In this document: positions 1 to 55,686 of the stretch, piece after piece
Layout of the letters: each line of letters opens with the position of its first letter
Numbering within the stretch: position 1 is the first letter of the stretch
Origin: Pedobacter sp. SYSU D00535
GTDB lineage: Bacteria > Bacteroidota > Bacteroidia > Sphingobacteriales > Sphingobacteriaceae
Length of the DNA stretch: 55,686 nt
Assembly: GCF_017355855.1 (NCBI RefSeq)
Contig: NZ_JAFEWD010000017.1
Location: forward strand, 1 to 55,686
Reading direction: 5' to 3'
Translations under genes and position numbers: made by a program
The notes under the pieces: model-generated
The model's input: the letters and a program-made list of their open reading frames with translations, nothing else
The model's database searches: none
Told to the model about the DNA's origin: nothing

Positions 1-86
1 GACGTGAATTGAGAGACGAAATAAACAAACGCCCCGAGCACCAAGAAAGCTGCAAAGAGAACATACAAAATCGGGGTCTTTTTCAT
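1..86 (-). CDS. N-terminal fragment of a membrane-anchored or secreted protein, cut by window edge
   Basis: Reading the minus strand from an ATG at 86-84 gives 28 codons without a stop before the window ends. The first residues are MKKTPILYVLFAAFLVLGAF, a short basic start followed by a hydrophobic stretch of about 17 residues, as in a signal peptide or signal anchor. It is too short to name a family. The upstream side is a long gene-free region, so the gene probably has its own promoter there. The rest of the protein lies outside the window, and the call depends on the frame staying open there. Confidence 0.6.
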   Translation of the reverse strand, partial: MKKTPILYVLFAAFLVLGAFVYFVSQFT

Positions 87-556
87 CTGCTCTTAGGTGT
101 TGGCTAGATTATACACTTGCCCGTAACATCCGGGTTTACGAATTTCGTATATATCCCATTTACCTGAATTTATTCTCTCCCTCTCGTTCGTTGTCTTTTC
201 GGTTTGGTTTTCAGGCTTCATCGTACATAGTTAACACTATTTTTCATCATTTCAAATTGAACAACAATGTTGTATAGCGGGCTCCTGATCAGATCAAAAC
301 CACAGATGGCGATGTGTCTGGATAGATTCCGGCGGTTTTTCTGCTTTCGCGTCCCGGCAGTGTCGGGAGATGTAGCTGAGATTAGTTTTTACCGCAATTG
401 AGTGGGGCGAGATTAAGATCATCATCGCATGTTTACTGTTTACTGCCGCTTCTAATCAGGTACTGGTTCCCGCGATAAGGTTGAATAGCTATGCAGGATA
501 GGATACCTCTCTTATTACAGCATATAAAACTTGCACGTGTGTAAGGTAGGCGTATC

Positions 557-597
557 AATTTCGTAAACCCGCCCAAATTGGAGGGGTTTACGAAATT
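557..597. repeat. 14-bp perfect inverted repeat of the TTTACGAAATT type
   Basis: AATTTCGTAAACCC at 557-570 is the exact reverse complement of 584-597, with a 13-base loop. There is no U-tract on either side, so a plain intrinsic terminator is unlikely. The motif GGGTTTACGAA also occurs at 132-142, and a related nested repeat is found at 19073-19119, which suggests a dispersed intergenic palindrome family. Confidence 0.75.
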
Positions 598-736
598 AGG
601 CTTACTGCGCCCCTGCCCAAGCCAGTCCCTTTTAGCTTTTTTAATTTTTTCAGGATAGCTTAGTTTTTTTTGCTATGTTTATAACATCACCTCCTAAAAA
701 GACTCTTCTTTTAACAATTTTCAAAGCTTACACTGA

Positions 737-780
737 CCTTACAGCGACCTTATAGCGACTTTATAGCGACCTTATAGCGA
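737..780. repeat. Four tandem copies of an 11-bp unit
   Basis: The unit CCTTATAGCGA occurs four times in a row at 737-747, 748-758, 759-769 and 770-780. Copy 1 has C for T at unit position 6 and copy 3 has T for C at position 2. Eleven bases is close to one helical turn, so any protein bound to each unit would sit on the same face of the DNA. No gene starts nearby in either direction. Confidence 0.8.
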
Positions 781-1011
781 TATTCGCCCAGCTTAGATCC
801 GTTATTCATCCGATCATCACCCGTTGTTGCGGTAGCAATGATAAAGAGAGAGGTGAGGGACGTTGCCAGGGGAGCAGGTTTTTGCAAAAGAATACCTAAA
901 CCGGGGCAGTCCAGTCCACGGTGCTGTTGATCCCGAACTTTTGTAAAGGTCTAAAATGGGACCATGGGGATAAAGGAAGGCGAAGATCAAATAATAATTA
1001 CCCGAAAATAA

Positions 1012-1029
1012 AGCCCGCAATTGCGAGCT
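1012..1029 (-). terminator. Intrinsic terminator of the yceI-like gene
   Basis: Read on the minus strand, AGCTCGCAA / TTGCGGGCT pairs with one G-U wobble and is followed by TTTATTTT. It lies about 45 bases past the stop codon of the minus-strand gene at 1074-1667. Confidence 0.6.
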
Positions 1030-1073
1030 CTATTTCTGTTAGTAAGACTTGATTGAGCCTCTGTTGATTTTAT

Positions 1074-1667
1074 TTATTTCTTTGCTACCAGATTAATATC
1101 CAGCTCAAATTCATCGTTAATTGCTTTATCGCCGATATCACCGAAAAAGCTTTTTGACCGGTACTTGATGTCGTACTTGGTACGATCCACTTTTACTCCT
1201 TTAGCTACTGCAACCACCGTGTTTTTTTGTCTTTTTACCGTAGCCGGAAAGGTGATTGAATTAGTAATTCCCTTGATGCTGAGATTGCCGGTTACATTCA
1301 CGCGCTCTGCGCCGATATTGCTGATCCTGGTAATTTGAAAGCTTGAGCTCGGATTCTTTTCAACTGAGAAGAAGTCGTCACCTTTCAGGTGGTTCAATAG
1401 GTTCGCGTTGGCGTTCCCTTTCAGGTCGGTAACGCTGATCGTTCTCATGTTGATTACAAAATTGCCATTCTTTAGGTTGTTGCCGTCCATGGTAAGGCTG
1501 CCGGATTCAAGTTTTACCAGGCCTTCATGCTGACCTGCCACTTTTCCTGCAACCCATTTTATGGATGAGCTATTTGTATCCACCTTAAAGACTTCTTCCT
1601 TAAATTTCGGCTTAAAAGCAAGTGTTGTGAAAATTGCTACAAGAGCGATTAGGGATCTAAATCTCAT
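1074..1667 (-). CDS. YceI-family secreted lipid-binding protein
   Basis: The 197-residue product starts with a basic and hydrophobic signal peptide (about residues 1-18). It continues as a YceI-like lipocalin: FKVDTNSSSIKWVAGK opens the barrel, followed by ESGSLTMDGNNLKNGNFVINM, the LKGDDFFSVEKNP segment and the SIKGITNSITFPATV strand pair. YceI proteins bind polyisoprenoid or other lipids in the periplasm; the ligand here is not known. The size (about 180 mature residues) is normal for the family. The gene is divergent from the trehalase gene, and a hairpin terminator follows at 1012-1029. Some YceI relatives are stress-induced, but nothing here shows that. Confidence 0.88.
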   Translation of the reverse strand: MRFRSLIALVAIFTTLAFKPKFKEEVFKVDTNSSSIKWVAGKVAGQHEGLVKLESGSLTMDGNNLKNGNFVINMRTISVTDLKGNANANLLNHLKGDDFFSVEKNPSSSFQITRISNIGAERVNVTGNLSIKGITNSITFPATVKRQKNTVVAVAKGVKVDRTKYDIKYRSKSFFGDIGDKAINDEFELDINLVAKK

Positions 1668-1784
1668 ATGTAATTTGTTTGTACGTAACGAATATCGAGA
1701 GTTTCAAAGTTCGATCGGTTAAAATCAAGTCATTTCTTCATTGGAGCCTATAAACTAAAAAAGGATTAATATGTAATAAAGGAT

Positions 1785-3362
1785 ATGAAATTTTTCGTAA
1801 GAACTGTTCTTATCCTCTTTGTCCTAATTGCCGGATGTAAGGAGAAGCCCCGCGAGCTTAAAGTTAAGTCGCCGCGAGATCTTTATCCGGGCCTTTTTGA
1901 CGCAGTGCAAACTGCCCATATATTCCCTGATAGCAAAACCTTCCCCGACTGCATACCTGAAAAAACACCTGAGGAAATTCTGCAGGAGTTTCAGGAGCGC
2001 AAGGCAGAAGCCGGGTTTAATTTGAAACAGTTTGTGGAGGAGAATTTTGAGCAGCCCGAACAGGTAGCAACGGACTTTAAAACCGATAAGCAGCAAGGTA
2101 TCGAAGAGCACATTGATGAATTGTGGGATGTCTTGAGACGGAAATCTGGCAAGTATGATCAGTACAGTTCTTTGATTAACCTGCCTAACCCCTACATTGT
2201 TCCCGGCGGCCGCTTTCGCGAGATCTACTACTGGGATTCTTATTTCACCATGCTGGGCCTTCAGGAGAGCAACAAGGAGGCGATGATTGAAGATATGGTG
2301 AACAACTTTGCCTGGTTAATTCGCACCTACGGGTTTATTCCCAACGGAAACAGAACCTATTACCTCACCCGCTCTCAACCCCCTTTTTTCTCGCTCATGT
2401 TGCAGCTGCTGATGGAGATCAAAAAGAATAAGGCAGATGCTATCTTAAAAGCTAATCGCGATGTCCTGGAGAAAGAGTACCATTTTTGGATGAACGACCA
2501 GGGAGTGAAGAAGGGCGCAAGCAATCACGTGGTGCACTTGCCGGACGGGAGTATTCTAAACAGGTATTTCGATAAGGGTGACTGGCCAAGAGAGGAAGCG
2601 TACGTGGAAGACGTAAAAACCGCTGTTGCAAGTGGTAGATCGAAGCCTGTAGTTTGGCGGGATTTGCGGTCGGGCGCAGAGTCAGGATGGGATTTCAGCA
2701 GCAGGTGGTTTGCAGACGGAAAATCTTTAGCGACTATCCAGACCACCGATATCATTCCTGTCGACCTGAACTGCCTCTTGTACCATACAGAAAAAATGCT
2801 GGCTCTCGCCTATGAGAAGCTGGGAGAGCAGCGGGCAAAGGAACATATGGAAGAGGCAGCCGAGCGGCGCAGGAGCGCTGTTGAACGCTTTTGCTTCGAC
2901 CGGCGAATGGGATACTTTCGCGATTATAACTGGAAAACCTTGAAACAAACCGACCAAATTACCCTTGCGGGGATGTATCCCTTGTATTTCAAGATGGTGA
3001 CCCAGGGGCAAGCTCAGGCGGTGGCACGCATGCTTCAAAAACAGTTCCTGAAGCCGGGAGGATTAGTGACATCTTTAGTAAATACCGGCGAACAATGGGA
3101 TGCTCCTAACGGTTGGGCCCCGCTGCAATGGCTCGCTATCCAGGGACTCCGGAATTATCGGCAGGATGCACTCGCCAACGAAGTGGCCAAAAGATGGTCG
3201 GGGCTGAATATTCGGGTATTTCACAAAACCGGCAAATTATTGGAGAAATACAACGTGATCGATACAACCTTGATCGCGGGGGGAGGGGAGTACCCGACAC
3301 AGGACGGATTTGGCTGGACGAACGGAGTATTGTTGAAAATATTGAAAAGCAATAAACAGTAG
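1785..3362 (+). CDS. treA: Alpha,alpha-trehalase (GH37), lipoprotein
   Basis: This 525-residue glycoside hydrolase family 37 enzyme hydrolyses trehalose to two glucose molecules. Both family signatures are present: PGGRFREIYYWDSYF from residue 140 and QWDAPNGWAPLQW in the C-terminal third. The acid and base correspond to D303 in ESGWDFSSRW and E502 in GGGEYPTQDG, aligned with the Asp/Glu pair of E. coli TreA. The N-terminus is a lipoprotein signal with IAGC at 15-18, so the enzyme is anchored to a membrane outside the cytoplasm. Whether it faces the periplasm or the cell surface cannot be told. It is a single gene ending in a bidirectional terminator, which suggests scavenging of external trehalose rather than a full synthesis and breakdown cluster. 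Confidence 0.95.
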   Translation: MKFFVRTVLILFVLIAGCKEKPRELKVKSPRDLYPGLFDAVQTAHIFPDSKTFPDCIPEKTPEEILQEFQERKAEAGFNLKQFVEENFEQPEQVATDFKTDKQQGIEEHIDELWDVLRRKSGKYDQYSSLINLPNPYIVPGGRFREIYYWDSYFTMLGLQESNKEAMIEDMVNNFAWLIRTYGFIPNGNRTYYLTRSQPPFFSLMLQLLMEIKKNKADAILKANRDVLEKEYHFWMNDQGVKKGASNHVVHLPDGSILNRYFDKGDWPREEAYVEDVKTAVASGRSKPVVWRDLRSGAESGWDFSSRWFADGKSLATIQTTDIIPVDLNCLLYHTEKMLALAYEKLGEQRAKEHMEEAAERRRSAVERFCFDRRMGYFRDYNWKTLKQTDQITLAGMYPLYFKMVTQGQAQAVARMLQKQFLKPGGLVTSLVNTGEQWDAPNGWAPLQWLAIQGLRNYRQDALANEVAKRWSGLNIRVFHKTGKLLEKYNVIDTTLIAGGGEYPTQDGFGWTNGVLLKILKSNKQ

Positions 3363-3408
3363 GATAAAGCGGTTCAGCACCCTCGTTGGTATTAGAACCG
3401 CTTTATCC
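3362..3408. terminator. Bidirectional terminator between treA and pruA
   Basis: GGATAAAGCGGTTC (3362-3375) pairs perfectly with 3395-3408 around a 19-base loop. The two flanking genes converge on it, so it can serve both. Its first base is the last base of the treA stop codon. Confidence 0.75.
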
Positions 3409-3418
3409 GCTTGCTTTT

Positions 3419-5053
3419 CTATTCTTCCTCCAAAAATGGATAACGATAATCTTTCGGCGGGTCGAAGTTCTCTTTTATGGTTCTTGGAGATACCCAGCGC
3501 AATAAGTTGATCATTGAACCCGCCTTGTCGTTTGTTCCTGATCCTCTTGCCCCGCCAAAAGGCTGTTGACCTACTACTGCTCCCGTACACTTATCGTTGA
3601 TGTAGAAGTTCCCTGCAGCGTTACGAAGTGCTGCACTTGCTTGTTCAATCACATAGCGGTCTTGTGCAATCACTGCTCCCGTGAGTGCATAGATGGAGGT
3701 TTTGTTGATGATTTTTAATGTTTCTTCAAATTCCTGATCCTCGTAAACGTGAACCGTTAGTACTGGTCCGAAAAGTTCCTCGCACATGGTCAAGTAAAAC
3801 GGATCTTTGGTTACGATGACAGTCGGCTCAATGAAATAGCCCACTGACTTATCGTAGTTTCCTCCTGCGATGATGTCCAGGTCAGGGTTGTTCTTTGCTT
3901 CATCAATTGCTTTAGCCAGCTTATCAAATGATTTCTCATCTATAACTGCATTGATAAAGTTTCTGAAGTCTTCTACCGGCCCCATTTTAAAAGTAGCCAG
4001 ATCTCGTAACATCAGCTCTTTCACGGCAGGCCAAACCGATTTGGCGATGTAGACCCTCGAGGCCGCAGAACATTTTTGCCCCTGATATTCGAACGCTCCC
4101 CGCAGAATTGCAGTGCTCGCTACTTCAGCATCCGCGGAAGCGTGAACCAGTATGAAGTCCTTGCCACCCGTTTCGCCTACAATCCGAGGGTAACTTCTGT
4201 ACTTATCAATGTTCTGTCCGACCGTTTTCCAGATCTCCTGGAATACTTTAGTTGAACCTGTGAAATGAATTCCTGCGAAGTCGGGGTGATTGAAGATAAC
4301 ATCACCAGCCTCCGGCCCATTAACAAATATCAGGTTGATCACTCCATCGGGCAGCCCGGCTTCCCTGAAAACTTTCATCAACACATGGGCCGAGTAGATC
4401 TGGGTGTCTGCGGGTTTCCAAACTACTACATTCCCCATCAACGCTGCCGAAGCAGGCAAATTTCCGGCAATAGCCGTGAAATTGAACGGTGTCAAGGCAA
4501 ATACAAATCCCTCCAAAGGACGCTGTTCGACTCGGTTCCAGGTTCCGCGTGGTGAAATCGGCGGTTGTTGCGCATAGATCTCCGCCATGTACTTTACGTT
4601 GAAACGAAGGAAATCGACAATCTCGCAGGCGGAATCAATTTCTGCCTGGTAAGCGTTCTTGGATTGCCCGATCATAGTAGCGGCGTTCAGTTGGTAACGA
4701 TACGGTCCTGCAATTAAATCAGCAGCCTTTAAGAAAATGGAGGCGCGATGTTCCCAGGACAGACTCTCCCATTGTTCTTTTGCTTTAAGGGCAGCTTCAC
4801 TGGCATCTTGTACATGCTGTTTTTCTCCATAATGGTAATGGGCCAGCACCTGCTGATGGTTGTGCGGTGGCCGGACTTCCTTTGTATTACCCGTGCGTAT
4901 TTCTTTTCCTCCGATAAACATCGGTATATCCAATTGCCGGGCATAAGCCGCTGCAATTGCTTCTTTCAAAAGTTTACGTTCCTTGCTGCCGGGAGCGTAG
5001 TTTAGTACCGGTTCGTTTACAACTTCCGGCGCAGTAAAAAATCCTTTTGACAT
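3419..5053 (-). CDS. pruA: L-glutamate gamma-semialdehyde dehydrogenase
   Basis: This 544-residue aldehyde dehydrogenase oxidises glutamate semialdehyde (1-pyrroline-5-carboxylate) to glutamate with NAD+, the second step of proline catabolism. E294 in GETGGKD is the general base and C328 in GQKCSAASR the nucleophile. The length and the N-terminus FTAPEVVNEPVLNYAPGS match the stand-alone PruA/ALDH4A1 type of Bacteroidota, not the PutA fusion. Proline dehydrogenase is not nearby. The minus-strand upstream sequence has TATCTTTA about 15 bases before the ATG, close to the -7 consensus. It shares the divergent gap 5054-5153 with the amine oxidase gene. Confidence 0.95.
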   Translation of the reverse strand: MSKGFFTAPEVVNEPVLNYAPGSKERKLLKEAIAAAYARQLDIPMFIGGKEIRTGNTKEVRPPHNHQQVLAHYHYGEKQHVQDASEAALKAKEQWESLSWEHRASIFLKAADLIAGPYRYQLNAATMIGQSKNAYQAEIDSACEIVDFLRFNVKYMAEIYAQQPPISPRGTWNRVEQRPLEGFVFALTPFNFTAIAGNLPASAALMGNVVVWKPADTQIYSAHVLMKVFREAGLPDGVINLIFVNGPEAGDVIFNHPDFAGIHFTGSTKVFQEIWKTVGQNIDKYRSYPRIVGETGGKDFILVHASADAEVASTAILRGAFEYQGQKCSAASRVYIAKSVWPAVKELMLRDLATFKMGPVEDFRNFINAVIDEKSFDKLAKAIDEAKNNPDLDIIAGGNYDKSVGYFIEPTVIVTKDPFYLTMCEELFGPVLTVHVYEDQEFEETLKIINKTSIYALTGAVIAQDRYVIEQASAALRNAAGNFYINDKCTGAVVGQQPFGGARGSGTNDKAGSMINLLRWVSPRTIKENFDPPKDYRYPFLEEE

Positions 5054-5153
5054 ATTGACACGATTTGATTAAAGATACGAATGTGGCGGAAATGCCCGTC
5101 TTAGATGTATATATAAGCGAAACTAGTTGAATGAGCAATTGTTTAAATGAGGC

Positions 5154-6449
5154 ATGACCGACGAGAACATTCTAATAATTGGAGCCGGTGCCGCAGGACT
5201 GATGGCTGCCCGGGAACTGTCAAAGGCTGGTAAACGCGTTACGATACTCGAAGCCCAGGGAAGAATCGGGGGACGGATTTTGGATTTGGAAAGCGAGGGC
5301 GGTTCTGGTCCCTTTATGATGGGGGCAGAATTTATCCATGGAAATGTGCCGGTAACCATTTCCTTGCTCAAGGAGGCTGGAATAAAATACATGCCTTTTG
5401 CGGGCGAAAGTTATCGAAGCTTAAATGGTAAATTGGTAAAGGATGAATATGAAGATCCCGATTGGTCATTGCTGATGAAGAAGTTGCAGGACGTAAATGA
5501 AGATATGTCCTTGACTGAATTCCTCGACAAGTACCTTGATCCCCATGATGAAAAAGAGCTGCGAGAGTCGGTATTACGATTTGCCCAGGGGTATGACGCA
5601 GCAGATCCTGAGCATGTCAGCCTTTTATCCTTAAAAAAGGAGTGGTTGCAGGGGCATGATGAACAATATCGGGTGGTAGGAGGCTACGGGCGGATGATTG
5701 ATTTTCTCGAAAAGGAATGCCTCGCGCACAACTGCCTGATTTTTCTAAGCAAAGTAGTAAGCCATTTTAATTGGAGTGAAGGCTTTGTGGAAGCTATTAC
5801 TACGGATGGGGAGCGATATGCTGGAGTTAAGGCAATTGTCACCTTGCCGGTGGGGGTACTTCAAATCAAGGACGGAAGTCTCGGTTTTGTAAACTTCACA
5901 CCTCCTCTTCCCAGGCGAATGGGAGCAGTAAGGGCAATGGGGTTTGGCTCGGTGTTGAAGGTTGTTTTGTCTTTTAAAGAAGCGTTCTGGCTTAACTCCA
6001 AGCAACCTGCGCCTGGATTTATATTTTCGGAAGAAGTAATTCCTACCTGGTGGACGCAGTTTCCAGATACTGCCCCCATGTTGACTGGTTGGCTGGCTGG
6101 TCCGAAGACGGATGAATTAGTTTCGAACACCGAGGAGGAACTTCTGAATCTCGCCCTTGAATCAGTAGCCAGGCTATTTGGTCTGCAGAAAGCAGCGGTC
6201 GAACAAATGCTGGTGAAGGGAGTAGTTAAGCATTGGGGCCAAAATCCATTTTCCCGCGGTGCTTACGGCTACGAAACAGTAGACGGTGCACATGCGCCTG
6301 GCCAGCTAAGCCGCCCGGTAGAGGACACCCTTTATTTTGCAGGTGAAGCTACCTATGAAGGGCCCTTTGCGGGAACGGTGGAGGCTGCCTTAGTAAGCGG
6401 CATTCAGGTGGCTCAAAAGGTGCTCGAAGCTGCTGATTCTACCGTATAA
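5154..6449 (+). CDS. Flavin-containing amine oxidase
   Basis: The 431-residue product opens with the FAD Rossmann signature ILIIGAGAAGLMAARELS, and GGRI marks the second FAD contact. The C-terminus has LYFAGEATYEGPFAGTVEAA, the conserved end of the flavin monoamine/polyamine oxidase superfamily. No signal peptide is visible, so it should be cytoplasmic. The substrate cannot be read from the sequence: polyamines, aromatic amines and desaturation substrates are all possible. It lies 32 bases before lpxK and may be read with it, although a TATCTTTA box sits between them. The closest eukaryotic relatives are spermine/LSD1-type oxidases. Confidence 0.88.
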   Translation: MTDENILIIGAGAAGLMAARELSKAGKRVTILEAQGRIGGRILDLESEGGSGPFMMGAEFIHGNVPVTISLLKEAGIKYMPFAGESYRSLNGKLVKDEYEDPDWSLLMKKLQDVNEDMSLTEFLDKYLDPHDEKELRESVLRFAQGYDAADPEHVSLLSLKKEWLQGHDEQYRVVGGYGRMIDFLEKECLAHNCLIFLSKVVSHFNWSEGFVEAITTDGERYAGVKAIVTLPVGVLQIKDGSLGFVNFTPPLPRRMGAVRAMGFGSVLKVVLSFKEAFWLNSKQPAPGFIFSEEVIPTWWTQFPDTAPMLTGWLAGPKTDELVSNTEEELLNLALESVARLFGLQKAAVEQMLVKGVVKHWGQNPFSRGAYGYETVDGAHAPGQLSRPVEDTLYFAGEATYEGPFAGTVEAALVSGIQVAQKVLEAADSTV

Positions 6450-6469
6450 GTAAAAGTTGTGCATTTCTG

Positions 6470-6477
6470 TATCTTTA
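6470..6477 (+). promoter_or_regulatory. Candidate -7 box in front of lpxK
   Basis: TATCTTTA differs from TAnnTTTG at the last base and ends four bases before the lpxK ATG (6482). If used, the mRNA would be leaderless. No -33 element at the usual 19-20 base distance was found. Confidence 0.35.
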
Positions 6478-6481
6478 CGGC

Positions 6482-7543
6482 ATGCAATACCTGCGACTTT
6501 TGTTGCTCCCTTTTTCCCTTTTGTACGGTCTGGTAATCTGGTGTAGAAACATGGCTTATGATTTGGGCTTGTTTCAGTCCCGGAAATTCAATTTACCCAT
6601 TATCTGCGTGGGAAATCTGGCCGTGGGAGGAGCAGGAAAAACTCCGATGACAGAGTATCTGATCCGGTTGCTTGGTAATAAGTATCGAACTGCGGTGTTA
6701 AGCAGGGGATACGGGCGCAAGGTGAAGGGATTTAGGCTGGTAGAGTTTACAGATACACCTTTGGAGGCCGGAGACGAGCCCTTGCAGTTTCGACGGAAGT
6801 TTAAGAATATCACTGTTGCAGTTTCAGAGAAGCGAGCCACCGGAATTGAAATTTTGCAAGACAAACATCATCTCATCATTTTGGATGATGCCTTTCAGCA
6901 TCGGGCGGTGAAAGCGGGCCTCAATATCTTATTGTTCGACTACACCCGTCTTTTCGAACCTCTTGTTGTGCTGCCTGCCGGAAATCTCCGCGACTCGTTT
7001 TCTCAGCGGGCCAGGGCAAACCTGATTGTTATAACAAAAACTCCTGAGCATCTTACTGCCGAGCAGCGCGAGGCGGCGATTCGAAGAATCCGACCTCTGG
7101 ATACTCAGAAGGTCTTTTTCTCTTACCTTAGTTATGGCTCACTGAGGCCTGTTTTCAAGGTGGAGCAAGCAGCAGTGCCTAGCATCGAATCTCAGAGTAC
7201 TATTTTTCTCCTTACGGGGATTGCTAATCCCTACCCGCTTTTAACAAGATTAGAGGAGGCAGCGGCAAAGGTAATTCATCATGACTACCCTGATCACCAC
7301 GTTTTCAGCAAGAAAAATATTGCTAAACTTGCAGAAGCTTTCAAGTCTGACCCTGCAGAGGAAAAGCTGATTGTTACCACTGAGAAGGATGCCCAGCGAT
7401 TGGGCGTGCCCGAGCTTGAAGAACTTTTGAAAGATTTACCCGTTTACTACCTGCCGGTGGAAGCTAAGTTCCATCAGGCGGAGGAAGAACTTTTTAACTC
7501 AGTAATTGAAGCGTATGTTACAAGAGATTTACAACACAACTGA
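6482..7543 (+). CDS. lpxK: Tetraacyldisaccharide 4'-kinase (lipid A)
   Basis: LpxK phosphorylates the 4' position of the tetraacyl disaccharide-1-phosphate to make lipid IVA, at the inner membrane. The 353-residue product has an N-terminal hydrophobic segment (about 1-20) and the P-loop-like VGNLAVGGAGKTP near residues 42-54. LDDAFQHRAVKAGL is a characteristic LpxK segment. Its length is normal. The 3' end overlaps the purine nucleoside phosphorylase gene by 29 bases, so the two are translated from one message. Confidence 0.95.
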   Translation: MQYLRLLLLPFSLLYGLVIWCRNMAYDLGLFQSRKFNLPIICVGNLAVGGAGKTPMTEYLIRLLGNKYRTAVLSRGYGRKVKGFRLVEFTDTPLEAGDEPLQFRRKFKNITVAVSEKRATGIEILQDKHHLIILDDAFQHRAVKAGLNILLFDYTRLFEPLVVLPAGNLRDSFSQRARANLIVITKTPEHLTAEQREAAIRRIRPLDTQKVFFSYLSYGSLRPVFKVEQAAVPSIESQSTIFLLTGIANPYPLLTRLEEAAAKVIHHDYPDHHVFSKKNIAKLAEAFKSDPAEEKLIVTTEKDAQRLGVPELEELLKDLPVYYLPVEAKFHQAEEELFNSVIEAYVTRDLQHN

Positions 7544-8330
7544 ATATATAAAACGCCGCATTGGGGACTTTGAACCTGAAGTTGGGATAATCCTGGGCAC
7601 TGGTTTAGGTGGTTTAGTGGAAGAAATTGAAATTCAGCATAAGCTGATGTATTCGAACATTCCAAACTTTCCAATTTCTACCCTCGAGTTTCATTCCGGC
7701 CGTTTGATTTTCGGATTGTTAAAGGGTAAAAGAGTAGTTGCAATGCAGGGAAGGCTGCATCATTACGAAGGCTACGATATGAGGCAGATTACTTTCCCCG
7801 TACGGGTGATGAAAATGCTGGGTATCAAACAGCTGTTTGTTTCGAACGCCAGTGGTTCTTTGAATCCCGATATTAAGAAAGGTGACTTGATGATCATTGA
7901 AGATCATATCAATTTGCAACATGATAATCCCTTGCGGGGAAGGAATTTTGACGAGCTTGGTCCTCGCTTCCCGGATATGAGCCAGCCCTATCAGAAAGAC
8001 CTGATAAAAAAGGGTATGGAGATCGCGAAAGCTAACAACATTAATTGCCATAAGGGCGTTTATGTATCTGTTGCAGGTCCTAACCTGGAGACTAAAGCCG
8101 AATACCGGTTTTTGAGGATTATTGGAGGTGATGCGGTTGGGATGAGTACAGTTCCTGAAGTAATTGTTGCCAACCATATGGGCTTGCCAGTCTTTGCTAT
8201 TTCTGTTATTACAGATGAAGGTTTTCCGGAAGAATTGGAGCCGATTTCAGTTGAAGAGATTTTAAAAGTGGCAGAAGAAGCAGAGCCGAAAATGACCCTG
8301 ATTCTTAAAGAACTGCTTTCCTCATTATAG
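7515..8330 (+). CDS. punA: Purine-nucleoside phosphorylase
   Basis: This trimeric-type (class I) PNP cleaves purine nucleosides with phosphate to the base and ribose-1-phosphate in salvage. Family motifs are visible: GIILGTGLGGL for phosphate binding near residue 25, GRLHHYEGYDM, SNASGSLNPDIKKGDLM, GPNLETKAEYR and the GMSTVPEVIVA segment. I chose the ATG at 7515 (271 residues) over a TTG at 7506, because MLQEIYNTTEYIK matches the usual start. The gene overlaps lpxK and ends one base before the ATG of the porin gene, so the three are very likely cotranscribed. Confidence 0.93.
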   Translation: MLQEIYNTTEYIKRRIGDFEPEVGIILGTGLGGLVEEIEIQHKLMYSNIPNFPISTLEFHSGRLIFGLLKGKRVVAMQGRLHHYEGYDMRQITFPVRVMKMLGIKQLFVSNASGSLNPDIKKGDLMIIEDHINLQHDNPLRGRNFDELGPRFPDMSQPYQKDLIKKGMEIAKANNINCHKGVYVSVAGPNLETKAEYRFLRIIGGDAVGMSTVPEVIVANHMGLPVFAISVITDEGFPEELEPISVEEILKVAEEAEPKMTLILKELLSSL

Positions 8331-8331
8331 A

Positions 8332-10317
8332 ATGAAATATCTTTTTTTTGTATTAGCAGCGTTTGTTTGTCTTTGCATCCAGCCTTCTTTAGCGCAGGAA
8401 AGACCGGTTCCTGATGCAGGTGCTGAGCTTGATTCGTTGCGTAAATTGGAAGAGGAGGGGCAAGACACCGTCATCTTTACGGCGAAATATATTCGATATA
8501 CTACGCTTGGACTTTTACAGGATAGTACACAGACGGTTCCGCTCGATACAACCTTAGAAAACTTTCATCATTATAATCCCCTGAACAGGCCGGAGCACCC
8601 GACAGTTAACCTGGGCAACCTGGGCTTAGCCTATCGGCAAATGCTATTCGAGCCGAGCAAGCGAATCGGTTTTGATCCCGGCTTTTATGCGCTGGACATT
8701 TACCGGCTGACCCAGGATTCCCTGAAATATTATCGGGCCCGGACTCCTTTTACCTCCCTATACTATGTTAACGGAACTTTAAAGGAACAAACCTTCAGAG
8801 TTATTCACTCGCAGAATATTAAGCCTAACTGGAATATAGGGGCTAATTACTTCAGAATTGGAGCGCGCGGTTTTTACATCAACCAAAACTCGGATCACCT
8901 GAATGCTTCACTTTTTACCTGGTATGAGTCGCCGAAAAAGAGGTATAATATCTTAGTTAATGGACTTTTCAATACGTTGAAGGCTGCGGAAAACGGAGGA
9001 ATTGTAGACGAGCGGATTTTCGAGCCCGGAAGGGAGCCGGAGGGCTTTGAACCGCCCGTGCGACTGACTGGTCAGGACCCCGTTCGGCAGACCTGGCGTC
9101 AGAAGAACTTCTTCCTTAAGCAGTTTTATTACATCGGAAGAATCGACAGCCTGGTGGGTAGCGAGAGCTCAAGTATCTTACCTACACAACGGCTTTCCCA
9201 TTCTTTAAGCTACTCTTCCGATCAATACAAATTCTACAAAAATCAACGTGACGATTCCCTTCTTAACGTCTTTCCGGGACTTGCTGATACGAATCGCGTG
9301 GTCGACTCTACCATAGTTCGAAATGTTCGAAACGAGTTTATGTACAGCTTTTACCTTCGGGGACGATCTGTGAAGTTTATTAGGAACGAGATGAAGCTGG
9401 ACCTGGGTTTGCAGCATGATTTTTACTCCTATAATCAGATGGGGGATGACCTGAACTTTCAGAATATCACGCTCAAGGGTAACATTGGATACCGGTTTAG
9501 TGACCGGGTTTCCCTCAACGGAGAGTTTCAACAGATTGCCCAGGGTAGAAATGCGGGAGACTATTTGTACGATGCTCAGACTCAAATTCTTCTCAGTCGA
9601 TCTGTGGGGCGAATCATTCTTGGTGCCTACATCCAGAATAGATCGCCGGAACGGTTGATGCAACGTTCAAACTACCACTATCATCAATGGTCCAATGATT
9701 TTGTGAACGAAAAGTACAATAATCTGTCTTTTACGTATGTTAACCCCAAATTCCATTTACGGGCCAGGGCCGAGTACTTTTTGATTAACAATTACCTTTA
9801 TTACCGCGAACTGAAATCCGACACCAATGCGATTACCCCAGTTCAGGCTGGTAGCCCGATCAATCTTCTTAAGTTAACGTTGAGGAAAGATTTTCACCTG
9901 GGCAAGTTTAACCTGCAGAGCTTCGTAGCCGTACAACAAACAGATTTTCAGGAAATTTTAAGAACTCCTCAAATTTATACTTATAATACTTTTTACTACG
10001 GGAACAGGTTTTTCAATGCAGTTACCGCTAATCTTGGTTTCGATGTCAGGTGGAATTCATCATTCCCCGGACTTGCTTATGCACCCAATGTCGGTCAGTT
10101 TTATAATGCTTCAATCGGTAGCGACACACCTATACAATACGAATCGTATCCTATCGTAGACCTGTGGGCTCGCTTTTCTCTGCGCAGGGCTAATGTCTTT
10201 GTAAGATACGATTACGCAAATCAGGGCCTCTTCTCGAAGGGCTATTTCACCGTACGGCCCTACCCGATGCCTGATGCACTTTTCAGATTAGGTATTCACT
10301 GGAATTTTTATAACTAA
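8332..10317 (+). CDS. Putative outer-membrane porin
   Basis: The 661-residue product has a signal peptide ending at about residue 21 (QPSLAQ) and then a long, aromatic-rich sequence with alternating polar and hydrophobic stretches. It ends in a beta-strand with a terminal HWNFYN, as expected for an outer-membrane beta-barrel. It resembles the Bacteroidota family annotated as putative porin. It is read after lpxK and punA with a one-base gap. A role in nucleoside uptake would fit the neighbour but is speculation. A hairpin with a T-tract follows at 10326-10347. Confidence 0.8.
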   Translation: MKYLFFVLAAFVCLCIQPSLAQERPVPDAGAELDSLRKLEEEGQDTVIFTAKYIRYTTLGLLQDSTQTVPLDTTLENFHHYNPLNRPEHPTVNLGNLGLAYRQMLFEPSKRIGFDPGFYALDIYRLTQDSLKYYRARTPFTSLYYVNGTLKEQTFRVIHSQNIKPNWNIGANYFRIGARGFYINQNSDHLNASLFTWYESPKKRYNILVNGLFNTLKAAENGGIVDERIFEPGREPEGFEPPVRLTGQDPVRQTWRQKNFFLKQFYYIGRIDSLVGSESSSILPTQRLSHSLSYSSDQYKFYKNQRDDSLLNVFPGLADTNRVVDSTIVRNVRNEFMYSFYLRGRSVKFIRNEMKLDLGLQHDFYSYNQMGDDLNFQNITLKGNIGYRFSDRVSLNGEFQQIAQGRNAGDYLYDAQTQILLSRSVGRIILGAYIQNRSPERLMQRSNYHYHQWSNDFVNEKYNNLSFTYVNPKFHLRARAEYFLINNYLYYRELKSDTNAITPVQAGSPINLLKLTLRKDFHLGKFNLQSFVAVQQTDFQEILRTPQIYTYNTFYYGNRFFNAVTANLGFDVRWNSSFPGLAYAPNVGQFYNASIGSDTPIQYESYPIVDLWARFSLRRANVFVRYDYANQGLFSKGYFTVRPYPMPDALFRLGIHWNFYN

Positions 10318-10325
10318 CAGATAGC

Positions 10326-10347
10326 AGCAGAAGTTAAGTCTTCTGCT
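10326..10347 (+). terminator. Intrinsic terminator after the porin gene
   Basis: AGCAGAAG and CTTCTGCT form an 8-bp stem with a six-base loop, followed by TTTTCTTTTT. The downstream arm overlaps the last codons of the convergent minus-strand gene, whose lysine-rich C-terminus comes from this A/T tract. Confidence 0.75.
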
Positions 10348-11590
10348 TTTTCTTTTTCGCCGCAGGAAACAGGATGTTATTTAAGATGAGCCGGTAGCCG
10401 GGCGAGTTAGGATGTAAGCTAAGGTCCGTCTGGGGGTCGCCGACAGCATGCTGGTAATCTTCGGGGTCGTGACCTCCATAAAAGGTCCATTGTCCCTTTC
10501 CGAATTCTCCATGGATATACCTTGCTTCATTCGCTGTTTTCGTCTCGCCCATCACTAAAACGTCAGGTTTCAGAACGTCTTTGCGGAAAGCAGTAGTTTG
10601 TCCCATGAACCCCTTCACCACCTTGTCGTGACTTTGAGTGAGCATGGTAGGAACGACATCCCACTTTGCAGAGAAGTCGAAAAGCGTGAAGTAGTCGTTT
10701 GTTTGCGTAAGCATGCGTGTGGGAGTGGCGTCTATGTTTGAGAATTCGTAGTTGTTAGGGTTCATGTCCAGCCTGAAGTTCTGGAAGGCAAAGGTTTTAT
10801 TGAAGTCGAGCTTTGACTGTGCGTCGGAATCGGCCCCATCTCCGTCAAACATGCTTTGTGCAATGTCAATCCCTTCCGCGGCCAAAGCAATATCAAAGCT
10901 GTCTGTTCCGGAACACATGGCAAATAAAAATCCTCCGCCTGAGCAGAAATTGGCGATGCTTTTAGCAACAGCCAGCTTCATCTCTGAAACTTTCTTGTAA
11001 CCCAATTTTTTCGCCGTGGCCTGCTGTAGTTTCACATCTTCCATGTACCAGCTCGCATTACGATACACTGACCAGAAGCGTCCGAACTGTCCGGTGAAAT
11101 CCTCATGGTGGAGGTGTAGCCAGTCATACTTCGGCAGATCCCCTTTTAAAACCTCTTCGTCGTAAACAACCTCGTAGGGGATTTCCGCATAAGTAAGCAC
11201 AAGCGTTACTGCGTCGTCCCAGGGCAACTTATTTTTCGGAGAGTAAACAGCAATCTTGGGCGCCTTTTCCAGCTTGACCAAATCCATATTTACCGAAGGA
11301 TCCGAGATTTCCGTAAGGATAGAGGTGACTTTTGCGTCAGTTATTACCTCATAGGAAACGCCCCTGATCTTACACTCTTTCTCCAGTGGCTCCGCGTATT
11401 TCATCAGAAAACTTCCTCCCCGGTAGTTCAGGAGCCAGTCAGATTCCAATCCGTTTTTCAACGTCCAGAACGCAATACCATAGGCTTTCAAATGGTTCTT
11501 CTGATCTTCATCCATTGGGATCAGGATGGAAGCCGCTTTTGAACTCAGGCTAATCAGAATAAGGAGAAATAGCAGACCAAACCTCGACAT
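10334..11590 (-). CDS. Secreted protein of the family often labelled asparagine synthetase B
   Basis: The 418-residue product has a signal peptide (about 1-19, ending SSKAA) and starts the mature part with SILIPMDEDQKNHLKAYG. Bacteroidota members of this family are commonly annotated asparagine synthetase B. I see neither the N-terminal Cys-2 glutaminase nor the ATP pyrophosphatase SGGxDS motif of AsnB, and a secreted synthetase makes no sense. The segment GGGFLFAMCSGTDSFD, with a Cys at a nucleophile-elbow-like position, and the later HGEFGKGQWTFYGGHDPED recall class I amidotransferase-like folds. The true function is unknown. It is a single gene between the porin terminator and the PPIase promoter. 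Confidence 0.8.
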   Translation of the reverse strand: MSRFGLLFLLILISLSSKAASILIPMDEDQKNHLKAYGIAFWTLKNGLESDWLLNYRGGSFLMKYAEPLEKECKIRGVSYEVITDAKVTSILTEISDPSVNMDLVKLEKAPKIAVYSPKNKLPWDDAVTLVLTYAEIPYEVVYDEEVLKGDLPKYDWLHLHHEDFTGQFGRFWSVYRNASWYMEDVKLQQATAKKLGYKKVSEMKLAVAKSIANFCSGGGFLFAMCSGTDSFDIALAAEGIDIAQSMFDGDGADSDAQSKLDFNKTFAFQNFRLDMNPNNYEFSNIDATPTRMLTQTNDYFTLFDFSAKWDVVPTMLTQSHDKVVKGFMGQTTAFRKDVLKPDVLVMGETKTANEARYIHGEFGKGQWTFYGGHDPEDYQHAVGDPQTDLSLHPNSPGYRLILNNILFPAAKKKKQKT

Positions 11591-11682
11591 GTTTTTATAA
11601 ACGTAAATAGCTTTCCGAAGTTATAAAAAGCCGCTAAATGTTCGATTTTTTAAAAGGATAGAATGTATGTAGCTGAAATAAT

Positions 11683-11690
11683 TAACTTTG
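11683..11690 (+). promoter_or_regulatory. -7 box of the PPIase gene
   Basis: TAACTTTG is a perfect TAnnTTTG match, 20 bases before the ATG at 11711. It argues against the longer reading frame that opens upstream at 11663, since that start would lie before the transcription start. The -33 element is not clear. Confidence 0.6.
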
Positions 11691-11710
11691 CCAGCTCTAA
11701 ACTAAACGAT

Positions 11711-12151
11711 ATGAGCAAAGCGATTATAAGAACAGAGAAAGGCGACATGACTGTAGAGTTCTACGACAAAGACGCCCCAAATACAGTAGCTAACTTCCTC
11801 AAATTAGCTAAGGAAGGTTTTTACGACGGTGTAACTTTCCACCGTGTTATTCCTAATTTCGTTGTTCAGGGAGGCGACCCTACAGGAACAGGTGCCGGAG
11901 GTTCTGGAACACGGATTAAATGTGAGCTAACCGGTGATAATCAGTATCATGACAGAGGAGTTCTTTCGATGGCTCATGCCGGAAGAGACACAGGAAGCTC
12001 TCAGTTCTTTATCTGTCACAGCCGCCAAAATACTGCACACCTGGATCGTCATCATACCTGCTTCGGAAAAGTGGTGGAGAATGTAGACGTGGTGGATGAT
12101 ATCCGCCAGGGCGATAAGATTTTAGGAATTGATGTAATTGAGGAAGGATAG
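11711..12151 (+). CDS. Cyclophilin-type peptidyl-prolyl isomerase
   Basis: This 146-residue single-domain cyclophilin catalyses cis-trans isomerisation of proline bonds. The core motifs are FHRVIPNFVVQGGDPTGTG (the active-site Arg is in FHRV), SMAHAGRDTGSSQFFI and HLDRHHTCFGKVV. No signal peptide is present, so it is cytoplasmic. The start was placed at ATG 11711 because a perfect -7 box precedes it and MSKAIIRTEKGDM matches the fold start. The loop SRQNTAHLDRHHTCFG has HHT where most bacterial members have LDGKHTVFG, a small local variation. The DUF5606 gene follows 42 bases later. Confidence 0.95.
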   Translation: MSKAIIRTEKGDMTVEFYDKDAPNTVANFLKLAKEGFYDGVTFHRVIPNFVVQGGDPTGTGAGGSGTRIKCELTGDNQYHDRGVLSMAHAGRDTGSSQFFICHSRQNTAHLDRHHTCFGKVVENVDVVDDIRQGDKILGIDVIEEG

Positions 12152-12193
12152 GAAACAGCACGATTCTGTGCTTGTTTCTTGGAACTAACAAAT

Positions 12194-12688
12194 ATGAACT
12201 TAAGAGGATTAGTAGCAGTTTCGGGAAAGCCGGGACTATATAAAATTATCGGTCAAAATAAATCCGGTTTCGTATTGGAAAGCCTGGATGCTCAGAAAGT
12301 AAAGCTGGTAGTCAACCTGTCAACAGCTAAACTGGCATCTTTAGAAGATATCACTGTTTTTGGGCAGGATGAGGATTTAAAGCTGTCGGATATCTTTGAG
12401 CGGATGAAGGGAACCTCAGTTCCGGATCCAAAAGCTGACGGAACTACACTTCGGACATACTTCCGTGAAGTAGCCCCCGACCACGACGAGGACAGGGTAT
12501 ACTCGTCGGACATGAAGAAGATCATCACCTGGTATAATCTGATAAAAGACTTGCCTTTATTTACAGAAGAGGCAGGCACTGAAGCAGAAGAGGCTACAGC
12601 AGAAGTTGCCGAAGAGCCAGTGACAGCAGAGGTGCAGGAAGAAGCTCCTGCTAAAAAAGCATCAAAAAACAAAAAGAAGGCTGAATAA
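12194..12688 (+). CDS. DUF5606-type conserved protein with acidic tail
   Basis: The 164-residue protein has a conserved N-terminal part (MNLRGLVAVSGKPGLYKIIG, then FVLESLDAQKVKLVV) that resembles Bacteroidota DUF5606 proteins. The C-terminal 40 residues are a low-complexity Glu/Ala/Val tail ending in a lysine cluster. The first domain looks like a small beta-barrel, and the mid part DMKKIITWYNLIKDLPLF is helical. The function is not known. The ATG at 12194 was preferred to an upstream TTG because MNLRGL is the family start. It is probably cotranscribed with the PPIase and ends in a strong terminator. Confidence 0.8.
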   Translation: MNLRGLVAVSGKPGLYKIIGQNKSGFVLESLDAQKVKLVVNLSTAKLASLEDITVFGQDEDLKLSDIFERMKGTSVPDPKADGTTLRTYFREVAPDHDEDRVYSSDMKKIITWYNLIKDLPLFTEEAGTEAEEATAEVAEEPVTAEVQEEAPAKKASKNKKKAE

Positions 12689-12699
12689 GCCTTCTTTTT
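12671..12699. terminator. Strong bidirectional terminator
   Basis: AAAAAGAAGGCT (12671-12682) pairs perfectly with AGCCTTCTTTTT (12688-12699) around a five-base loop, with a T-tract on each strand. It ends the PPIase-DUF5606 unit and, on the other strand, the rlmH unit. The left arm lies inside the last codons of the DUF5606 gene. Confidence 0.85.
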
Positions 12700-12701
12700 G
12701 T

Positions 12702-12824
12702 TTAAAAGAAGTAAATGATGGCCGCACAAATAACAAGTGCGATAAGTACCATTAGCCAGAAATTATTTTTCTCATTTCCGGGATTCACTCCCTTGTATCT
12801 GTAATTCCTTGTTTTAAATTCCAT
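12702..12824 (-). CDS. 40-residue membrane protein downstream of rlmH
   Basis: An ATG at 12824-12822 on the minus strand opens a 40-codon frame. A polar N-terminal half (MEFKTRNYRYKGVNPGNEKN) is followed by one clear membrane helix, WLMVLIALVICAAIIYFF, running to the stop. It starts 11 bases after the rlmH stop and ends right at the terminator, so it fits as the last gene of that transcript. The topology would be N-terminus in the cytoplasm or periplasm with a C-terminal anchor. No family is recognised. The clean split into a polar part and a single helix makes a chance frame unlikely. Confidence 0.65.
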   Translation of the reverse strand: MEFKTRNYRYKGVNPGNEKNNFWLMVLIALVICAAIIYFF

Positions 12825-12835
12825 ACCTCTAAATT

Positions 12836-13309
12836 TTACTCGTGATGATAGGGCTCGCCCTTCAATATGGTAAATGCCCTGTACAACTGTTCTACAAAAA
12901 ATAATCGTACCATTTGATGCGAGAAGGTCATCTTAGATAGAGATAACTTTCCCTTTGAAATTCCATAAATCGCCGCGTCAAAACCATAAGGACCACCTAC
13001 GATAAAGATGAGGTGTTGAACGCTCCCCAGCATTTTTTTGTTAATGAAAGCAGAAAACTGGGAAGAGCTGAATTCATCACCCGTCTCGTCCAGCAACACT
13101 ATATGGTCGTTAGTACTAATATGTCTTAATAAAAGCTCAGCTTCTTTTGCCTTCTGCTGATCTTCAGTCAAGTTCTTCGTGTTCTTCAGTTCGGGAACTT
13201 CGACCAGCTCAAACCGGATATAGTGCTTCAGGCGCTTCAAATACTTTTCGATGCCTTCTTTCAGATACTTGTCTTCTGTTTTTCCCAGTACAAGGAGGGT
13301 GATCTTCAT
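12836..13309 (-). CDS. rlmH: 23S rRNA pseudouridine-1915 N3-methyltransferase
   Basis: RlmH is a SPOUT-class methyltransferase that modifies pseudouridine 1915 in helix 69 of 23S rRNA. The 157-residue product has MKITLLVLGKTEDKYLKEGI at the start, the knot segments IFIVGGPYGFD (SAM-binding loop) and LSLSKMTFSHQMVRLFFVEQ, and the C-terminal YRAFTILKGEPYHHE, which is nearly invariant in the family. The start is ATG 13309; the longer frame adds residues not found in the family. It is divergent from msrB and followed by the small membrane protein gene. Confidence 0.97.
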   Translation of the reverse strand: MKITLLVLGKTEDKYLKEGIEKYLKRLKHYIRFELVEVPELKNTKNLTEDQQKAKEAELLLRHISTNDHIVLLDETGDEFSSSQFSAFINKKMLGSVQHLIFIVGGPYGFDAAIYGISKGKLSLSKMTFSHQMVRLFFVEQLYRAFTILKGEPYHHE

Positions 13310-13447
13310 GGATGCCTTATGAACCAGCAAAGTTAATGGTAAAATCAGCTTTTCAGAGCGCCGCTGAAATAGAATACCCTAAAATCCGAATTGATCCGTC
13401 CATCGTATATCAGGAGAAGATCAATAAACGTTATCTTTAAAATGGAT

Positions 13448-13918
13448 ATGAAAACCTTCTATATTTTTAGCTGTCTTTTATTTGTGGCGCTGGTTTCCTG
13501 CGGGCAGCAGAAAAATGCAAAGCAAGAGGCGATAAACACTGAAAAAAATATGACTTATAATCAACTAACACCAGAAGAGGAACGAGTAATAGTTCATAAA
13601 GGCACTGAGTATCCCGGAACAGGGAAACTATTGAATAATAAGGAGAAAGGAACCTACACCTGCAAACGCTGCGATGCTCCTTTGTATCGTTCGGAGGATA
13701 AGTTCGAATCGCACTGCGGTTGGCCCAGCTTTGATGACGAGATAAAGGGCGCAGTAAAAAGGATCCCTGATCCCGATGGCATGAGAACGGAGATCGTCTG
13801 TGCGAATTGCGGCGGACACCTTGGTCATGTATTTTTAGGGGAAGGGTTTACTAATAAAAATACCCGTCACTGTGTTAATTCAATTTCCATGAATTTTATC
13901 CCTGCCGAGAAGAAGTAG
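13448..13918 (+). CDS. msrB: Peptide methionine-(R)-S-oxide reductase, lipoprotein
   Basis: MsrB reduces the R form of methionine sulfoxide in proteins. From ATG 13448 (156 residues) the N-terminus [20 protein letters not shown] is a lipoprotein signal with the lipobox Cys at position 18, so the enzyme acts outside the cytoplasm. The zinc site is formed by CKRC and CANC, and the catalytic Cys is in [12 protein letters not shown]. An in-frame ATG at 13442 lies only two bases after a TATCTTTA box (13432-13439), so 13448 is preferred. The gene is monocistronic, divergent from rlmH. The likely job is repair of oxidised envelope proteins. Confidence 0.93.
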
Positions 13919-13961
13919 CTCTTAGCTGGCGAATTAATAACATTTATTAAATTAGGCGGAT

Positions 13962-14321
13962 ATGATGATCCGCCTTTTCTTTTTTATAGCCCTTGTAGTT
14001 TTCCTGGCTCCCTCCTGTGCGCCCAAGGTAGTGCAGACAGGAAAAGCATCTTATTACGCAAAGAAGTTTAACGGTAGAAAAACAGCCAGCGGAAAAAAGT
14101 ATAGAAGCTATAAACGGACCGCTGCTCACCGCTCAATTCCCTTCGGTACAAAGGTGAGGGTAACCAATCTGAAAAATGGGAAGTCTGTGAAGATTAAAAT
14201 TAATGATAGAGGGCCCTTCGTTGCAGGGAGGATCATCGACCTTTCCAGAAAGGCGGCACGAAAGATTGGTATGCTGGATGAAGGAGTGGGTAACGTGAAG
14301 ATTGAATATCGTAAAAACTGA
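13962..14321 (+). CDS. RlpA-like double-psi beta-barrel lipoprotein
   Basis: The 119-residue product has a lipoprotein signal (FLAPSC, Cys at 19) followed by a lone RlpA double-psi beta-barrel: TGKASYYAKKFNGRKTASG, then FGTKVRVTNLKNGKSV, KINDRGPFV and IIDLSRKAARKIGM. The Asp in DRGPF matches the catalytic Asp of lytic transglycosylases of this fold. No SPOR domain is present, unlike full-length RlpA, so septal targeting through denuded glycan is not expected. It probably acts on peptidoglycan from a membrane anchor, but activity is unproven. Two ATGs occur at 13962 and 13965. Confidence 0.85.
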   Translation: MMIRLFFFIALVVFLAPSCAPKVVQTGKASYYAKKFNGRKTASGKKYRSYKRTAAHRSIPFGTKVRVTNLKNGKSVKIKINDRGPFVAGRIIDLSRKAARKIGMLDEGVGNVKIEYRKN

Positions 14322-14330
14322 TTAATAGTC

Positions 14331-15170
14331 CTACCATTTCGAATCCAGGCCGTATTTGTTTTTGTCAATGAGGAGAAGAGTCGGTGTCCAGGAGCTTACA
14401 CTTTTTTCTTCTGCTGGCTGATACCTGCTATGGCTGAACTTAGACGGTCCGCTGAAATGGCGCGCGTTCAAGTCAACGTGAAATTCGTAGATCTTACGCT
14501 GAATATTTGAGTAAAAATTTTGGTTTAGCGAGGCCAAATAGTCTAATTTGCTGAGGAGCAAGTCGGCAATAGCCTTTGTTTGGGTATCCATCTGATGATA
14601 GAAGTATCCCCAATCCGGTTCCAGGTGCCGGATCTTATTTCGAAGCCGAAGTACTTCAAGCGTGTTAGGCTGAAGGTTGCCGTGATACCTGAAATGATTA
14701 ATGAGCGATCTTTTATGGGCTAGGTTAAGAAATCGACTGTACTCGGCTTTAAGATACGCTACCTTACTGTGATATTCCGAAGTTGTTAAGGAGAAAAGAA
14801 GCATTTCGTTGCGGAAGAACGAAGGATGAATCTCTTTATTCAGAAAATTGAAAATTTCCTGATGGTATCGCACCTGATGGATCTGGGCTTTATCTTCCTC
14901 CAACTTATCCTCCTCAGCGCGTCGCAGGTTTTTCAAAGATGCCGCTTTATATTGCTCAAACTGATCCAAATGAAGGATTTTCGAAAGAGCTTCGATCTCA
15001 TAGTCATGCTTCTCGCGATCTGAAGGAAAATTGTCATTCAGAAAGATGTTCTCTTCCACTTCAAACCGGTGCACGAGTCGTGCTTGGTGCAGTGTCAAAT
15101 TGATAGAGTAGTGAGCCTGGTACCTGTCTATAATAGCGCCAGCAATAGCGTCTAATTCTTCTGGTGTCAT
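14331..15170 (-). CDS. Hypothetical helical protein
   Basis: The 279-residue product has no family I recognise. It is charged, rich in Leu, His, Tyr and Arg, and looks mostly helical, with a likely coiled stretch around residues 75-100 (KNLRRAEEDKLEEDKAQIHQ). There is no signal peptide or membrane segment. The C-terminal 60 residues are less helical and rich in Ser and Tyr. It converges with the RlpA-like gene (nine-base gap). The well-formed length and absence of frameshifts support a real gene; a lineage-specific protein is the best description. Confidence 0.65.
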   Translation of the reverse strand: MTPEELDAIAGAIIDRYQAHYSINLTLHQARLVHRFEVEENIFLNDNFPSDREKHDYEIEALSKILHLDQFEQYKAASLKNLRRAEEDKLEEDKAQIHQVRYHQEIFNFLNKEIHPSFFRNEMLLFSLTTSEYHSKVAYLKAEYSRFLNLAHKRSLINHFRYHGNLQPNTLEVLRLRNKIRHLEPDWGYFYHQMDTQTKAIADLLLSKLDYLASLNQNFYSNIQRKIYEFHVDLNARHFSGPSKFSHSRYQPAEEKSVSSWTPTLLLIDKNKYGLDSKW

Positions 15171-15367
15171 TATTTATCCGGATTTGCTTTCTCTGAATAT
15201 CGTCTTTCGAATATCAGATTTTTTCCAGAGATTTTTGTTCTTCAAAACCCAGCGCCATTTTCTCAATAACTTTAGCCGAAGCTGCTTAAAAGGAGCTACA
15301 GCGCAGTATTGTGAATAACCTATCCCGCTGTTTAAAACTTCCTGTCTGCGACAGAGGTTCCAGCTCT

Positions 15368-15375
15368 TATCTTTG
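15368..15375 (+). promoter_or_regulatory. -7 box of the nrdBA transcript
   Basis: TATCTTTG matches TAnnTTTG exactly. It lies about 30 bases upstream of the cobalamin riboswitch and would start an mRNA with a leader of roughly 265 bases, long enough to hold the aptamer and expression platform. The -33 side is not clear. Confidence 0.65.
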
Positions 15376-15402
15376 TTTCATTAAGTTCTTTAACATAAAT
15401 CG

Positions 15403-15512
15403 TTCAGGTTCATAGTAAGGTTTTACAAGCTATGATTAAAAGGGAACCGTGTGCAAATCACGGGCTGACGTGCAACTGTAAGGTCGATATGACTAAGCCA
15501 GACACCTGCCGA
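15403..15512 (+). ncRNA. Cobalamin riboswitch upstream of nrdBA
   Basis: The conserved aptamer core is readable in order: AAAAGGGAACCG, the stem CCGTG/CACGG closing a TGCAAAT loop, the B12 box GCTGACGTGCAACTGTAA, then AGCCAGACACCTGCC. CAGGT (15405-15409) pairs with ACCTG (15504-15508) to close the core, and CATAG (15411-15415) pairs with CTATG (15430-15434). It sits between a perfect -7 box and nrdB. The following 130 bases (15513-15644) would be the expression platform; I find no classic terminator there, so control of translation or an unusual platform is possible. In known cases cobalamin binding turns off the gene. Confidence 0.92.
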
Positions 15513-15644
15513 AACGATTTTGTCATAACTTTCACGAATAAGGTTTTGACGAAAGCCCGTCTCCGTTTTCAGCGACCCGCTGTCTCCGGACATCCTGTCT
15601 TTTGTCAATTCCTGGTTAGCACTATTAACATTAATTAACTTGTT

Positions 15645-16613
15645 ATGCAACAGGATGAAATATTACTAAAGGAGAACAAGGACCGCTTTGTGATCCTCCC
15701 TATCAACTATCCCGCTATTTGGCAGATGTACAAAAAACATGAAGCCAGCTTTTGGACCGCCGAAGAGATCGATCTTTCTTCAGATCAAAAAGACTGGGAG
15801 AGCCTGAACTCTGGAGAGAAGCATTTTATTTCGCATATCCTCGCTTTTTTTGCGGCCAGCGATGGTATCGTCAATGAAAATCTTGCTGTGAACTTTATGA
15901 GCGAGGTGCAGGTGCCCGAAGCCCGTTGCTTCTATGGCTTCCAAATTATGATGGAGAACATTCACTCTGAAACTTACGCCCTGCTTATTGATACTTACAT
16001 AAAAGACGCTACCGAAAAGGATCGCCTTTTCCATGCCATCGATACGGTTCCCTGTGTGAAGAAAAAAGCGGAATGGGCGCTACGGTGGATCGAGAACGGA
16101 AGCTTTGCGGAGCGCTTAGTGGCTTTTGCAGCGGTGGAGGGGATTTTCTTCAGCGGTAGTTTCTGCTCTATTTTCTGGTTGAAGAAGCGGGGATTAATGC
16201 CGGGATTAACCTTCAGTAATGAGCTGATTTCCCGCGACGAGGGCCTGCATTGTGAGTTTGCCTGTCTGTTGTACAGCATGTTGAAGAATAAGCTTCCGGA
16301 GAGTCAGGTGCATCAGATTATCAGGGACGCCGTAGAAATCGAAAAGGAATTCATCACGGATGCCTTGCCAGTTGCCCTGATCGGGATGAATGCGAAACTA
16401 ATGAGTCAGTACATTGAGTTTGTGGCCGACAGGTGGTTGAGTGAACTGGGCTATTCAAAGATCTACAACGCCACCAATCCTTTTGATTTTATGGAGATGA
16501 TCTCGCTGCAGGGTAAAACGAATTTCTTTGAGAAGCGGGTAGGCGATTATCAGAAAAGCGGAGTACTTTCATCAAAGGATACACAGGCCTTTTCACTGGA
16601 TGAGGATTTCTAG
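15645..16613 (+). CDS. nrdB: Class Ia ribonucleotide reductase, small subunit
   Basis: NrdB holds the diiron-tyrosyl radical cofactor that drives ribonucleotide reduction in NrdA. The 322-residue product has the metal-ligand series D73 ([13 protein letters not shown]), E104 and H107 (MENIHSETY), and the later [10 protein letters not shown] and EGLHCEFA helices. Y111 in SETYALLID is the radical tyrosine. The C-terminus FSLDEDF is the usual acidic, Phe-ended tail that docks on NrdA. It needs oxygen and no cobalamin, which explains control by the cobalamin riboswitch just upstream. nrdA follows 74 bases later, in the unusual order B then A. Confidence 0.97.
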
Positions 16614-16687
16614 TTTCATCCGAACGATTTAATAAACTAAAATATTTGTAACACCAAAAGCCATCCCGTAAAGGGTAGGAGGGGCAT

Positions 16688-19066
16688 ATGTTTGTAATAA
16701 AAAGAGACGGAAGAAGAGAGTCCGTAAAATTTGATAAGATCACCGCACGTATTGAGAAGCTTTGCTATGGCTTAAACCCAGAATTGGTTGATCCAATTGA
16801 TGTGGCCAAAAAGGTAATTGAAGGCTTGTATGATGGAGTAACAACTTCCGAACTAGATAGTCTCGCTGCCGAAACAGCTGCTTCTTTAACCACTAAGCAT
16901 CCGGATTATGCCTTATTGGCCTCGCGAATAGCGGTTTCCAATCTTCATAAAAACACGGTAAAGTCTTTTTCGGAAACGATGAAGAAGCTTTATCTCTACG
17001 TAGATTCAAAAATAAATAAACCGGTTCCGCTGATTGCTGATGATGTATGGGAAGCAATTGAAGCGAATGCTGATATTCTGGATAGCACTATCATCTACGA
17101 CCGTGATTTTGGCTTCGATTACTTTGGGTTCAAAACGCTGGAGAAATCTTACCTGTTGAAAATTGATGGAAAGATCGTCGAGCGTCCCCAACATTTGTTT
17201 ATGCGAGTGGCTGTAGGGATTCATAAACATGATATTGAAAATGTCATTAAAACCTACAACTTGATGAGTGAGCGTTGGTTTACGCACGCGACTCCCACTC
17301 TGTTTAACGCCGGTACTCCGAAACCGCAGATGTCCTCCTGTTTCCTTGTAACCATGCAGGACGACAGCATCGACGGGATTTACGATACCTTGAAGCAAAC
17401 CGCTAAGATTTCACAAAGTGCAGGAGGTATTGGTTTGAGTATCCACAATGTTCGGGCGACAGGCTCTTACATCAGCGGTACTAACGGAACGAGCAACGGC
17501 ATTATTCCGATGCTTCGTGTGTTTAACGATACTGCCCGTTATGTGGATCAGGGCGGAGGCAAGCGCAAAGGCGCTTTTGCCGTGTACCTCGAGCCATGGC
17601 ATGCGGATATTTTTGATTTCCTTGACCTGCGGAAGAATCACGGCAAGGAAGAGCTGCGGGCGCGTGATCTGTTTTACGCACTGTGGGTCTCAGATCTGTT
17701 TATGAAGCGGGTAGAGGCCAATGAAGACTGGAGCTTATTCTGTCCGCACGAAGCTCCGGGATTGCACGAATGCTGGGGAGAAGAGTTTGAAGCACTTTAC
17801 ACGCAGTATGAGGCTGAGGGAAGAGCCCGCAGAACCGTAAAGGCTCAGGACCTATGGTTTGCAGTGTTAGATGCGCAGGTAGAAACGGGTACGCCTTACT
17901 TGCTATATAAGGATGCGGCCAACAGGAAATCCAATCAGCAGAACCTGGGAACTATTAAGAGCTCGAACCTTTGTACGGAAATTATTGAGTACACTTCTGC
18001 CGATGAGGTCGCTGTTTGTAACCTGGCTTCTCTAGCGCTTCCGAGATATATCACAAACGGCGTCTTTGATCATGAGAAACTTTACGAGGTAACCTATCAG
18101 GTGACCTTCAACCTCAACAGAATCATCGATCATAATTACTATCCGATAGATGAGGCTAAAAATTCTAATCTCCGTCACCGTCCTATTGGCTTAGGTGTTC
18201 AAGGGCTAGCCGATACATTTATCCAGCTCCGTCTGCCATTTGAAAGTGAAGAGGCGAAGCAGCTAAACAAGGACATCTTTGAGACGATCTATTTTGCGGC
18301 TATGACAGCTTCTAAAGATCTGGCGATTCAGGAAGGGCCTTATGAAACGTTTAAAGGTTCTCCGTTATCAAAAGGGCAGTTTCAGTTTGACATGTGGGGA
18401 GTGAAGCCGGAAAGTGGTCGCTGGGACTGGGAGAACCTTCGTTTGGATGTGATGAATCACGGGGTAAGAAACTCGCTTCTCGTAGCACCGATGCCTACTG
18501 CTTCTACTTCGCAGATTCTGGGAAATAATGAATGTTTCGAGCCCTACACTTCCAATATTTACACCCGTCGGGTGTTGAGTGGTGAGTTTATCGTGGTCAA
18601 CAAGCATTTGTTGAAAGACTTGGTTTCGCTAGGCTTGTGGAATACCGACATGAAAAACAAGATCATCACGGCTAATGGTTCCATTCAGGATATCCCTGAG
18701 ATTCCAGCAGACATTAAAGAGCTGTATAAAACGGTGTGGGAAATTAAGATGCGTACCATCATTGATATGGCTTCTGATCGGGGCGCATTTATTTGTCAAT
18801 CGCAGTCACTCAACCTGTTCATTAATGCTCCTAATGCGGCAAAACTTACATCTATGCATTTCTATGCCTGGAAAAAGGGATTGAAGACAGGAATGTATTA
18901 CCTGCGGACACAAGCAGCTACACAGGCGGTGAAGTTCACGGTAGAAAATCAGGCCGGAAAAAATATGGAACCTGTTATACCTGAAACGGTCGATGCGGTT
19001 GCAGATGAAATTCCTGCAGGACCGGTTTGCTCTATGGAAGAAGGCTGCGTGACCTGTTCAGCGTAA
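16688..19066 (+). CDS. nrdA: Class Ia ribonucleotide reductase, large subunit
   Basis: NrdA reduces ribonucleoside diphosphates to deoxyribonucleotides. The 792-residue product has an N-terminal ATP-cone (about 1-90, [20 protein letters not shown]) for allosteric activity control. Active-site residues are in place: C218 and C444 form the redox pair, and N427-x-C429-x-E431 in NLCTEI holds the thiyl radical site. The C-terminal CVTC (787-790) plus C781 would receive electrons from thioredoxin. An AGGAGGGG sequence at 16677-16684 gives an unusually strong Shine-Dalgarno match, three bases from the ATG. It shares the riboswitch-controlled transcript with nrdB. Confidence 0.97.
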
Positions 19067-19072
19067 GTTAAA

Positions 19073-19119
19073 TTTACGAATTGTGATTTATGATTTACGA
19101 AGCTATCGTAATTCGTAAA
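19073..19119. repeat. Nested intergenic palindrome after nrdA
   Basis: TTTACGAATT (19073-19082) is the reverse complement of 19110-19119. Inside lies a second hairpin, TTACGA (19095-19100) against TCGTAA (19106-19111). The motif is shared with the inverted repeat at 557-597. It may fold in the nrdA 3' region, but no U-tract follows. Confidence 0.65.
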
Positions 19120-19176
19120 CCTAAAATCGTAATTAGATCAACATAAGCAATGGTACTTTTAACATTGTACATCAAC

Positions 19177-19383
19177 ATGGTTAAGCATGAAATCATTCCC
19201 TGCGAGCGCTGCAATGGTCGTATCGAGTGTAAAGCAAATTCATACACTAAATGCCAGTGCAGTAAAGTGTCTTTGAACTTGAACGAGGTGCAGTATGTGA
19301 GCGAAAGGTTTGATGGTTGCTTATGTGCAGCCTGTTTGTTGGCGCTGAAAGAGGAATACCGCCAGATGCTCAAGGAGTGTTGA
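19177..19383 (+). CDS. Cysteine-rich CWC-type small protein
   Basis: The 68-residue protein (from ATG 19177) contains Cys at CERC, ECK, CQC, CLCAAC and the C-terminus, the pattern of the cysteine-rich CWC family. The motifs HEIIPCERCNGRIECK and CQCSKVSLN look like two metal-binding knuckles. The role is unknown. It follows nrdA at 110 bases, with a palindrome between, and may be on the same transcript; a zinc-binding helper for the reductase is conceivable but unsupported. The upstream in-frame TTG or ATG at 19150 gives a less typical start. Confidence 0.75.
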   Translation: MVKHEIIPCERCNGRIECKANSYTKCQCSKVSLNLNEVQYVSERFDGCLCAACLLALKEEYRQMLKEC

Positions 19384-19436
19384 TCGTCTTAACTTCTTAG
19401 GGCCTGGCAGCCAAACTATACTCCCACAAAAAGGTT

Positions 19437-19470
19437 AGAATTAAAGCCGCTTAATTGCGGCTTTAATTCT
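19437..19470. terminator. Terminator after the CWC gene
   Basis: AGAATTAAAGCCGC (19437-19450) pairs perfectly with 19457-19470 around the loop TTAATT, followed by TTATTTT. It ends the nrdBA-CWC region and separates it from the thioesterase gene. Confidence 0.85.
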
Positions 19471-19484
19471 TTATTTTGAGTCCT

Positions 19485-19901
19485 ATGAACATTGAAGAAC
19501 GGAAAGCTCTTTCTGAGACACGCATATTTAAACCTGTTTTTGCAACAGATACCAATCATTACAGCACTCTCCACGGAGGAGTAGCGATGAAAATGATGGA
19601 CGACACTGCTTTCATTGCTGCCACCCGGTTTTGCAGGCTTCCCGTGGTAACGGTGTCATCCGACCGCATTAACTTTAGTAAGCCCATCCCGGAAGGTACC
19701 ATTGTGGAGGTGGTGGCAAGGGTAATGGATTTGGGAAGAACTAGTTTGAAAATAGGAGTCGATATTTTTATTGAGCAGATGTACGAAGAAAGGAGGGAGC
19801 TAGCAATACACGGTACACTCACCTTTGTAGCGTTGGACGAAAACAAGAAGCCGGTTTCCATCAGAGAACATCTGAGAAAGATAGGCGTAGACGTCGATTA
19901 G
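19485..19901 (+). CDS. Hotdog-fold acyl-CoA thioesterase
   Basis: The 138-residue product resembles YciA-type acyl-CoA thioesterases: NHYSTLHGGVAMKMMDDTAF holds the hotdog helix with the Gly-Gly turn and the likely catalytic Asp, followed by TVSSDRINFSKPIPEG and the strand VARVMDLGRTSLKIGV. It should hydrolyse acyl-CoA in the cytoplasm; the chain length is not predictable. The ATG at 19485 was chosen over a TTG at 19476. fabG follows 55 bases downstream in the same direction, which gives a loose link to fatty acid metabolism. Confidence 0.88.
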   Translation: MNIEERKALSETRIFKPVFATDTNHYSTLHGGVAMKMMDDTAFIAATRFCRLPVVTVSSDRINFSKPIPEGTIVEVVARVMDLGRTSLKIGVDIFIEQMYEERRELAIHGTLTFVALDENKKPVSIREHLRKIGVDVD

Positions 19902-19956
19902 TCTCTTTTTCCAATTTCTAAAAAATATCTAACTTCACGGCCTCAAATAGAACATA

Positions 19957-20700
19957 ATGAAATTATTAGAAGGAAAAACGGCTTTAGTTACCGGAGCATC
20001 GAAAGGCATCGGCCGTAAAATAGCTGAAAAGTTTGCTGAGCAAGGCGCTAATGTAGCGTTCACCTATTTATCATCGGTTGAAAAGGGGCAAGCTTTAGAG
20101 CAGGAACTTCAATCCGCAGGAACAAAAGTAAAAGGTTACCGTTCTGACGCTTCTAAATTTGATGAAGCAGAAAAATTGATTAATGATATAGTTGCTGATT
20201 TTGGAACCATTGACATTGTAGTGAACAACGCCGGAATTACTAAAGACGGCTTGTTGATGCGGATGAGCGAACAGCAATGGGATGAAGTACTGGAAGTGAA
20301 TCTGAAGTCGATCTTCAATGTAACCAAAGCCGCATCAAAAATCATGATGAAGAACCGTAAAGGTGTATTCATTAATATGAGTTCTGTGGTAGGAGTTCAG
20401 GGGAATGCGGGGCAGGGGAACTATGCTGCTTCTAAAGCTGGTATCATTGGCTTCTCTAAGTCAATGGCGAAAGAGTTAGGCTCTCGCAACATCCGCACGA
20501 ACGTGGTTGCTCCCGGATTTATCAAAACAGAAATGACTGAAGTGTTAGACCCGAAAGTGGTTGAAGGATGGGAAGCTGGTATTCCATTGAAGCGCGCTGG
20601 CGAAACAGAAGATGTAGCTAATGCTTGTGTATTCCTCGCTTCTGATATGGCTTCTTACGTCACAGGGCAGGTAATTGCCGTAGATGGCGGAATGCTGTAG
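19957..20700 (+). CDS. fabG: 3-oxoacyl-ACP reductase
   Basis: FabG reduces 3-oxoacyl-ACP with NADPH in fatty acid elongation. The 247-residue short-chain dehydrogenase has the TGASKGIG cofactor motif near residue 12, NNAG near 90, and the catalytic set S143, Y156, K160 (NMSSVVG, NYAASKAG). The C-terminus YVTGQVIAVDGGML is typical of FabG. Other SDR specificities cannot be excluded by sequence alone, but overall similarity to bona fide FabG is high and the neighbour is a thioesterase. No other fab genes are close. Confidence 0.9.
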   Translation: MKLLEGKTALVTGASKGIGRKIAEKFAEQGANVAFTYLSSVEKGQALEQELQSAGTKVKGYRSDASKFDEAEKLINDIVADFGTIDIVVNNAGITKDGLLMRMSEQQWDEVLEVNLKSIFNVTKAASKIMMKNRKGVFINMSSVVGVQGNAGQGNYAASKAGIIGFSKSMAKELGSRNIRTNVVAPGFIKTEMTEVLDPKVVEGWEAGIPLKRAGETEDVANACVFLASDMASYVTGQVIAVDGGML

Positions 20701-20753
20701 ACCAGATTTAAACTTTTTTAAATAAAAAATGGCATATTTACGTTTCTGTACAT

Positions 20754-22841
20754 ATGCCATTTTTATTTCAGCTGCAGTTTACTTCCTTTTCTATTCTTTG
20801 GCTGTTGTTTAGCCTCCTCCTCGGAGTAGCATATGCTTTTTTTCTCTATAGAAAAAAGTCCCATTTATCTGAACCAACGAAAAGATTTCTGTTTGCAGCT
20901 CGTACCCTTGCGGTTGCTGCTACCGTGTTTCTGCTTTTTGCTCCCTATATCAAACTATCCGATAAAACAGTCGAGAAGCCGCTGATCATACTTGTTCAAG
21001 ACAACTCCGCTTCCGTAAGTTTGGGAGCTCCAGGGAGTTTCAGTCTGGCGAATTACAACACAGCTATAAGGAAACTCGCTCAATCCTTTTCCAGAGACTA
21101 TGAAGTAAAAACTTTTAGCTTCGGTAGCAGTGTGCGCCAAGGACTGCAGGCTAGCTATGAGGATAATGTTACGGACATCAACGCCGTCTTTAGCTTTATT
21201 GCAGATCGTTATGCAAACAGAAATATCGGCGCCATTATCCTCGCTACTGATGGTATTTACAACCGCGGAGGTACGCCTCAATATAATGCTTTGAATTTAA
21301 AGGCTCCCGTATATACTGTAGCACTAGGCGATACGATTCCTAAAAAAGATCTTTTGATTGCCAACGTTAACTATAATAACCTGGTTTTTCTGGGTAATGA
21401 GTTTCAGGTAGAGGTTCTGTTGGAGGCCTTTCAGAGCCGCGGAACCGCTGCTCATGTCTCCTTATCGGATAAAAATGGAGTCTTGTTCAGTAAGATAGTT
21501 TCTGTCGCTTCTAACGAGTTTCGGACAACTGTTCCTGTTACTTTATCCGCCAAAGAAAAAGGAATTCAGCAGTTTACAGTGAAAGTGGCCTCCGTACCAG
21601 GCGAATTATCCACCCGTAATAATAGCTTTACTTTTTTCGTGGAAGTGGTGGATGGTCGGCAGAAGGTGCTTATTATCGCGAACTCCCCTCATCCCGATAT
21701 AACTGCGCTGAAGCAAAGCATCCAAAGTAATAGGAACTACGAGGTAAGCAGTAGTTTGATAAACCTTATCAAGCAAGATCAACTGCAACAAGCGGATCTG
21801 GTGATCTTGCATCAGGTCCCGTCTCCCTCAGGTTCGATAGAAAGTTTAGGTCCGTTGTTGGGGAGAAAGAACGTTTGGTACATACTGGGTGCCCAAAGTA
21901 ACACAGCGGCTTTTTCTAATGCGCAGAGCTTACTGAAGGTTTCGGCGGGAGGCACGATGCAGGAGGTCACCCCCGACCTCAGCAGTGATTTTTATGAGTT
22001 TGTACTGAGCGAAAGTACAAGGAAGAAGATTGCCGGTTTTTCGCCTCTTATTGCCCCTTTCGGTGATTACGGATTGAAAGGCCCAGGCTCGGTACTTCTT
22101 CAGCAAAGGGTAGGGAAAATCCAGACAGACAAGCCTCTGCTCGCCTTCTCGTCAGAAGGAGAAAGGAAAACAGCGGTGTTAGCGGGCGAGGGGATATGGC
22201 GTTGGCGGTTGGAGGATTTTAAGGAAAATGGAAATCATCAGGCCGTGGACGAATTGCTCAGCAAAACAGTACAGTGCCTTTCAAGGAAGGACGATAAACG
22301 GAAATTTCGGGTGTACACCTCGCAGAATACTTTTGACGAAAGCGAACATATAGTGCTCAACGCCGAGCTCTATAATGATGCCTACGAATTGGTTAACACT
22401 CCAGATGTGTCCGTTACATTGAAGAATAACTCGAATAAAAGCTTTCCGTTTATCTTTTCGCGTACTGGGAATTCCTATATTCTAGATGCCGGCAACCTCC
22501 CTGCAGGTGAATATACTTTCACTGCCAATACAGCCCTTGGAAATAACAAGTATTCAGCGCGAGGGCAATTTATTATTACCCAGCAACTCGCTGAGCTGAG
22601 GGAGACTACGGCTAATCATCAATTGTTAAATACCCTTTCGGTTGAAAGTGGTGGAGAGACAGTTTTTCCGCATCAGATAACTGAACTAGGAGACAAAGTT
22701 AAGAATAACGAACTGGTAAAAACGGTATCTTACGAAAACCGTAGATTTGATGAGCTAGTCAACCTTAAATGGATTTTCTTCTTGATACTCTTCCTGCTTA
22801 CTCTTGAGTGGTTCGGGCGGAAGCGAAGCGGAGAGCTTTAG
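20754..22841 (+). CDS. vWA-like membrane protein
   Basis: The 695-residue product has two N-terminal membrane helices (about 10-32 and 42-65), a von Willebrand A-like domain and a C-terminal membrane helix (KWIFFLILFLLTLEWFG). The MIDAS-like start is VQDNSASVSLG (DxSxS) near residue 82, and ATDGIYNRGG later supplies the second acidic loop. Beyond about residue 300 there is a Rossmann-like stretch (KVLIIANSPHPDITALKQSI) and beta-rich domains. The layout recalls BatA/aerotolerance-type and related Bacteroidota proteins. Function unknown. It stands alone between fabG and a convergent gene. Confidence 0.75.
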   Translation: MPFLFQLQFTSFSILWLLFSLLLGVAYAFFLYRKKSHLSEPTKRFLFAARTLAVAATVFLLFAPYIKLSDKTVEKPLIILVQDNSASVSLGAPGSFSLANYNTAIRKLAQSFSRDYEVKTFSFGSSVRQGLQASYEDNVTDINAVFSFIADRYANRNIGAIILATDGIYNRGGTPQYNALNLKAPVYTVALGDTIPKKDLLIANVNYNNLVFLGNEFQVEVLLEAFQSRGTAAHVSLSDKNGVLFSKIVSVASNEFRTTVPVTLSAKEKGIQQFTVKVASVPGELSTRNNSFTFFVEVVDGRQKVLIIANSPHPDITALKQSIQSNRNYEVSSSLINLIKQDQLQQADLVILHQVPSPSGSIESLGPLLGRKNVWYILGAQSNTAAFSNAQSLLKVSAGGTMQEVTPDLSSDFYEFVLSESTRKKIAGFSPLIAPFGDYGLKGPGSVLLQQRVGKIQTDKPLLAFSSEGERKTAVLAGEGIWRWRLEDFKENGNHQAVDELLSKTVQCLSRKDDKRKFRVYTSQNTFDESEHIVLNAELYNDAYELVNTPDVSVTLKNNSNKSFPFIFSRTGNSYILDAGNLPAGEYTFTANTALGNNKYSARGQFIITQQLAELRETTANHQLLNTLSVESGGETVFPHQITELGDKVKNNELVKTVSYENRRFDELVNLKWIFFLILFLLTLEWFGRKRSGEL

Positions 22842-22848
22842 GTTTTCT

Positions 22849-23313
22849 CTATTCTTGTAGCTTCAAGTAGAAGGGGAAAGACGCTTTCTTCTGCTTCCAC
22901 ACGCCTTTGATTGTTCCATCTACACCTTGTTTGCCGATAAAACTGGAGACATTAACATTTTGCGAATCAAAGCATTTGAAAGACCAAGAGCGTTTGTCGG
23001 TGTCAAAAGAACCTACAAGTGCAAAAGTTTTACCGCTGACGGCTTCATAGTAGCTGCCTTTGTATTTTAGTATCGCCCTGCTACTGAAGGTGGTTTTCTG
23101 TTGTACTTCGGTAAGGGTCATTCGTATGTATGAAATGCCTTGTATTTCCCCAACAAAGGAAAGTTCGGAGATTCTGGTTTTAATAGAAGGTGTAGACTCC
23201 GTCTTATATTCGCGATAGTTATCCCATCTTTCAGTTCCATAAGTACTAGCAACTCCAGTCATCAATTGAAAGAATAACAGTCCACGGAGTATGTTGGAAT
23301 ACAGTCTCGGCAC
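22849..23313 (-). CDS. Hypothetical secreted protein
   Basis: The 154-residue product starts with a basic and hydrophobic signal peptide (about 1-23). The mature part looks like a small beta-sheet protein: SFVGEIQGISYIRMTLTEV, SYYEAVSGKTFALVG and GTIKGVWKQKKASFPFYLK. No family is recognised. It follows ftsB by 33 bases on the same strand and may be cotranscribed with it; it converges with the vWA gene with a seven-base gap. Signal peptide plus strand pattern support a real gene. Confidence 0.65.
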   Translation of the reverse strand: MPRLYSNILRGLLFFQLMTGVASTYGTERWDNYREYKTESTPSIKTRISELSFVGEIQGISYIRMTLTEVQQKTTFSSRAILKYKGSYYEAVSGKTFALVGSFDTDKRSWSFKCFDSQNVNVSSFIGKQGVDGTIKGVWKQKKASFPFYLKLQE

Positions 23314-23346
23314 TTGACAGATAGAAGGTTTAATTGAAATTGATTA

Positions 23347-23661
23347 TTAAAAAAGCGACTTTTCTTCTTTAGATTTCTCCTTTACGATCACATACACATC
23401 TTCATTCTCTTTTTTCATCAGGTACTTCTCACGGGCAAATTTCTCCAGCCTCTCCCGGTTCGTGGTCAGTTCGTCCAAGTCTTTTCGTACTTGCTGAATT
23501 TCTTTGGTGTAAAATTCCTTTTCTTCTTGTAGCTTGTTTAACTGAGAGCGGTATTCGTATTGCGACATCAGGTCGTTTCGATCAAAGAATAACATCCAGG
23601 CTACGAAAAACGCAGTTACAAGGAAGTATTTATTGCTGATTAACCCAACTGTTCTTTTCAT
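23347..23661 (-). CDS. ftsB: Septum formation initiator (FtsB/DivIC family)
   Basis: The 104-residue bitopic protein has a short cytoplasmic start, one membrane helix (about 12-24, YFLVTAFFVAWMLFF) and a periplasmic coiled coil (about 33-75, QYEYRSQLNKLQEEKEFY and on). LEKFAREKYLMKKENEDVYVI is the conserved end of the coiled coil in this family. FtsB/DivIC links FtsL and FtsQ in the divisome. The gene lies directly after eno, an arrangement also seen in Proteobacteria. A TATATTTG box ends five bases before its ATG. Confidence 0.9.
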   Translation of the reverse strand: MKRTVGLISNKYFLVTAFFVAWMLFFDRNDLMSQYEYRSQLNKLQEEKEFYTKEIQQVRKDLDELTTNRERLEKFAREKYLMKKENEDVYVIVKEKSKEEKSLF

Positions 23662-23666
23662 AGGTA

Positions 23667-23674
23667 CAAATATA
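23667..23674 (-). promoter_or_regulatory. -7 box of ftsB
   Basis: On the minus strand TATATTTG is a perfect TAnnTTTG match, five bases before the ftsB ATG. It overlaps the U-tract of the eno terminator. Transcription would start at or very near the start codon. Confidence 0.55.
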
Positions 23675-23675
23675 A

Positions 23676-23709
23676 AAACATCCCGAATTTATCAAAATCC
23701 GGGATGTTT
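23676..23709 (-). terminator. Terminator of eno
   Basis: On the minus strand AAACATCCCG pairs with CGGGATGTTT around a 14-base loop, followed by TTTATATTTG. It lies 26 bases after the eno stop codon. Confidence 0.75.
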
Positions 23710-23734
23710 ATGTTTACCGATATTAATCAGCAGA

Positions 23735-25048
<1,314 letters not shown>

Positions 25049-25124
25049 TTACCTAATGGATCTCCCACATCTAAATTGCACGGGTATTGTTAGTGTAATG
25101 CAGACACTAAGCGGAGAGGCCCAT

Positions 25125-25132
25125 CAAAATTA
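25125..25132 (-). promoter_or_regulatory. Candidate -7 box of eno
   Basis: On the minus strand TAATTTTG fits TAnnTTTG. It would give a leader of roughly 90 bases, in which TTAGTGT and ACACTAA (25090-25096 and 25104-25110) form a seven-base-pair hairpin. Confidence 0.45.
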
Positions 25133-25178
25133 ATGTTTTATATACTTAAAAAAATGATATTTGTAATTTTCTTGTTCG

Positions 25179-25232
25179 ACTTGTAATAAAAAACCCACTT
25201 TCGTTAGTAAAAGCGGGCTTTTTATTACAAGT
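25179..25232 (-). terminator. Terminator of carA
   Basis: The arms 25179-25196 and 25215-25232 pair almost fully (one unpaired position near CCC/GGG). On the minus strand a GC-richer core is followed by a six-base T-run. It begins directly at the carA stop codon. Confidence 0.8.
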
Positions 25233-25233
25233 T

Positions 25234-26337
25234 TTATTTTTTCTCCATCATGTCGACAAATTGATCGAAGAGATAGCGTGAATCATGAGGGCCAGGAGAT
25301 GATTCCGGGTGGTATTGAACCGAAAAAGCTCTTTTGTCCTTCACTCTGATTCCTTCAATCGAGTCATCATTTAGGTTAACGTGAGTGATTTCTACTTTGT
25401 CAGAGTTTCTTACGTCCTCAGCAACAACACCAAAACCATGGTTCTGGGAGGTTACCTCACAATGGTCCATAATGATATTTTTAACAGGATGGTTTAGTCC
25501 GCGGTGTCCGTTGAACATTTTCATAGTCCGAATGCCGTTTGCCTGCGCTAGCAACTGATGTCCAAGACAAATTCCGAAAAGCGGTTTATCGGCTTCCAAA
25601 ACTTTTTTTACAGTGTCAATGGCATAAGGCATAGCTGCAGGATCACCAGGGCCATTGGAGATAAAGTATCCATCTGGCGCCCATTTCTCCATCTCCTCAA
25701 AAGGAGTAGTAGCAGGGAATACTTTTGCGTACACATCACGATGGTCAAAATTCCTCAGGATGTTTTTCTTTACGCCCAGGTCAAGGACGGCGACACGGTT
25801 TTTTGCATCTTCCTTTCCATAGAAATAAGGCTCTTTCGTAGACACTTGAGAAGAGAGCTCGAGGCCTGCCATGGAAGGAACGTCAGCAAGTTTTTGCTTC
25901 AATTCATCCAGATCAAGAATTTCTGAAGAGATGATCGCATTCATCGCTCCCTTGTCTCTGATGTGTCTTACTAGCGAGCGGGTATCTACATCTGATATAC
26001 CTACGATGTTCTCTTCCTGAAAGTAATCCTGAATTGATTTGTCAGACTGCTTTCTGCTATACACAATATTGAAGTTCTTACAAACCAAGCCTGCAATTTT
26101 GATGTCGCCTGATTCGATTTCTTCATCGTTTACACCGTAATTACCGATGTGTGCATTGGTGGTAACCATTATTTGCCCGAAGTAAGACGGGTCTGTGAAA
26201 ATTTCCTGATAACCAGTCATACCAGTATTGAAACAAATCTCTCCCGTTGTGGTGCCAATTTTGCCGGCAGCTTTTCCGTGATATACAGTTCCGTCTTCCA
26301 GTAAGAGTACAGCAGGTAATTTGGTGTAATTCGTCAT
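25234..26337 (-). CDS. carA: Carbamoyl-phosphate synthase small subunit
   Basis: CarA hydrolyses glutamine and passes ammonia to CarB for carbamoyl phosphate, used for arginine and pyrimidines. The 367-residue product has the N-terminal CPSase domain (PAVLLLEDGTVYHGKAAG, TGMTGYQEIFTDPSY) and a class I glutaminase with C257 (FGICLGHQLLAQ), H343 and E345 (QYHPESSPG). carB is not in the window. A 73-codon frame ends one base before the carA ATG (TGA A ATG), so translation of carA may be coupled to it. A strong terminator follows. Confidence 0.97.
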   Translation of the reverse strand: MTNYTKLPAVLLLEDGTVYHGKAAGKIGTTTGEICFNTGMTGYQEIFTDPSYFGQIMVTTNAHIGNYGVNDEEIESGDIKIAGLVCKNFNIVYSRKQSDKSIQDYFQEENIVGISDVDTRSLVRHIRDKGAMNAIISSEILDLDELKQKLADVPSMAGLELSSQVSTKEPYFYGKEDAKNRVAVLDLGVKKNILRNFDHRDVYAKVFPATTPFEEMEKWAPDGYFISNGPGDPAAMPYAIDTVKKVLEADKPLFGICLGHQLLAQANGIRTMKMFNGHRGLNHPVKNIIMDHCEVTSQNHGFGVVAEDVRNSDKVEITHVNLNDDSIEGIRVKDKRAFSVQYHPESSPGPHDSRYLFDQFVDMMEKK

Positions 26338-26338
26338 T

Positions 26339-26560
26339 TCAGTTTATCGTGTTTTGCTTTTTTAAATTGTTTTGGTGTAAAGAATCTTTCAGCCATTGAT
26401 ACTCAAGATAGTCCGCATCTGCTCCGTAAGCAATAATCATGCTCGAATCAATGGACTCACAGTCCTCATTTTCAGAAAATAAATGAAAAAACTTAAGATT
26501 TCCGGAAGAACTTCCGGCCGCGGTATGCAACAGGCTGAAGCAATCGACTTCAAATTTCAC
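26339..26560 (-). CDS. Small ORF directly upstream of carA
   Basis: From a GTG at 26560-26558 this frame encodes 73 residues (starting MKFEVDCFSLLHTAAGSSSG if GTG is read as Met) with a normal-looking acidic and helical composition (ADADYLEYQWLKDSLHQNN). It ends with TGA one base before the carA ATG. A perfect -7 box, TACCTTTG, lies six bases upstream of the GTG, so an earlier TTG inside that box is unlikely to be the start. No family is recognised. It may be an independent small protein or a translated leader that couples to carA. Confidence 0.5.
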   Translation of the reverse strand: MKFEVDCFSLLHTAAGSSSGNLKFFHLFSENEDCESIDSSMIIAYGADADYLEYQWLKDSLHQNNLKKQNTIN

Positions 26561-26566
26561 AGGAGA

Positions 26567-26574
26567 CAAAGGTA
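26567..26574 (-). promoter_or_regulatory. -7 box of the small ORF-carA transcript
   Basis: TACCTTTG on the minus strand matches TAnnTTTG. It sits six bases before the proposed GTG start of the small ORF, so the mRNA would have essentially no leader. Confidence 0.55.
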
Positions 26575-26651
26575 AGAGATTATGCCCATTTTTTAAAGTC
26601 TGTTTTTAAATTTACTTTCTACCTTTACTTCAGATTTTTTAACACATAAAA

Positions 26652-27467
26652 ATGTCGGTTAATACAGAAATAAAACGCATTACTACCAATACATTACAGG
26701 AGATGAAGCTTCGGGGAGAAAAAATTTCCATGCTGACATCCTACGACTATTCGATGGCCCGCATAGTGGACGAGGCGGGTATTGATGCTATACTGGTGGG
26801 CGATTCTGCTTCCAATGTAATGGCTGGACACGAGACTACTTTACCGATTACACTTGACCAGATGATCTACCATGCTTCATCAGTAGTCAGAGCGGCAAAA
26901 AGAAGTTTGGTGGTAGTTGATCTTCCCTTTGGTTCGTACCAGGGAAACTCGAAAGAGGCTTTAAACTCTGCTATCCGCATTATGAAAGAAAGCGGCGCTC
27001 ATGCCGTTAAGTTGGAAGGCGGCGAGGAGATCCGGGAGTCAATTGAACGTATAATTACTGCAGGAATTCCCGTGATGGGCCATTTGGGGCTTACTCCTCA
27101 ATCTATATATAAGTTCGGGACCTACACGGTAAGAGCCAAGGAAGAGGCAGAGGCAGAAAAGCTAAAAAAGGATGTGCTGGTATTGCAGGAGGCAGGATGT
27201 TTTGCCGTGGTGCTTGAGAAGATTCCGGCCAAGCTGGCTGCTGCGGCAACTGAAAGTGTGAAAATTCCCACCATTGGAATTGGTGCTGGTGCCGCTTGTG
27301 ATGGTCAGGTATTGGTGGTGCACGATATGCTGGGCTTAACGAAAGGTTTTCGACCCCGCTTTTTACGACAGTATTTGAATCTATACGAAGAAATCAGTGG
27401 AGCAGTTAAAGGCTATGTGGCGGACGTTAAAAGTTCAGATTTCCCGAGCGAGAAGGAGCAGTACTAA
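26652..27467 (+). CDS. panB: 3-methyl-2-oxobutanoate hydroxymethyltransferase
   Basis: PanB makes ketopantoate from alpha-ketoisovalerate and methylene-tetrahydrofolate, the first committed step of pantothenate and CoA synthesis. The 271-residue TIM barrel shows [39 protein letters not shown] (Mg ligand Asp), [29 protein letters not shown] and [20 protein letters not shown]. All are family signatures. It is transcribed divergently from carA; a TACCTTTA box (26620-26627) precedes it. No other pan gene is adjacent. Confidence 0.97.
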
Positions 27468-27513
27468 TTTGAGCAGTACGGGAAAAATCTAGTTGAATTG
27501 TAGATAGAAGATA

Positions 27514-28251
27514 GTGATCGAAAAATCTAAGGGACAAAAAACAGCAAATACTCAAGTTGTTGAAATTACAGATAGGGATGTGTTGTACGAAGACAATCAC
27601 CTTATCGCTATAAATAAAAGGGCAGGGGATATTGTGCAAGTGGATGAGACAGGCGACAAGCCGCTTGATGAAAAGGTAAAGACCTATCTTGCTAAAAAGT
27701 ACAATAAACCGAATGGCGCGTTTCTTGGCGTTGTGCATCGCCTAGATCGCCCGGTGAGCGGAGTGATTCTTTTTGCTAAGACCAGCAAAGCCCTTGATCG
27801 GATAAATGCGATGTTCAAGGGTAGAGAAATGAAAAAGACATATTGGGCCGTGGTGCGGAACAAGCCCGTACCTGAAGCAGGCAACCTTGTTCACTGGCTG
27901 GTGAAAAACCCGCAAAAAAACGTTACAAAAGCATTCGACAAGGAAGTGCAGGGATCGCTTCGCTCTGAGTTGAACTACAAGCTGATTGGAGAACTAAATG
28001 GGTACTACCTGATCGAAGTAGATCCTATTACAGGAAGGCCACATCAAATACGAGTGCAGCTCTCCACTCTTGATTGTCCTATTGTCGGAGATAACAAGTA
28101 CGGGTATCCGCGTGGGAGCTTGAAGAAGAGCATTTGTCTTCATGCTAAACGACTTCGCTTTGTTCATCCCATAAAAAAAGAACCGATTGATATTGTCGCT
28201 CCTTTACCTAAAGATGGTTTTTGGGAGAAGTTTGAGATCTTCGCTGAATAA
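27514..28251 (+). CDS. RluA-family pseudouridine synthase
   Basis: The 245-residue product carries the RluA catalytic motif HRLDRPVSG with the nucleophilic Asp, plus VLYEDNHLIAINKRAGDIVQ at the start of the core and GRPHQIRVQLS near the end. It isomerises uridine to pseudouridine in rRNA or tRNA; the target site cannot be told. There is no N-terminal S4 domain, so it is not a full RluD. The start is a GTG at 27514; no earlier in-frame start is likely. It follows panB by 46 bases. Confidence 0.88.
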   Translation: MIEKSKGQKTANTQVVEITDRDVLYEDNHLIAINKRAGDIVQVDETGDKPLDEKVKTYLAKKYNKPNGAFLGVVHRLDRPVSGVILFAKTSKALDRINAMFKGREMKKTYWAVVRNKPVPEAGNLVHWLVKNPQKNVTKAFDKEVQGSLRSELNYKLIGELNGYYLIEVDPITGRPHQIRVQLSTLDCPIVGDNKYGYPRGSLKKSICLHAKRLRFVHPIKKEPIDIVAPLPKDGFWEKFEIFAE

Positions 28252-28324
28252 AGCTCTACAACAAGCCCTTTCAAATTGACGTAGAGTATTTTGCAGTCTT
28301 TGGGCCAACAGTTATCTTGCCTGC

Positions 28325-28930
28325 ATGAAGTTGTTGGTCCGAAAATTCTTTTCCTGGTATATCAGTTACATCTTGAACAAGGATTTCAAGACTATCCACT
28401 TCAACCAGGTGACGCTTCAGGATACAGCGGTTTTATTACTCGCAAATCACTTTTCCTGGTGGGACGGATTTCTCTACTTCCATATCAATAAGATATACCT
28501 TAAAAAGAAATTCCATGTGATGGTGTCGGAGGAGAACTATCGCAATGTCTGGTTTTTGAAATACCTCGGTGCCTTTCCAGTTTATGCGGGATCGAGAAAG
28601 GTAATAGAATCTTTACAGGAAGCCGGCTCCTTGTTGAACAAGCCTGAAAATCTTGTGCTAGTGTTCCCCCAAGGGAAATTGTACTCCAATCAGGTGCCTT
28701 CAGTCGAGTTCGAAAAAGGTGTTTCGGCCATTATCAATTCATCCGAAAAAAAATTCCAATACCTTTTTGCTGCAACTTTCGTTGATTATTTCGAAAAACG
28801 GAAACCGTCCTTTTATTGTTATCTTAAACTTTGGCAGTCGCAGGAATACCTTAGTTTACAGCTAATAAAAAAAGCCTACAATAATCATTATGAACATTCG
28901 CGACAGCTACACAGTCGCCATGCAGTATAA
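28325..28930 (+). CDS. PlsC-type acyltransferase of the carotenoid cassette
   Basis: The 201-residue product has the HX4D acyltransferase motif as NHFSWWD near residue 41 and a second block FPQGKLYSN near residue 114 that matches the glycerophosphate acyltransferase FPEGxxS block. It has no clear membrane helix and is short for PlsC. Its stop is three bases before a glycosyltransferase ATG, and the same run contains cruF and a crtW-type ketolase. By context it could acylate a carotenoid glycoside, as CruD does in green sulfur bacteria, but a phospholipid substrate is not ruled out. Confidence 0.75.
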   Translation: MKLLVRKFFSWYISYILNKDFKTIHFNQVTLQDTAVLLLANHFSWWDGFLYFHINKIYLKKKFHVMVSEENYRNVWFLKYLGAFPVYAGSRKVIESLQEAGSLLNKPENLVLVFPQGKLYSNQVPSVEFEKGVSAIINSSEKKFQYLFAATFVDYFEKRKPSFYCYLKLWQSQEYLSLQLIKKAYNNHYEHSRQLHSRHAV

Positions 28931-28933
28931 CGG

Positions 28934-30025
28934 ATGCTAATATTTTATATAGTCTTCTTTTTCCTGATTCTTCGATTTTCTGTTACGCTGTTCAATTTTA
29001 TTTCGAATCCAAAGCTTACCAGATCACCCAGGCACTATAATGAGCTTGTTTCTATTTTAATTCCGGCCCGAAACGAGGAGGAGGATATTCTGGACTTACT
29101 AGAATCTATTCAAGAGCAGGACTATACCAACTACGAGGTAATTATTCTGGACGACGATTCAGACGACAGTACTTTCGAAGTTTGTGAAGAGTTCTGTAAG
29201 GGCGATAAACGCTTTTCGGTTGTAAAGGGAGCGGAACTGCCAGAAGGGTGGTTGGGGAAAAACTATGCCTGCCACCAGTTGTCCCTTCTGGCTAAAGGGA
29301 AGTATCTCATGTTTTTAGATGCGGATGAAGTTGTTGCAAACGGTCTGATTAATAATGTGATTCATCGCATGAAGATGGGGAAACTTGCGCTGCTAAGTCT
29401 GTTTACCAACCAGATCATGGGATCAGTAGGCGAGCGCCTGGTTGTTCCTTTGATGCATTATCTATTGCTGAATACCTTGCCCTTACGTCTGGTCAGACTT
29501 TCCAGGAGTGCAAAGTTCTCAGCCGCCAGCGGCCAATTTATGTTTTTTGATGCCGCTTCCTACCACGCCCATCTGTGGCATGCTCAAGTGAAAGATAAAG
29601 TGGTGGAGGACATGGAAATAATGAAACTTGTGAAAGCCTATCAATACCCTGTAGAGGCGCTCTTGGCCAACAAGTATATCTCTTGCAGGATGTATAAAAG
29701 TTTCTCGGAAGCGGTAGATGGATTTAGTAAAAACCTGTTAGCCGGATTCAATAATAGTATTCCCGCCTTATTGTGTTACTTACTGCTCGTCATGCTCGGT
29801 CCTTTGTTTATCGCTTTTTACCTCGACCTCCAGCTCTTGTTTTTCGCTATTGCCCTGATTGTGCTTTCGCGGATAATGATCTCGCTGGCTAGCGGACAAA
29901 ACGTACTGTTAAATCTCCTCTTTCATCCCATACAGATGCTTTCGATGCTGGTTATCTCGTTTGTCTCCATTAAAAAACACTTGGACAAAAGTATTCGCTG
30001 GAAAGGACGGAGAATAAGCCCTTAA
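28934..30025 (+). CDS. Family 2 glycosyltransferase of the carotenoid cassette
   Basis: The 363-residue membrane-bound GT2 enzyme has an N-terminal helix (about 1-20), the nucleotide-sugar domain (VSILIPARNEEEDILDLLES, DDDSDD, LDADE as the metal site) and two or three C-terminal helices (about 270-340). EGWLGKNYACHQL is typical of carotenoid-associated glycosyltransferases of the CruC/CrtQ type. It lies between the acyltransferase and cruF with gaps of three and five bases, so the three are cotranscribed. The expected product is a glycoside of the hydroxyl that CruF installs; this is inference. Confidence 0.8.
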   Translation: MLIFYIVFFFLILRFSVTLFNFISNPKLTRSPRHYNELVSILIPARNEEEDILDLLESIQEQDYTNYEVIILDDDSDDSTFEVCEEFCKGDKRFSVVKGAELPEGWLGKNYACHQLSLLAKGKYLMFLDADEVVANGLINNVIHRMKMGKLALLSLFTNQIMGSVGERLVVPLMHYLLLNTLPLRLVRLSRSAKFSAASGQFMFFDAASYHAHLWHAQVKDKVVEDMEIMKLVKAYQYPVEALLANKYISCRMYKSFSEAVDGFSKNLLAGFNNSIPALLCYLLLVMLGPLFIAFYLDLQLLFFAIALIVLSRIMISLASGQNVLLNLLFHPIQMLSMLVISFVSIKKHLDKSIRWKGRRISP

Positions 30026-30030
30026 TTAGA

Positions 30031-30669
30031 ATGAGATTAACGAAGGAATCTGTTTGTAGCTTAATTGTTGTTGTCTTTCATCTCGTTGGCTTCATAGGGT
30101 TTTCTATACCCCAGCTTGTACCAGTCTTTAAGCAATTGGTTCCCGGTCATCTGTTGCTAATGCTTCTGCTTTTGTTGCTGAGTCATAGGGACAGAAACGG
30201 GCCATTTGGCGTTTTTCTTCTGGTTGTTTACCTGGCAGGATATTTTATAGAATTCATAGGCGTGCATACCGGAATGATTTTCGGACAGTACTTCTACAAG
30301 ACTACCCTGGGATATAAAGTAGCGGAGATCCCCTTGATGATTGGGGTAAATTGGGTATTGGTAATTTACTCGGCCGGCGCTTTTATCTACCACCTGGGGT
30401 TAAGAAATAAACTGGTGTCGACTATTATCAGCGCCGCATTGGTAACGCTCATGGACGTTTTGATAGAGCCAGTAGCTATCCGATTTGATTATTGGGATTG
30501 GGTGGGACAATCCGTGCCGCTGCAAAACTACCTTGCGTGGTTCTTGTTTTCCCTGGTAGTATCAGCCCTGTTCTTTTATTTGAACTTCGAGAAGCGAAAT
30601 CCGACAGGAGCCGTATTATTTGTCGTTCAGTTTTTGTTTTTTATAGCCTTGAATGTAAAAGCGGCCTGA
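30031..30669 (+). CDS. cruF: Carotenoid 1',2'-hydratase (CruF family)
   Basis: The 212-residue integral membrane protein has about six or seven helices and the family motifs EFIGVHTGMIFGQYFY and LIEPVAIRFDYWDW. CruF adds water to the acyclic psi end of monocyclic carotenes such as gamma-carotene, giving the 1'-hydroxyl. That hydroxyl is the attachment site for sugars in myxol and related glycosides, which matches the glycosyltransferase next door. Its presence implies monocyclic carotenoids (saproxanthin, flexixanthin or myxol type). The earlier genes of the pathway are elsewhere. Confidence 0.88.
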   Translation: MRLTKESVCSLIVVVFHLVGFIGFSIPQLVPVFKQLVPGHLLLMLLLLLLSHRDRNGPFGVFLLVVYLAGYFIEFIGVHTGMIFGQYFYKTTLGYKVAEIPLMIGVNWVLVIYSAGAFIYHLGLRNKLVSTIISAALVTLMDVLIEPVAIRFDYWDWVGQSVPLQNYLAWFLFSLVVSALFFYLNFEKRNPTGAVLFVVQFLFFIALNVKAA

Positions 30670-30680
30670 AAACAATTTAG

Positions 30681-30688
30681 TATTTTTG
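30681..30688 (+). promoter_or_regulatory. Internal -7 box before ispH
   Basis: TATTTTTG matches TAnnTTTG, lies in the 23-base gap between cruF and ispH and ends four bases before the ispH ATG. It would let the essential ispH gene be transcribed independently of the pigment genes, as a leaderless mRNA. Confidence 0.5.
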
Positions 30689-30692
30689 CGCT

Positions 30693-31541
30693 ATGAGTTT
30701 AAACCTTGAGGTTAAGATAGATCAGGATTCGGGCTTTTGCTTCGGAGTAGTTTACGCTATTGATATGGCGGAGGAAATTCTCGAAGAAGAAGGTTATCTG
30801 TATTGCCTCGGAGATATCGTTCATAACGACGAGGAAGTGGCACGCTTAAAGGAAAAAGGACTTAGGATCATCAATCATGAAGACCTGAAAAGCCTGAACA
30901 ACGAGAAGGTGTTGATCAGAGCACACGGAGAAGCTCCTGAAACGTACAAGACAGCTTTGGAGAATAATATCACGTTGATTGACGCATCCTGCCCTGTTGT
31001 GTTAAAACTGCAAAACCGGATTAAAAACTCTTACGACGACAACGAGAAGATTTTGATATTCGGGAAACACGGTCATGCTGAGGTGATCGGGCTGCAAGGG
31101 CAAACTAATAACGATGCCTTAGTTTTCCAAGACCTGGCAGAGCTGGACAATGTTGATCTCCCTCAAAAGTTTACCCTCTATAGTCAGACCACCAAAAGTA
31201 CCGACAAGTTCTACCAGATAAAGTCCGAGTTGCTGAACCGCGGTTTTGAGGTAAAAGCTAATGACACCATCTGTCGCCAGGTGTCTAACCGGGATGAGGA
31301 ACTCAGAAACTTCGTAAAGAAATTCAACAAAATCGTATTTGTCTCAGGCAAGAAATCTTCTAATGGCAAGGTGTTGTTTGAAGTTTGCAAGCAATACAAT
31401 CCGGATACCTATTTTATTTCTCAGCCAGAAGAACTCAGTCCCTCAATGTTTAACGGAAACGATAAGATAGGGATTTGCGGAGCTACCTCTACGCCTATGT
31501 GGTTGATGGAGAAGGTAAAACAAACGCTCGAAGCTTATTAA
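30693..31541 (+). CDS. ispH: 4-hydroxy-3-methylbut-2-enyl diphosphate reductase
   Basis: IspH is the last enzyme of the MEP pathway and makes IPP and DMAPP with a [4Fe-4S] cluster. The 282-residue product has the three cluster Cys residues in SGFCFGVVYA, DASCPVV and the late IGICGATSTPMW, plus GHAEVIGLQGQ and the YSQTTKST segment. It lies between cruF and the ketolase gene, linking precursor supply to carotenoid synthesis. It also has its own candidate promoter. Confidence 0.97.
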   Translation: MSLNLEVKIDQDSGFCFGVVYAIDMAEEILEEEGYLYCLGDIVHNDEEVARLKEKGLRIINHEDLKSLNNEKVLIRAHGEAPETYKTALENNITLIDASCPVVLKLQNRIKNSYDDNEKILIFGKHGHAEVIGLQGQTNNDALVFQDLAELDNVDLPQKFTLYSQTTKSTDKFYQIKSELLNRGFEVKANDTICRQVSNRDEELRNFVKKFNKIVFVSGKKSSNGKVLFEVCKQYNPDTYFISQPEELSPSMFNGNDKIGICGATSTPMWLMEKVKQTLEAY

Positions 31542-31578
31542 GCTCAAACATTTTTCCGGTTCAGGGCTTAAAACAGGT

Positions 31579-32247
31579 ATGAAGCCTGCGTCAAACATCG
31601 GGGTAGTAGTAGCTGTAGTTATTATATCGGTCTGGCTGATTTGCCTGTCCTCTCTTTTTCTATGGGATTTTTCCTGGAGTAACCCTCTCGTATATCTGAT
31701 GATCTTGGTGCAGATGCACCTTTATACCGGACTTTTCATTACTGCCCATGACGCCATGCACGGTACAGTTTCATCTTCTGCAACCGTCAACCGGGTCATT
31801 GGCCAAATTTGTACGGCTCTGTACGCCGCTTTTCCCTTTTCCAGGCTGTATAAGAAACACCATGAGCATCATCGGCATGTACACTCGGAGTTGGATCCCG
31901 ATTACCACGAAGGTGGTTTCTGGAGCTGGTATTTTCAGTTTATGAAGGAGTACCTCAGTATCTGGCAGGTGCTTATTATGGCTCTTGTTTTCAATGTGTT
32001 GAAGATCTGGATTGAGGAGCGGAACTTACTACTGTTCTGGGTGCTACCCTCGTTGCTTAGTACTTTGCAATTATTTTATTTCGGAACCTGGCTACCCCAC
32101 CACGGAGAACATTTGAACAAGCACCACTCGAGAACGCAGCGGAAAAATCATGTACTCGCGTTTTTGTCCTGCTACTTCTTTGGTTATCATTACGAGCACC
32201 ATAATTCTCCTGGAACCCCCTGGTGGCAGCTCTGGAAGCTGCGTTAA
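31579..32247 (+). CDS. crtW: Beta-carotene ketolase-like membrane oxygenase (CrtW type)
   Basis: The 222-residue membrane di-iron enzyme has about four helices and the His clusters HDAMHG, HHEHHRH, HHGEHLNKHH and HYEHHNSPGTPWWQLWKLR. The first and last are characteristic of CrtW ketolases, which place a keto group at C4 of the beta-ring. It is annotated in many Bacteroidota as a fatty acid desaturase, and that remains the alternative. Its place after cruF and ispH favours the ketolase. Together with CruF it would give deoxyflexixanthin- or flexixanthin-like pigments. It is slightly short for CrtW (usually about 240-260). Confidence 0.85.
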   Translation: MKPASNIGVVVAVVIISVWLICLSSLFLWDFSWSNPLVYLMILVQMHLYTGLFITAHDAMHGTVSSSATVNRVIGQICTALYAAFPFSRLYKKHHEHHRHVHSELDPDYHEGGFWSWYFQFMKEYLSIWQVLIMALVFNVLKIWIEERNLLLFWVLPSLLSTLQLFYFGTWLPHHGEHLNKHHSRTQRKNHVLAFLSCYFFGYHYEHHNSPGTPWWQLWKLR

Positions 32248-32321
32248 GTGCTCATGATCCGCAAATTGTGTTGCTTAAGTCAAATATTATCTTCCGTTAA
32301 CTGGCAATAATATCGCCCACA

Positions 32322-32329
32322 TATATTTG
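32322..32329 (+). promoter_or_regulatory. -7 box of hemH
   Basis: TATATTTG matches TAnnTTTG and gives a leader of about 45 bases before the hemH ATG at 32379. The -33 element is weak. It separates hemH from the carotenoid cassette. Confidence 0.5.
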
Positions 32330-32378
32330 CAGTTTTAAAAGCAGACTCTATAAGCCATTCGGCTAGCTAAAAAGAAAT

Positions 32379-33395
32379 ATGAGAAAACAGGGAGTGTTAT
32401 TGGTTAATCTGGGTACACCAGATAGTCCTTCAGTTTCGGATGTTCGTAAATACCTGGACGAGTTTTTAATGGATGAGCGGGTAATCGATATTCCAACTAT
32501 TAACAGAACGCTCCTTGTCAAAGGTATTATCGTTCCTTTTCGCGGGCCTAAATCAGCCAAAATTTACAAAGAAGTCTGGTCTGATGAAACCGGCTCTCCG
32601 CTGCTTTATTATAGTATCCGCCAGAAAGAATTGCTGCAGGAAAGGTTGGGTAACGATTACGTGGTTGAATTAGCCATGCGATATCAAAGTCCTTCCATTG
32701 AGTCGGCGCTTTTAGCCCTTAAGAGAAAGCAAGTTGCCAGTATTAAAGTAATTCCTCTTTTTCCTCAATATGCCTCAGCATCAACTGGTTCTGTTAACCA
32801 AAAGGTGATGGAAATTGTAAGTAAATGGCCAACTATTCCAGATATTTCTTTCATTAGTTCGTTTCATGATAATGAAGGGATGATAGAGGTATTTGCAGAA
32901 AACGCAAGAAAATATAATCCAGATAGCTTCGATCATGTTCTGTTTAGTTTTCACGGACTGCCTGAACGGCAACTCACCAAAGCAGATGATACCGGGAAAT
33001 ATTGTTTGAAGGTAGCAGACTGCTGTTCACGGTTTAATGATGCAAACAGAATGTGCTACTCTGCACAATCGCACGATACTGCCAGGTTGATTGCTGCAAA
33101 ATTGGGTATTTCAAGGGATAAGTACACCGTATGTTTCCAATCAAGATTGGGCAACTCCCCCTGGAAAAAGCCTTACACTTCCGATGTTTTGAAAGAGCAA
33201 GCTGAAAAAGGTGCAAAGAGGTTATTGGTTTTTAGTCCAGCGTTTGTCGCCGATTGCCTTGAAACACTATATGAGATTGTTGAAGAGTACAACGAAGAGT
33301 TCAAAGCTTTAGGCGGGGAGAAAGTGCAACTGGTAGAAAGCTTGAACGATGATCCGCGTTGGATTGCTGCGCTGGAGAAAATGGTGAAGGGCTAG
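32379..33395 (+). CDS. hemH: Ferrochelatase
   Basis: HemH inserts iron into protoporphyrin IX (or coproporphyrin in some lineages). The 338-residue product has VLLVNLGTPDSPSVSDVRKYL at the start, IPLFPQYASASTGS, the catalytic His in FSFHGLPERQ and SPAFVADCLETLYEI with the catalytic Glu. The extra Cys-containing stretch YCLKVADCC is usual in Bacteroidota. The gene has its own promoter and converges with waaA. No other haem genes are near. Confidence 0.97.
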   Translation: MRKQGVLLVNLGTPDSPSVSDVRKYLDEFLMDERVIDIPTINRTLLVKGIIVPFRGPKSAKIYKEVWSDETGSPLLYYSIRQKELLQERLGNDYVVELAMRYQSPSIESALLALKRKQVASIKVIPLFPQYASASTGSVNQKVMEIVSKWPTIPDISFISSFHDNEGMIEVFAENARKYNPDSFDHVLFSFHGLPERQLTKADDTGKYCLKVADCCSRFNDANRMCYSAQSHDTARLIAAKLGISRDKYTVCFQSRLGNSPWKKPYTSDVLKEQAEKGAKRLLVFSPAFVADCLETLYEIVEEYNEEFKALGGEKVQLVESLNDDPRWIAALEKMVKG

Positions 33396-33444
33396 TTCTT
33401 GGTGCAATGGCAGGCCCCCAAAGCTAATTCGCTAATATCAGAAA

Positions 33445-34695
33445 CTAGTTCGATGGGTTCGCCAGCTGTTTCTCCAAATGGTTGAGGATAATCCCTGTGG
33501 CGCCTTTTCCTTCCTGAACTAATCGACCGGCGGCGGCAGCGGTTTTTGTGCGAAATTCTTCATTTTGCAGCTTTCGCATGATATCTTGTAGCTCCTCCCG
33601 ATTACTAATTGAAAAACCTGCTTCTGCAGAAATTAGTGCCTTCGCTTCCAGAAATCTGTCGTAATTAGGGCCGAAGATGACTGGAATGGCAAAAGCAGCA
33701 GCTTCAAGGGTGTTGTGAATGCCAACTCCAAAACCTCCGCCGATGTAAGCAACTTTTCCATATTGATACAGTGAAGAGAGCATCCCAATATTATCAATTA
33801 TCAGAACACGATGCTGGAACGCTTTCTCAATTTGATCGAACTCCGAGTATCTAACAGCGATTCCGGGTTCGAGCAGGGATATAAAGGCCTGAATTTTTTC
33901 TTCTTTGATTTCGTGCGGTGCAACAACAAACTTCCACTGCGGGTATTCTTTTGCAAGGCCAGCAATTAATTTTTCATCTTCGGGCCAGGTACTGCCAGCT
34001 ACTAAAACGGGATTTACTCCACAGAAAGTTTCCACTTTCTCAAACTGCTTTGCAGATGCTGCATTCTCGGCTACCCGATCAAACCTCGTATCCCCGCTTA
34101 CAGTTACATTGTTAATATTGATGTCCTCTAGCAACTGTTTGCTTCTTCCATCCTGAACAAAAAAGTGACTCACCCGCTTCAGCATCTTTCTGTTTAGTCC
34201 TCCATACCATTTAAAAAATGGTTGCGATTCCCGGAAGATACCGGAAATGAGGTAGAGCGGTATGCCTTCTCGTTGCAGCTCTTTGAAGTAATGATACCAA
34301 AATTCGTACTTAGTGAAAATAGCGAGTTGTGGCTTGGTCAGCTGTATGAACTTTTCAGCATTGAACCTGGTGTCAAGTGGAAGATAGAAGATGTAATCCG
34401 CTCCCTGGTAGTTTTTGCGGAGCTCGTAGCCGGAGGGGGAGAAGAAGGTGATGAGAGTTTTATAGTTTGGATATTGTTCTCTAACTTTCTCAAGCACCGG
34501 TCGTCCTTGCTCAAATTCGCCCAAAGAAGCAAAATGAAACCATACTTTTTCAGCTCTCGGATCTACTTCTTGTGCTATTCTTTGAAACAGATTTCTCCTT
34601 CCCTCGATCCAGAGTTTAGCCTTGGTATTAAAGAAATGGAAAATAAATATTAATAAGTAATAAATTCCTATACCAAAGTTGTAAAGAATTAGCAT
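33445..34695 (-). CDS. waaA: Kdo transferase
   Basis: WaaA (KdtA) adds Kdo to lipid IVA, the step after LpxK, at the inner membrane. The 416-residue GT30 enzyme has an N-terminal membrane anchor (about 3-22), the catalytic Glu in HFASLGEFEQGRPVLE, and in the C-terminal domain VAGSTWPEDEKL, FVVAPHEI and YIGGGFGVGIHNTLEAAAF. Length is standard. It is divergent from ugd with only 66 bases between the starts, and converges with hemH. Confidence 0.96.
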   Translation of the reverse strand: MLILYNFGIGIYYLLIFIFHFFNTKAKLWIEGRRNLFQRIAQEVDPRAEKVWFHFASLGEFEQGRPVLEKVREQYPNYKTLITFFSPSGYELRKNYQGADYIFYLPLDTRFNAEKFIQLTKPQLAIFTKYEFWYHYFKELQREGIPLYLISGIFRESQPFFKWYGGLNRKMLKRVSHFFVQDGRSKQLLEDININNVTVSGDTRFDRVAENAASAKQFEKVETFCGVNPVLVAGSTWPEDEKLIAGLAKEYPQWKFVVAPHEIKEEKIQAFISLLEPGIAVRYSEFDQIEKAFQHRVLIIDNIGMLSSLYQYGKVAYIGGGFGVGIHNTLEAAAFAIPVIFGPNYDRFLEAKALISAEAGFSISNREELQDIMRKLQNEEFRTKTAAAAGRLVQEGKGATGIILNHLEKQLANPSN

Positions 34696-34761
34696 TTTGC
34701 TTGCTTAAATGTTTTATATTCGCCGAAAATACTCTAAATCTGTTAAATAACATTTCATTAT

Positions 34762-36075
34762 ATGAAAATAGCCGTAGTAGGTACAGGATATGTAGGTTTA
34801 GTAACCGGAACATGTCTTGCAGAAACAGGTAATACTGTAACCTGTGTTGATATTAACGAGGAGAAGGTTGAAAAGATGAAACAGGGCCAGATCCCGATTT
34901 ATGAACCTGGTCTTGAGATCCTTTTTCACCGTACTATTGCACAGGGAAGGCTAAAATTCACTACTGATCTAGCTGAAGCAATTACCGATGCAAAGATCAT
35001 CTTTTTGGCGTTGCCAACTCCTCCGGGAGGTGATGGTTCTGCCGATTTAAGCTTCGTGCTGGGAGCAGCAAAAGATATCGCAAAGATTATCACGGATTAT
35101 AAAGTTGTAATCACCAAATCAACTGTTCCAGTGGGTACCGCCGACAAGGTGAAAGCGGTATTTACTGAGAATACAGATGTTGAAGTGGATGTGGTGTCAA
35201 ATCCTGAGTTTTTGCGCGAAGGTGTAGCTGTTGAGGATTTCATGAAACCGGATCGGGTGGTTGTAGGAACAAGCAGCGATAGAGCACGGAAATTGTTGGA
35301 GGAGCTTTATGCTCCATATGTGCGTTCTGGTAACCCCATTATTTTTATGGACGAGCGCTCTTCCGAGCTTACTAAATATGCAGCAAACTCTTTCCTTGCT
35401 ACCAAAATTACCTTCATGAACGAGGTTGCGAACCTGTGTGAGCTGGTAGGTGCCGACGTAGACATGGTTCGTCGCGGTATTGGTGCAGATGCGCGTATCG
35501 GTAAGCGTTTCTTATTTCCAGGTGTTGGATACGGCGGTAGCTGCTTCCCTAAAGATGTGCAGGCCTTAGAAAAATCGGCTGCGGAAGCGAATTATGATTT
35601 CCGCATACTTAAGTCAGTGATGGCAGTGAACGAGATGCAGAAGACGGTGTTGGTGGAAAAGATGCGGAAGTACTATAATGGAGACTTGAAAGGTAAAAGG
35701 TTTGCAATGTGGGGATTAGCGTTCAAACCTGAAACTGATGATATCCGTGAAGCTCCAGCCTTGTACATCATTGATGAACTGGTGAAAGAAGGTGCTGAAA
35801 TCGTAGCATACGATCCTGAAGCAATGGCTAACGTACAAAGACTGAAAGGTGATGTAATTAAATACGCGGAGGATCCGTATGTAGCATTAGAAGGAGCTGA
35901 TGCCCTGATCATTGTTACTGAATGGTCTTTATTCCGCACCCCTGACTTTGAAAAGATGGAGAAAAACCTGAAATCCAAGGTTATTTTTGACGGGCGGAAC
36001 TTGTACGATCTTCAAAAAATGATAGATTGCGGTTATTATTACAATAGTATTGGCCGTAAAATAGTAGAAGCATAA
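34762..36075 (+). CDS. ugd: UDP-glucose 6-dehydrogenase
   Basis: Ugd oxidises UDP-glucose to UDP-glucuronate with 2 NAD+. The 437-residue product begins with the NAD fold [18 protein letters not shown] and has the catalytic C261 in [12 protein letters not shown], plus the KSTVPVGT and NPEFLREG blocks. It is the first of five tightly packed genes; its stop overlaps the next ATG (TAATG). A TATATTCG sequence at 34715-34722, one base off the -7 consensus, may drive the operon. The product feeds directly to the UDP-xylose synthase next door. Confidence 0.97.
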
Positions 36076-37064
36076 TGGGCAGAAAACGCATACTTATTAC
36101 CGGCGCAGCCGGCTTTCTTGGATCTCACCTTTGTGATCGCTTCATAAAAGAAGATTTCCATGTTATTGCAATGGACAACCTGATTACTGGTGATCTGCGT
36201 AATATCGAACACTTGTTCCATTTGGAGAACTTTGAGTTCTATAATCACGATGTATCGAAGTTTGTTCATGTACCGGGCGAGCTGGATTACATTTTGCACT
36301 TCGCGTCACCGGCAAGTCCTATCGATTATCTTAAAATTCCTATCCAGACACTGAAAGTAGGGAGCTTGGGTATCCACAATTTATTAGGACTTGCAAAGGA
36401 TAAAAAGGCCAGAATCCTTATTGCTTCTACATCTGAAGTATATGGTGATCCTAACGTAAATCCGCAACCTGAAGAATACTGGGGTAATGTAAATCCAGTT
36501 GGTCCTCGTGGCGTTTATGACGAAGCGAAGCGCTTTCAGGAGGCCATCACTATGGCTTATCATACTTTCCATGGATTGGAAACGCGGATTGTCAGAATTT
36601 TTAACACATACGGTCCTCGTATGCGTTTGAATGATGGACGGGTGCTTCCTGCTTTTATCGGTCAGGCAATTCGTGGTGAAGATCTTACTGTATTTGGCGA
36701 TGGATCCCAAACCAGATCGTTCTGTTATGTGGACGACTTGATCGAAGGTATATACCGCCTGTTGTTTTCCGATTACGCAGGTCCGGTCAATATCGGTAAC
36801 CCGGATGAGATCACGATCAGGGAGTTTGGCGAGGAGATTATCAAGCTTACAGGAACGAAGCAAAAATTGATCACAAAACCTCTTCCGACAGACGACCCGA
36901 AACAGCGTCGTCCGGATATTACAAAAGCGAAAGAGATTTTAGGCTGGGAGCCGAAGGTATCGAGAGCAGAGGGGCTGAAAATCACTTACGAATATTTTAA
37001 ATCACTTCCGCAGGATTTGATTGAGAAAATCGAGCATAAAGATTTTAGTAGCTATAATAAATAG
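36075..37064 (+). CDS. UDP-glucuronate decarboxylase (UDP-xylose synthase)
   Basis: The 329-residue SDR enzyme decarboxylates UDP-glucuronate to UDP-xylose. It has [17 protein letters not shown], the [12 protein letters not shown] segment that marks UXS enzymes, STSEVYGDP and the active-site [27 protein letters not shown] is also typical. It starts in the stop codon of ugd, and substrate flow makes the assignment firm. It is followed by galE three bases later. Confidence 0.93.
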
Positions 37065-37067
37065 ATA

Positions 37068-38096
37068 ATGAGCAAAATATTAGTAACAGGTGGTACGGGA
37101 TATATTGGTTCGCATACCGTTGTTGAGCTTCAAAATGCTGGATATGATGTAGTAATTGTAGATAACCTAGACAATTCAAGCATCCAGATATTGGATCAGA
37201 TTACCGAGATTACAGGGAAAAAGCCTGAGTTTTATGAATTGGATCTGTGTGATGAAGCGGCAACTGTTGATCTGATCGCCAAAAATCCCGACATATCCGG
37301 CGTTATTCATTTTGCAGCTCATAAGGCAGTAGGCGAATCAGTACAAAAGCCTTTAAAATATTATAGAAACAACTTTTTCTCACTAATTAATCTGCTTACT
37401 GCGTTTGCTGGCAGAGAAGTAAATTTTGTATTTTCTTCCTCTTGCACCGTTTACGGTCAACCAGACAAACTGCCGGTTACAGAGGAAGCACCCGTTAAGA
37501 GGGCGGAATCTCCATACGGAAATACCAAACAGATAGCTGAAGAAATTTTGGTCGAAGTATCGGGAGCAAACTCCAATTACCACGTAATCTCGTTGCGGTA
37601 TTTCAACCCCGTAGGAGCACATGAATCAGCTTTAATTGGTGAACTCCCTATTGGCGTACCTCAAAATCTTGTTCCTTTTATCACGCAAAGTGCAATTGGT
37701 AAACGTGGCCCGATCACCGTGTTCGGGGATGATTACAATACTCCTGACGGAAGCTGCGTGAGAGATTACATCCATGTAGTTGATCTGGCGAAGGCGCATA
37801 TTGCTGCATTGAGACGTCAGGAAGAGGCGAAAATGAGCGGTAATTTCGAAATCTTCAACATAGGTACAGGAAAGGGAAGCTCGGTGTTGGAAGTAATCAA
37901 GGCGTTTGAGGAGAGCACTGGTGTCAAACTGGATTATAAAATCGGTCCTCGACGGGCGGGAGATGTAGAGCAGGTTTGGGGCGATGTAAGTAAGGCTGAG
38001 AATGAGTTAGGATGGAAAGCCGAACTAGGTCTCGAAGATATGATGAAATCTGCCTGGGCCTGGGAGAATTACATTAAAGAACATCCTTTTAATTAA
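37068..38096 (+). CDS. galE: UDP-glucose 4-epimerase
   Basis: GalE interconverts UDP-glucose and UDP-galactose. The 342-residue SDR shows VTGGTGYIGSHTVVELQNAG, VIHFAAHKAVGESVQKPL, FSSSCTVYG, the YGNTK active-site motif and DDYNTPDGSCVRDYIHV, a GalE hallmark. It is the third gene of the nucleotide-sugar run. Some homologues act on N-acetylated sugars; the specificity is not proven here. Confidence 0.95.
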   Translation: MSKILVTGGTGYIGSHTVVELQNAGYDVVIVDNLDNSSIQILDQITEITGKKPEFYELDLCDEAATVDLIAKNPDISGVIHFAAHKAVGESVQKPLKYYRNNFFSLINLLTAFAGREVNFVFSSSCTVYGQPDKLPVTEEAPVKRAESPYGNTKQIAEEILVEVSGANSNYHVISLRYFNPVGAHESALIGELPIGVPQNLVPFITQSAIGKRGPITVFGDDYNTPDGSCVRDYIHVVDLAKAHIAALRRQEEAKMSGNFEIFNIGTGKGSSVLEVIKAFEESTGVKLDYKIGPRRAGDVEQVWGDVSKAENELGWKAELGLEDMMKSAWAWENYIKEHPFN

Positions 38097-38147
38097 TTAT
38101 AGGTGAGGTAGGAAGACGGTTTTCTACCTGCACTTTTCATAGTATAG

Positions 38148-39200
38148 ATGAAAAAGATTCTTATCACAGGAGGTGCGGGCTTTATTGGTTCGCATGTAGT
38201 CCGCAGGTTTGTAAATACTTATCCTGACTATCACATTGTAAATCTTGATAAACTCACATACGCAGGAAACCTTGCGAATTTGAAGGACGTTGAGGGTAAG
38301 CCTAATTATCAGTTCGTAAAAGGAGACATTGTAGACGCGGAGTTTATTGATGCTCTGTTTGAGCAGGAGGGATTCGATGCCGTGATACATCTGGCAGCTG
38401 AGTCCCACGTCGATCGTTCTATCGTTAGTCCTTTGGATTTTGTAATGACTAACGTTGTCGGTACGGTTAACCTCCTGAACGCAGCACGGAAGAATTGGAA
38501 AGGCAATTACTCTAGTAAGCGCTTTTACCACGTGTCTACCGACGAGGTGTACGGAACGCTTGGGGAAACAGGAATGTTTACAGAAGACACTCCTTACGAT
38601 CCTCACAGTCCTTACTCTGCGTCAAAAGCAAGTTCAGATCATTTTGTTCGTGCTTATCATGACACTTACGGGATTGATGTGGTTATATCCAATTGTTCCA
38701 ACAACTATGGTTCTTACCATTTTCCGGAAAAATTGATCCCTCTTGCTATCAACAATATTAAGAACAATAAACCGGTGCCGGTTTACGGCAAAGGAGAGAA
38801 CGTTCGCGACTGGCTCTGGGTGGAAGACCACGCACGAGCGATAGACGTTATTTTTCATAATGCTGCTGCAGGCACAACCTATAACATCGGTGGACACAAT
38901 GAATGGAAGAACATTGACCTTATTCGCTTGTTGTGTAGAATAATGGATCAAAAGCTAGGCAGAGAGCCTGGAACCTCTGAGCAGTTGATCACTTTTGTAA
39001 CTGACCGTGCTGGTCATGATTTGCGTTACGCAATTGATTCTTCCAAGCTGCAGAAGGAGCTGGGTTGGACACCGAGCCTCCAGTTTGAAGAAGGCTTAGA
39101 GAAGACAGTAGACTGGTATCTGACGAATGAAGAATGGCTGAATGACGTTACTTCAGGACATTACCAGGCTTATTATGAAGAGCAATATGCAAACCGCTAA
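38148..39200 (+). CDS. rfbB: dTDP-glucose 4,6-dehydratase
   Basis: RfbB (RmlB) converts dTDP-glucose to the 4-keto-6-deoxy intermediate of L-rhamnose and other 6-deoxy sugars. The 350-residue product has ITGGAGFIGSHVVRRFV, HLAAESHVDRSI, the catalytic STDEVYG and YSASKASSDH, and RDWLWVEDHARAID. rfbA, rfbC and rfbD are not in this operon, so the rest of the rhamnose pathway must be elsewhere. Its stop codon overlaps the ATG of the phosphatase gene. Confidence 0.96.
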   Translation: MKKILITGGAGFIGSHVVRRFVNTYPDYHIVNLDKLTYAGNLANLKDVEGKPNYQFVKGDIVDAEFIDALFEQEGFDAVIHLAAESHVDRSIVSPLDFVMTNVVGTVNLLNAARKNWKGNYSSKRFYHVSTDEVYGTLGETGMFTEDTPYDPHSPYSASKASSDHFVRAYHDTYGIDVVISNCSNNYGSYHFPEKLIPLAINNIKNNKPVPVYGKGENVRDWLWVEDHARAIDVIFHNAAAGTTYNIGGHNEWKNIDLIRLLCRIMDQKLGREPGTSEQLITFVTDRAGHDLRYAIDSSKLQKELGWTPSLQFEEGLEKTVDWYLTNEEWLNDVTSGHYQAYYEEQYANR

Positions 39201-39949
39201 TGTTTTTTAACCTTTTTAGAAAGAAGAAAAAAGATACAGAGCATCAGGGTGTTGACTTCTCGACAGTGGGAGCGGATATGCACTCTCACCTGATACCGGG
39301 AATCGACGATGGTGCGCAAACCATGGAAGAATCTATCATCCTGATAAAAAGGATGATGGATTTTGGCTTTAAAAAGGTGATTACAACGCCCCACGTTATG
39401 GCCGACTATTATCGCAACACCTCAGACGGGATCCGAAGAGGCTTGGATGGTGTGCGTGAGGAGTTACAGAAGCAGCAGGTTGAAATCGAAATAGATGCTG
39501 CGGCCGAGTATTATCTGGATGAAACACTTGAAAATAAAATCCGGAAGGGAGATATTTTATTGATAGGAGGGAAATTTCTGCTATTTGAATTGTCTTTTGT
39601 CAACTACCCTCAAAACCTGATGGATACGATCTCCAAAATAAAAGATAAGGGCTATACTCCCTTGCTCGCTCATCCCGAGCGGTATTCTTATCTGGCCTCT
39701 GATATCGAAAATTATCACCGGATTAAGAACGCCGGTTGCTACTTGCAGTTGAACACTACTTCGCTAACAGGCTTTTACGGGAAGACGGCCCAGAAAGCCG
39801 CAGAAGAACTGGTAGATGCTTTTTTGATCGATTTTATTGGTACTGATTTGCATAAGATGAAGCACGTTCAAATGTTAGATCATGCCCTTAGGTTGCCTTA
39901 TGTCCATAAGCTATTATCGAATTATCCGCTGCAAAATCAGATGCTTTAG
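39200..39949 (+). CDS. CpsB/CapC-type PHP protein-tyrosine phosphatase
   Basis: The 249-residue PHP-domain enzyme has the metal motif DMHSHLIPGIDDGAQTMEES near residue 27, TTPHVMADYY, LAHPERYSY and GTDLHKMKH near the end. These match the manganese-dependent tyrosine phosphatases that dephosphorylate BY-kinases (Wzc type) controlling exopolysaccharide length. No kinase or polymerase gene lies next to it, but its overlap with rfbB ties it to surface polysaccharide synthesis. The N-terminal FNLFRKKKK stretch is basic and may contact membrane or kinase. Confidence 0.88.
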   Translation: MFFNLFRKKKKDTEHQGVDFSTVGADMHSHLIPGIDDGAQTMEESIILIKRMMDFGFKKVITTPHVMADYYRNTSDGIRRGLDGVREELQKQQVEIEIDAAAEYYLDETLENKIRKGDILLIGGKFLLFELSFVNYPQNLMDTISKIKDKGYTPLLAHPERYSYLASDIENYHRIKNAGCYLQLNTTSLTGFYGKTAQKAAEELVDAFLIDFIGTDLHKMKHVQMLDHALRLPYVHKLLSNYPLQNQML

Positions 39950-40029
39950 TTTTACTGGGGTAGGTGCTGCAGTTAGAAAGTTAGCTTGTGGGCCGCGTAT
40001 TAGTTACAATAAAGAGTTATGCTCTACAA

Positions 40030-40059
40030 AAAATCCCGCATTTTCAGAGACGGGATTTT
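40030..40059. terminator. Terminator between the sugar operon and the IscA-type gene
   Basis: AAAATCCCG (40030-40038) pairs with CGGGATTTT (40051-40059) around a 12-base loop. The flanking genes converge, so it can work for both. Confidence 0.7.
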
Positions 40060-40079
40060 CTATGTCTGAAGAAGAAGTT

Positions 40080-40427
40080 TTAAACGGAAAAGGATGTTCC
40101 GCATCCGCAAGTTTTACTTGCATTTGGATTATTAAAGGTAAAACCCCGGGCGTTAAGTCCATCCTGGAAATCTACCTCCATGCCCGCAAGATACAGTCCG
40201 TGAGCTTTGTGCATTAAAACTCTAATTCCATCTATGTCAAATTCCTGATCACCTTCTTTTTTCTGATCGAAGCCAAGAATGTAGTTCATACCCGCACATC
40301 CACCACCTTCAACGCCAACACGCAAACCAAAATCTTCACCTAATTCCTGTTGATCTTTTAATTTTCGTAACTCTTTTTTAGCACCTTCAGTAAAAGAAAC
40401 CGGTGAAATTGAAGTGGTTGTTTCCAT
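40080..40427 (-). CDS. A-type iron-sulfur carrier (IscA/SufA/ErpA family)
   Basis: The 115-residue protein carries the three conserved Cys residues of A-type Fe-S carriers: one in GGGCAGMNY and two in the C-terminal TCGCGTSF. It should receive and hand over Fe-S clusters to apo-proteins. Which of the paralogous types it is cannot be decided. It is a single gene with a perfect TATATTTG box (40455-40462) on its strand and a terminator behind it. Confidence 0.93.
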   Translation of the reverse strand: METTTSISPVSFTEGAKKELRKLKDQQELGEDFGLRVGVEGGGCAGMNYILGFDQKKEGDQEFDIDGIRVLMHKAHGLYLAGMEVDFQDGLNARGFTFNNPNASKTCGCGTSFSV

Positions 40428-40454
40428 ACTTTTTTCTTTCTTTTTTTGTTAGTA

Positions 40455-40462
40455 CAAATATA
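40455..40462 (-). promoter_or_regulatory. -7 box of the IscA-type gene
   Basis: TATATTTG on the minus strand fits TAnnTTTG and lies 27 bases before the ATG. The leader is A-rich. Confidence 0.55.
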
Positions 40463-40524
40463 AGCGAAATTGACCATTTTTGTCGGCCTCACACCTATTT
40501 GACTCTTAAATAACAAAACATACA

Positions 40525-41058
40525 ATGAACGCTCTGATCCCTTTTCTCCTAGATATTATAAAATTTTCGGCAGCAGGCACGATTGTCTTTTTTATCGCGT
40601 ATTCTGTTATAAAGCCAGAGGTTGATAAAAATAGACATATGAAGTTGATTGATTTGAAAAACGCGGCTCAGCAAACCGTTCTTCCGCTGAGGCTTCAGGC
40701 CTACGAGCGAATGGTGTTATTTATAGAACGGCTAAATCCTTCCAGTTTGCTGGTCCGCCTGCACGTAGCTGGTATGTCAGCACAGGAAATGCAGCACGTT
40801 TTGGTTAACGAGATCAAAAACGAGTATGGCCATAATGTTACTCAGCAGGTGTATTTAAGCCAGGAATCCTGGGCTGTAATAGTGCGACTCAAAGAAGAGA
40901 CTATAGCGATGATCAACAACACAGCTAAAGTATTGCCAGCTGATGCGAAATCTGTAGACCTAAGTAAAACAATTCTGGCGCATCTGGCAGCTATGGACGA
41001 GAACCCCTACGAAGTAGCATTGGCAGTTGTAAAAGCCGACATCCAGCAAATTTTCTGA
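40525..41058 (+). CDS. Conserved single-pass membrane protein
   Basis: The 177-residue product has one N-terminal membrane helix (about 8-30) followed by a soluble domain rich in helices (LPLRLQAYERMVLFIERLNP, EMQHVLVNEIKNEYGHNVTQQVY). I recall similar uncharacterised proteins in many Bacteroidota, but no function is known to me. The soluble part would face the cytoplasm if the short start is outside, or the reverse. It is followed 19 bases later by the nucleotidase lipoprotein gene. Confidence 0.75.
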   Translation: MNALIPFLLDIIKFSAAGTIVFFIAYSVIKPEVDKNRHMKLIDLKNAAQQTVLPLRLQAYERMVLFIERLNPSSLLVRLHVAGMSAQEMQHVLVNEIKNEYGHNVTQQVYLSQESWAVIVRLKEETIAMINNTAKVLPADAKSVDLSKTILAHLAAMDENPYEVALAVVKADIQQIF

Positions 41059-41077
41059 TTCATACGGTCTCTTTTTA

Positions 41078-41836
41078 ATGAAATATTACTACGTAGCGTT
41101 AGTTTCTTTTTCTTGTATATTACTTTCTTCCTGCGCTCCAAGGCTAGTCCCAAGGAAACAGAATTCGGCGCTGTATGAGCTGCAGAAGGACATGCCGAAA
41201 GATTCAACGGTTTGGCGATTTTACCAACCTTACAAAACGTCGATAGACTCTCAAATGAATGCTGTAATTGCCAGGTCCTCGGCAGAAATCCTACGGAAAA
41301 AGCCGGAAGGAAGGCTTAATAACCTGGTTACTGACGCAATGGCTGCGGCAGCTGCAGCAAATGGAATAGATTTCGATTTTGTTCACGCTAATTATAAGGG
41401 ATTACGGGTTCCGCTTCCCGCAGGAGACATCAGGACCTACAAGGTGTATGAGCTGATGCCTTTTGAAAACTACCTGGTAACATTGAAGCTCAAGGGATCG
41501 GAGATCCTGGAGGTCTTTAACTACATAGCCGCGAGAGGAGGAGATCCGATTGCGAAGGCATCGTTTGAAATCGGCAACGGTAAAGCGGTGAATATAAAAG
41601 TTCAGGGAAGACCGATCGATCTATCAAGGTCATATATCGTACTAACGAACGATTATATGGCTAACGGGGGAGATGATGCTGTGTTTTATAAAAAGGGTTT
41701 GGATCGTAGGGATTCAAGGATAAAAGTTCGGGATGCGATTATCTCGTACTTAAAAGGTGAGACGGCCAAGGGAAAGTCAATTAATCCCGCAATAGAAGGT
41801 AGGATAATCAGCGATAAGCCGAGTAGCAATGAATAG
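41078..41836 (+). CDS. 5'-nucleotidase C-terminal domain lipoprotein
   Basis: The 252-residue lipoprotein (lipobox LSSC, Cys at 19) contains only the substrate-binding C-terminal domain of UshA-type 5'-nucleotidases: EGRLNNLVTDAMAAAA, the DIRTYKVYELMPFENYLVTL segment and VLTNDYMANGGDDAV, where the aromatic stacking site lies. It lacks the metal site. The metallophosphatase half is encoded by the next gene, overlapping by eight bases. Together they would form a two-chain 5'-nucleotidase in the envelope. Confidence 0.88.
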   Translation: MKYYYVALVSFSCILLSSCAPRLVPRKQNSALYELQKDMPKDSTVWRFYQPYKTSIDSQMNAVIARSSAEILRKKPEGRLNNLVTDAMAAAAAANGIDFDFVHANYKGLRVPLPAGDIRTYKVYELMPFENYLVTLKLKGSEILEVFNYIAARGGDPIAKASFEIGNGKAVNIKVQGRPIDLSRSYIVLTNDYMANGGDDAVFYKKGLDRRDSRIKVRDAIISYLKGETAKGKSINPAIEGRIISDKPSSNE

Positions 41837-42758
41837 AAGAAGCTTTATCAAGAATACGTTGGCAAGCTCGGCCTTAATCGCCCTTGGAGGGCTTGGCAGT
41901 GCTTTTTCATTTGACGACATAACCAAATTAACAATTCTTCATACGAACGACTGGCACAGCAGAATAGATCCCTTTCCTATGGACGACGTAGATTATCCCG
42001 GGCGAGGAGGAATTGCACAGCGTGCAGCACTGATCAATAGGATTAGGGCTGAAGAAAAGAATGTGTTGTTATTGGATGCCGGCGACATTTTTCAGGGAAC
42101 CCCGTATTTCAATTTCTATGGAGGAGAGCTGGAGTTTAAGCTAATGAGCATGCTGGGTTATGACGCAGCCACGATGGGCAACCACGATTTTGACATTGGG
42201 CTTGATGGTTTCGCCAAGCAACTGATGCACGCTAAATTTCCCTTTCTCACCGCTAACTATGATTTCTCCAATACAATCCTTTCCGGGAAAACCCGCAAAT
42301 ACAAGGTTTTTGAAAAGGGTAGGATAAGAATTGGTGTGTTTGGACTTGGAATTGAATTGGCAGGTATAGTAAACAAGCCGCAATATGGTGATACCGTCTA
42401 CCTTGATCCGGTGAAAACAGCACAGGAGATGGAAATTATATTAAAAAGAGACGAAAAATGTCACCTCGTAGTTTGCCTGTCTCATTTAGGTTTCAGATAC
42501 CCCAATAAAAAAGTTTCTGATGTGGTAATTGCGGAAAATACTCGTTATATTGACCTCATAATCGGGGGGCATTCACATACCTTTATGAATACCCCTGAGG
42601 TGATGATGAATTTAGATAAAAAGCCTGTTCTGATCAACCAGGTGGGCTTCGCTGGCTTGAATTTGGGCCGGTTAGATTTCGTGTTTGAAAGGAATACAGG
42701 AGGAAAATTGGGGTATACTTCTGCTGTTGAGTCGGTTAACACTTATTTGAAAAATTAG
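41829..42758 (+). CDS. 5'-nucleotidase metallophosphatase domain protein, Tat-type signal
   Basis: The 309-residue calcineurin-like phosphatase has the metal-ligand motifs HTNDWHSR, DAGDIFQG, MGNHDFD, CLSHLG and GGHSHTF, all as in the N-terminal half of UshA. The substrate-binding half is missing and supplied by the gene before it. The N-terminus NRRSFIKNTLASSALIALGG is a twin-arginine-type signal, so it may be exported folded. It acts outside the cytoplasm on nucleotides or sugar nucleotides; the exact substrate is unknown. Confidence 0.9.
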   Translation: MNRRSFIKNTLASSALIALGGLGSAFSFDDITKLTILHTNDWHSRIDPFPMDDVDYPGRGGIAQRAALINRIRAEEKNVLLLDAGDIFQGTPYFNFYGGELEFKLMSMLGYDAATMGNHDFDIGLDGFAKQLMHAKFPFLTANYDFSNTILSGKTRKYKVFEKGRIRIGVFGLGIELAGIVNKPQYGDTVYLDPVKTAQEMEIILKRDEKCHLVVCLSHLGFRYPNKKVSDVVIAENTRYIDLIIGGHSHTFMNTPEVMMNLDKKPVLINQVGFAGLNLGRLDFVFERNTGGKLGYTSAVESVNTYLKN

Positions 42759-42856
42759 TTTTATTAACAGAAATTTTTTAGAATATTCGAGGTTCAAAAC
42801 CGGCCATGAAAATGATTTCAGGGCCAGTTGTAAATCAGATTATTAACAAATTAACA

Positions 42857-44284
42857 ATGGAAAAAACTTGTACAAGCGTATGGGAAAACTGTCTTCAAAT
42901 CATAAAAGACAACATTCCGGCTCAAAGTTTTAAGACTTGGTTTGAACCAATCAAAGCTTTGCGTCTGGAAGGTAACGTACTTACCATACAGGTACCAAGT
43001 TTATTCTTCTATGAGTGGCTTGAAGAGCATTATGTAGGTCTATTGCGGAAGACGGTAAAGAAGCAATTAGGGGACGAAGGTCGGTTAGAATATAACATCG
43101 TTGTAGAGAAGTCATCTAACAACAAGCCATACACTACGAATATGCCTTCTAATGGCAACGGATCCGAGGCGAAGAATCAGTCGATGCCAATCCCTGTTGC
43201 CCTGAATAAGGATATTAAAAATCCTTTCGTAATCCCAGGATTAAAAAAACTACAGGTCGATCCGCAATTAAATCCTAACTATAGCTTTGAGAATTTTATT
43301 GAAGGTGATTGTAACCGACTTGCCCGTTCTGCCGGATATGCAGTTGCGGGTAAACCCGGAGGCACGTCTTTCAATCCGTTGATGTTGTATGGAGGGGTAG
43401 GGCTTGGAAAAACACACCTGGCTCAAGCGATAGGAAATGAGATAAAGCGTTCTCAGCCGGATAAACTTGTTATCTATGTGTCGTGCGAAAAATTCTGTCA
43501 ACAGTTTGTTGACTCTTTAAAAAATAACACGATCAACGATTTTGTTAACTTTTACCAGGCCATGGATGTCATCATTATGGACGACGTTCACAATTTTGCC
43601 GGTAAGGAAAAAACTCAGGATATCTTCTTTCATATTTTCAATCAGCTGCATCAGTCAGGAAAGCAGGTGATTCTTACTTCTGATAAGGCACCTAAAGACC
43701 TTGCAGGTTTAGAGGAGCGTTTGCTGAGTCGATTTAAGTGGGGACTCTCGGCTGATCTTCAGGTGCCGGATCTCGAAACCAGAATGGCTATCCTGAAAAA
43801 GAAGATGTATACAGACGGTATAGAACTCCCAGGCGAGGTTATCGAGTATGTGGCACATAATATCGATAATAATGTGAGAGAGTTGGAGGGCGCCATGGTT
43901 TCGTTACTTGCGCAGTCTACCCTAAATAAAAAGGAGATCGATTTGGGCTTAGCTAAATCGATGCTGAAAAACTTCATCAAGAATACCTCAAAAGAGATTT
44001 CGATGGAGTATATCCAAAAGCTGGTGTGTGAGTATTTCGAGGTACCGGTAGAGATGGTGAAGTCGAAAACCCGTAAACGTGAAATAGTTCAGGTTCGCCA
44101 GATATCCATGTATCTCGCAAAAAATCATACGAAGACATCTTTAAAATCTATAGGTAGTTTCTTCGGGGGGCGGGATCACTCAACTGTAATTTACGCATGT
44201 CAAACAGTAGAAGACCTGATCGACACCGATAAAAAGTTCAAAGCCTACGTGCAGGATATCCAGAAGAAATTGAAAATGAGTTAA
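42857..44284 (+). CDS. dnaA: Chromosomal replication initiator
   Basis: DnaA binds DnaA boxes at oriC and opens the DNA. From ATG 42857 (475 residues) it starts with domain I (SVWENCLQIIKDNIPAQSFK), then a variable linker, the AAA+ domain with Walker A GGVGLGKTH and Walker B VIIMDDVHN, and the C-terminal DNA-binding domain with the signature FFGGRDHSTVIYACQTV. The longer frame from 42806 adds residues not usual for the family. I see no cluster of TTATNCACA boxes beside the gene, so the origin is probably not here. A strong terminator follows. Confidence 0.97.
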   Translation: MEKTCTSVWENCLQIIKDNIPAQSFKTWFEPIKALRLEGNVLTIQVPSLFFYEWLEEHYVGLLRKTVKKQLGDEGRLEYNIVVEKSSNNKPYTTNMPSNGNGSEAKNQSMPIPVALNKDIKNPFVIPGLKKLQVDPQLNPNYSFENFIEGDCNRLARSAGYAVAGKPGGTSFNPLMLYGGVGLGKTHLAQAIGNEIKRSQPDKLVIYVSCEKFCQQFVDSLKNNTINDFVNFYQAMDVIIMDDVHNFAGKEKTQDIFFHIFNQLHQSGKQVILTSDKAPKDLAGLEERLLSRFKWGLSADLQVPDLETRMAILKKKMYTDGIELPGEVIEYVAHNIDNNVRELEGAMVSLLAQSTLNKKEIDLGLAKSMLKNFIKNTSKEISMEYIQKLVCEYFEVPVEMVKSKTRKREIVQVRQISMYLAKNHTKTSLKSIGSFFGGRDHSTVIYACQTVEDLIDTDKKFKAYVQDIQKKLKMS

Positions 44285-44303
44285 CGAGAGTATAATGTGA
44301 AAG

Positions 44304-44333
44304 AAAAAGTCCTGCCGATCGGCGGGACTTTTT
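44304..44333. terminator. Terminator between dnaA and the bestrophin gene
   Basis: AAAAAGTCCTGCCG pairs with CGGCGGGACTTTTT (one G-U wobble), and T-runs follow on both strands. The two genes converge on it. Confidence 0.85.
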
Positions 44334-44346
44334 TATTTTATAGAGC

Positions 44347-45204
44347 TTAGGGAATTAGCTCTGTCACATGCTTTCTTATGTTGTTGCAAATTTGATCAAC
44401 AGGTAAATCATTGGCATCGGTTCCAAATGGATTTTCTATTTCTTCGGCAATCAGCTCCAAACTCGTAAACGCGTAAAGGATGAACATAACAACAGGGATA
44501 ATAAAGTACCCAAGACTGTTTACCCACCCAAATGGGAGAGTGAGCACATAAAGGAAGATGAATTTTTTAATGTACACACTGTAGGTGTAGGGGATGGGTG
44601 TATTTTTAATTCGCTCGCAAGCGCCGCAGATGTCAGTAAACGAGCGTATTTCTTCATTCATTAACCACAGCTGCTCGGTTGTAATCAGCCCCTGTTGTGC
44701 CAACATTGCAAATCTTGAAAAAATAAGTGAAGCGAGCTGATTAGGCTGATGGAGGTCTTTCTCCAGTTGTAGCAATGGGTCCACTTCATAGTTTTCATTT
44801 TCCCGCAAGTGACTTTTAAGCGCAAAGGCAAAAGTTGGAATCGTTGATCGAAAGAAAGCGCGGTCTTCCGCTCCCGAAATCAAACTGTTGATTTTGATCG
44901 CCAGGTTTCTGGAGTTATTGGTTAAAGAGCCCCAAAGCTTCCTGCCTTCCCACCAGCGGTCATAAGCAGTATTCGTACGAAAAACAAGAAGAAGGGAAAT
45001 GACAAAGCCTAGTACTCCGTGCATGAGGCCAAAGTTATTTATATGGCTTGTTTTCGTTACTTCGAATACCTCAAGTTCAAGGTATGCTATCAAACCGGAA
45101 TAAATACCCACGGCCACCATTAGTGGCAGAAGTTTTCTGAAGGTATCTTCCTTTCTAAGCCGGAAAATAAAGGGAAGCCATTCTTTAGGATTGTAATTTA
45201 TCAT
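44347..45204 (-). CDS. Bestrophin-like anion channel
   Basis: The 285-residue membrane protein has about four helices and the bestrophin/UPF0187 motif VFRTNTAYDRWWEGRKLWGS near residues 75-95. Bacterial homologues form pentameric channels; those studied differ in anion or cation preference, so the ion is uncertain here. PFGTDANDLPVDQI near the end is also conserved. It is the last gene of a seven-gene minus-strand run and follows the MOSC gene by 20 bases. Confidence 0.9.
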   Translation of the reverse strand: MINYNPKEWLPFIFRLRKEDTFRKLLPLMVAVGIYSGLIAYLELEVFEVTKTSHINNFGLMHGVLGFVISLLLVFRTNTAYDRWWEGRKLWGSLTNNSRNLAIKINSLISGAEDRAFFRSTIPTFAFALKSHLRENENYEVDPLLQLEKDLHQPNQLASLIFSRFAMLAQQGLITTEQLWLMNEEIRSFTDICGACERIKNTPIPYTYSVYIKKFIFLYVLTLPFGWVNSLGYFIIPVVMFILYAFTSLELIAEEIENPFGTDANDLPVDQICNNIRKHVTELIP

Positions 45205-45224
45205 TTATGAAGTAAGATTGACTG

Positions 45225-46031
45225 TTAAGATTTATAGCTGATGATTCTAACCGGGTCGCCTGCGTTAATTCTACCCTCGTTCAAGGCCAGAAGATTTTGC
45301 CCAAAAAGTACTTTTTTGTCAACCGTACGATACCTTGCTAATGTTGCAAGTGGTTCCCGGCCTTTTATTCCTGTTTCCTGGTCAACAGTAGTGAGGACGC
45401 ATCTGGCGCAAGGTTTTGCCACTTTGAACCTAACTTCGCCAATTTGGATCTCCTTCCAGATATCTTCCGAGAAGGGTTCCACTCCGGCAACAACCAGGTT
45501 GGGCCTGAACCTGTTCATTGGCACTGGCTTGTCAAGCTTTTGATTCAGATCATCAAGTGAGGCTTGGGAAATGAGAAGGTAGGGAAATGCGTCAGCAAAG
45601 CTAACGTTCTCTCCGTGGTCTGCGTACTTAGGGCTTACGGCTCTCTCGTAACCTTCAGGAAAGAATACAAGGCGGCAGGGCTTTTTTAAATATGAAGAAA
45701 ACCAGTCGTCAATTTCTTCGCTTAACGCGAGAGCCTCCACTGTATCATCCCACACAGAAACCTCAAGGGAATTCTGCAGGGTTGTGGAAAAGGGAATAGT
45801 AACCCCATTTTCAAAATCAAGTTTATGTGTGACGAGGAGGCCCCCCTCTGTTATTTGGGTTTGGAATAGTGCGAGTTGATGTTCGGTACGTTGGGATAAA
45901 AACTTGCCATCCAAGTCAACTAGCATCCATCTCCGGTCAAACTGAAAGCCTTTTTCTAATGCTAGCGCTGAATCAGTTTTTATTCCACCAAGGGACTTGA
46001 CGGGATAGGTATAAATATCTTGTACTTTCAT
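45225..46031 (-). CDS. MOSC domain protein
   Basis: The 268-residue protein has an N-terminal MOSC beta-barrel domain (IYTYPVKSLGGIKTDSALAL, GFQFDRRWMLVD) and a C-terminal MOSC domain with the molybdenum-cofactor-type conserved Cys in KPCARCVLTTVD. Relatives include YcbX and mARC, which reduce N-hydroxylated compounds using Moco. No ferredoxin domain is fused, unlike YcbX, so a separate electron donor would be needed. The substrate is unknown. Confidence 0.88.
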   Translation of the reverse strand: MKVQDIYTYPVKSLGGIKTDSALALEKGFQFDRRWMLVDLDGKFLSQRTEHQLALFQTQITEGGLLVTHKLDFENGVTIPFSTTLQNSLEVSVWDDTVEALALSEEIDDWFSSYLKKPCRLVFFPEGYERAVSPKYADHGENVSFADAFPYLLISQASLDDLNQKLDKPVPMNRFRPNLVVAGVEPFSEDIWKEIQIGEVRFKVAKPCARCVLTTVDQETGIKGREPLATLARYRTVDKKVLFGQNLLALNEGRINAGDPVRIISYKS

Positions 46032-46062
46032 CCTTCGAATTGAAGGCGAAAGTACAATTTTA

Positions 46063-46614
46063 TTACTTAAGCTCTCCCAGCTTCGTCAACGCGTAAAAGA
46101 TCGAGCTGATATGTAGAGCTTGCCCGAATTTATTTCCAAGTAGCAGTTTTTTGAGTTCAGCAAGGCTGACCGTAAGAACTTCTATCTCTTCGGCACCATC
46201 CAGACTTTGTTCAGCTACTTTTTTACCGCCCTTTGCCAGATAACACCAGGTTTTGTTGTAAGACGTGGAGGGGTTAGCATAGATAGTTGAAACTAGTTCT
46301 AGCGAATCAAATTCGTACCCCGTCTCTTCCAGCAGTTCTCTTCGCACTGCCACTTCCGGGGCTTCTCCAGGATCCACACATCCCCCGGGGACTTCCAGAA
46401 ATACTTCTCCCGCTGCATGTCTGTACTGTCTTATCAATACAACCTGATTGTCCTCTGTGAGAGCAACCGCGTTCACCCAGTCCGGATATTCTAAAACGTA
46501 GTAGTCGTCGATTACTGTACCGTTCGGCATTTTACACGCGTCTACTCGAAGCGTTGCCCATTTTTCTTTTACAAGATATTTAGAGGATAACTTTTCCCAC
46601 TTAAGGTTACTCAT
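46063..46614 (-). CDS. NUDIX hydrolase (ADP-ribose pyrophosphatase type)
   Basis: The 183-residue product has a complete NUDIX box, GGCVDPGEAPEVAVRRELLE followed by ETG (pattern Gx5Ex7REUxEExGU), preceded by VVLIRQYRHAAGEVFLEVPG, which is typical of ADP-ribose and related sugar-nucleotide hydrolases. It cleaves a nucleoside diphosphate linked to another moiety. The start was placed at ATG 46614; the first codons overlap the end of the preceding gene by eight bases, so the pair is translationally linked. Confidence 0.9.
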   Translation of the reverse strand: MSNLKWEKLSSKYLVKEKWATLRVDACKMPNGTVIDDYYVLEYPDWVNAVALTEDNQVVLIRQYRHAAGEVFLEVPGGCVDPGEAPEVAVRRELLEETGYEFDSLELVSTIYANPSTSYNKTWCYLAKGGKKVAEQSLDGAEEIEVLTVSLAELKKLLLGNKFGQALHISSIFYALTKLGELK

Positions 46615-47017
46615 ACTGACGATTACTAAAAAATTTGTCAATCATCTCGCGTCTATGCAAGTTTTCGAGAGATTGCTGGTGGTACTGTTCCTCCAGTAGG
46701 TTTAAGATAAGGGCTGTTTTATGCAGCACTTGCATCGTTTCTTCGGTTTCTGTAAATGGATAAACACTTTCAAAAAGAAGTTGTGCCAGCAAGTTGAGTT
46801 GCTCTGCTGAGAGGTTTTTTTCGTCTACCCAGGTTCTAAAGTCCTCCGTTGCTTCCTGCTCTAGAAAAGATCTTTCAAGGCCAAAATTATCACGGAGGGT
46901 TTGATTAGCGATTTCCATCGCCTCGTCCACGTTACCTTCATTTTTTAAACCAATTATCCTGGCTAATACCTGAGCCAGTTTCTGTATTTCTGCGTCAATA
47001 AAGTCTTTCCGGTACAT
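46607..47017 (-). CDS. Hypothetical helical protein
   Basis: From ATG 47017 the product has 136 residues and looks fully helical: MYRKDFIDAEIQKLAQVLAR, GNVDEAMEIANQTLRDNF, LNLLAQLLFESVYPF, LHKTALILNLLEEQYHQQS. No signal or membrane segment is present. No family is firmly recognised. A longer reading frame reaches 47164 but only because it runs through the glycine-rich tail of the upstream TPM gene in another frame. It overlaps the NUDIX gene by eight bases. Confidence 0.75.
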   Translation of the reverse strand: MYRKDFIDAEIQKLAQVLARIIGLKNEGNVDEAMEIANQTLRDNFGLERSFLEQEATEDFRTWVDEKNLSAEQLNLLAQLLFESVYPFTETEETMQVLHKTALILNLLEEQYHQQSLENLHRREMIDKFFSNRQYE

Positions 47018-47045
47018 AATCCAAGAATTTTGTTTGATTTTAAGA

Positions 47046-47849
47046 CTACCAATCACCACTGGCACCACCACCTCCGAAGCTTCCGCCGCCGAAACCTCCG
47101 AAGCCACCACCGCCGCCGAAACCACCACCGTAGCCACTGCCTCCGCTAAAACCGCCCCAGCCACCTCGACTTCTGCCCATTTGAGAACCCATTAGCATCC
47201 ACCAGAACGGACTTGCACCGCCGCGACCACCAATTATTTGTCCGCCTCTACCCCCGCCGCCTCTTCTTGATATAAGGAGAACGATAATGATGATAATAAC
47301 TAGTCCCCAGGGAAAACCTCCGCTTTTACTTGATTGTTTGCGTTTTGGGTCTTCGTTCTTATATTCTCCTTTGGTATAGGATATTATAGCATCGGTCGCT
47401 TGATCCAACCCCTCATAATAATTACCAGCTCTGAAATTTGGCTTAATTTCGTTTTCAATAATTCTCTTAGCAATCGCATCTGGTACAGCTCCTTCAAGCC
47501 CGTAGCCCGTCTGGATACTCACCTGCCGGTCTTCCAAAGCTACCAGGAGTACAAGTCCGTTGTTTTTTCCTTTTCTTCCCACTCCCCACTTTTCACCAAG
47601 GCGGGCGGTGTAATCGTCAATATCATAAGCGCCCACTGATCGCATAATTACTACAGCAATTTGAGTGGAGGTAGAATCATCAAAAGCAACAAGCTTCTGC
47701 TCGAGGCTATTAATTTCAGCCGCAGATAGGGTGTTGGTAAAGTCGTTGACGAGTGTATTTGGAGTTGCCGGAAATTCCTGCGCGGCTAACTGTAAAAAAG
47801 CGAGAACGGTTGTTGTTAGGACAAAGAAAAATTTTCTCAATTTCATCAA
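47046..47849 (-). CDS. TPM-domain protein with glycine-rich tail
   Basis: The 267-residue protein has a signal peptide (about 1-23), a TPM domain (about 30-150, VNDFTNTLSAAEINSLEQKL, GVGRKGKNNGLVLLVALEDR, QTGYGLEGAVPDAIAKRI), a membrane helix (about 174-190, WGLVIIIIIVLLI) and a long Gly-rich tail ending GGGGASGDW. This is the usual layout of YgcG-type TPM proteins, often linked to LemA. The TPM domain of a plant homologue acts in photosystem repair; the bacterial role is unclear. It is third after lemA in the operon. Confidence 0.9.
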   Translation of the reverse strand: MMKLRKFFFVLTTTVLAFLQLAAQEFPATPNTLVNDFTNTLSAAEINSLEQKLVAFDDSTSTQIAVVIMRSVGAYDIDDYTARLGEKWGVGRKGKNNGLVLLVALEDRQVSIQTGYGLEGAVPDAIAKRIIENEIKPNFRAGNYYEGLDQATDAIISYTKGEYKNEDPKRKQSSKSGGFPWGLVIIIIIVLLISRRGGGGRGGQIIGGRGGASPFWWMLMGSQMGRSRGGWGGFSGGSGYGGGFGGGGGFGGFGGGSFGGGGASGDW

Positions 47850-47864
47850 TCTATTAGTTTGCCT

Positions 47865-48290
47865 CTACATGTAAGAAATGTCGTCCGAAAGTTCATTTAC
47901 GTCTCCATCTTGTAGAGGAAAAAACGCCTGTAGTTTTTCTCCGGCCATATGAATCCCAGTAATAATACCCTCTGCTAACTCTCCTTTGCGGAAATGGGCG
48001 AGCATTGCCTCCTTGGTGGTGTTCCAGAAATTCGGTGGTACCACTTTATTAATACCAGAATCGCCTATAATAGCGAACTTGTGGTCTTCTGTGGCAATGT
48101 AGATCAGAACCCCATTTCTCAGTGCCGTTTTGTCCATCTCCAACTGTGTAAAGTAAGCAACGGCTCTATCTAAAGGATCTTCCGGGCATTTTTTTTCAGC
48201 ACAAATGCGGATTTCACCTGAGGTCTTTGCTTCGGCTGCTTCAACAGCTTTCCGAATTTCTTCTTCTTCTTGTTTCGTAAATAGAGCCAC
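47865..48290 (-). CDS. Second TPM-domain protein, soluble
   Basis: The 141-residue product is a single TPM domain without signal peptide or tail: EEEIRKAVEAAEAKTSGEIR, RNGVLIYIATEDHKFAIIGD, PPNFWNTTKEAMLAHFRKGE. It lies between lemA and the larger TPM gene with gaps of 51 and 15 bases. The LemA-TPM-TPM trio is common in bacteria, which supports joint action at the inner membrane, but no activity is established. Confidence 0.88.
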   Translation of the reverse strand: MALFTKQEEEEIRKAVEAAEAKTSGEIRICAEKKCPEDPLDRAVAYFTQLEMDKTALRNGVLIYIATEDHKFAIIGDSGINKVVPPNFWNTTKEAMLAHFRKGELAEGIITGIHMAGEKLQAFFPLQDGDVNELSDDISYM

Positions 48291-48310
48291 GGTACTATTT
48301 TTTATAAAGT

Positions 48311-48332
48311 AGCCCTGTTTTGTGGCAGGGCT
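48311..48332 (-). terminator. Weak hairpin between lemA and the TPM genes
   Basis: AGCCCTG and CAGGGCT form a seven-base-pair stem with an eight-base loop on the minus strand. Only a weak T-rich tail follows, so it may attenuate rather than stop transcription, making lemA mRNA more abundant than the rest. Confidence 0.4.
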
Positions 48333-48341
48333 TGTTTGAAC

Positions 48342-48920
48342 TTAAAATTCTACTTTCGGTGCGTTTTGAGCGCCAGCTTGCGCTTCAAAATAGCCTTTCC
48401 TCTCAAACCCGAAAATGCCCGCCATTAGATTATTTGGGAAGCTTCTGATTTTCGAATTGTATTGTTGGGTCACCTCATTAAACTTCTGCCTTTCTACTGT
48501 GATGCGGTTTTCAGTTCCCTCCAGTTGCGCCTGAAGCTCTAGAAAATTTTGGTTTGCCCTCAATTGCGGATAATTTTCCGTCACTACCATCAGACGTCCC
48601 AGGGCAGTGCTCAACTCTCCCTGCGCTTGCTGAAATTTTTGAATATTCTCGGGGGTAAGCTTGTTAGGATCAACCTGAATTGATGTTGCTTTGGCTCTTG
48701 CTTCGATAACTTGTGTCAGGGTTTCTTTTTCAAAGTTGGCCGCTCCTTTCACGGTATTTACCAGGTTAGGAATCAAGTCTGCCCGTCGCTGGTACACATT
48801 CTGCACCTGTGCCCACTGTGACTGTACTTGCTCATCTAACTGAACCATCGTGTTGTAGCCGCATGAGGATAAGGAAAGGATTCCAAATAAACCTACTATT
48901 GCAAATAATACTCTTCTCAT
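48342..48920 (-). CDS. lemA: LemA-family lipoprotein
   Basis: The 192-residue protein has a lipoprotein signal (LSSC, Cys at 20), then the LemA helical core: QWAQVQNVYQRRADLIPNLV, NTVKGAANFEKETLTQVIEA, ENYPQLRANQNFLELQAQLE, GTENRITVERQKFNEVTQQY. Most LemA proteins have an N-terminal membrane anchor; here a lipid anchor replaces it, as is common in Bacteroidota. The function is uncertain. It heads a seven-gene minus-strand run and is divergent from the FAD oxidoreductase gene. Confidence 0.93.
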   Translation of the reverse strand: MRRVLFAIVGLFGILSLSSCGYNTMVQLDEQVQSQWAQVQNVYQRRADLIPNLVNTVKGAANFEKETLTQVIEARAKATSIQVDPNKLTPENIQKFQQAQGELSTALGRLMVVTENYPQLRANQNFLELQAQLEGTENRITVERQKFNEVTQQYNSKIRSFPNNLMAGIFGFERKGYFEAQAGAQNAPKVEF

Positions 48921-48974
48921 TTTTTTGTAAGGGTTAAAACTTTTTCAATGTTACGGCTTAGATATCAATTTTCA

Positions 48975-48982
48975 TACCTTTG
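48975..48982 (+). promoter_or_regulatory. -7 box of the FAD oxidoreductase gene
   Basis: TACCTTTG matches TAnnTTTG, about 30 bases before the ATG at 49014. It lies inside the longer reading frame that opens at 48948, which supports the later start. Confidence 0.55.
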
Positions 48983-49013
48983 TTACCAATCCAGGATAAA
49001 AACCCGGCAAACA

Positions 49014-50567
49014 ATGGTAAAGGAAATTGAATTAGTGCTTCTTCCTAACGAAGCAAGTGATGAATCTGTTTTACGCAAAAAGGCCGCTCAAGCCCTTCGA
49101 GTTCCCGAAAAACGCATTTCAGCAGTTAAAGTCCGCAAACGTTCTATTGATGCCAGGGGGCGCCAGGTAGTATTTCGCGTAAAATCAGACGTATACCTGG
49201 ACGAAGTTTTTATACCTGAAGTTTTTGCAGTAAATTATCCTGATGTCAGCGACAAAAAGCCGGTTTTAATTGTAGGAGCAGGCCCAGCGGGTTTGTTTGC
49301 AGCACTAAGATGTATTGAGCTTGGACTGAAGCCCGTTATCCTGGAACGGGGAAAAGATGTAAAACAGCGTCGAAGAGATCTGGCAGCCATAAATAAAGAA
49401 GGACGGATCAACCCCGAATCGAATTACTGCTTCGGTGAGGGGGGAGCAGGAACGTATTCGGATGGAAAGCTTTATACCCGCTCCAATAAACGGGGCGATG
49501 TGCAGTATGTGTTGAAGACATTTGTTGCTCACGGAGCGACGGAAGAAATTTTGGTGGATGCACGGCCACATATCGGAACCAATAAACTTCCTCAAATAAT
49601 TACAGCGATAAGAGAAAGCATTTTAAATGCGGGCGGAGAGGTTCATTTTGATGCAAAAGTAACCGAGTTTCAGATTTCGGCAGGAAAGATAAAAGGAGCG
49701 AAAACAGCGGACGGAAGGGGTTTTAGCGCAGAAGCACTAATCCTGGCAACAGGTCATTCAGCCCGGGACATCTTCCACCTTCTTAGTAAGCAAAATATTT
49801 TATTAGAAGCGAAGCCGTTTGCACTCGGCGTACGAATCGAACATCCTCAATCTGTTATTGATCAGGCGCAATACAAGTGTGAATCGCGCGATGCCTACCT
49901 GCCACCTTCCTATTATAGCCTGGTAGAGCAAGTGGATAATCGGGGAGTATTTTCTTTTTGTATGTGTCCAGGTGGAATTATTGCGCCTTGTTCAACTGAT
50001 TTTGATGAGATCGTAGTGAATGGCTGGTCGCCCTCTAAGCGAAATAACCCGTATGCAAACTCAGGAACTGTCGTTCAAATAAACATGGAAGACGTTAAAG
50101 GGTCGGATCAGGACCCTTTTAAACTGTTGAATTTTCAGGCTCAGGTAGAACATCAGGCCTTTATAGCCGGAGGAGGAAGTCTCGTAGCTCCCGCTCAGCG
50201 GATGGTTGATTTTGTTGAGGGGAAAATCTCTGTCGATCTTCCAGGTAATTCTTATCTTCCTGGAACTAACAGCGCTGATCTAAAAGAGGTGCTTCCTGAC
50301 TTCGTTTATACTTCGCTGAAAAAGGCCCTGCCTGCTTTCGGTAAGAGGATGAAGGGGTATTTTACAAATGAGGCGATTTTGGTCGGGGTAGAGTCCCGAA
50401 CTTCATCTCCCGTGAGGGTCCCCAGGGATCGGGACACTTTACAGCATCCCGGCGTCGAAGGCCTTTTTCCCTGCGGCGAAGGGGCTGGATACGCGGGAGG
50501 GATTGTTTCTGCCGCTATCGATGGCATGAATTGTGCAGATGCTGCGTGGAAACTAGTGAAAGGATAA
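49014..50567 (+). CDS. FAD-dependent oxidoreductase (YdhS/HI0933-like dehydrogenase)
   Basis: The 517-residue flavoprotein has an N-terminal alpha-beta extension (about 1-80, IELVLLPNEASDESVLRKKA), the FAD motif VLIVGAGPAGLFAALRCIEL, the segment FGEGGAGTYSDGKLYTRSNK, LATGHSARDIF and a C-terminal CGEGAGYAGGIVSAAIDGM. This set fits a widespread family of uncharacterised NAD(P)/FAD-dependent oxidoreductases. The substrate is unknown. The start was set at ATG 49014 because a -7 box precedes it. The CoA-binding protein gene follows 17 bases later. Confidence 0.85.
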   Translation: MVKEIELVLLPNEASDESVLRKKAAQALRVPEKRISAVKVRKRSIDARGRQVVFRVKSDVYLDEVFIPEVFAVNYPDVSDKKPVLIVGAGPAGLFAALRCIELGLKPVILERGKDVKQRRRDLAAINKEGRINPESNYCFGEGGAGTYSDGKLYTRSNKRGDVQYVLKTFVAHGATEEILVDARPHIGTNKLPQIITAIRESILNAGGEVHFDAKVTEFQISAGKIKGAKTADGRGFSAEALILATGHSARDIFHLLSKQNILLEAKPFALGVRIEHPQSVIDQAQYKCESRDAYLPPSYYSLVEQVDNRGVFSFCMCPGGIIAPCSTDFDEIVVNGWSPSKRNNPYANSGTVVQINMEDVKGSDQDPFKLLNFQAQVEHQAFIAGGGSLVAPAQRMVDFVEGKISVDLPGNSYLPGTNSADLKEVLPDFVYTSLKKALPAFGKRMKGYFTNEAILVGVESRTSSPVRVPRDRDTLQHPGVEGLFPCGEGAGYAGGIVSAAIDGMNCADAAWKLVKG

Positions 50568-50584
50568 ATTAATCTCGCATAAAA

Positions 50585-50944
50585 ATGAAAAAGACTTTAG
50601 TTCTTGGCGCAACTCCTGATACCAGCAGATATGCTTACCTGGCCGCTAACAAACTGGTGAGATATGGGCATCCAATTATTAATGTCGGGATAAAAAAGGG
50701 GGAAGTTGCCGGAGTGCAAATTGAAAAACCGGAAAAGATTCATACAGACGTTGACACCATTACCCTTTATGTGGGACCGCAGAATCAAAAGGGCCTGTAC
50801 GATTACATACTTGATACGAAACCGAAGAGGATCATCTTCAATCCGGGGACTGAAAATCCCGAGTTGGAGCTGATGGCTAACCAAAAGGGAATTGAAACTC
50901 TTTACGCCTGCACCCTGGTAATGTTATCCACGGGACATTATTAG
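50585..50944 (+). CDS. CoA-binding domain protein
   Basis: The 119-residue Rossmann protein has LVLGATPDTSRYAYLAANKL at the start, GHPIINVGIKKGEVAGV, and RIIFNPGTENPELELMANQK near the end. These match small stand-alone CoA-binding proteins related to the N-terminal domain of succinyl-CoA synthetase alpha. No catalytic partner is adjacent. It is likely cotranscribed with the FAD oxidoreductase gene. Confidence 0.88.
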   Translation: MKKTLVLGATPDTSRYAYLAANKLVRYGHPIINVGIKKGEVAGVQIEKPEKIHTDVDTITLYVGPQNQKGLYDYILDTKPKRIIFNPGTENPELELMANQKGIETLYACTLVMLSTGHY

Positions 50945-50984
50945 GGTCAAAGATTTAAAAGAGGCCAAACGATACTAACTCTGC

Positions 50985-52346
50985 TTAGATGTCTTTTAGA
51001 ATACGTAGTTCCTTGGGATAGTAATTATTTAGGCGGTTAGGTAAGATTTTGGCCCAACCCAATCCAAAGCCGCTGTAGCACATCAAACTCCATCCCTGGC
51101 TTATTTCATAAATTCGCAGTTCGTCTTTTCGTAAATATGAAATGGCTTGCTCATAGTTTAGCTCAGTTCTGCTGATGCGCTCATTTAGAATTAAGCTAAG
51201 TGCCAATTCATGGTCAGGGACTAAGTCTTTACCGACTATTTTCCCAACCATAACCCCTGATTTCTTCAGATATAATTTTGATTGTAGTAATTGTATATCC
51301 TCCAGCTGGCCCCCCTGAATTGCAGCATAACTCTCTTTTACCGGAATAATAGCTAAATCGCTATCCGTCCGTATCCAGGTTTCAACAATAGCGGTATCGT
51401 TTTTATTTGGTTTTATCGGTTTAGACCGTGGCGTTGCAACCGGACTTTCTTCCTCGTTTTTCTTGAAGCAACTAACAAAAAAACCTTCTCCCTTAACCTT
51501 ATGAGGGTAGAACCGATATCCCGGACAGTGATGTTTCTCCGATTCTGTCTCTACAATGTTCCAAGACGAATTTGTGGGAATTCTGACAGGACTTAAGTCG
51601 AAATTATCAAAAAGCCAATCTGCTATTTCCTCATTCTCCTCACGGGAATAAGAGCAGGTGGAGTAGATTAGCAGTCCCCCTTCTTTCAGGGCAGGGTAGG
51701 CGTCCGCTAAAATGCGTTGCTGTCGCTGGCTGCATAACGCAACGTTTGCTTCCGACCATTCGTTCAACGTTCCCGGGTCCTTCCGCCACATTCCAGAACC
51801 AGAGCAAGGTGCATCTACTACCATTACATCAAAGTACCCTGCCAATCTTTGAAAATCGCGAGGATCGTTGCTGCTTACCACCGTATTAATTCTGCCCCAC
51901 TTCGTTAGGTTGTCTGCCAATACAGGTACCCGCGTTTTAATTATCTCGTTCGATATAAGCAGACTGTCCTGATTAATTAGCGAAGAAATTAAAGTGCTTT
52001 TGCCCCCCGGCGCTGCACATAGATCTAAAATCCGAAGTTCCTCGTCCAGATCGACTGCTTCTCTTAAAATGTGCTCCAAAAACATCGAAGAAGCCTCCTG
52101 CACATAATAGCAACCCGCATGAAACAGTGGATCGGCAATAAAGGATGGCCTTTCTTGCAGGTAACGCCCGTTGTTGGTCCAGGGGATAAGGGCGGCATCT
52201 GGAAAAACGTCCGATTTTTTAAAAGGGTTTAGCCTTATTGAAGTGAGCTGTTCAGCTTCCTCATGCACCTTGAAGAATAAATGCTCTTCAAATCCAAATT
52301 CTTCATTTAGTCTTTTTATAAGGGAGGAGGGGAGTTTGTTGCTCAT
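50985..52346 (-). CDS. RNA cytosine-C5 methyltransferase (NOL1/NOP2/Sun, RsmF-like)
   Basis: The 453-residue product contains the SAM-binding LDLCAAPGGKS, the two catalytic Cys motifs VDAPCSGSGMWRK and YSTCSYSREENE, and an N-terminal PUA-like start (SIRLNPFKKSD). The C-terminal 150 residues look like the RsmF extension with a further PUA-type domain (PNKNDTAIVETWIRTDSDLA, ISQGWSLMCYSGFGLGWAKI). It makes m5C in rRNA or tRNA; RsmF modifies 16S C1407, but the target here is not proven. The gene is divergent from the ecsC-type gene. Confidence 0.9.
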   Translation of the reverse strand: MSNKLPSSLIKRLNEEFGFEEHLFFKVHEEAEQLTSIRLNPFKKSDVFPDAALIPWTNNGRYLQERPSFIADPLFHAGCYYVQEASSMFLEHILREAVDLDEELRILDLCAAPGGKSTLISSLINQDSLLISNEIIKTRVPVLADNLTKWGRINTVVSSNDPRDFQRLAGYFDVMVVDAPCSGSGMWRKDPGTLNEWSEANVALCSQRQQRILADAYPALKEGGLLIYSTCSYSREENEEIADWLFDNFDLSPVRIPTNSSWNIVETESEKHHCPGYRFYPHKVKGEGFFVSCFKKNEEESPVATPRSKPIKPNKNDTAIVETWIRTDSDLAIIPVKESYAAIQGGQLEDIQLLQSKLYLKKSGVMVGKIVGKDLVPDHELALSLILNERISRTELNYEQAISYLRKDELRIYEISQGWSLMCYSGFGLGWAKILPNRLNNYYPKELRILKDI

Positions 52347-52451
52347 GGTCCAAAATTACAATTTAGCGAGCTATCGAAACAGCTTCGCAATTTGATATTT
52401 TCTATTACATCTATAATCAAACCAACAGGGCTTACTGAGCTGATTGCAACA

Positions 52452-52489
52452 AACAGGAAAATAGATCTGAGTTACTCTATTTTCCTGTT
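52452..52489. repeat. 13-bp perfect inverted repeat in a divergent gap
   Basis: AACAGGAAAATAG (52452-52464) is the exact reverse complement of 52477-52489, with a 12-base loop. It lies between two divergent genes. No U-tract follows on either strand. It could be an operator for a dimeric regulator or a leader hairpin. Confidence 0.6.
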
Positions 52490-52572
52490 ATCTTCACACT
52501 AGATTACCACAAATCAATTTTGTTATTTAGGGAGGAATAGCGTAATTGCATCTAATTGACCCTCCGCCCATT

Positions 52573-53316
52573 ATGGAAACCTATGAAGAAACCGCCTTTG
52601 CCAACCTCCAACTATGGCAATTGAAAATGCAACAAAACCCAGGCTTGCTGGATCGAATATCTAAGGGGATGCAGAACAAAGTCAATCAGTTCATCCCGGA
52701 GAAGGTTCATAAGCTCCTCACTGTAACTATACAAAAGATGGTCGAAGCTGTGCTCTTCGGGTCAAAGTACACAACTGCCCCTCCCTTGCTACATGTTCCC
52801 TTGGTTTTTCGAGATCAGCAGTTCAAAGAGAGGCTCGAGTTTTACCGGAATGCGGCAGCAACAGAAGGAGCTATTACGGGTGCCGGTGGAATTCTGCTGG
52901 GACTGGCGGACTTCCCAATTTTAATTGCTTTGAAAATTAAACTGCTCTTTAGCGCCGCTTCTATTTATGGACATGATACGAAAGATTACAAGGAAAGACT
53001 GTACATCCTCCATATTTTTCAGTTGACGTTTTCAAGTCGCAAGCGTCGGAAGGAAATCTATAAACTTATTGAGAGCTGGGACACCTATGTTTCGGAGCTG
53101 CCTGCGAATGCAGAGGAATTTGACTGGCGCACTTTTCAACAGGAATACCGGGACTACATAGATCTGGCAAAAATTGCTCAGCTGATACCCTTCATTGGAG
53201 CGGCGGTAGGTGCGGTTGTCAATTACAAGTTGCTCGAACAGCTCGGCGCAACGGCAAAAAATGCTTACCATCTCCGTTTTTTCAACAACGTCAAGAAATT
53301 AGATGTAAAAGGTTGA
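52573..53316 (+). CDS. EcsC-family protein
   Basis: The 247-residue product has the EcsC core: TEGAITGAGGILLGLADFPI, LIALKIKLLFSAASIYGHDT, ERLYILHIFQLTF and IPFIGAAVGAVVNYKLLEQL. The two glycine-rich hydrophobic stretches suggest membrane contact. EcsC is encoded beside an ABC exporter in Bacillus, but no transporter is near here and the role is unknown. The ATG at 52573 was chosen. A TTG at 52546 with GGAGG at 52531-52535 is the alternative start. Confidence 0.85.
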   Translation: METYEETAFANLQLWQLKMQQNPGLLDRISKGMQNKVNQFIPEKVHKLLTVTIQKMVEAVLFGSKYTTAPPLLHVPLVFRDQQFKERLEFYRNAAATEGAITGAGGILLGLADFPILIALKIKLLFSAASIYGHDTKDYKERLYILHIFQLTFSSRKRRKEIYKLIESWDTYVSELPANAEEFDWRTFQQEYRDYIDLAKIAQLIPFIGAAVGAVVNYKLLEQLGATAKNAYHLRFFNNVKKLDVKG

Positions 53317-53497
53317 TTTTTTAGAAGAACAGCGGAATTGCCTTCTATTGGCCACGGTCCTGCTTTCCGCTATAGTTTTTTGCCACCTTGGCTTCGACCC
53401 CTTCGGGCAAAAAAGCTGCCGCTGCAATCAGGTCTATTAATCCACTTGCTGCTTCTTTAGCGACGTATCCTTATTATTGCATAAAAGATTCTTTTCG
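53317..53497. other. Intergenic gap with A/T-ended inverted repeat
   Basis: TTTTTTGCC (53376-53384) is the reverse complement of 53406-53414. The pairing is A/T rich and no T-run follows the second arm, so it is not a clear terminator. No gene is visible. Confidence 0.4.
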
Positions 53498-54163
53498 ATG
53501 TACATCGATATACACACGCATTTAAAAGATCCCAAACCAGGAGTCAAAGCGATTGCAAATCTCATTGTGGGAGAGGATAATTTTGCTTCGTCAAAGGGCC
53601 TTATTTATTCTGCCGGAATTCACCCATGGTATATACAGCTTGAGCACCAGGAGCTACAGCTTCAGAACCTGCGCGAGCTTTTGAGTATGGAAAAGGTAGT
53701 GTTTCTTGGGGAGTGCGGCCTCGATCGTCTAAAGGGTCCTGCTTTTTCTATTCAACTAGAGGTGTTCAAAGAGCAGCTCCTAATGGCTGAGGAATTTAAG
53801 AAGCCGGTAATAATACATTGCGTTAAGTCCTTTAGCGAATTAGTTCAAATAAGGCAGAACCTCAAACTAAGCATTCCCCTGATAGTGCATGGCTTCAATA
53901 ATAATCGTCAGATAGCTGCTCAACTCTTAAAATACGGTTTTCGTCTATCCTTTGGCGCCGCATTGCTGCAGGAGAATTCCAATGCTGCGGCGATGGTAAA
54001 AGATATTCCGGAGCAGTCTCTTTTTTTAGAGACGGACGATCGGGACGTTTCGATTGAAGACGTGTATCAGACGGCTGCCAGACTTAGAAACATTAGCCTT
54101 AATCGGATGAGAGACATTATCTTTGCCAACTGGATGAGTTTAAAAATTGAAGAAGAACTATAA
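53498..54163 (+). CDS. TatD-family metal-dependent hydrolase
   Basis: The 221-residue product has the TatD metal motifs: YIDIHTHL at the start, GIHPWY, GECGLDR, PVIIHCVKSFSELVQ and LETDDRDV near the end. It should be a metal-dependent (deoxy)nuclease of the amidohydrolase fold. It is shorter than E. coli TatD (about 260). The start was placed at ATG 53498; MYIDIHTHL is the family start. tcdA follows 32 bases later. Confidence 0.9.
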   Translation: MYIDIHTHLKDPKPGVKAIANLIVGEDNFASSKGLIYSAGIHPWYIQLEHQELQLQNLRELLSMEKVVFLGECGLDRLKGPAFSIQLEVFKEQLLMAEEFKKPVIIHCVKSFSELVQIRQNLKLSIPLIVHGFNNNRQIAAQLLKYGFRLSFGAALLQENSNAAAMVKDIPEQSLFLETDDRDVSIEDVYQTAARLRNISLNRMRDIIFANWMSLKIEEEL

Positions 54164-54195
54164 CCTCTTCTTTCTCCTTTCGTATAGCTTTTAAT

Positions 54196-55011
54196 ATGTC
54201 AGAGTTAGGCTGGTTGTCTCGTTCTGCCCTGCTGGTAGGCGATGACGGTATCGATAAATTGCAAAAAACGCATGTCTTAGTAGTAGGTCTAGGTGGTGTA
54301 GGTTCTTTTGCGGCAGAATTTATATGTCGTTCCGGGGTGGGTGAAATGACCATAGTGGACGGTGATGTGGTTGATCCTTCGAATCGAAACCGGCAGTTGC
54401 CTGCCTTAGCAACTAACCACGGGGTGTCTAAGGCAGCAATTATGGCCGAAAGATTATTAGCTATTAATCCGCACCTGAAACTGCATGTCATAAGCGAGTT
54501 TCTCACACCGCAGAAATGTCGTGAAATACTGGAAGTTCGCTTTGATTATGTGATGGACTGCATTGATAGTATTACTCCAAAGGTTACCTTATTATCTACG
54601 GCTTACCAATCGGGTCAACGGGTAGTAAGTTCGATGGGAGCAGGAGGGAAGTTCGACCCGTCAAAGTTAAGAGTAACGGACTTATTAGAGACCTATCAAT
54701 GTCGCTTTGCTGAGTATGTACGAAAACGGGTGAAACGGTTAGGTGTTCAGGCCGGAATCAAAGCAGTTTTTTCATTGGAAGAGGTAAAGCTGGACTCCTT
54801 GATTATGACAGATGGGAGCAACTTCAAGCGTTCTGCTTACGGTACGATCTCCTATCTTCCTGCCGCTTTCGGCGGAATGTGTGCTTCTGTTGTCATTCGG
54901 GACCTTTTAGATATCCCGATAGCTCTTCAGGTGAGACCACAACGGATCCAAAAGAAAAAGTCTAAACGGTCAAAGTCTAAAAGGAGTACATTAGAATCGC
55001 AGGATTTATAA
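54196..55011 (+). CDS. tcdA: tRNA threonylcarbamoyladenosine dehydratase
   Basis: TcdA (CsdL/YgdL) is an E1-like ATPase that cyclises t6A to ct6A at tRNA position 37. The 271-residue product has the nucleotide fold VLVVGLGGVGSFAAEFICRS, the adenylation motif DGDVVDPSNRNRQLPA, MDCIDSITPKV and SSMGAGGKFDPSKL. It ends in a basic Lys/Ser/Arg-rich tail encoded by short repeats (KSKRSKSKR), likely RNA-contacting. It is the last protein gene before the rRNA promoter region. Confidence 0.94.
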   Translation: MSELGWLSRSALLVGDDGIDKLQKTHVLVVGLGGVGSFAAEFICRSGVGEMTIVDGDVVDPSNRNRQLPALATNHGVSKAAIMAERLLAINPHLKLHVISEFLTPQKCREILEVRFDYVMDCIDSITPKVTLLSTAYQSGQRVVSSMGAGGKFDPSKLRVTDLLETYQCRFAEYVRKRVKRLGVQAGIKAVFSLEEVKLDSLIMTDGSNFKRSAYGTISYLPAAFGGMCASVVIRDLLDIPIALQVRPQRIQKKKSKRSKSKRSTLESQDL

Positions 55012-55117
55012 TTTCCAGCCGTTTTGTTTCTCTTAATTAAATTGCTTTCCCCATCCTTCTTCTTTTCCTACTACAAGTTAAACTGTTCGGTGGAGGGAGA
55101 CGAAGTAAAAACAACTC

Positions 55118-55148
55118 TTGCAGCTATTGTCAAAACCTCTTATCTTTG
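55118..55148 (+). promoter_or_regulatory. rRNA promoter P1
   Basis: TTG at 55118-55120 and TATCTTTG at 55141-55148 are separated by exactly 20 bases, the Bacteroidota -33/-7 arrangement. It is the first of three matching promoters. Confidence 0.8.
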
Positions 55149-55262
55149 TTGTCCGCTTTCGCGATGAAGGCGATAAAATGAAAGAATGGCAAGGGCTAAG
55201 AGGTCGTAAGAGGCTGATTTACAAACAGGAGCAAGAATAGTTTTAGAAAATTTAAATTTCTC

Positions 55263-55293
55263 TTGCAAAAAGCCAGAAAACTTCTCATCTTTG
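55263..55293 (+). promoter_or_regulatory. rRNA promoter P2
   Basis: TTG at 55263-55265, a 20-base spacer and CATCTTTG at 55286-55293. The first base of the -7 box is C. The flanks (CTTGCAAAAA, TTTGCAATCCCAAAACG) closely match P3. Confidence 0.8.
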
Positions 55294-55328
55294 CAATCCC
55301 AAAACGGAGAAGGGCTGGGAAAAACGGG

Positions 55329-55504
55329 AAAGCGCAAGGCTTGACTGGAATGAAAAGAGGGGCAGGAAATGCTGGAGATAAGGAAGAAAAAAGCTTCAAA
55401 ATTATTTTCAAAAACTTCTTGCAGGAATCAAAAAAGATTCTCACCTTTGCAGTCCCAAAACGAGGGAGTCTTGAAAGAGACAAAAGCTTGAAAGCGCAAG
55501 GCTT
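55329..55504. repeat. Direct repeat downstream of P2 and P3
   Basis: AAAGCGCAAGGCTT occurs at 55329-55342 and at 55491-55504, each about 40 bases past the -7 box of P2 and P3. With the shared TTTGCA-TCCCAAAACG flanks, it shows that a promoter unit of roughly 90 bases was duplicated. Confidence 0.75.
55419..55449 (+). promoter_or_regulatory. rRNA promoter P3
   Basis: TTG at 55419-55421, a 20-base spacer and CACCTTTG at 55442-55449. Its spacer contains GAATC-AAAAAA-GATTC, a small palindrome absent from P1 and P2. Confidence 0.8.
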
Positions 55505-55594
55505 AGAGCAAAACAAAAAAAGTTGAAATACTAAATACTACGGAGCCTAGCGAAGTAGTTTAGATATAGCCGAACTGAGACGGGGAGGCGAGAA

Positions 55595-55651
55595 AGTTCT
55601 TTAAGAAATATTCATGTAGCATAACGAGTAAGATAACACAGTTACTCGTTA
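55595..55651 (+). promoter_or_regulatory. rRNA leader: boxA-like site and hairpin
   Basis: AGTTCTTTAAGA (55595-55606) resembles the boxA antitermination element of rRNA leaders. TAACGAGTAA (55622-55631) is the exact reverse complement of 55642-55651. Such a leader precedes 16S rRNA in related bacteria, so the 16S gene should begin just past the window end. Confidence 0.65.
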
Positions 55652-55686
55652 ACAAATTATCCAAAGTCAATTCATCGAATAGCAAA

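Follow-up and report, generated by a model that had tools for sequence, protein, structure and literature searches.

The stretch of DNA considered here (the window) comprises 55,686 nucleotides of contig NZ_JAFEWD010000017.1 from Pedobacter sp. SYSU D00535 (assembly GCF_017355855.1). It carries a cobalamin riboswitch ahead of nrdB and nrdA, the genes for the two subunits of a ribonucleotide reductase (RNR). The features of the locus, all on the + strand, are as follows.

15368-15375, +: -7 promoter box TATCTTTG, read from the sequence and kept in relatives.
15389-15527, +: cobalamin riboswitch aptamer, a full-length match to the Rfam model RF00174.
15469-15472, +: CGUG in loop L5, the 5' half of a proposed kissing loop, complementary to 15533-15536.
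15500-15504, +: segment J6/3, AGACA, by sequence comparison lacking one base relative to the two other aptamers of the genome.
15522-15550, +: hairpin P13, strands 15522-15532 and 15540-15550, loop CACGAAU; 10 of 11 pairs in the fold.
15533-15536, +: CACG in loop L13, the 3' half of the proposed kissing loop, complementary to the CGUG of L5.
15542-15555, +: 5' strand of anti-P13, a proposed rival helix, overlapping the 3' strand of P13; proposed from a duplex energy of -16.6 kcal/mol and from covariation.
15599-15612, +: 3' strand of anti-P13, CUUUUGUCAAUUCC, 33-46 nt before the start codon; a similar segment occurs in 17 of 17 leaders.
15645-16613, +: nrdB, class I RNR beta subunit, close to eukaryotic R2 (PF00268; mouse R2).
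16688-19066, +: nrdA, class I RNR alpha subunit with ATP cone (TIGR02506; PF02867, PF00317, PF03477).

The enzyme encoded by nrdB-nrdA had been read from the sequence as class I and B12-independent, and the protein comparisons point the same way: PF02867 and PF00268 are both matched (the latter by NrdB at 399.9 bits), NrdB aligns to mouse R2 with 510 bits, and the tyrosine of its HSETY motif falls on mouse position 177, which we take to be the radical residue. NrdA matches TIGR02506 (NrdE_NrdA) at 729.9 bits, with a cut-off of 341; NrdB has 17 NCBIfam matches, none of which reaches the cut-off of its own model. The gene pair downstream of the aptamer thus encodes a B12-independent RNR isozyme. 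The start of nrdB is placed at the ATG at 15645 because an in-frame TAA lies nine bases 5' of it (15636-15638). Since the nearest upstream open reading frame (14331-15170) is on the opposite (-) strand, the first gene open to control by the aptamer is nrdB.

The presence of a cobalamin riboswitch ahead of nrdB-nrdA is confirmed. In a scan of the whole window, RF00174 matches 15389-15527 over model positions 1-189, at 69.5 bits (gathering score 31.5; E 3.9e-15), and the element is a putative cobalamin binder. The aptamer proposed by the sequence-only reading therefore stands, with a longer extent than the 15403-15512 given there. The promoter box of that reading also holds: TAnnTTTG, taken here as the -7 promoter consensus, occurs 16-24 nt upstream of the nrdB aptamers of 11 of 14 relatives, and with one mismatch in the other three. 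Between aptamer and nrdB lies a leader of 117 nt, described earlier as lacking an obvious terminator; a check of its + strand found no terminator-like site. An intrinsic terminator was rejected on this ground, the conserved CUUUUGUC having only four U. An upstream reading frame in the leader was rejected as well: some leaders have TTG frames, and the conserved motif, followed by eye, falls in differing frames.

The rest of the genome (4.89 Mb in all, with the window as contig C7) supplies the partners that such a switch would need. It contains two RNR large subunits, the NrdA of the window and one NrdJ of 1099 aa on contig C17 (PF08471; TIGR02504 at 590.7 bits, cut-off 399.95). The main prediction of the earlier reading, a B12-dependent NrdJ encoded elsewhere and none in the window, is borne out on both counts; a B12 receptor-like gene and a PduO-type cobalamin adenosyltransferase are present as well. 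RF00174 has three matches in the genome; the other two, at 107.9 and 94.8 bits, stand before a gene for a TonB receptor resembling BtuB and before metE. The best NCBIfam match of the receptor is a B12 receptor model, below its cut-off (138.3 vs 599.7). MetH is present, and NrdD was searched for in the genome and is absent. De novo B12 synthesis, judged by the cobM/cbiF gene alone, was not detected (best match 122.6 bits, cut-off 259.65). Because their targets are btuB-like, metE and nrdBA, and MetH and NrdJ are both encoded, the three switches would govern probable B12 uptake and two B12-free isozymes that have B12-dependent counterparts.

A B12 switch ahead of a B12-free RNR, together with a B12-using NrdJ elsewhere, implies that nrdBA is probably off when B12 is available. 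It is thus likely, with a probability of roughly 0.8, that the locus is a B12-repressed isozyme switch, in which B12 shuts nrdBA down and NrdJ takes its place.

The principle of controlling a B12-free RNR by B12 where NrdJ is also encoded has already been published. The nrdABS operon of Streptomyces coelicolor responds to AdoCbl through a B12 riboswitch (Borovok et al. 2006, as cited in PMC4991794); as here, the riboswitch precedes a class Ia RNR operon and NrdJ is found in the same genome (PMC4991794). The present locus differs in that it belongs to the Bacteroidota, has the gene order nrdB-nrdA, encodes a NrdB close to eukaryotic R2 and is known from sequence alone. In Desulfovibrio vulgaris and Desulfuromonas a B12-element is described on a B12-free RNR with NrdJ elsewhere, and the same logic was proposed; the target there is NrdDG, whereas here it is NrdBA (PMC545781). 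The open-licence literature searched yielded no report of B12 control of nrdBA in Sphingobacteriales or other Bacteroidota, and a paper on Parapedobacter, a related genus, mentions RNR genes but no riboswitch (PMC7500135). What is added here is the anatomy of an RNR switch in Bacteroidota, along with signs that it has decayed in relatives without NrdJ. B12-controlled swapping of RNRs would thereby extend to this phylum, where its target would be a class I enzyme that resembles the eukaryotic one; the model predicts that added B12 makes NrdJ essential.

The architecture of the switch becomes clearer when 17 leaders with CUUUCACG after the aptamer are compared (15 from the family sample plus L010 and L033). 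Directly 3' of the aptamer stands P13, a hairpin of 11 bp, and P13 and a possible anti-P13 occur in all 17. In the window the loops L5 and L13 carry CGUG and CACG; this complementarity holds in 10 of the 15 family members, L5 being one base longer in the other five (a count by eye). The pair changes as a unit, being CGCG/CGCG in the genome's own metE switch and UCCC/GGGA in its btuB-like switch. In the five loci parsed among the 15 other named switch loci, outside the 17-leader set, it is UGCG/CGCA or CGGG/CCCG. It is on complementarity that an L5-L13 kissing loop is predicted in the window. A hairpin with the AUG in its loop, which the window can fold at 15639-15654, had been a candidate for L13, with UGCAAAU first taken as L5. 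UGCAAAU is L4 in the scheme described for corrinoid riboswitches, and L5 is the next small loop (PMC10653944); the start-codon hairpin was dropped because relatives place P13 directly after the aptamer.

The kissing loop and the rival partner both have precedents. In the corrinoid riboswitch of Priestia megaterium metE, an L5-L13 kissing loop is reported to stabilise P13, whose 3' strand has a rival partner downstream; the two mutually exclusive pairings were demonstrated by mutation (PMC10653944). The rival pairing is an antiterminator there, established by mutation, whereas here no terminator was found and the rival helix is proposed from covariation (PMC10653944). The env8 cobalamin riboswitch is described with the same kissing loop; its L13 holds the ribosome binding site, whereas L13 of the present leader lies ~110 nt before the start codon (PMC10907184).

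Covariation was assessed in 16 leaders (L097 is identical to L113 in this region and was left out). P13 has 94.9% of its alignment cells paired and two-sided changes in 2 of 11 pairs, which 48 of 500 shuffles also reached. Anti-P13 has 90.6% paired and two-sided changes in 5 of 12 pairs, reached by none of 500 shuffles; the best slid versions of the helix reach three. Anti-P13 thus covaries, and modelled folding energies back it in part. As a bare duplex it is the stronger of the two helices in all 17 leaders, and in 8 of 17, including that of the window, an RNA ending at the anti-P13 partner is predicted to form anti-P13 and no P13. The best partner of the P13 3' strand stands out from shuffled leaders in 7 of 17 (at most 10 of 300 shuffles as good; 5 of 300 for the window). 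Once 40 nt of nrdB are included, the P13 state is calculated to be the more stable in 17 of 17, and when P13 is barred from these longer RNAs anti-P13 forms in only five. A choice between P13 and anti-P13 that is timed by transcription would fit these calculations.

In the proposed mechanism, cobalamin that is imported and then adenosylated would bind the aptamer when its intracellular level is high, which would make the adenosylated form the one sensed. In the ligand-bound aptamer L5 would kiss L13 and P13 would form, withholding its own 3' strand from anti-P13, and expression of the oxygen-dependent, B12-free NrdBA would drop. With B12 high, the B12-dependent NrdJ would supply deoxynucleotides; when B12 is scarce, anti-P13 would form and nrdBA would be expressed.

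How the signal passes from the helices to expression allows a second account of B12 repression, with a purely translational output: the P13 state would free a leader segment to pair with the first codons of nrdB, hiding the start. This is a real possibility, to which we give somewhat less than even odds. It agrees with the absence of an intrinsic terminator on the + strand and with the modelled accessibility of the AUG in the window, 0.07 in the P13 state vs 0.85 with anti-P13 enforced; across the 17 leaders, the P13 state makes codons 2-7 less accessible in 13 and more accessible in two. The AUG itself is less accessible in the P13 state in 8 of 17 leaders, but more accessible in six, and leaders with a shuffled downstream part follow the trend, 14 of 40 shuffles being as low at the AUG and 20 of 40 in the region -20 to -2. 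Codons 2-7 alone exceed the shuffles (2 of 40), as one of three regions tried. As a mechanism shared by all leaders, occlusion was rejected: with P13 enforced rather than merely barred, access to the AUG is lower in 3 of 17, a comparison that is unfair because barring P13 so rarely gives anti-P13, while the comparison with anti-P13 enforced leans towards occlusion and the shuffled control removes most of the lean.

The isozyme switch, whatever its output, would make sense of how switch and NrdJ are distributed among relatives. Sampling at the level of the order yielded 121 genomes, every one from the window's family; 29 of them have NrdJ (PF08471). NrdB of the window type (620 bits or more) is found in 95, only a distant NrdB in 23 and none in three, and the upstream comparison covers the 95. 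For 93 of these the 800 bp upstream of nrdB were taken, the other two being the window's own genome and G110, which was left out as its nrdB starts at base 40 of the contig. An Rfam cobalamin riboswitch precedes nrdB in 14 of 25 genomes with NrdJ (15 of 26 with the window added) and in none of 68 without; the other 11 NrdJ-bearing relatives have no Rfam match ahead of nrdB. In genus g4, which has most genomes of both kinds, the counts are 9 of 18 vs 0 of 19. An exact test stratified by genus gives p 1.3e-4, and the raw test is also strong. The switch appears to require NrdJ, but the presence of NrdJ alone does not seem to be enough for it.

A second sample consists of 80 named NrdB loci, of which 50 were checked for NrdJ: it is present with 16 of 17 switches, vs 14 of 33 loci without a switch. 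Thirteen of these 17 switches were recognised by Rfam (14 loci scanned) and four by pattern and profile, by which the 33 switch-less loci were also judged; among the latter, L018 was additionally scanned with Rfam, without a match, and L045, with a weak profile match, was omitted from the tree. The one switch for which NrdJ was not found is in a 2.6 Mb MAG (L040). The two samples overlap (for example L024 in G079, L011 in G097 and L078 in G041).

Correlated evolution of switch and NrdJ is suggested by trees of nrdBA. In the smaller tree (60 of the 93 plus the window), 2-5 of 7 independent pairs agree with the coupling and none opposes it; in the larger, to which 49 named loci were added, the averages are 3.1 or 4.5 of 12 pairs in agreement and 0.0 or 0.1 opposed. 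The sign test on these independent pairs, which controls for kinship, falls short of significance (median p 0.125-0.25, range 0.016-1), and a strong statistical claim for the coupling was rejected on that account.

The same distribution bears on the opposite sign of control, in which the riboswitch would activate nrdBA when B12 is present. An activating corrinoid riboswitch has been reported (PMC10653944), and neither a terminator nor an occluded start site sets the sign here; against activation are the same riboswitch family on metE and the btuB-like gene of the same genome, the complete lack of the switch in the 68 genomes with nrdBA and no NrdJ, and the B12 repression reported for riboswitch-controlled genes of Bacteroides thetaiotaomicron (PMC8941943), so that activation appears quite improbable. 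That the aptamer of the window is a decaying relic that has lost its function is very unlikely: it does score below the genome's other two, and one relative keeps P13 with no Rfam match although NrdJ is present, but the full-length model match, the L5/L13 complementarity, the 10 of 11 pairs of P13 and the presence of the anti-P13 partner argue against it.

In relatives without NrdJ the nrdBA switch apparently decays. Many NrdJ-less leaders of genus g3 seem to keep a degraded P13-like segment and its partner ~119 nt before nrdB, a wider pattern that rests on reading by eye because only 3 of 68 NrdJ-less loci lie above the 99.5% null line by score. In 46 aligned g3 sequences the P13-like stretch is poorly conserved (0.62-0.70), the other parts of the leader reaching 0.69-0.73, the coding start 0.80-0.90 and the promoter block 0.91. 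Within g4, four NrdJ-less genomes from a single clade (L120, L155, L159, L169) retain GGGCTAATGTGCAACTAAAA, which agrees with the aptamer core at 16 of 20 letters; the best of 680 shuffles, a single one, reached 15. The relative noted above that has NrdJ (L102, in G056) combines a degraded-looking aptamer with a clear P13. Related genomes with intact, decayed and absent switches offer a natural series on the death of a riboswitch after loss of its partner gene.

A broader reading is offered tentatively, as one that may well prove wrong: in Sphingobacteriales and their kin, switch and NrdJ would form an evolutionary unit, the switch being kept only with NrdJ and leaving fossils after its loss, and the nrdB aptamers would be a subtype of their own with a short J6/3 and perhaps a leaning towards another form of cobalamin. 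The proposed reason for keeping the switch only with NrdJ is that a B12-repressed sole RNR would halt DNA synthesis in B12. J6/3 may bear on ligand selectivity. In the family sample, 13 of 15 nrdB aptamers have a J6/3 of 5 nt (AGACA or AGAUA); in the btuB-like and metE switches of the window's genome it has 6 nt. Six nucleotides are likewise found in 20 of 20 other cobalamin riboswitches from 20 genomes of the sample, among the matches listed; these are the high-scoring part of those matches, a choice that could be biased towards the common form. Among named nrdB switches outside the leader set, the short J6/3 recurs in 3 of 14 that are readable (L052, L055 and L076).

Upstream of the nrdB promoter, at about 30-40 nt from the -7 box, the window carries a short element, which is listed here with the gene immediately downstream of nrdA and a further RNA of the window.

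15329-15339: the element, TGTTTAAAACT
19150-19383, + strand: a 77 aa Cys-rich CWC protein (PF14375)
53352-53439, - strand: Flavo-1 RNA (RF01705), scoring 55.4 bits (cut-off 42)

In the 500 bp that precede nrdB, the pattern TGT(1-2 N)AAAACT is present at all 14 loci with the cobalamin riboswitch, at 7 of the 11 switchless loci from NrdJ-bearing genomes and at 20 of the 68 from genomes that lack NrdJ, counts in which some additional matches sit within P13, the hairpin that directly follows the aptamer. Each of the 14 switch loci has one copy upstream of the promoter, and the element is possibly a regulator site.

Two further observations concern loci of relatives. At L188 (genome G055, C1:2637200-2641400) there is a second cobalamin riboswitch, in the same orientation as nrdB and about 2.6 kb further downstream, just beyond the expected end of nrdA. 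L110 lies in an NrdJ-encoding genome (G090) and gives no Rfam match upstream of nrdB; at about -138 to nrdB there is a weak P13-like segment with a clear CUUUUGU partner (the downstream segment able to pair with the P13 3' strand). This may be a switch that is decaying or has diverged strongly.

In three genomes of the family sample (G004, G050 and G115) NrdJ was found and no NrdB match, and NrdJ may be the sole one of these two reductase types there.
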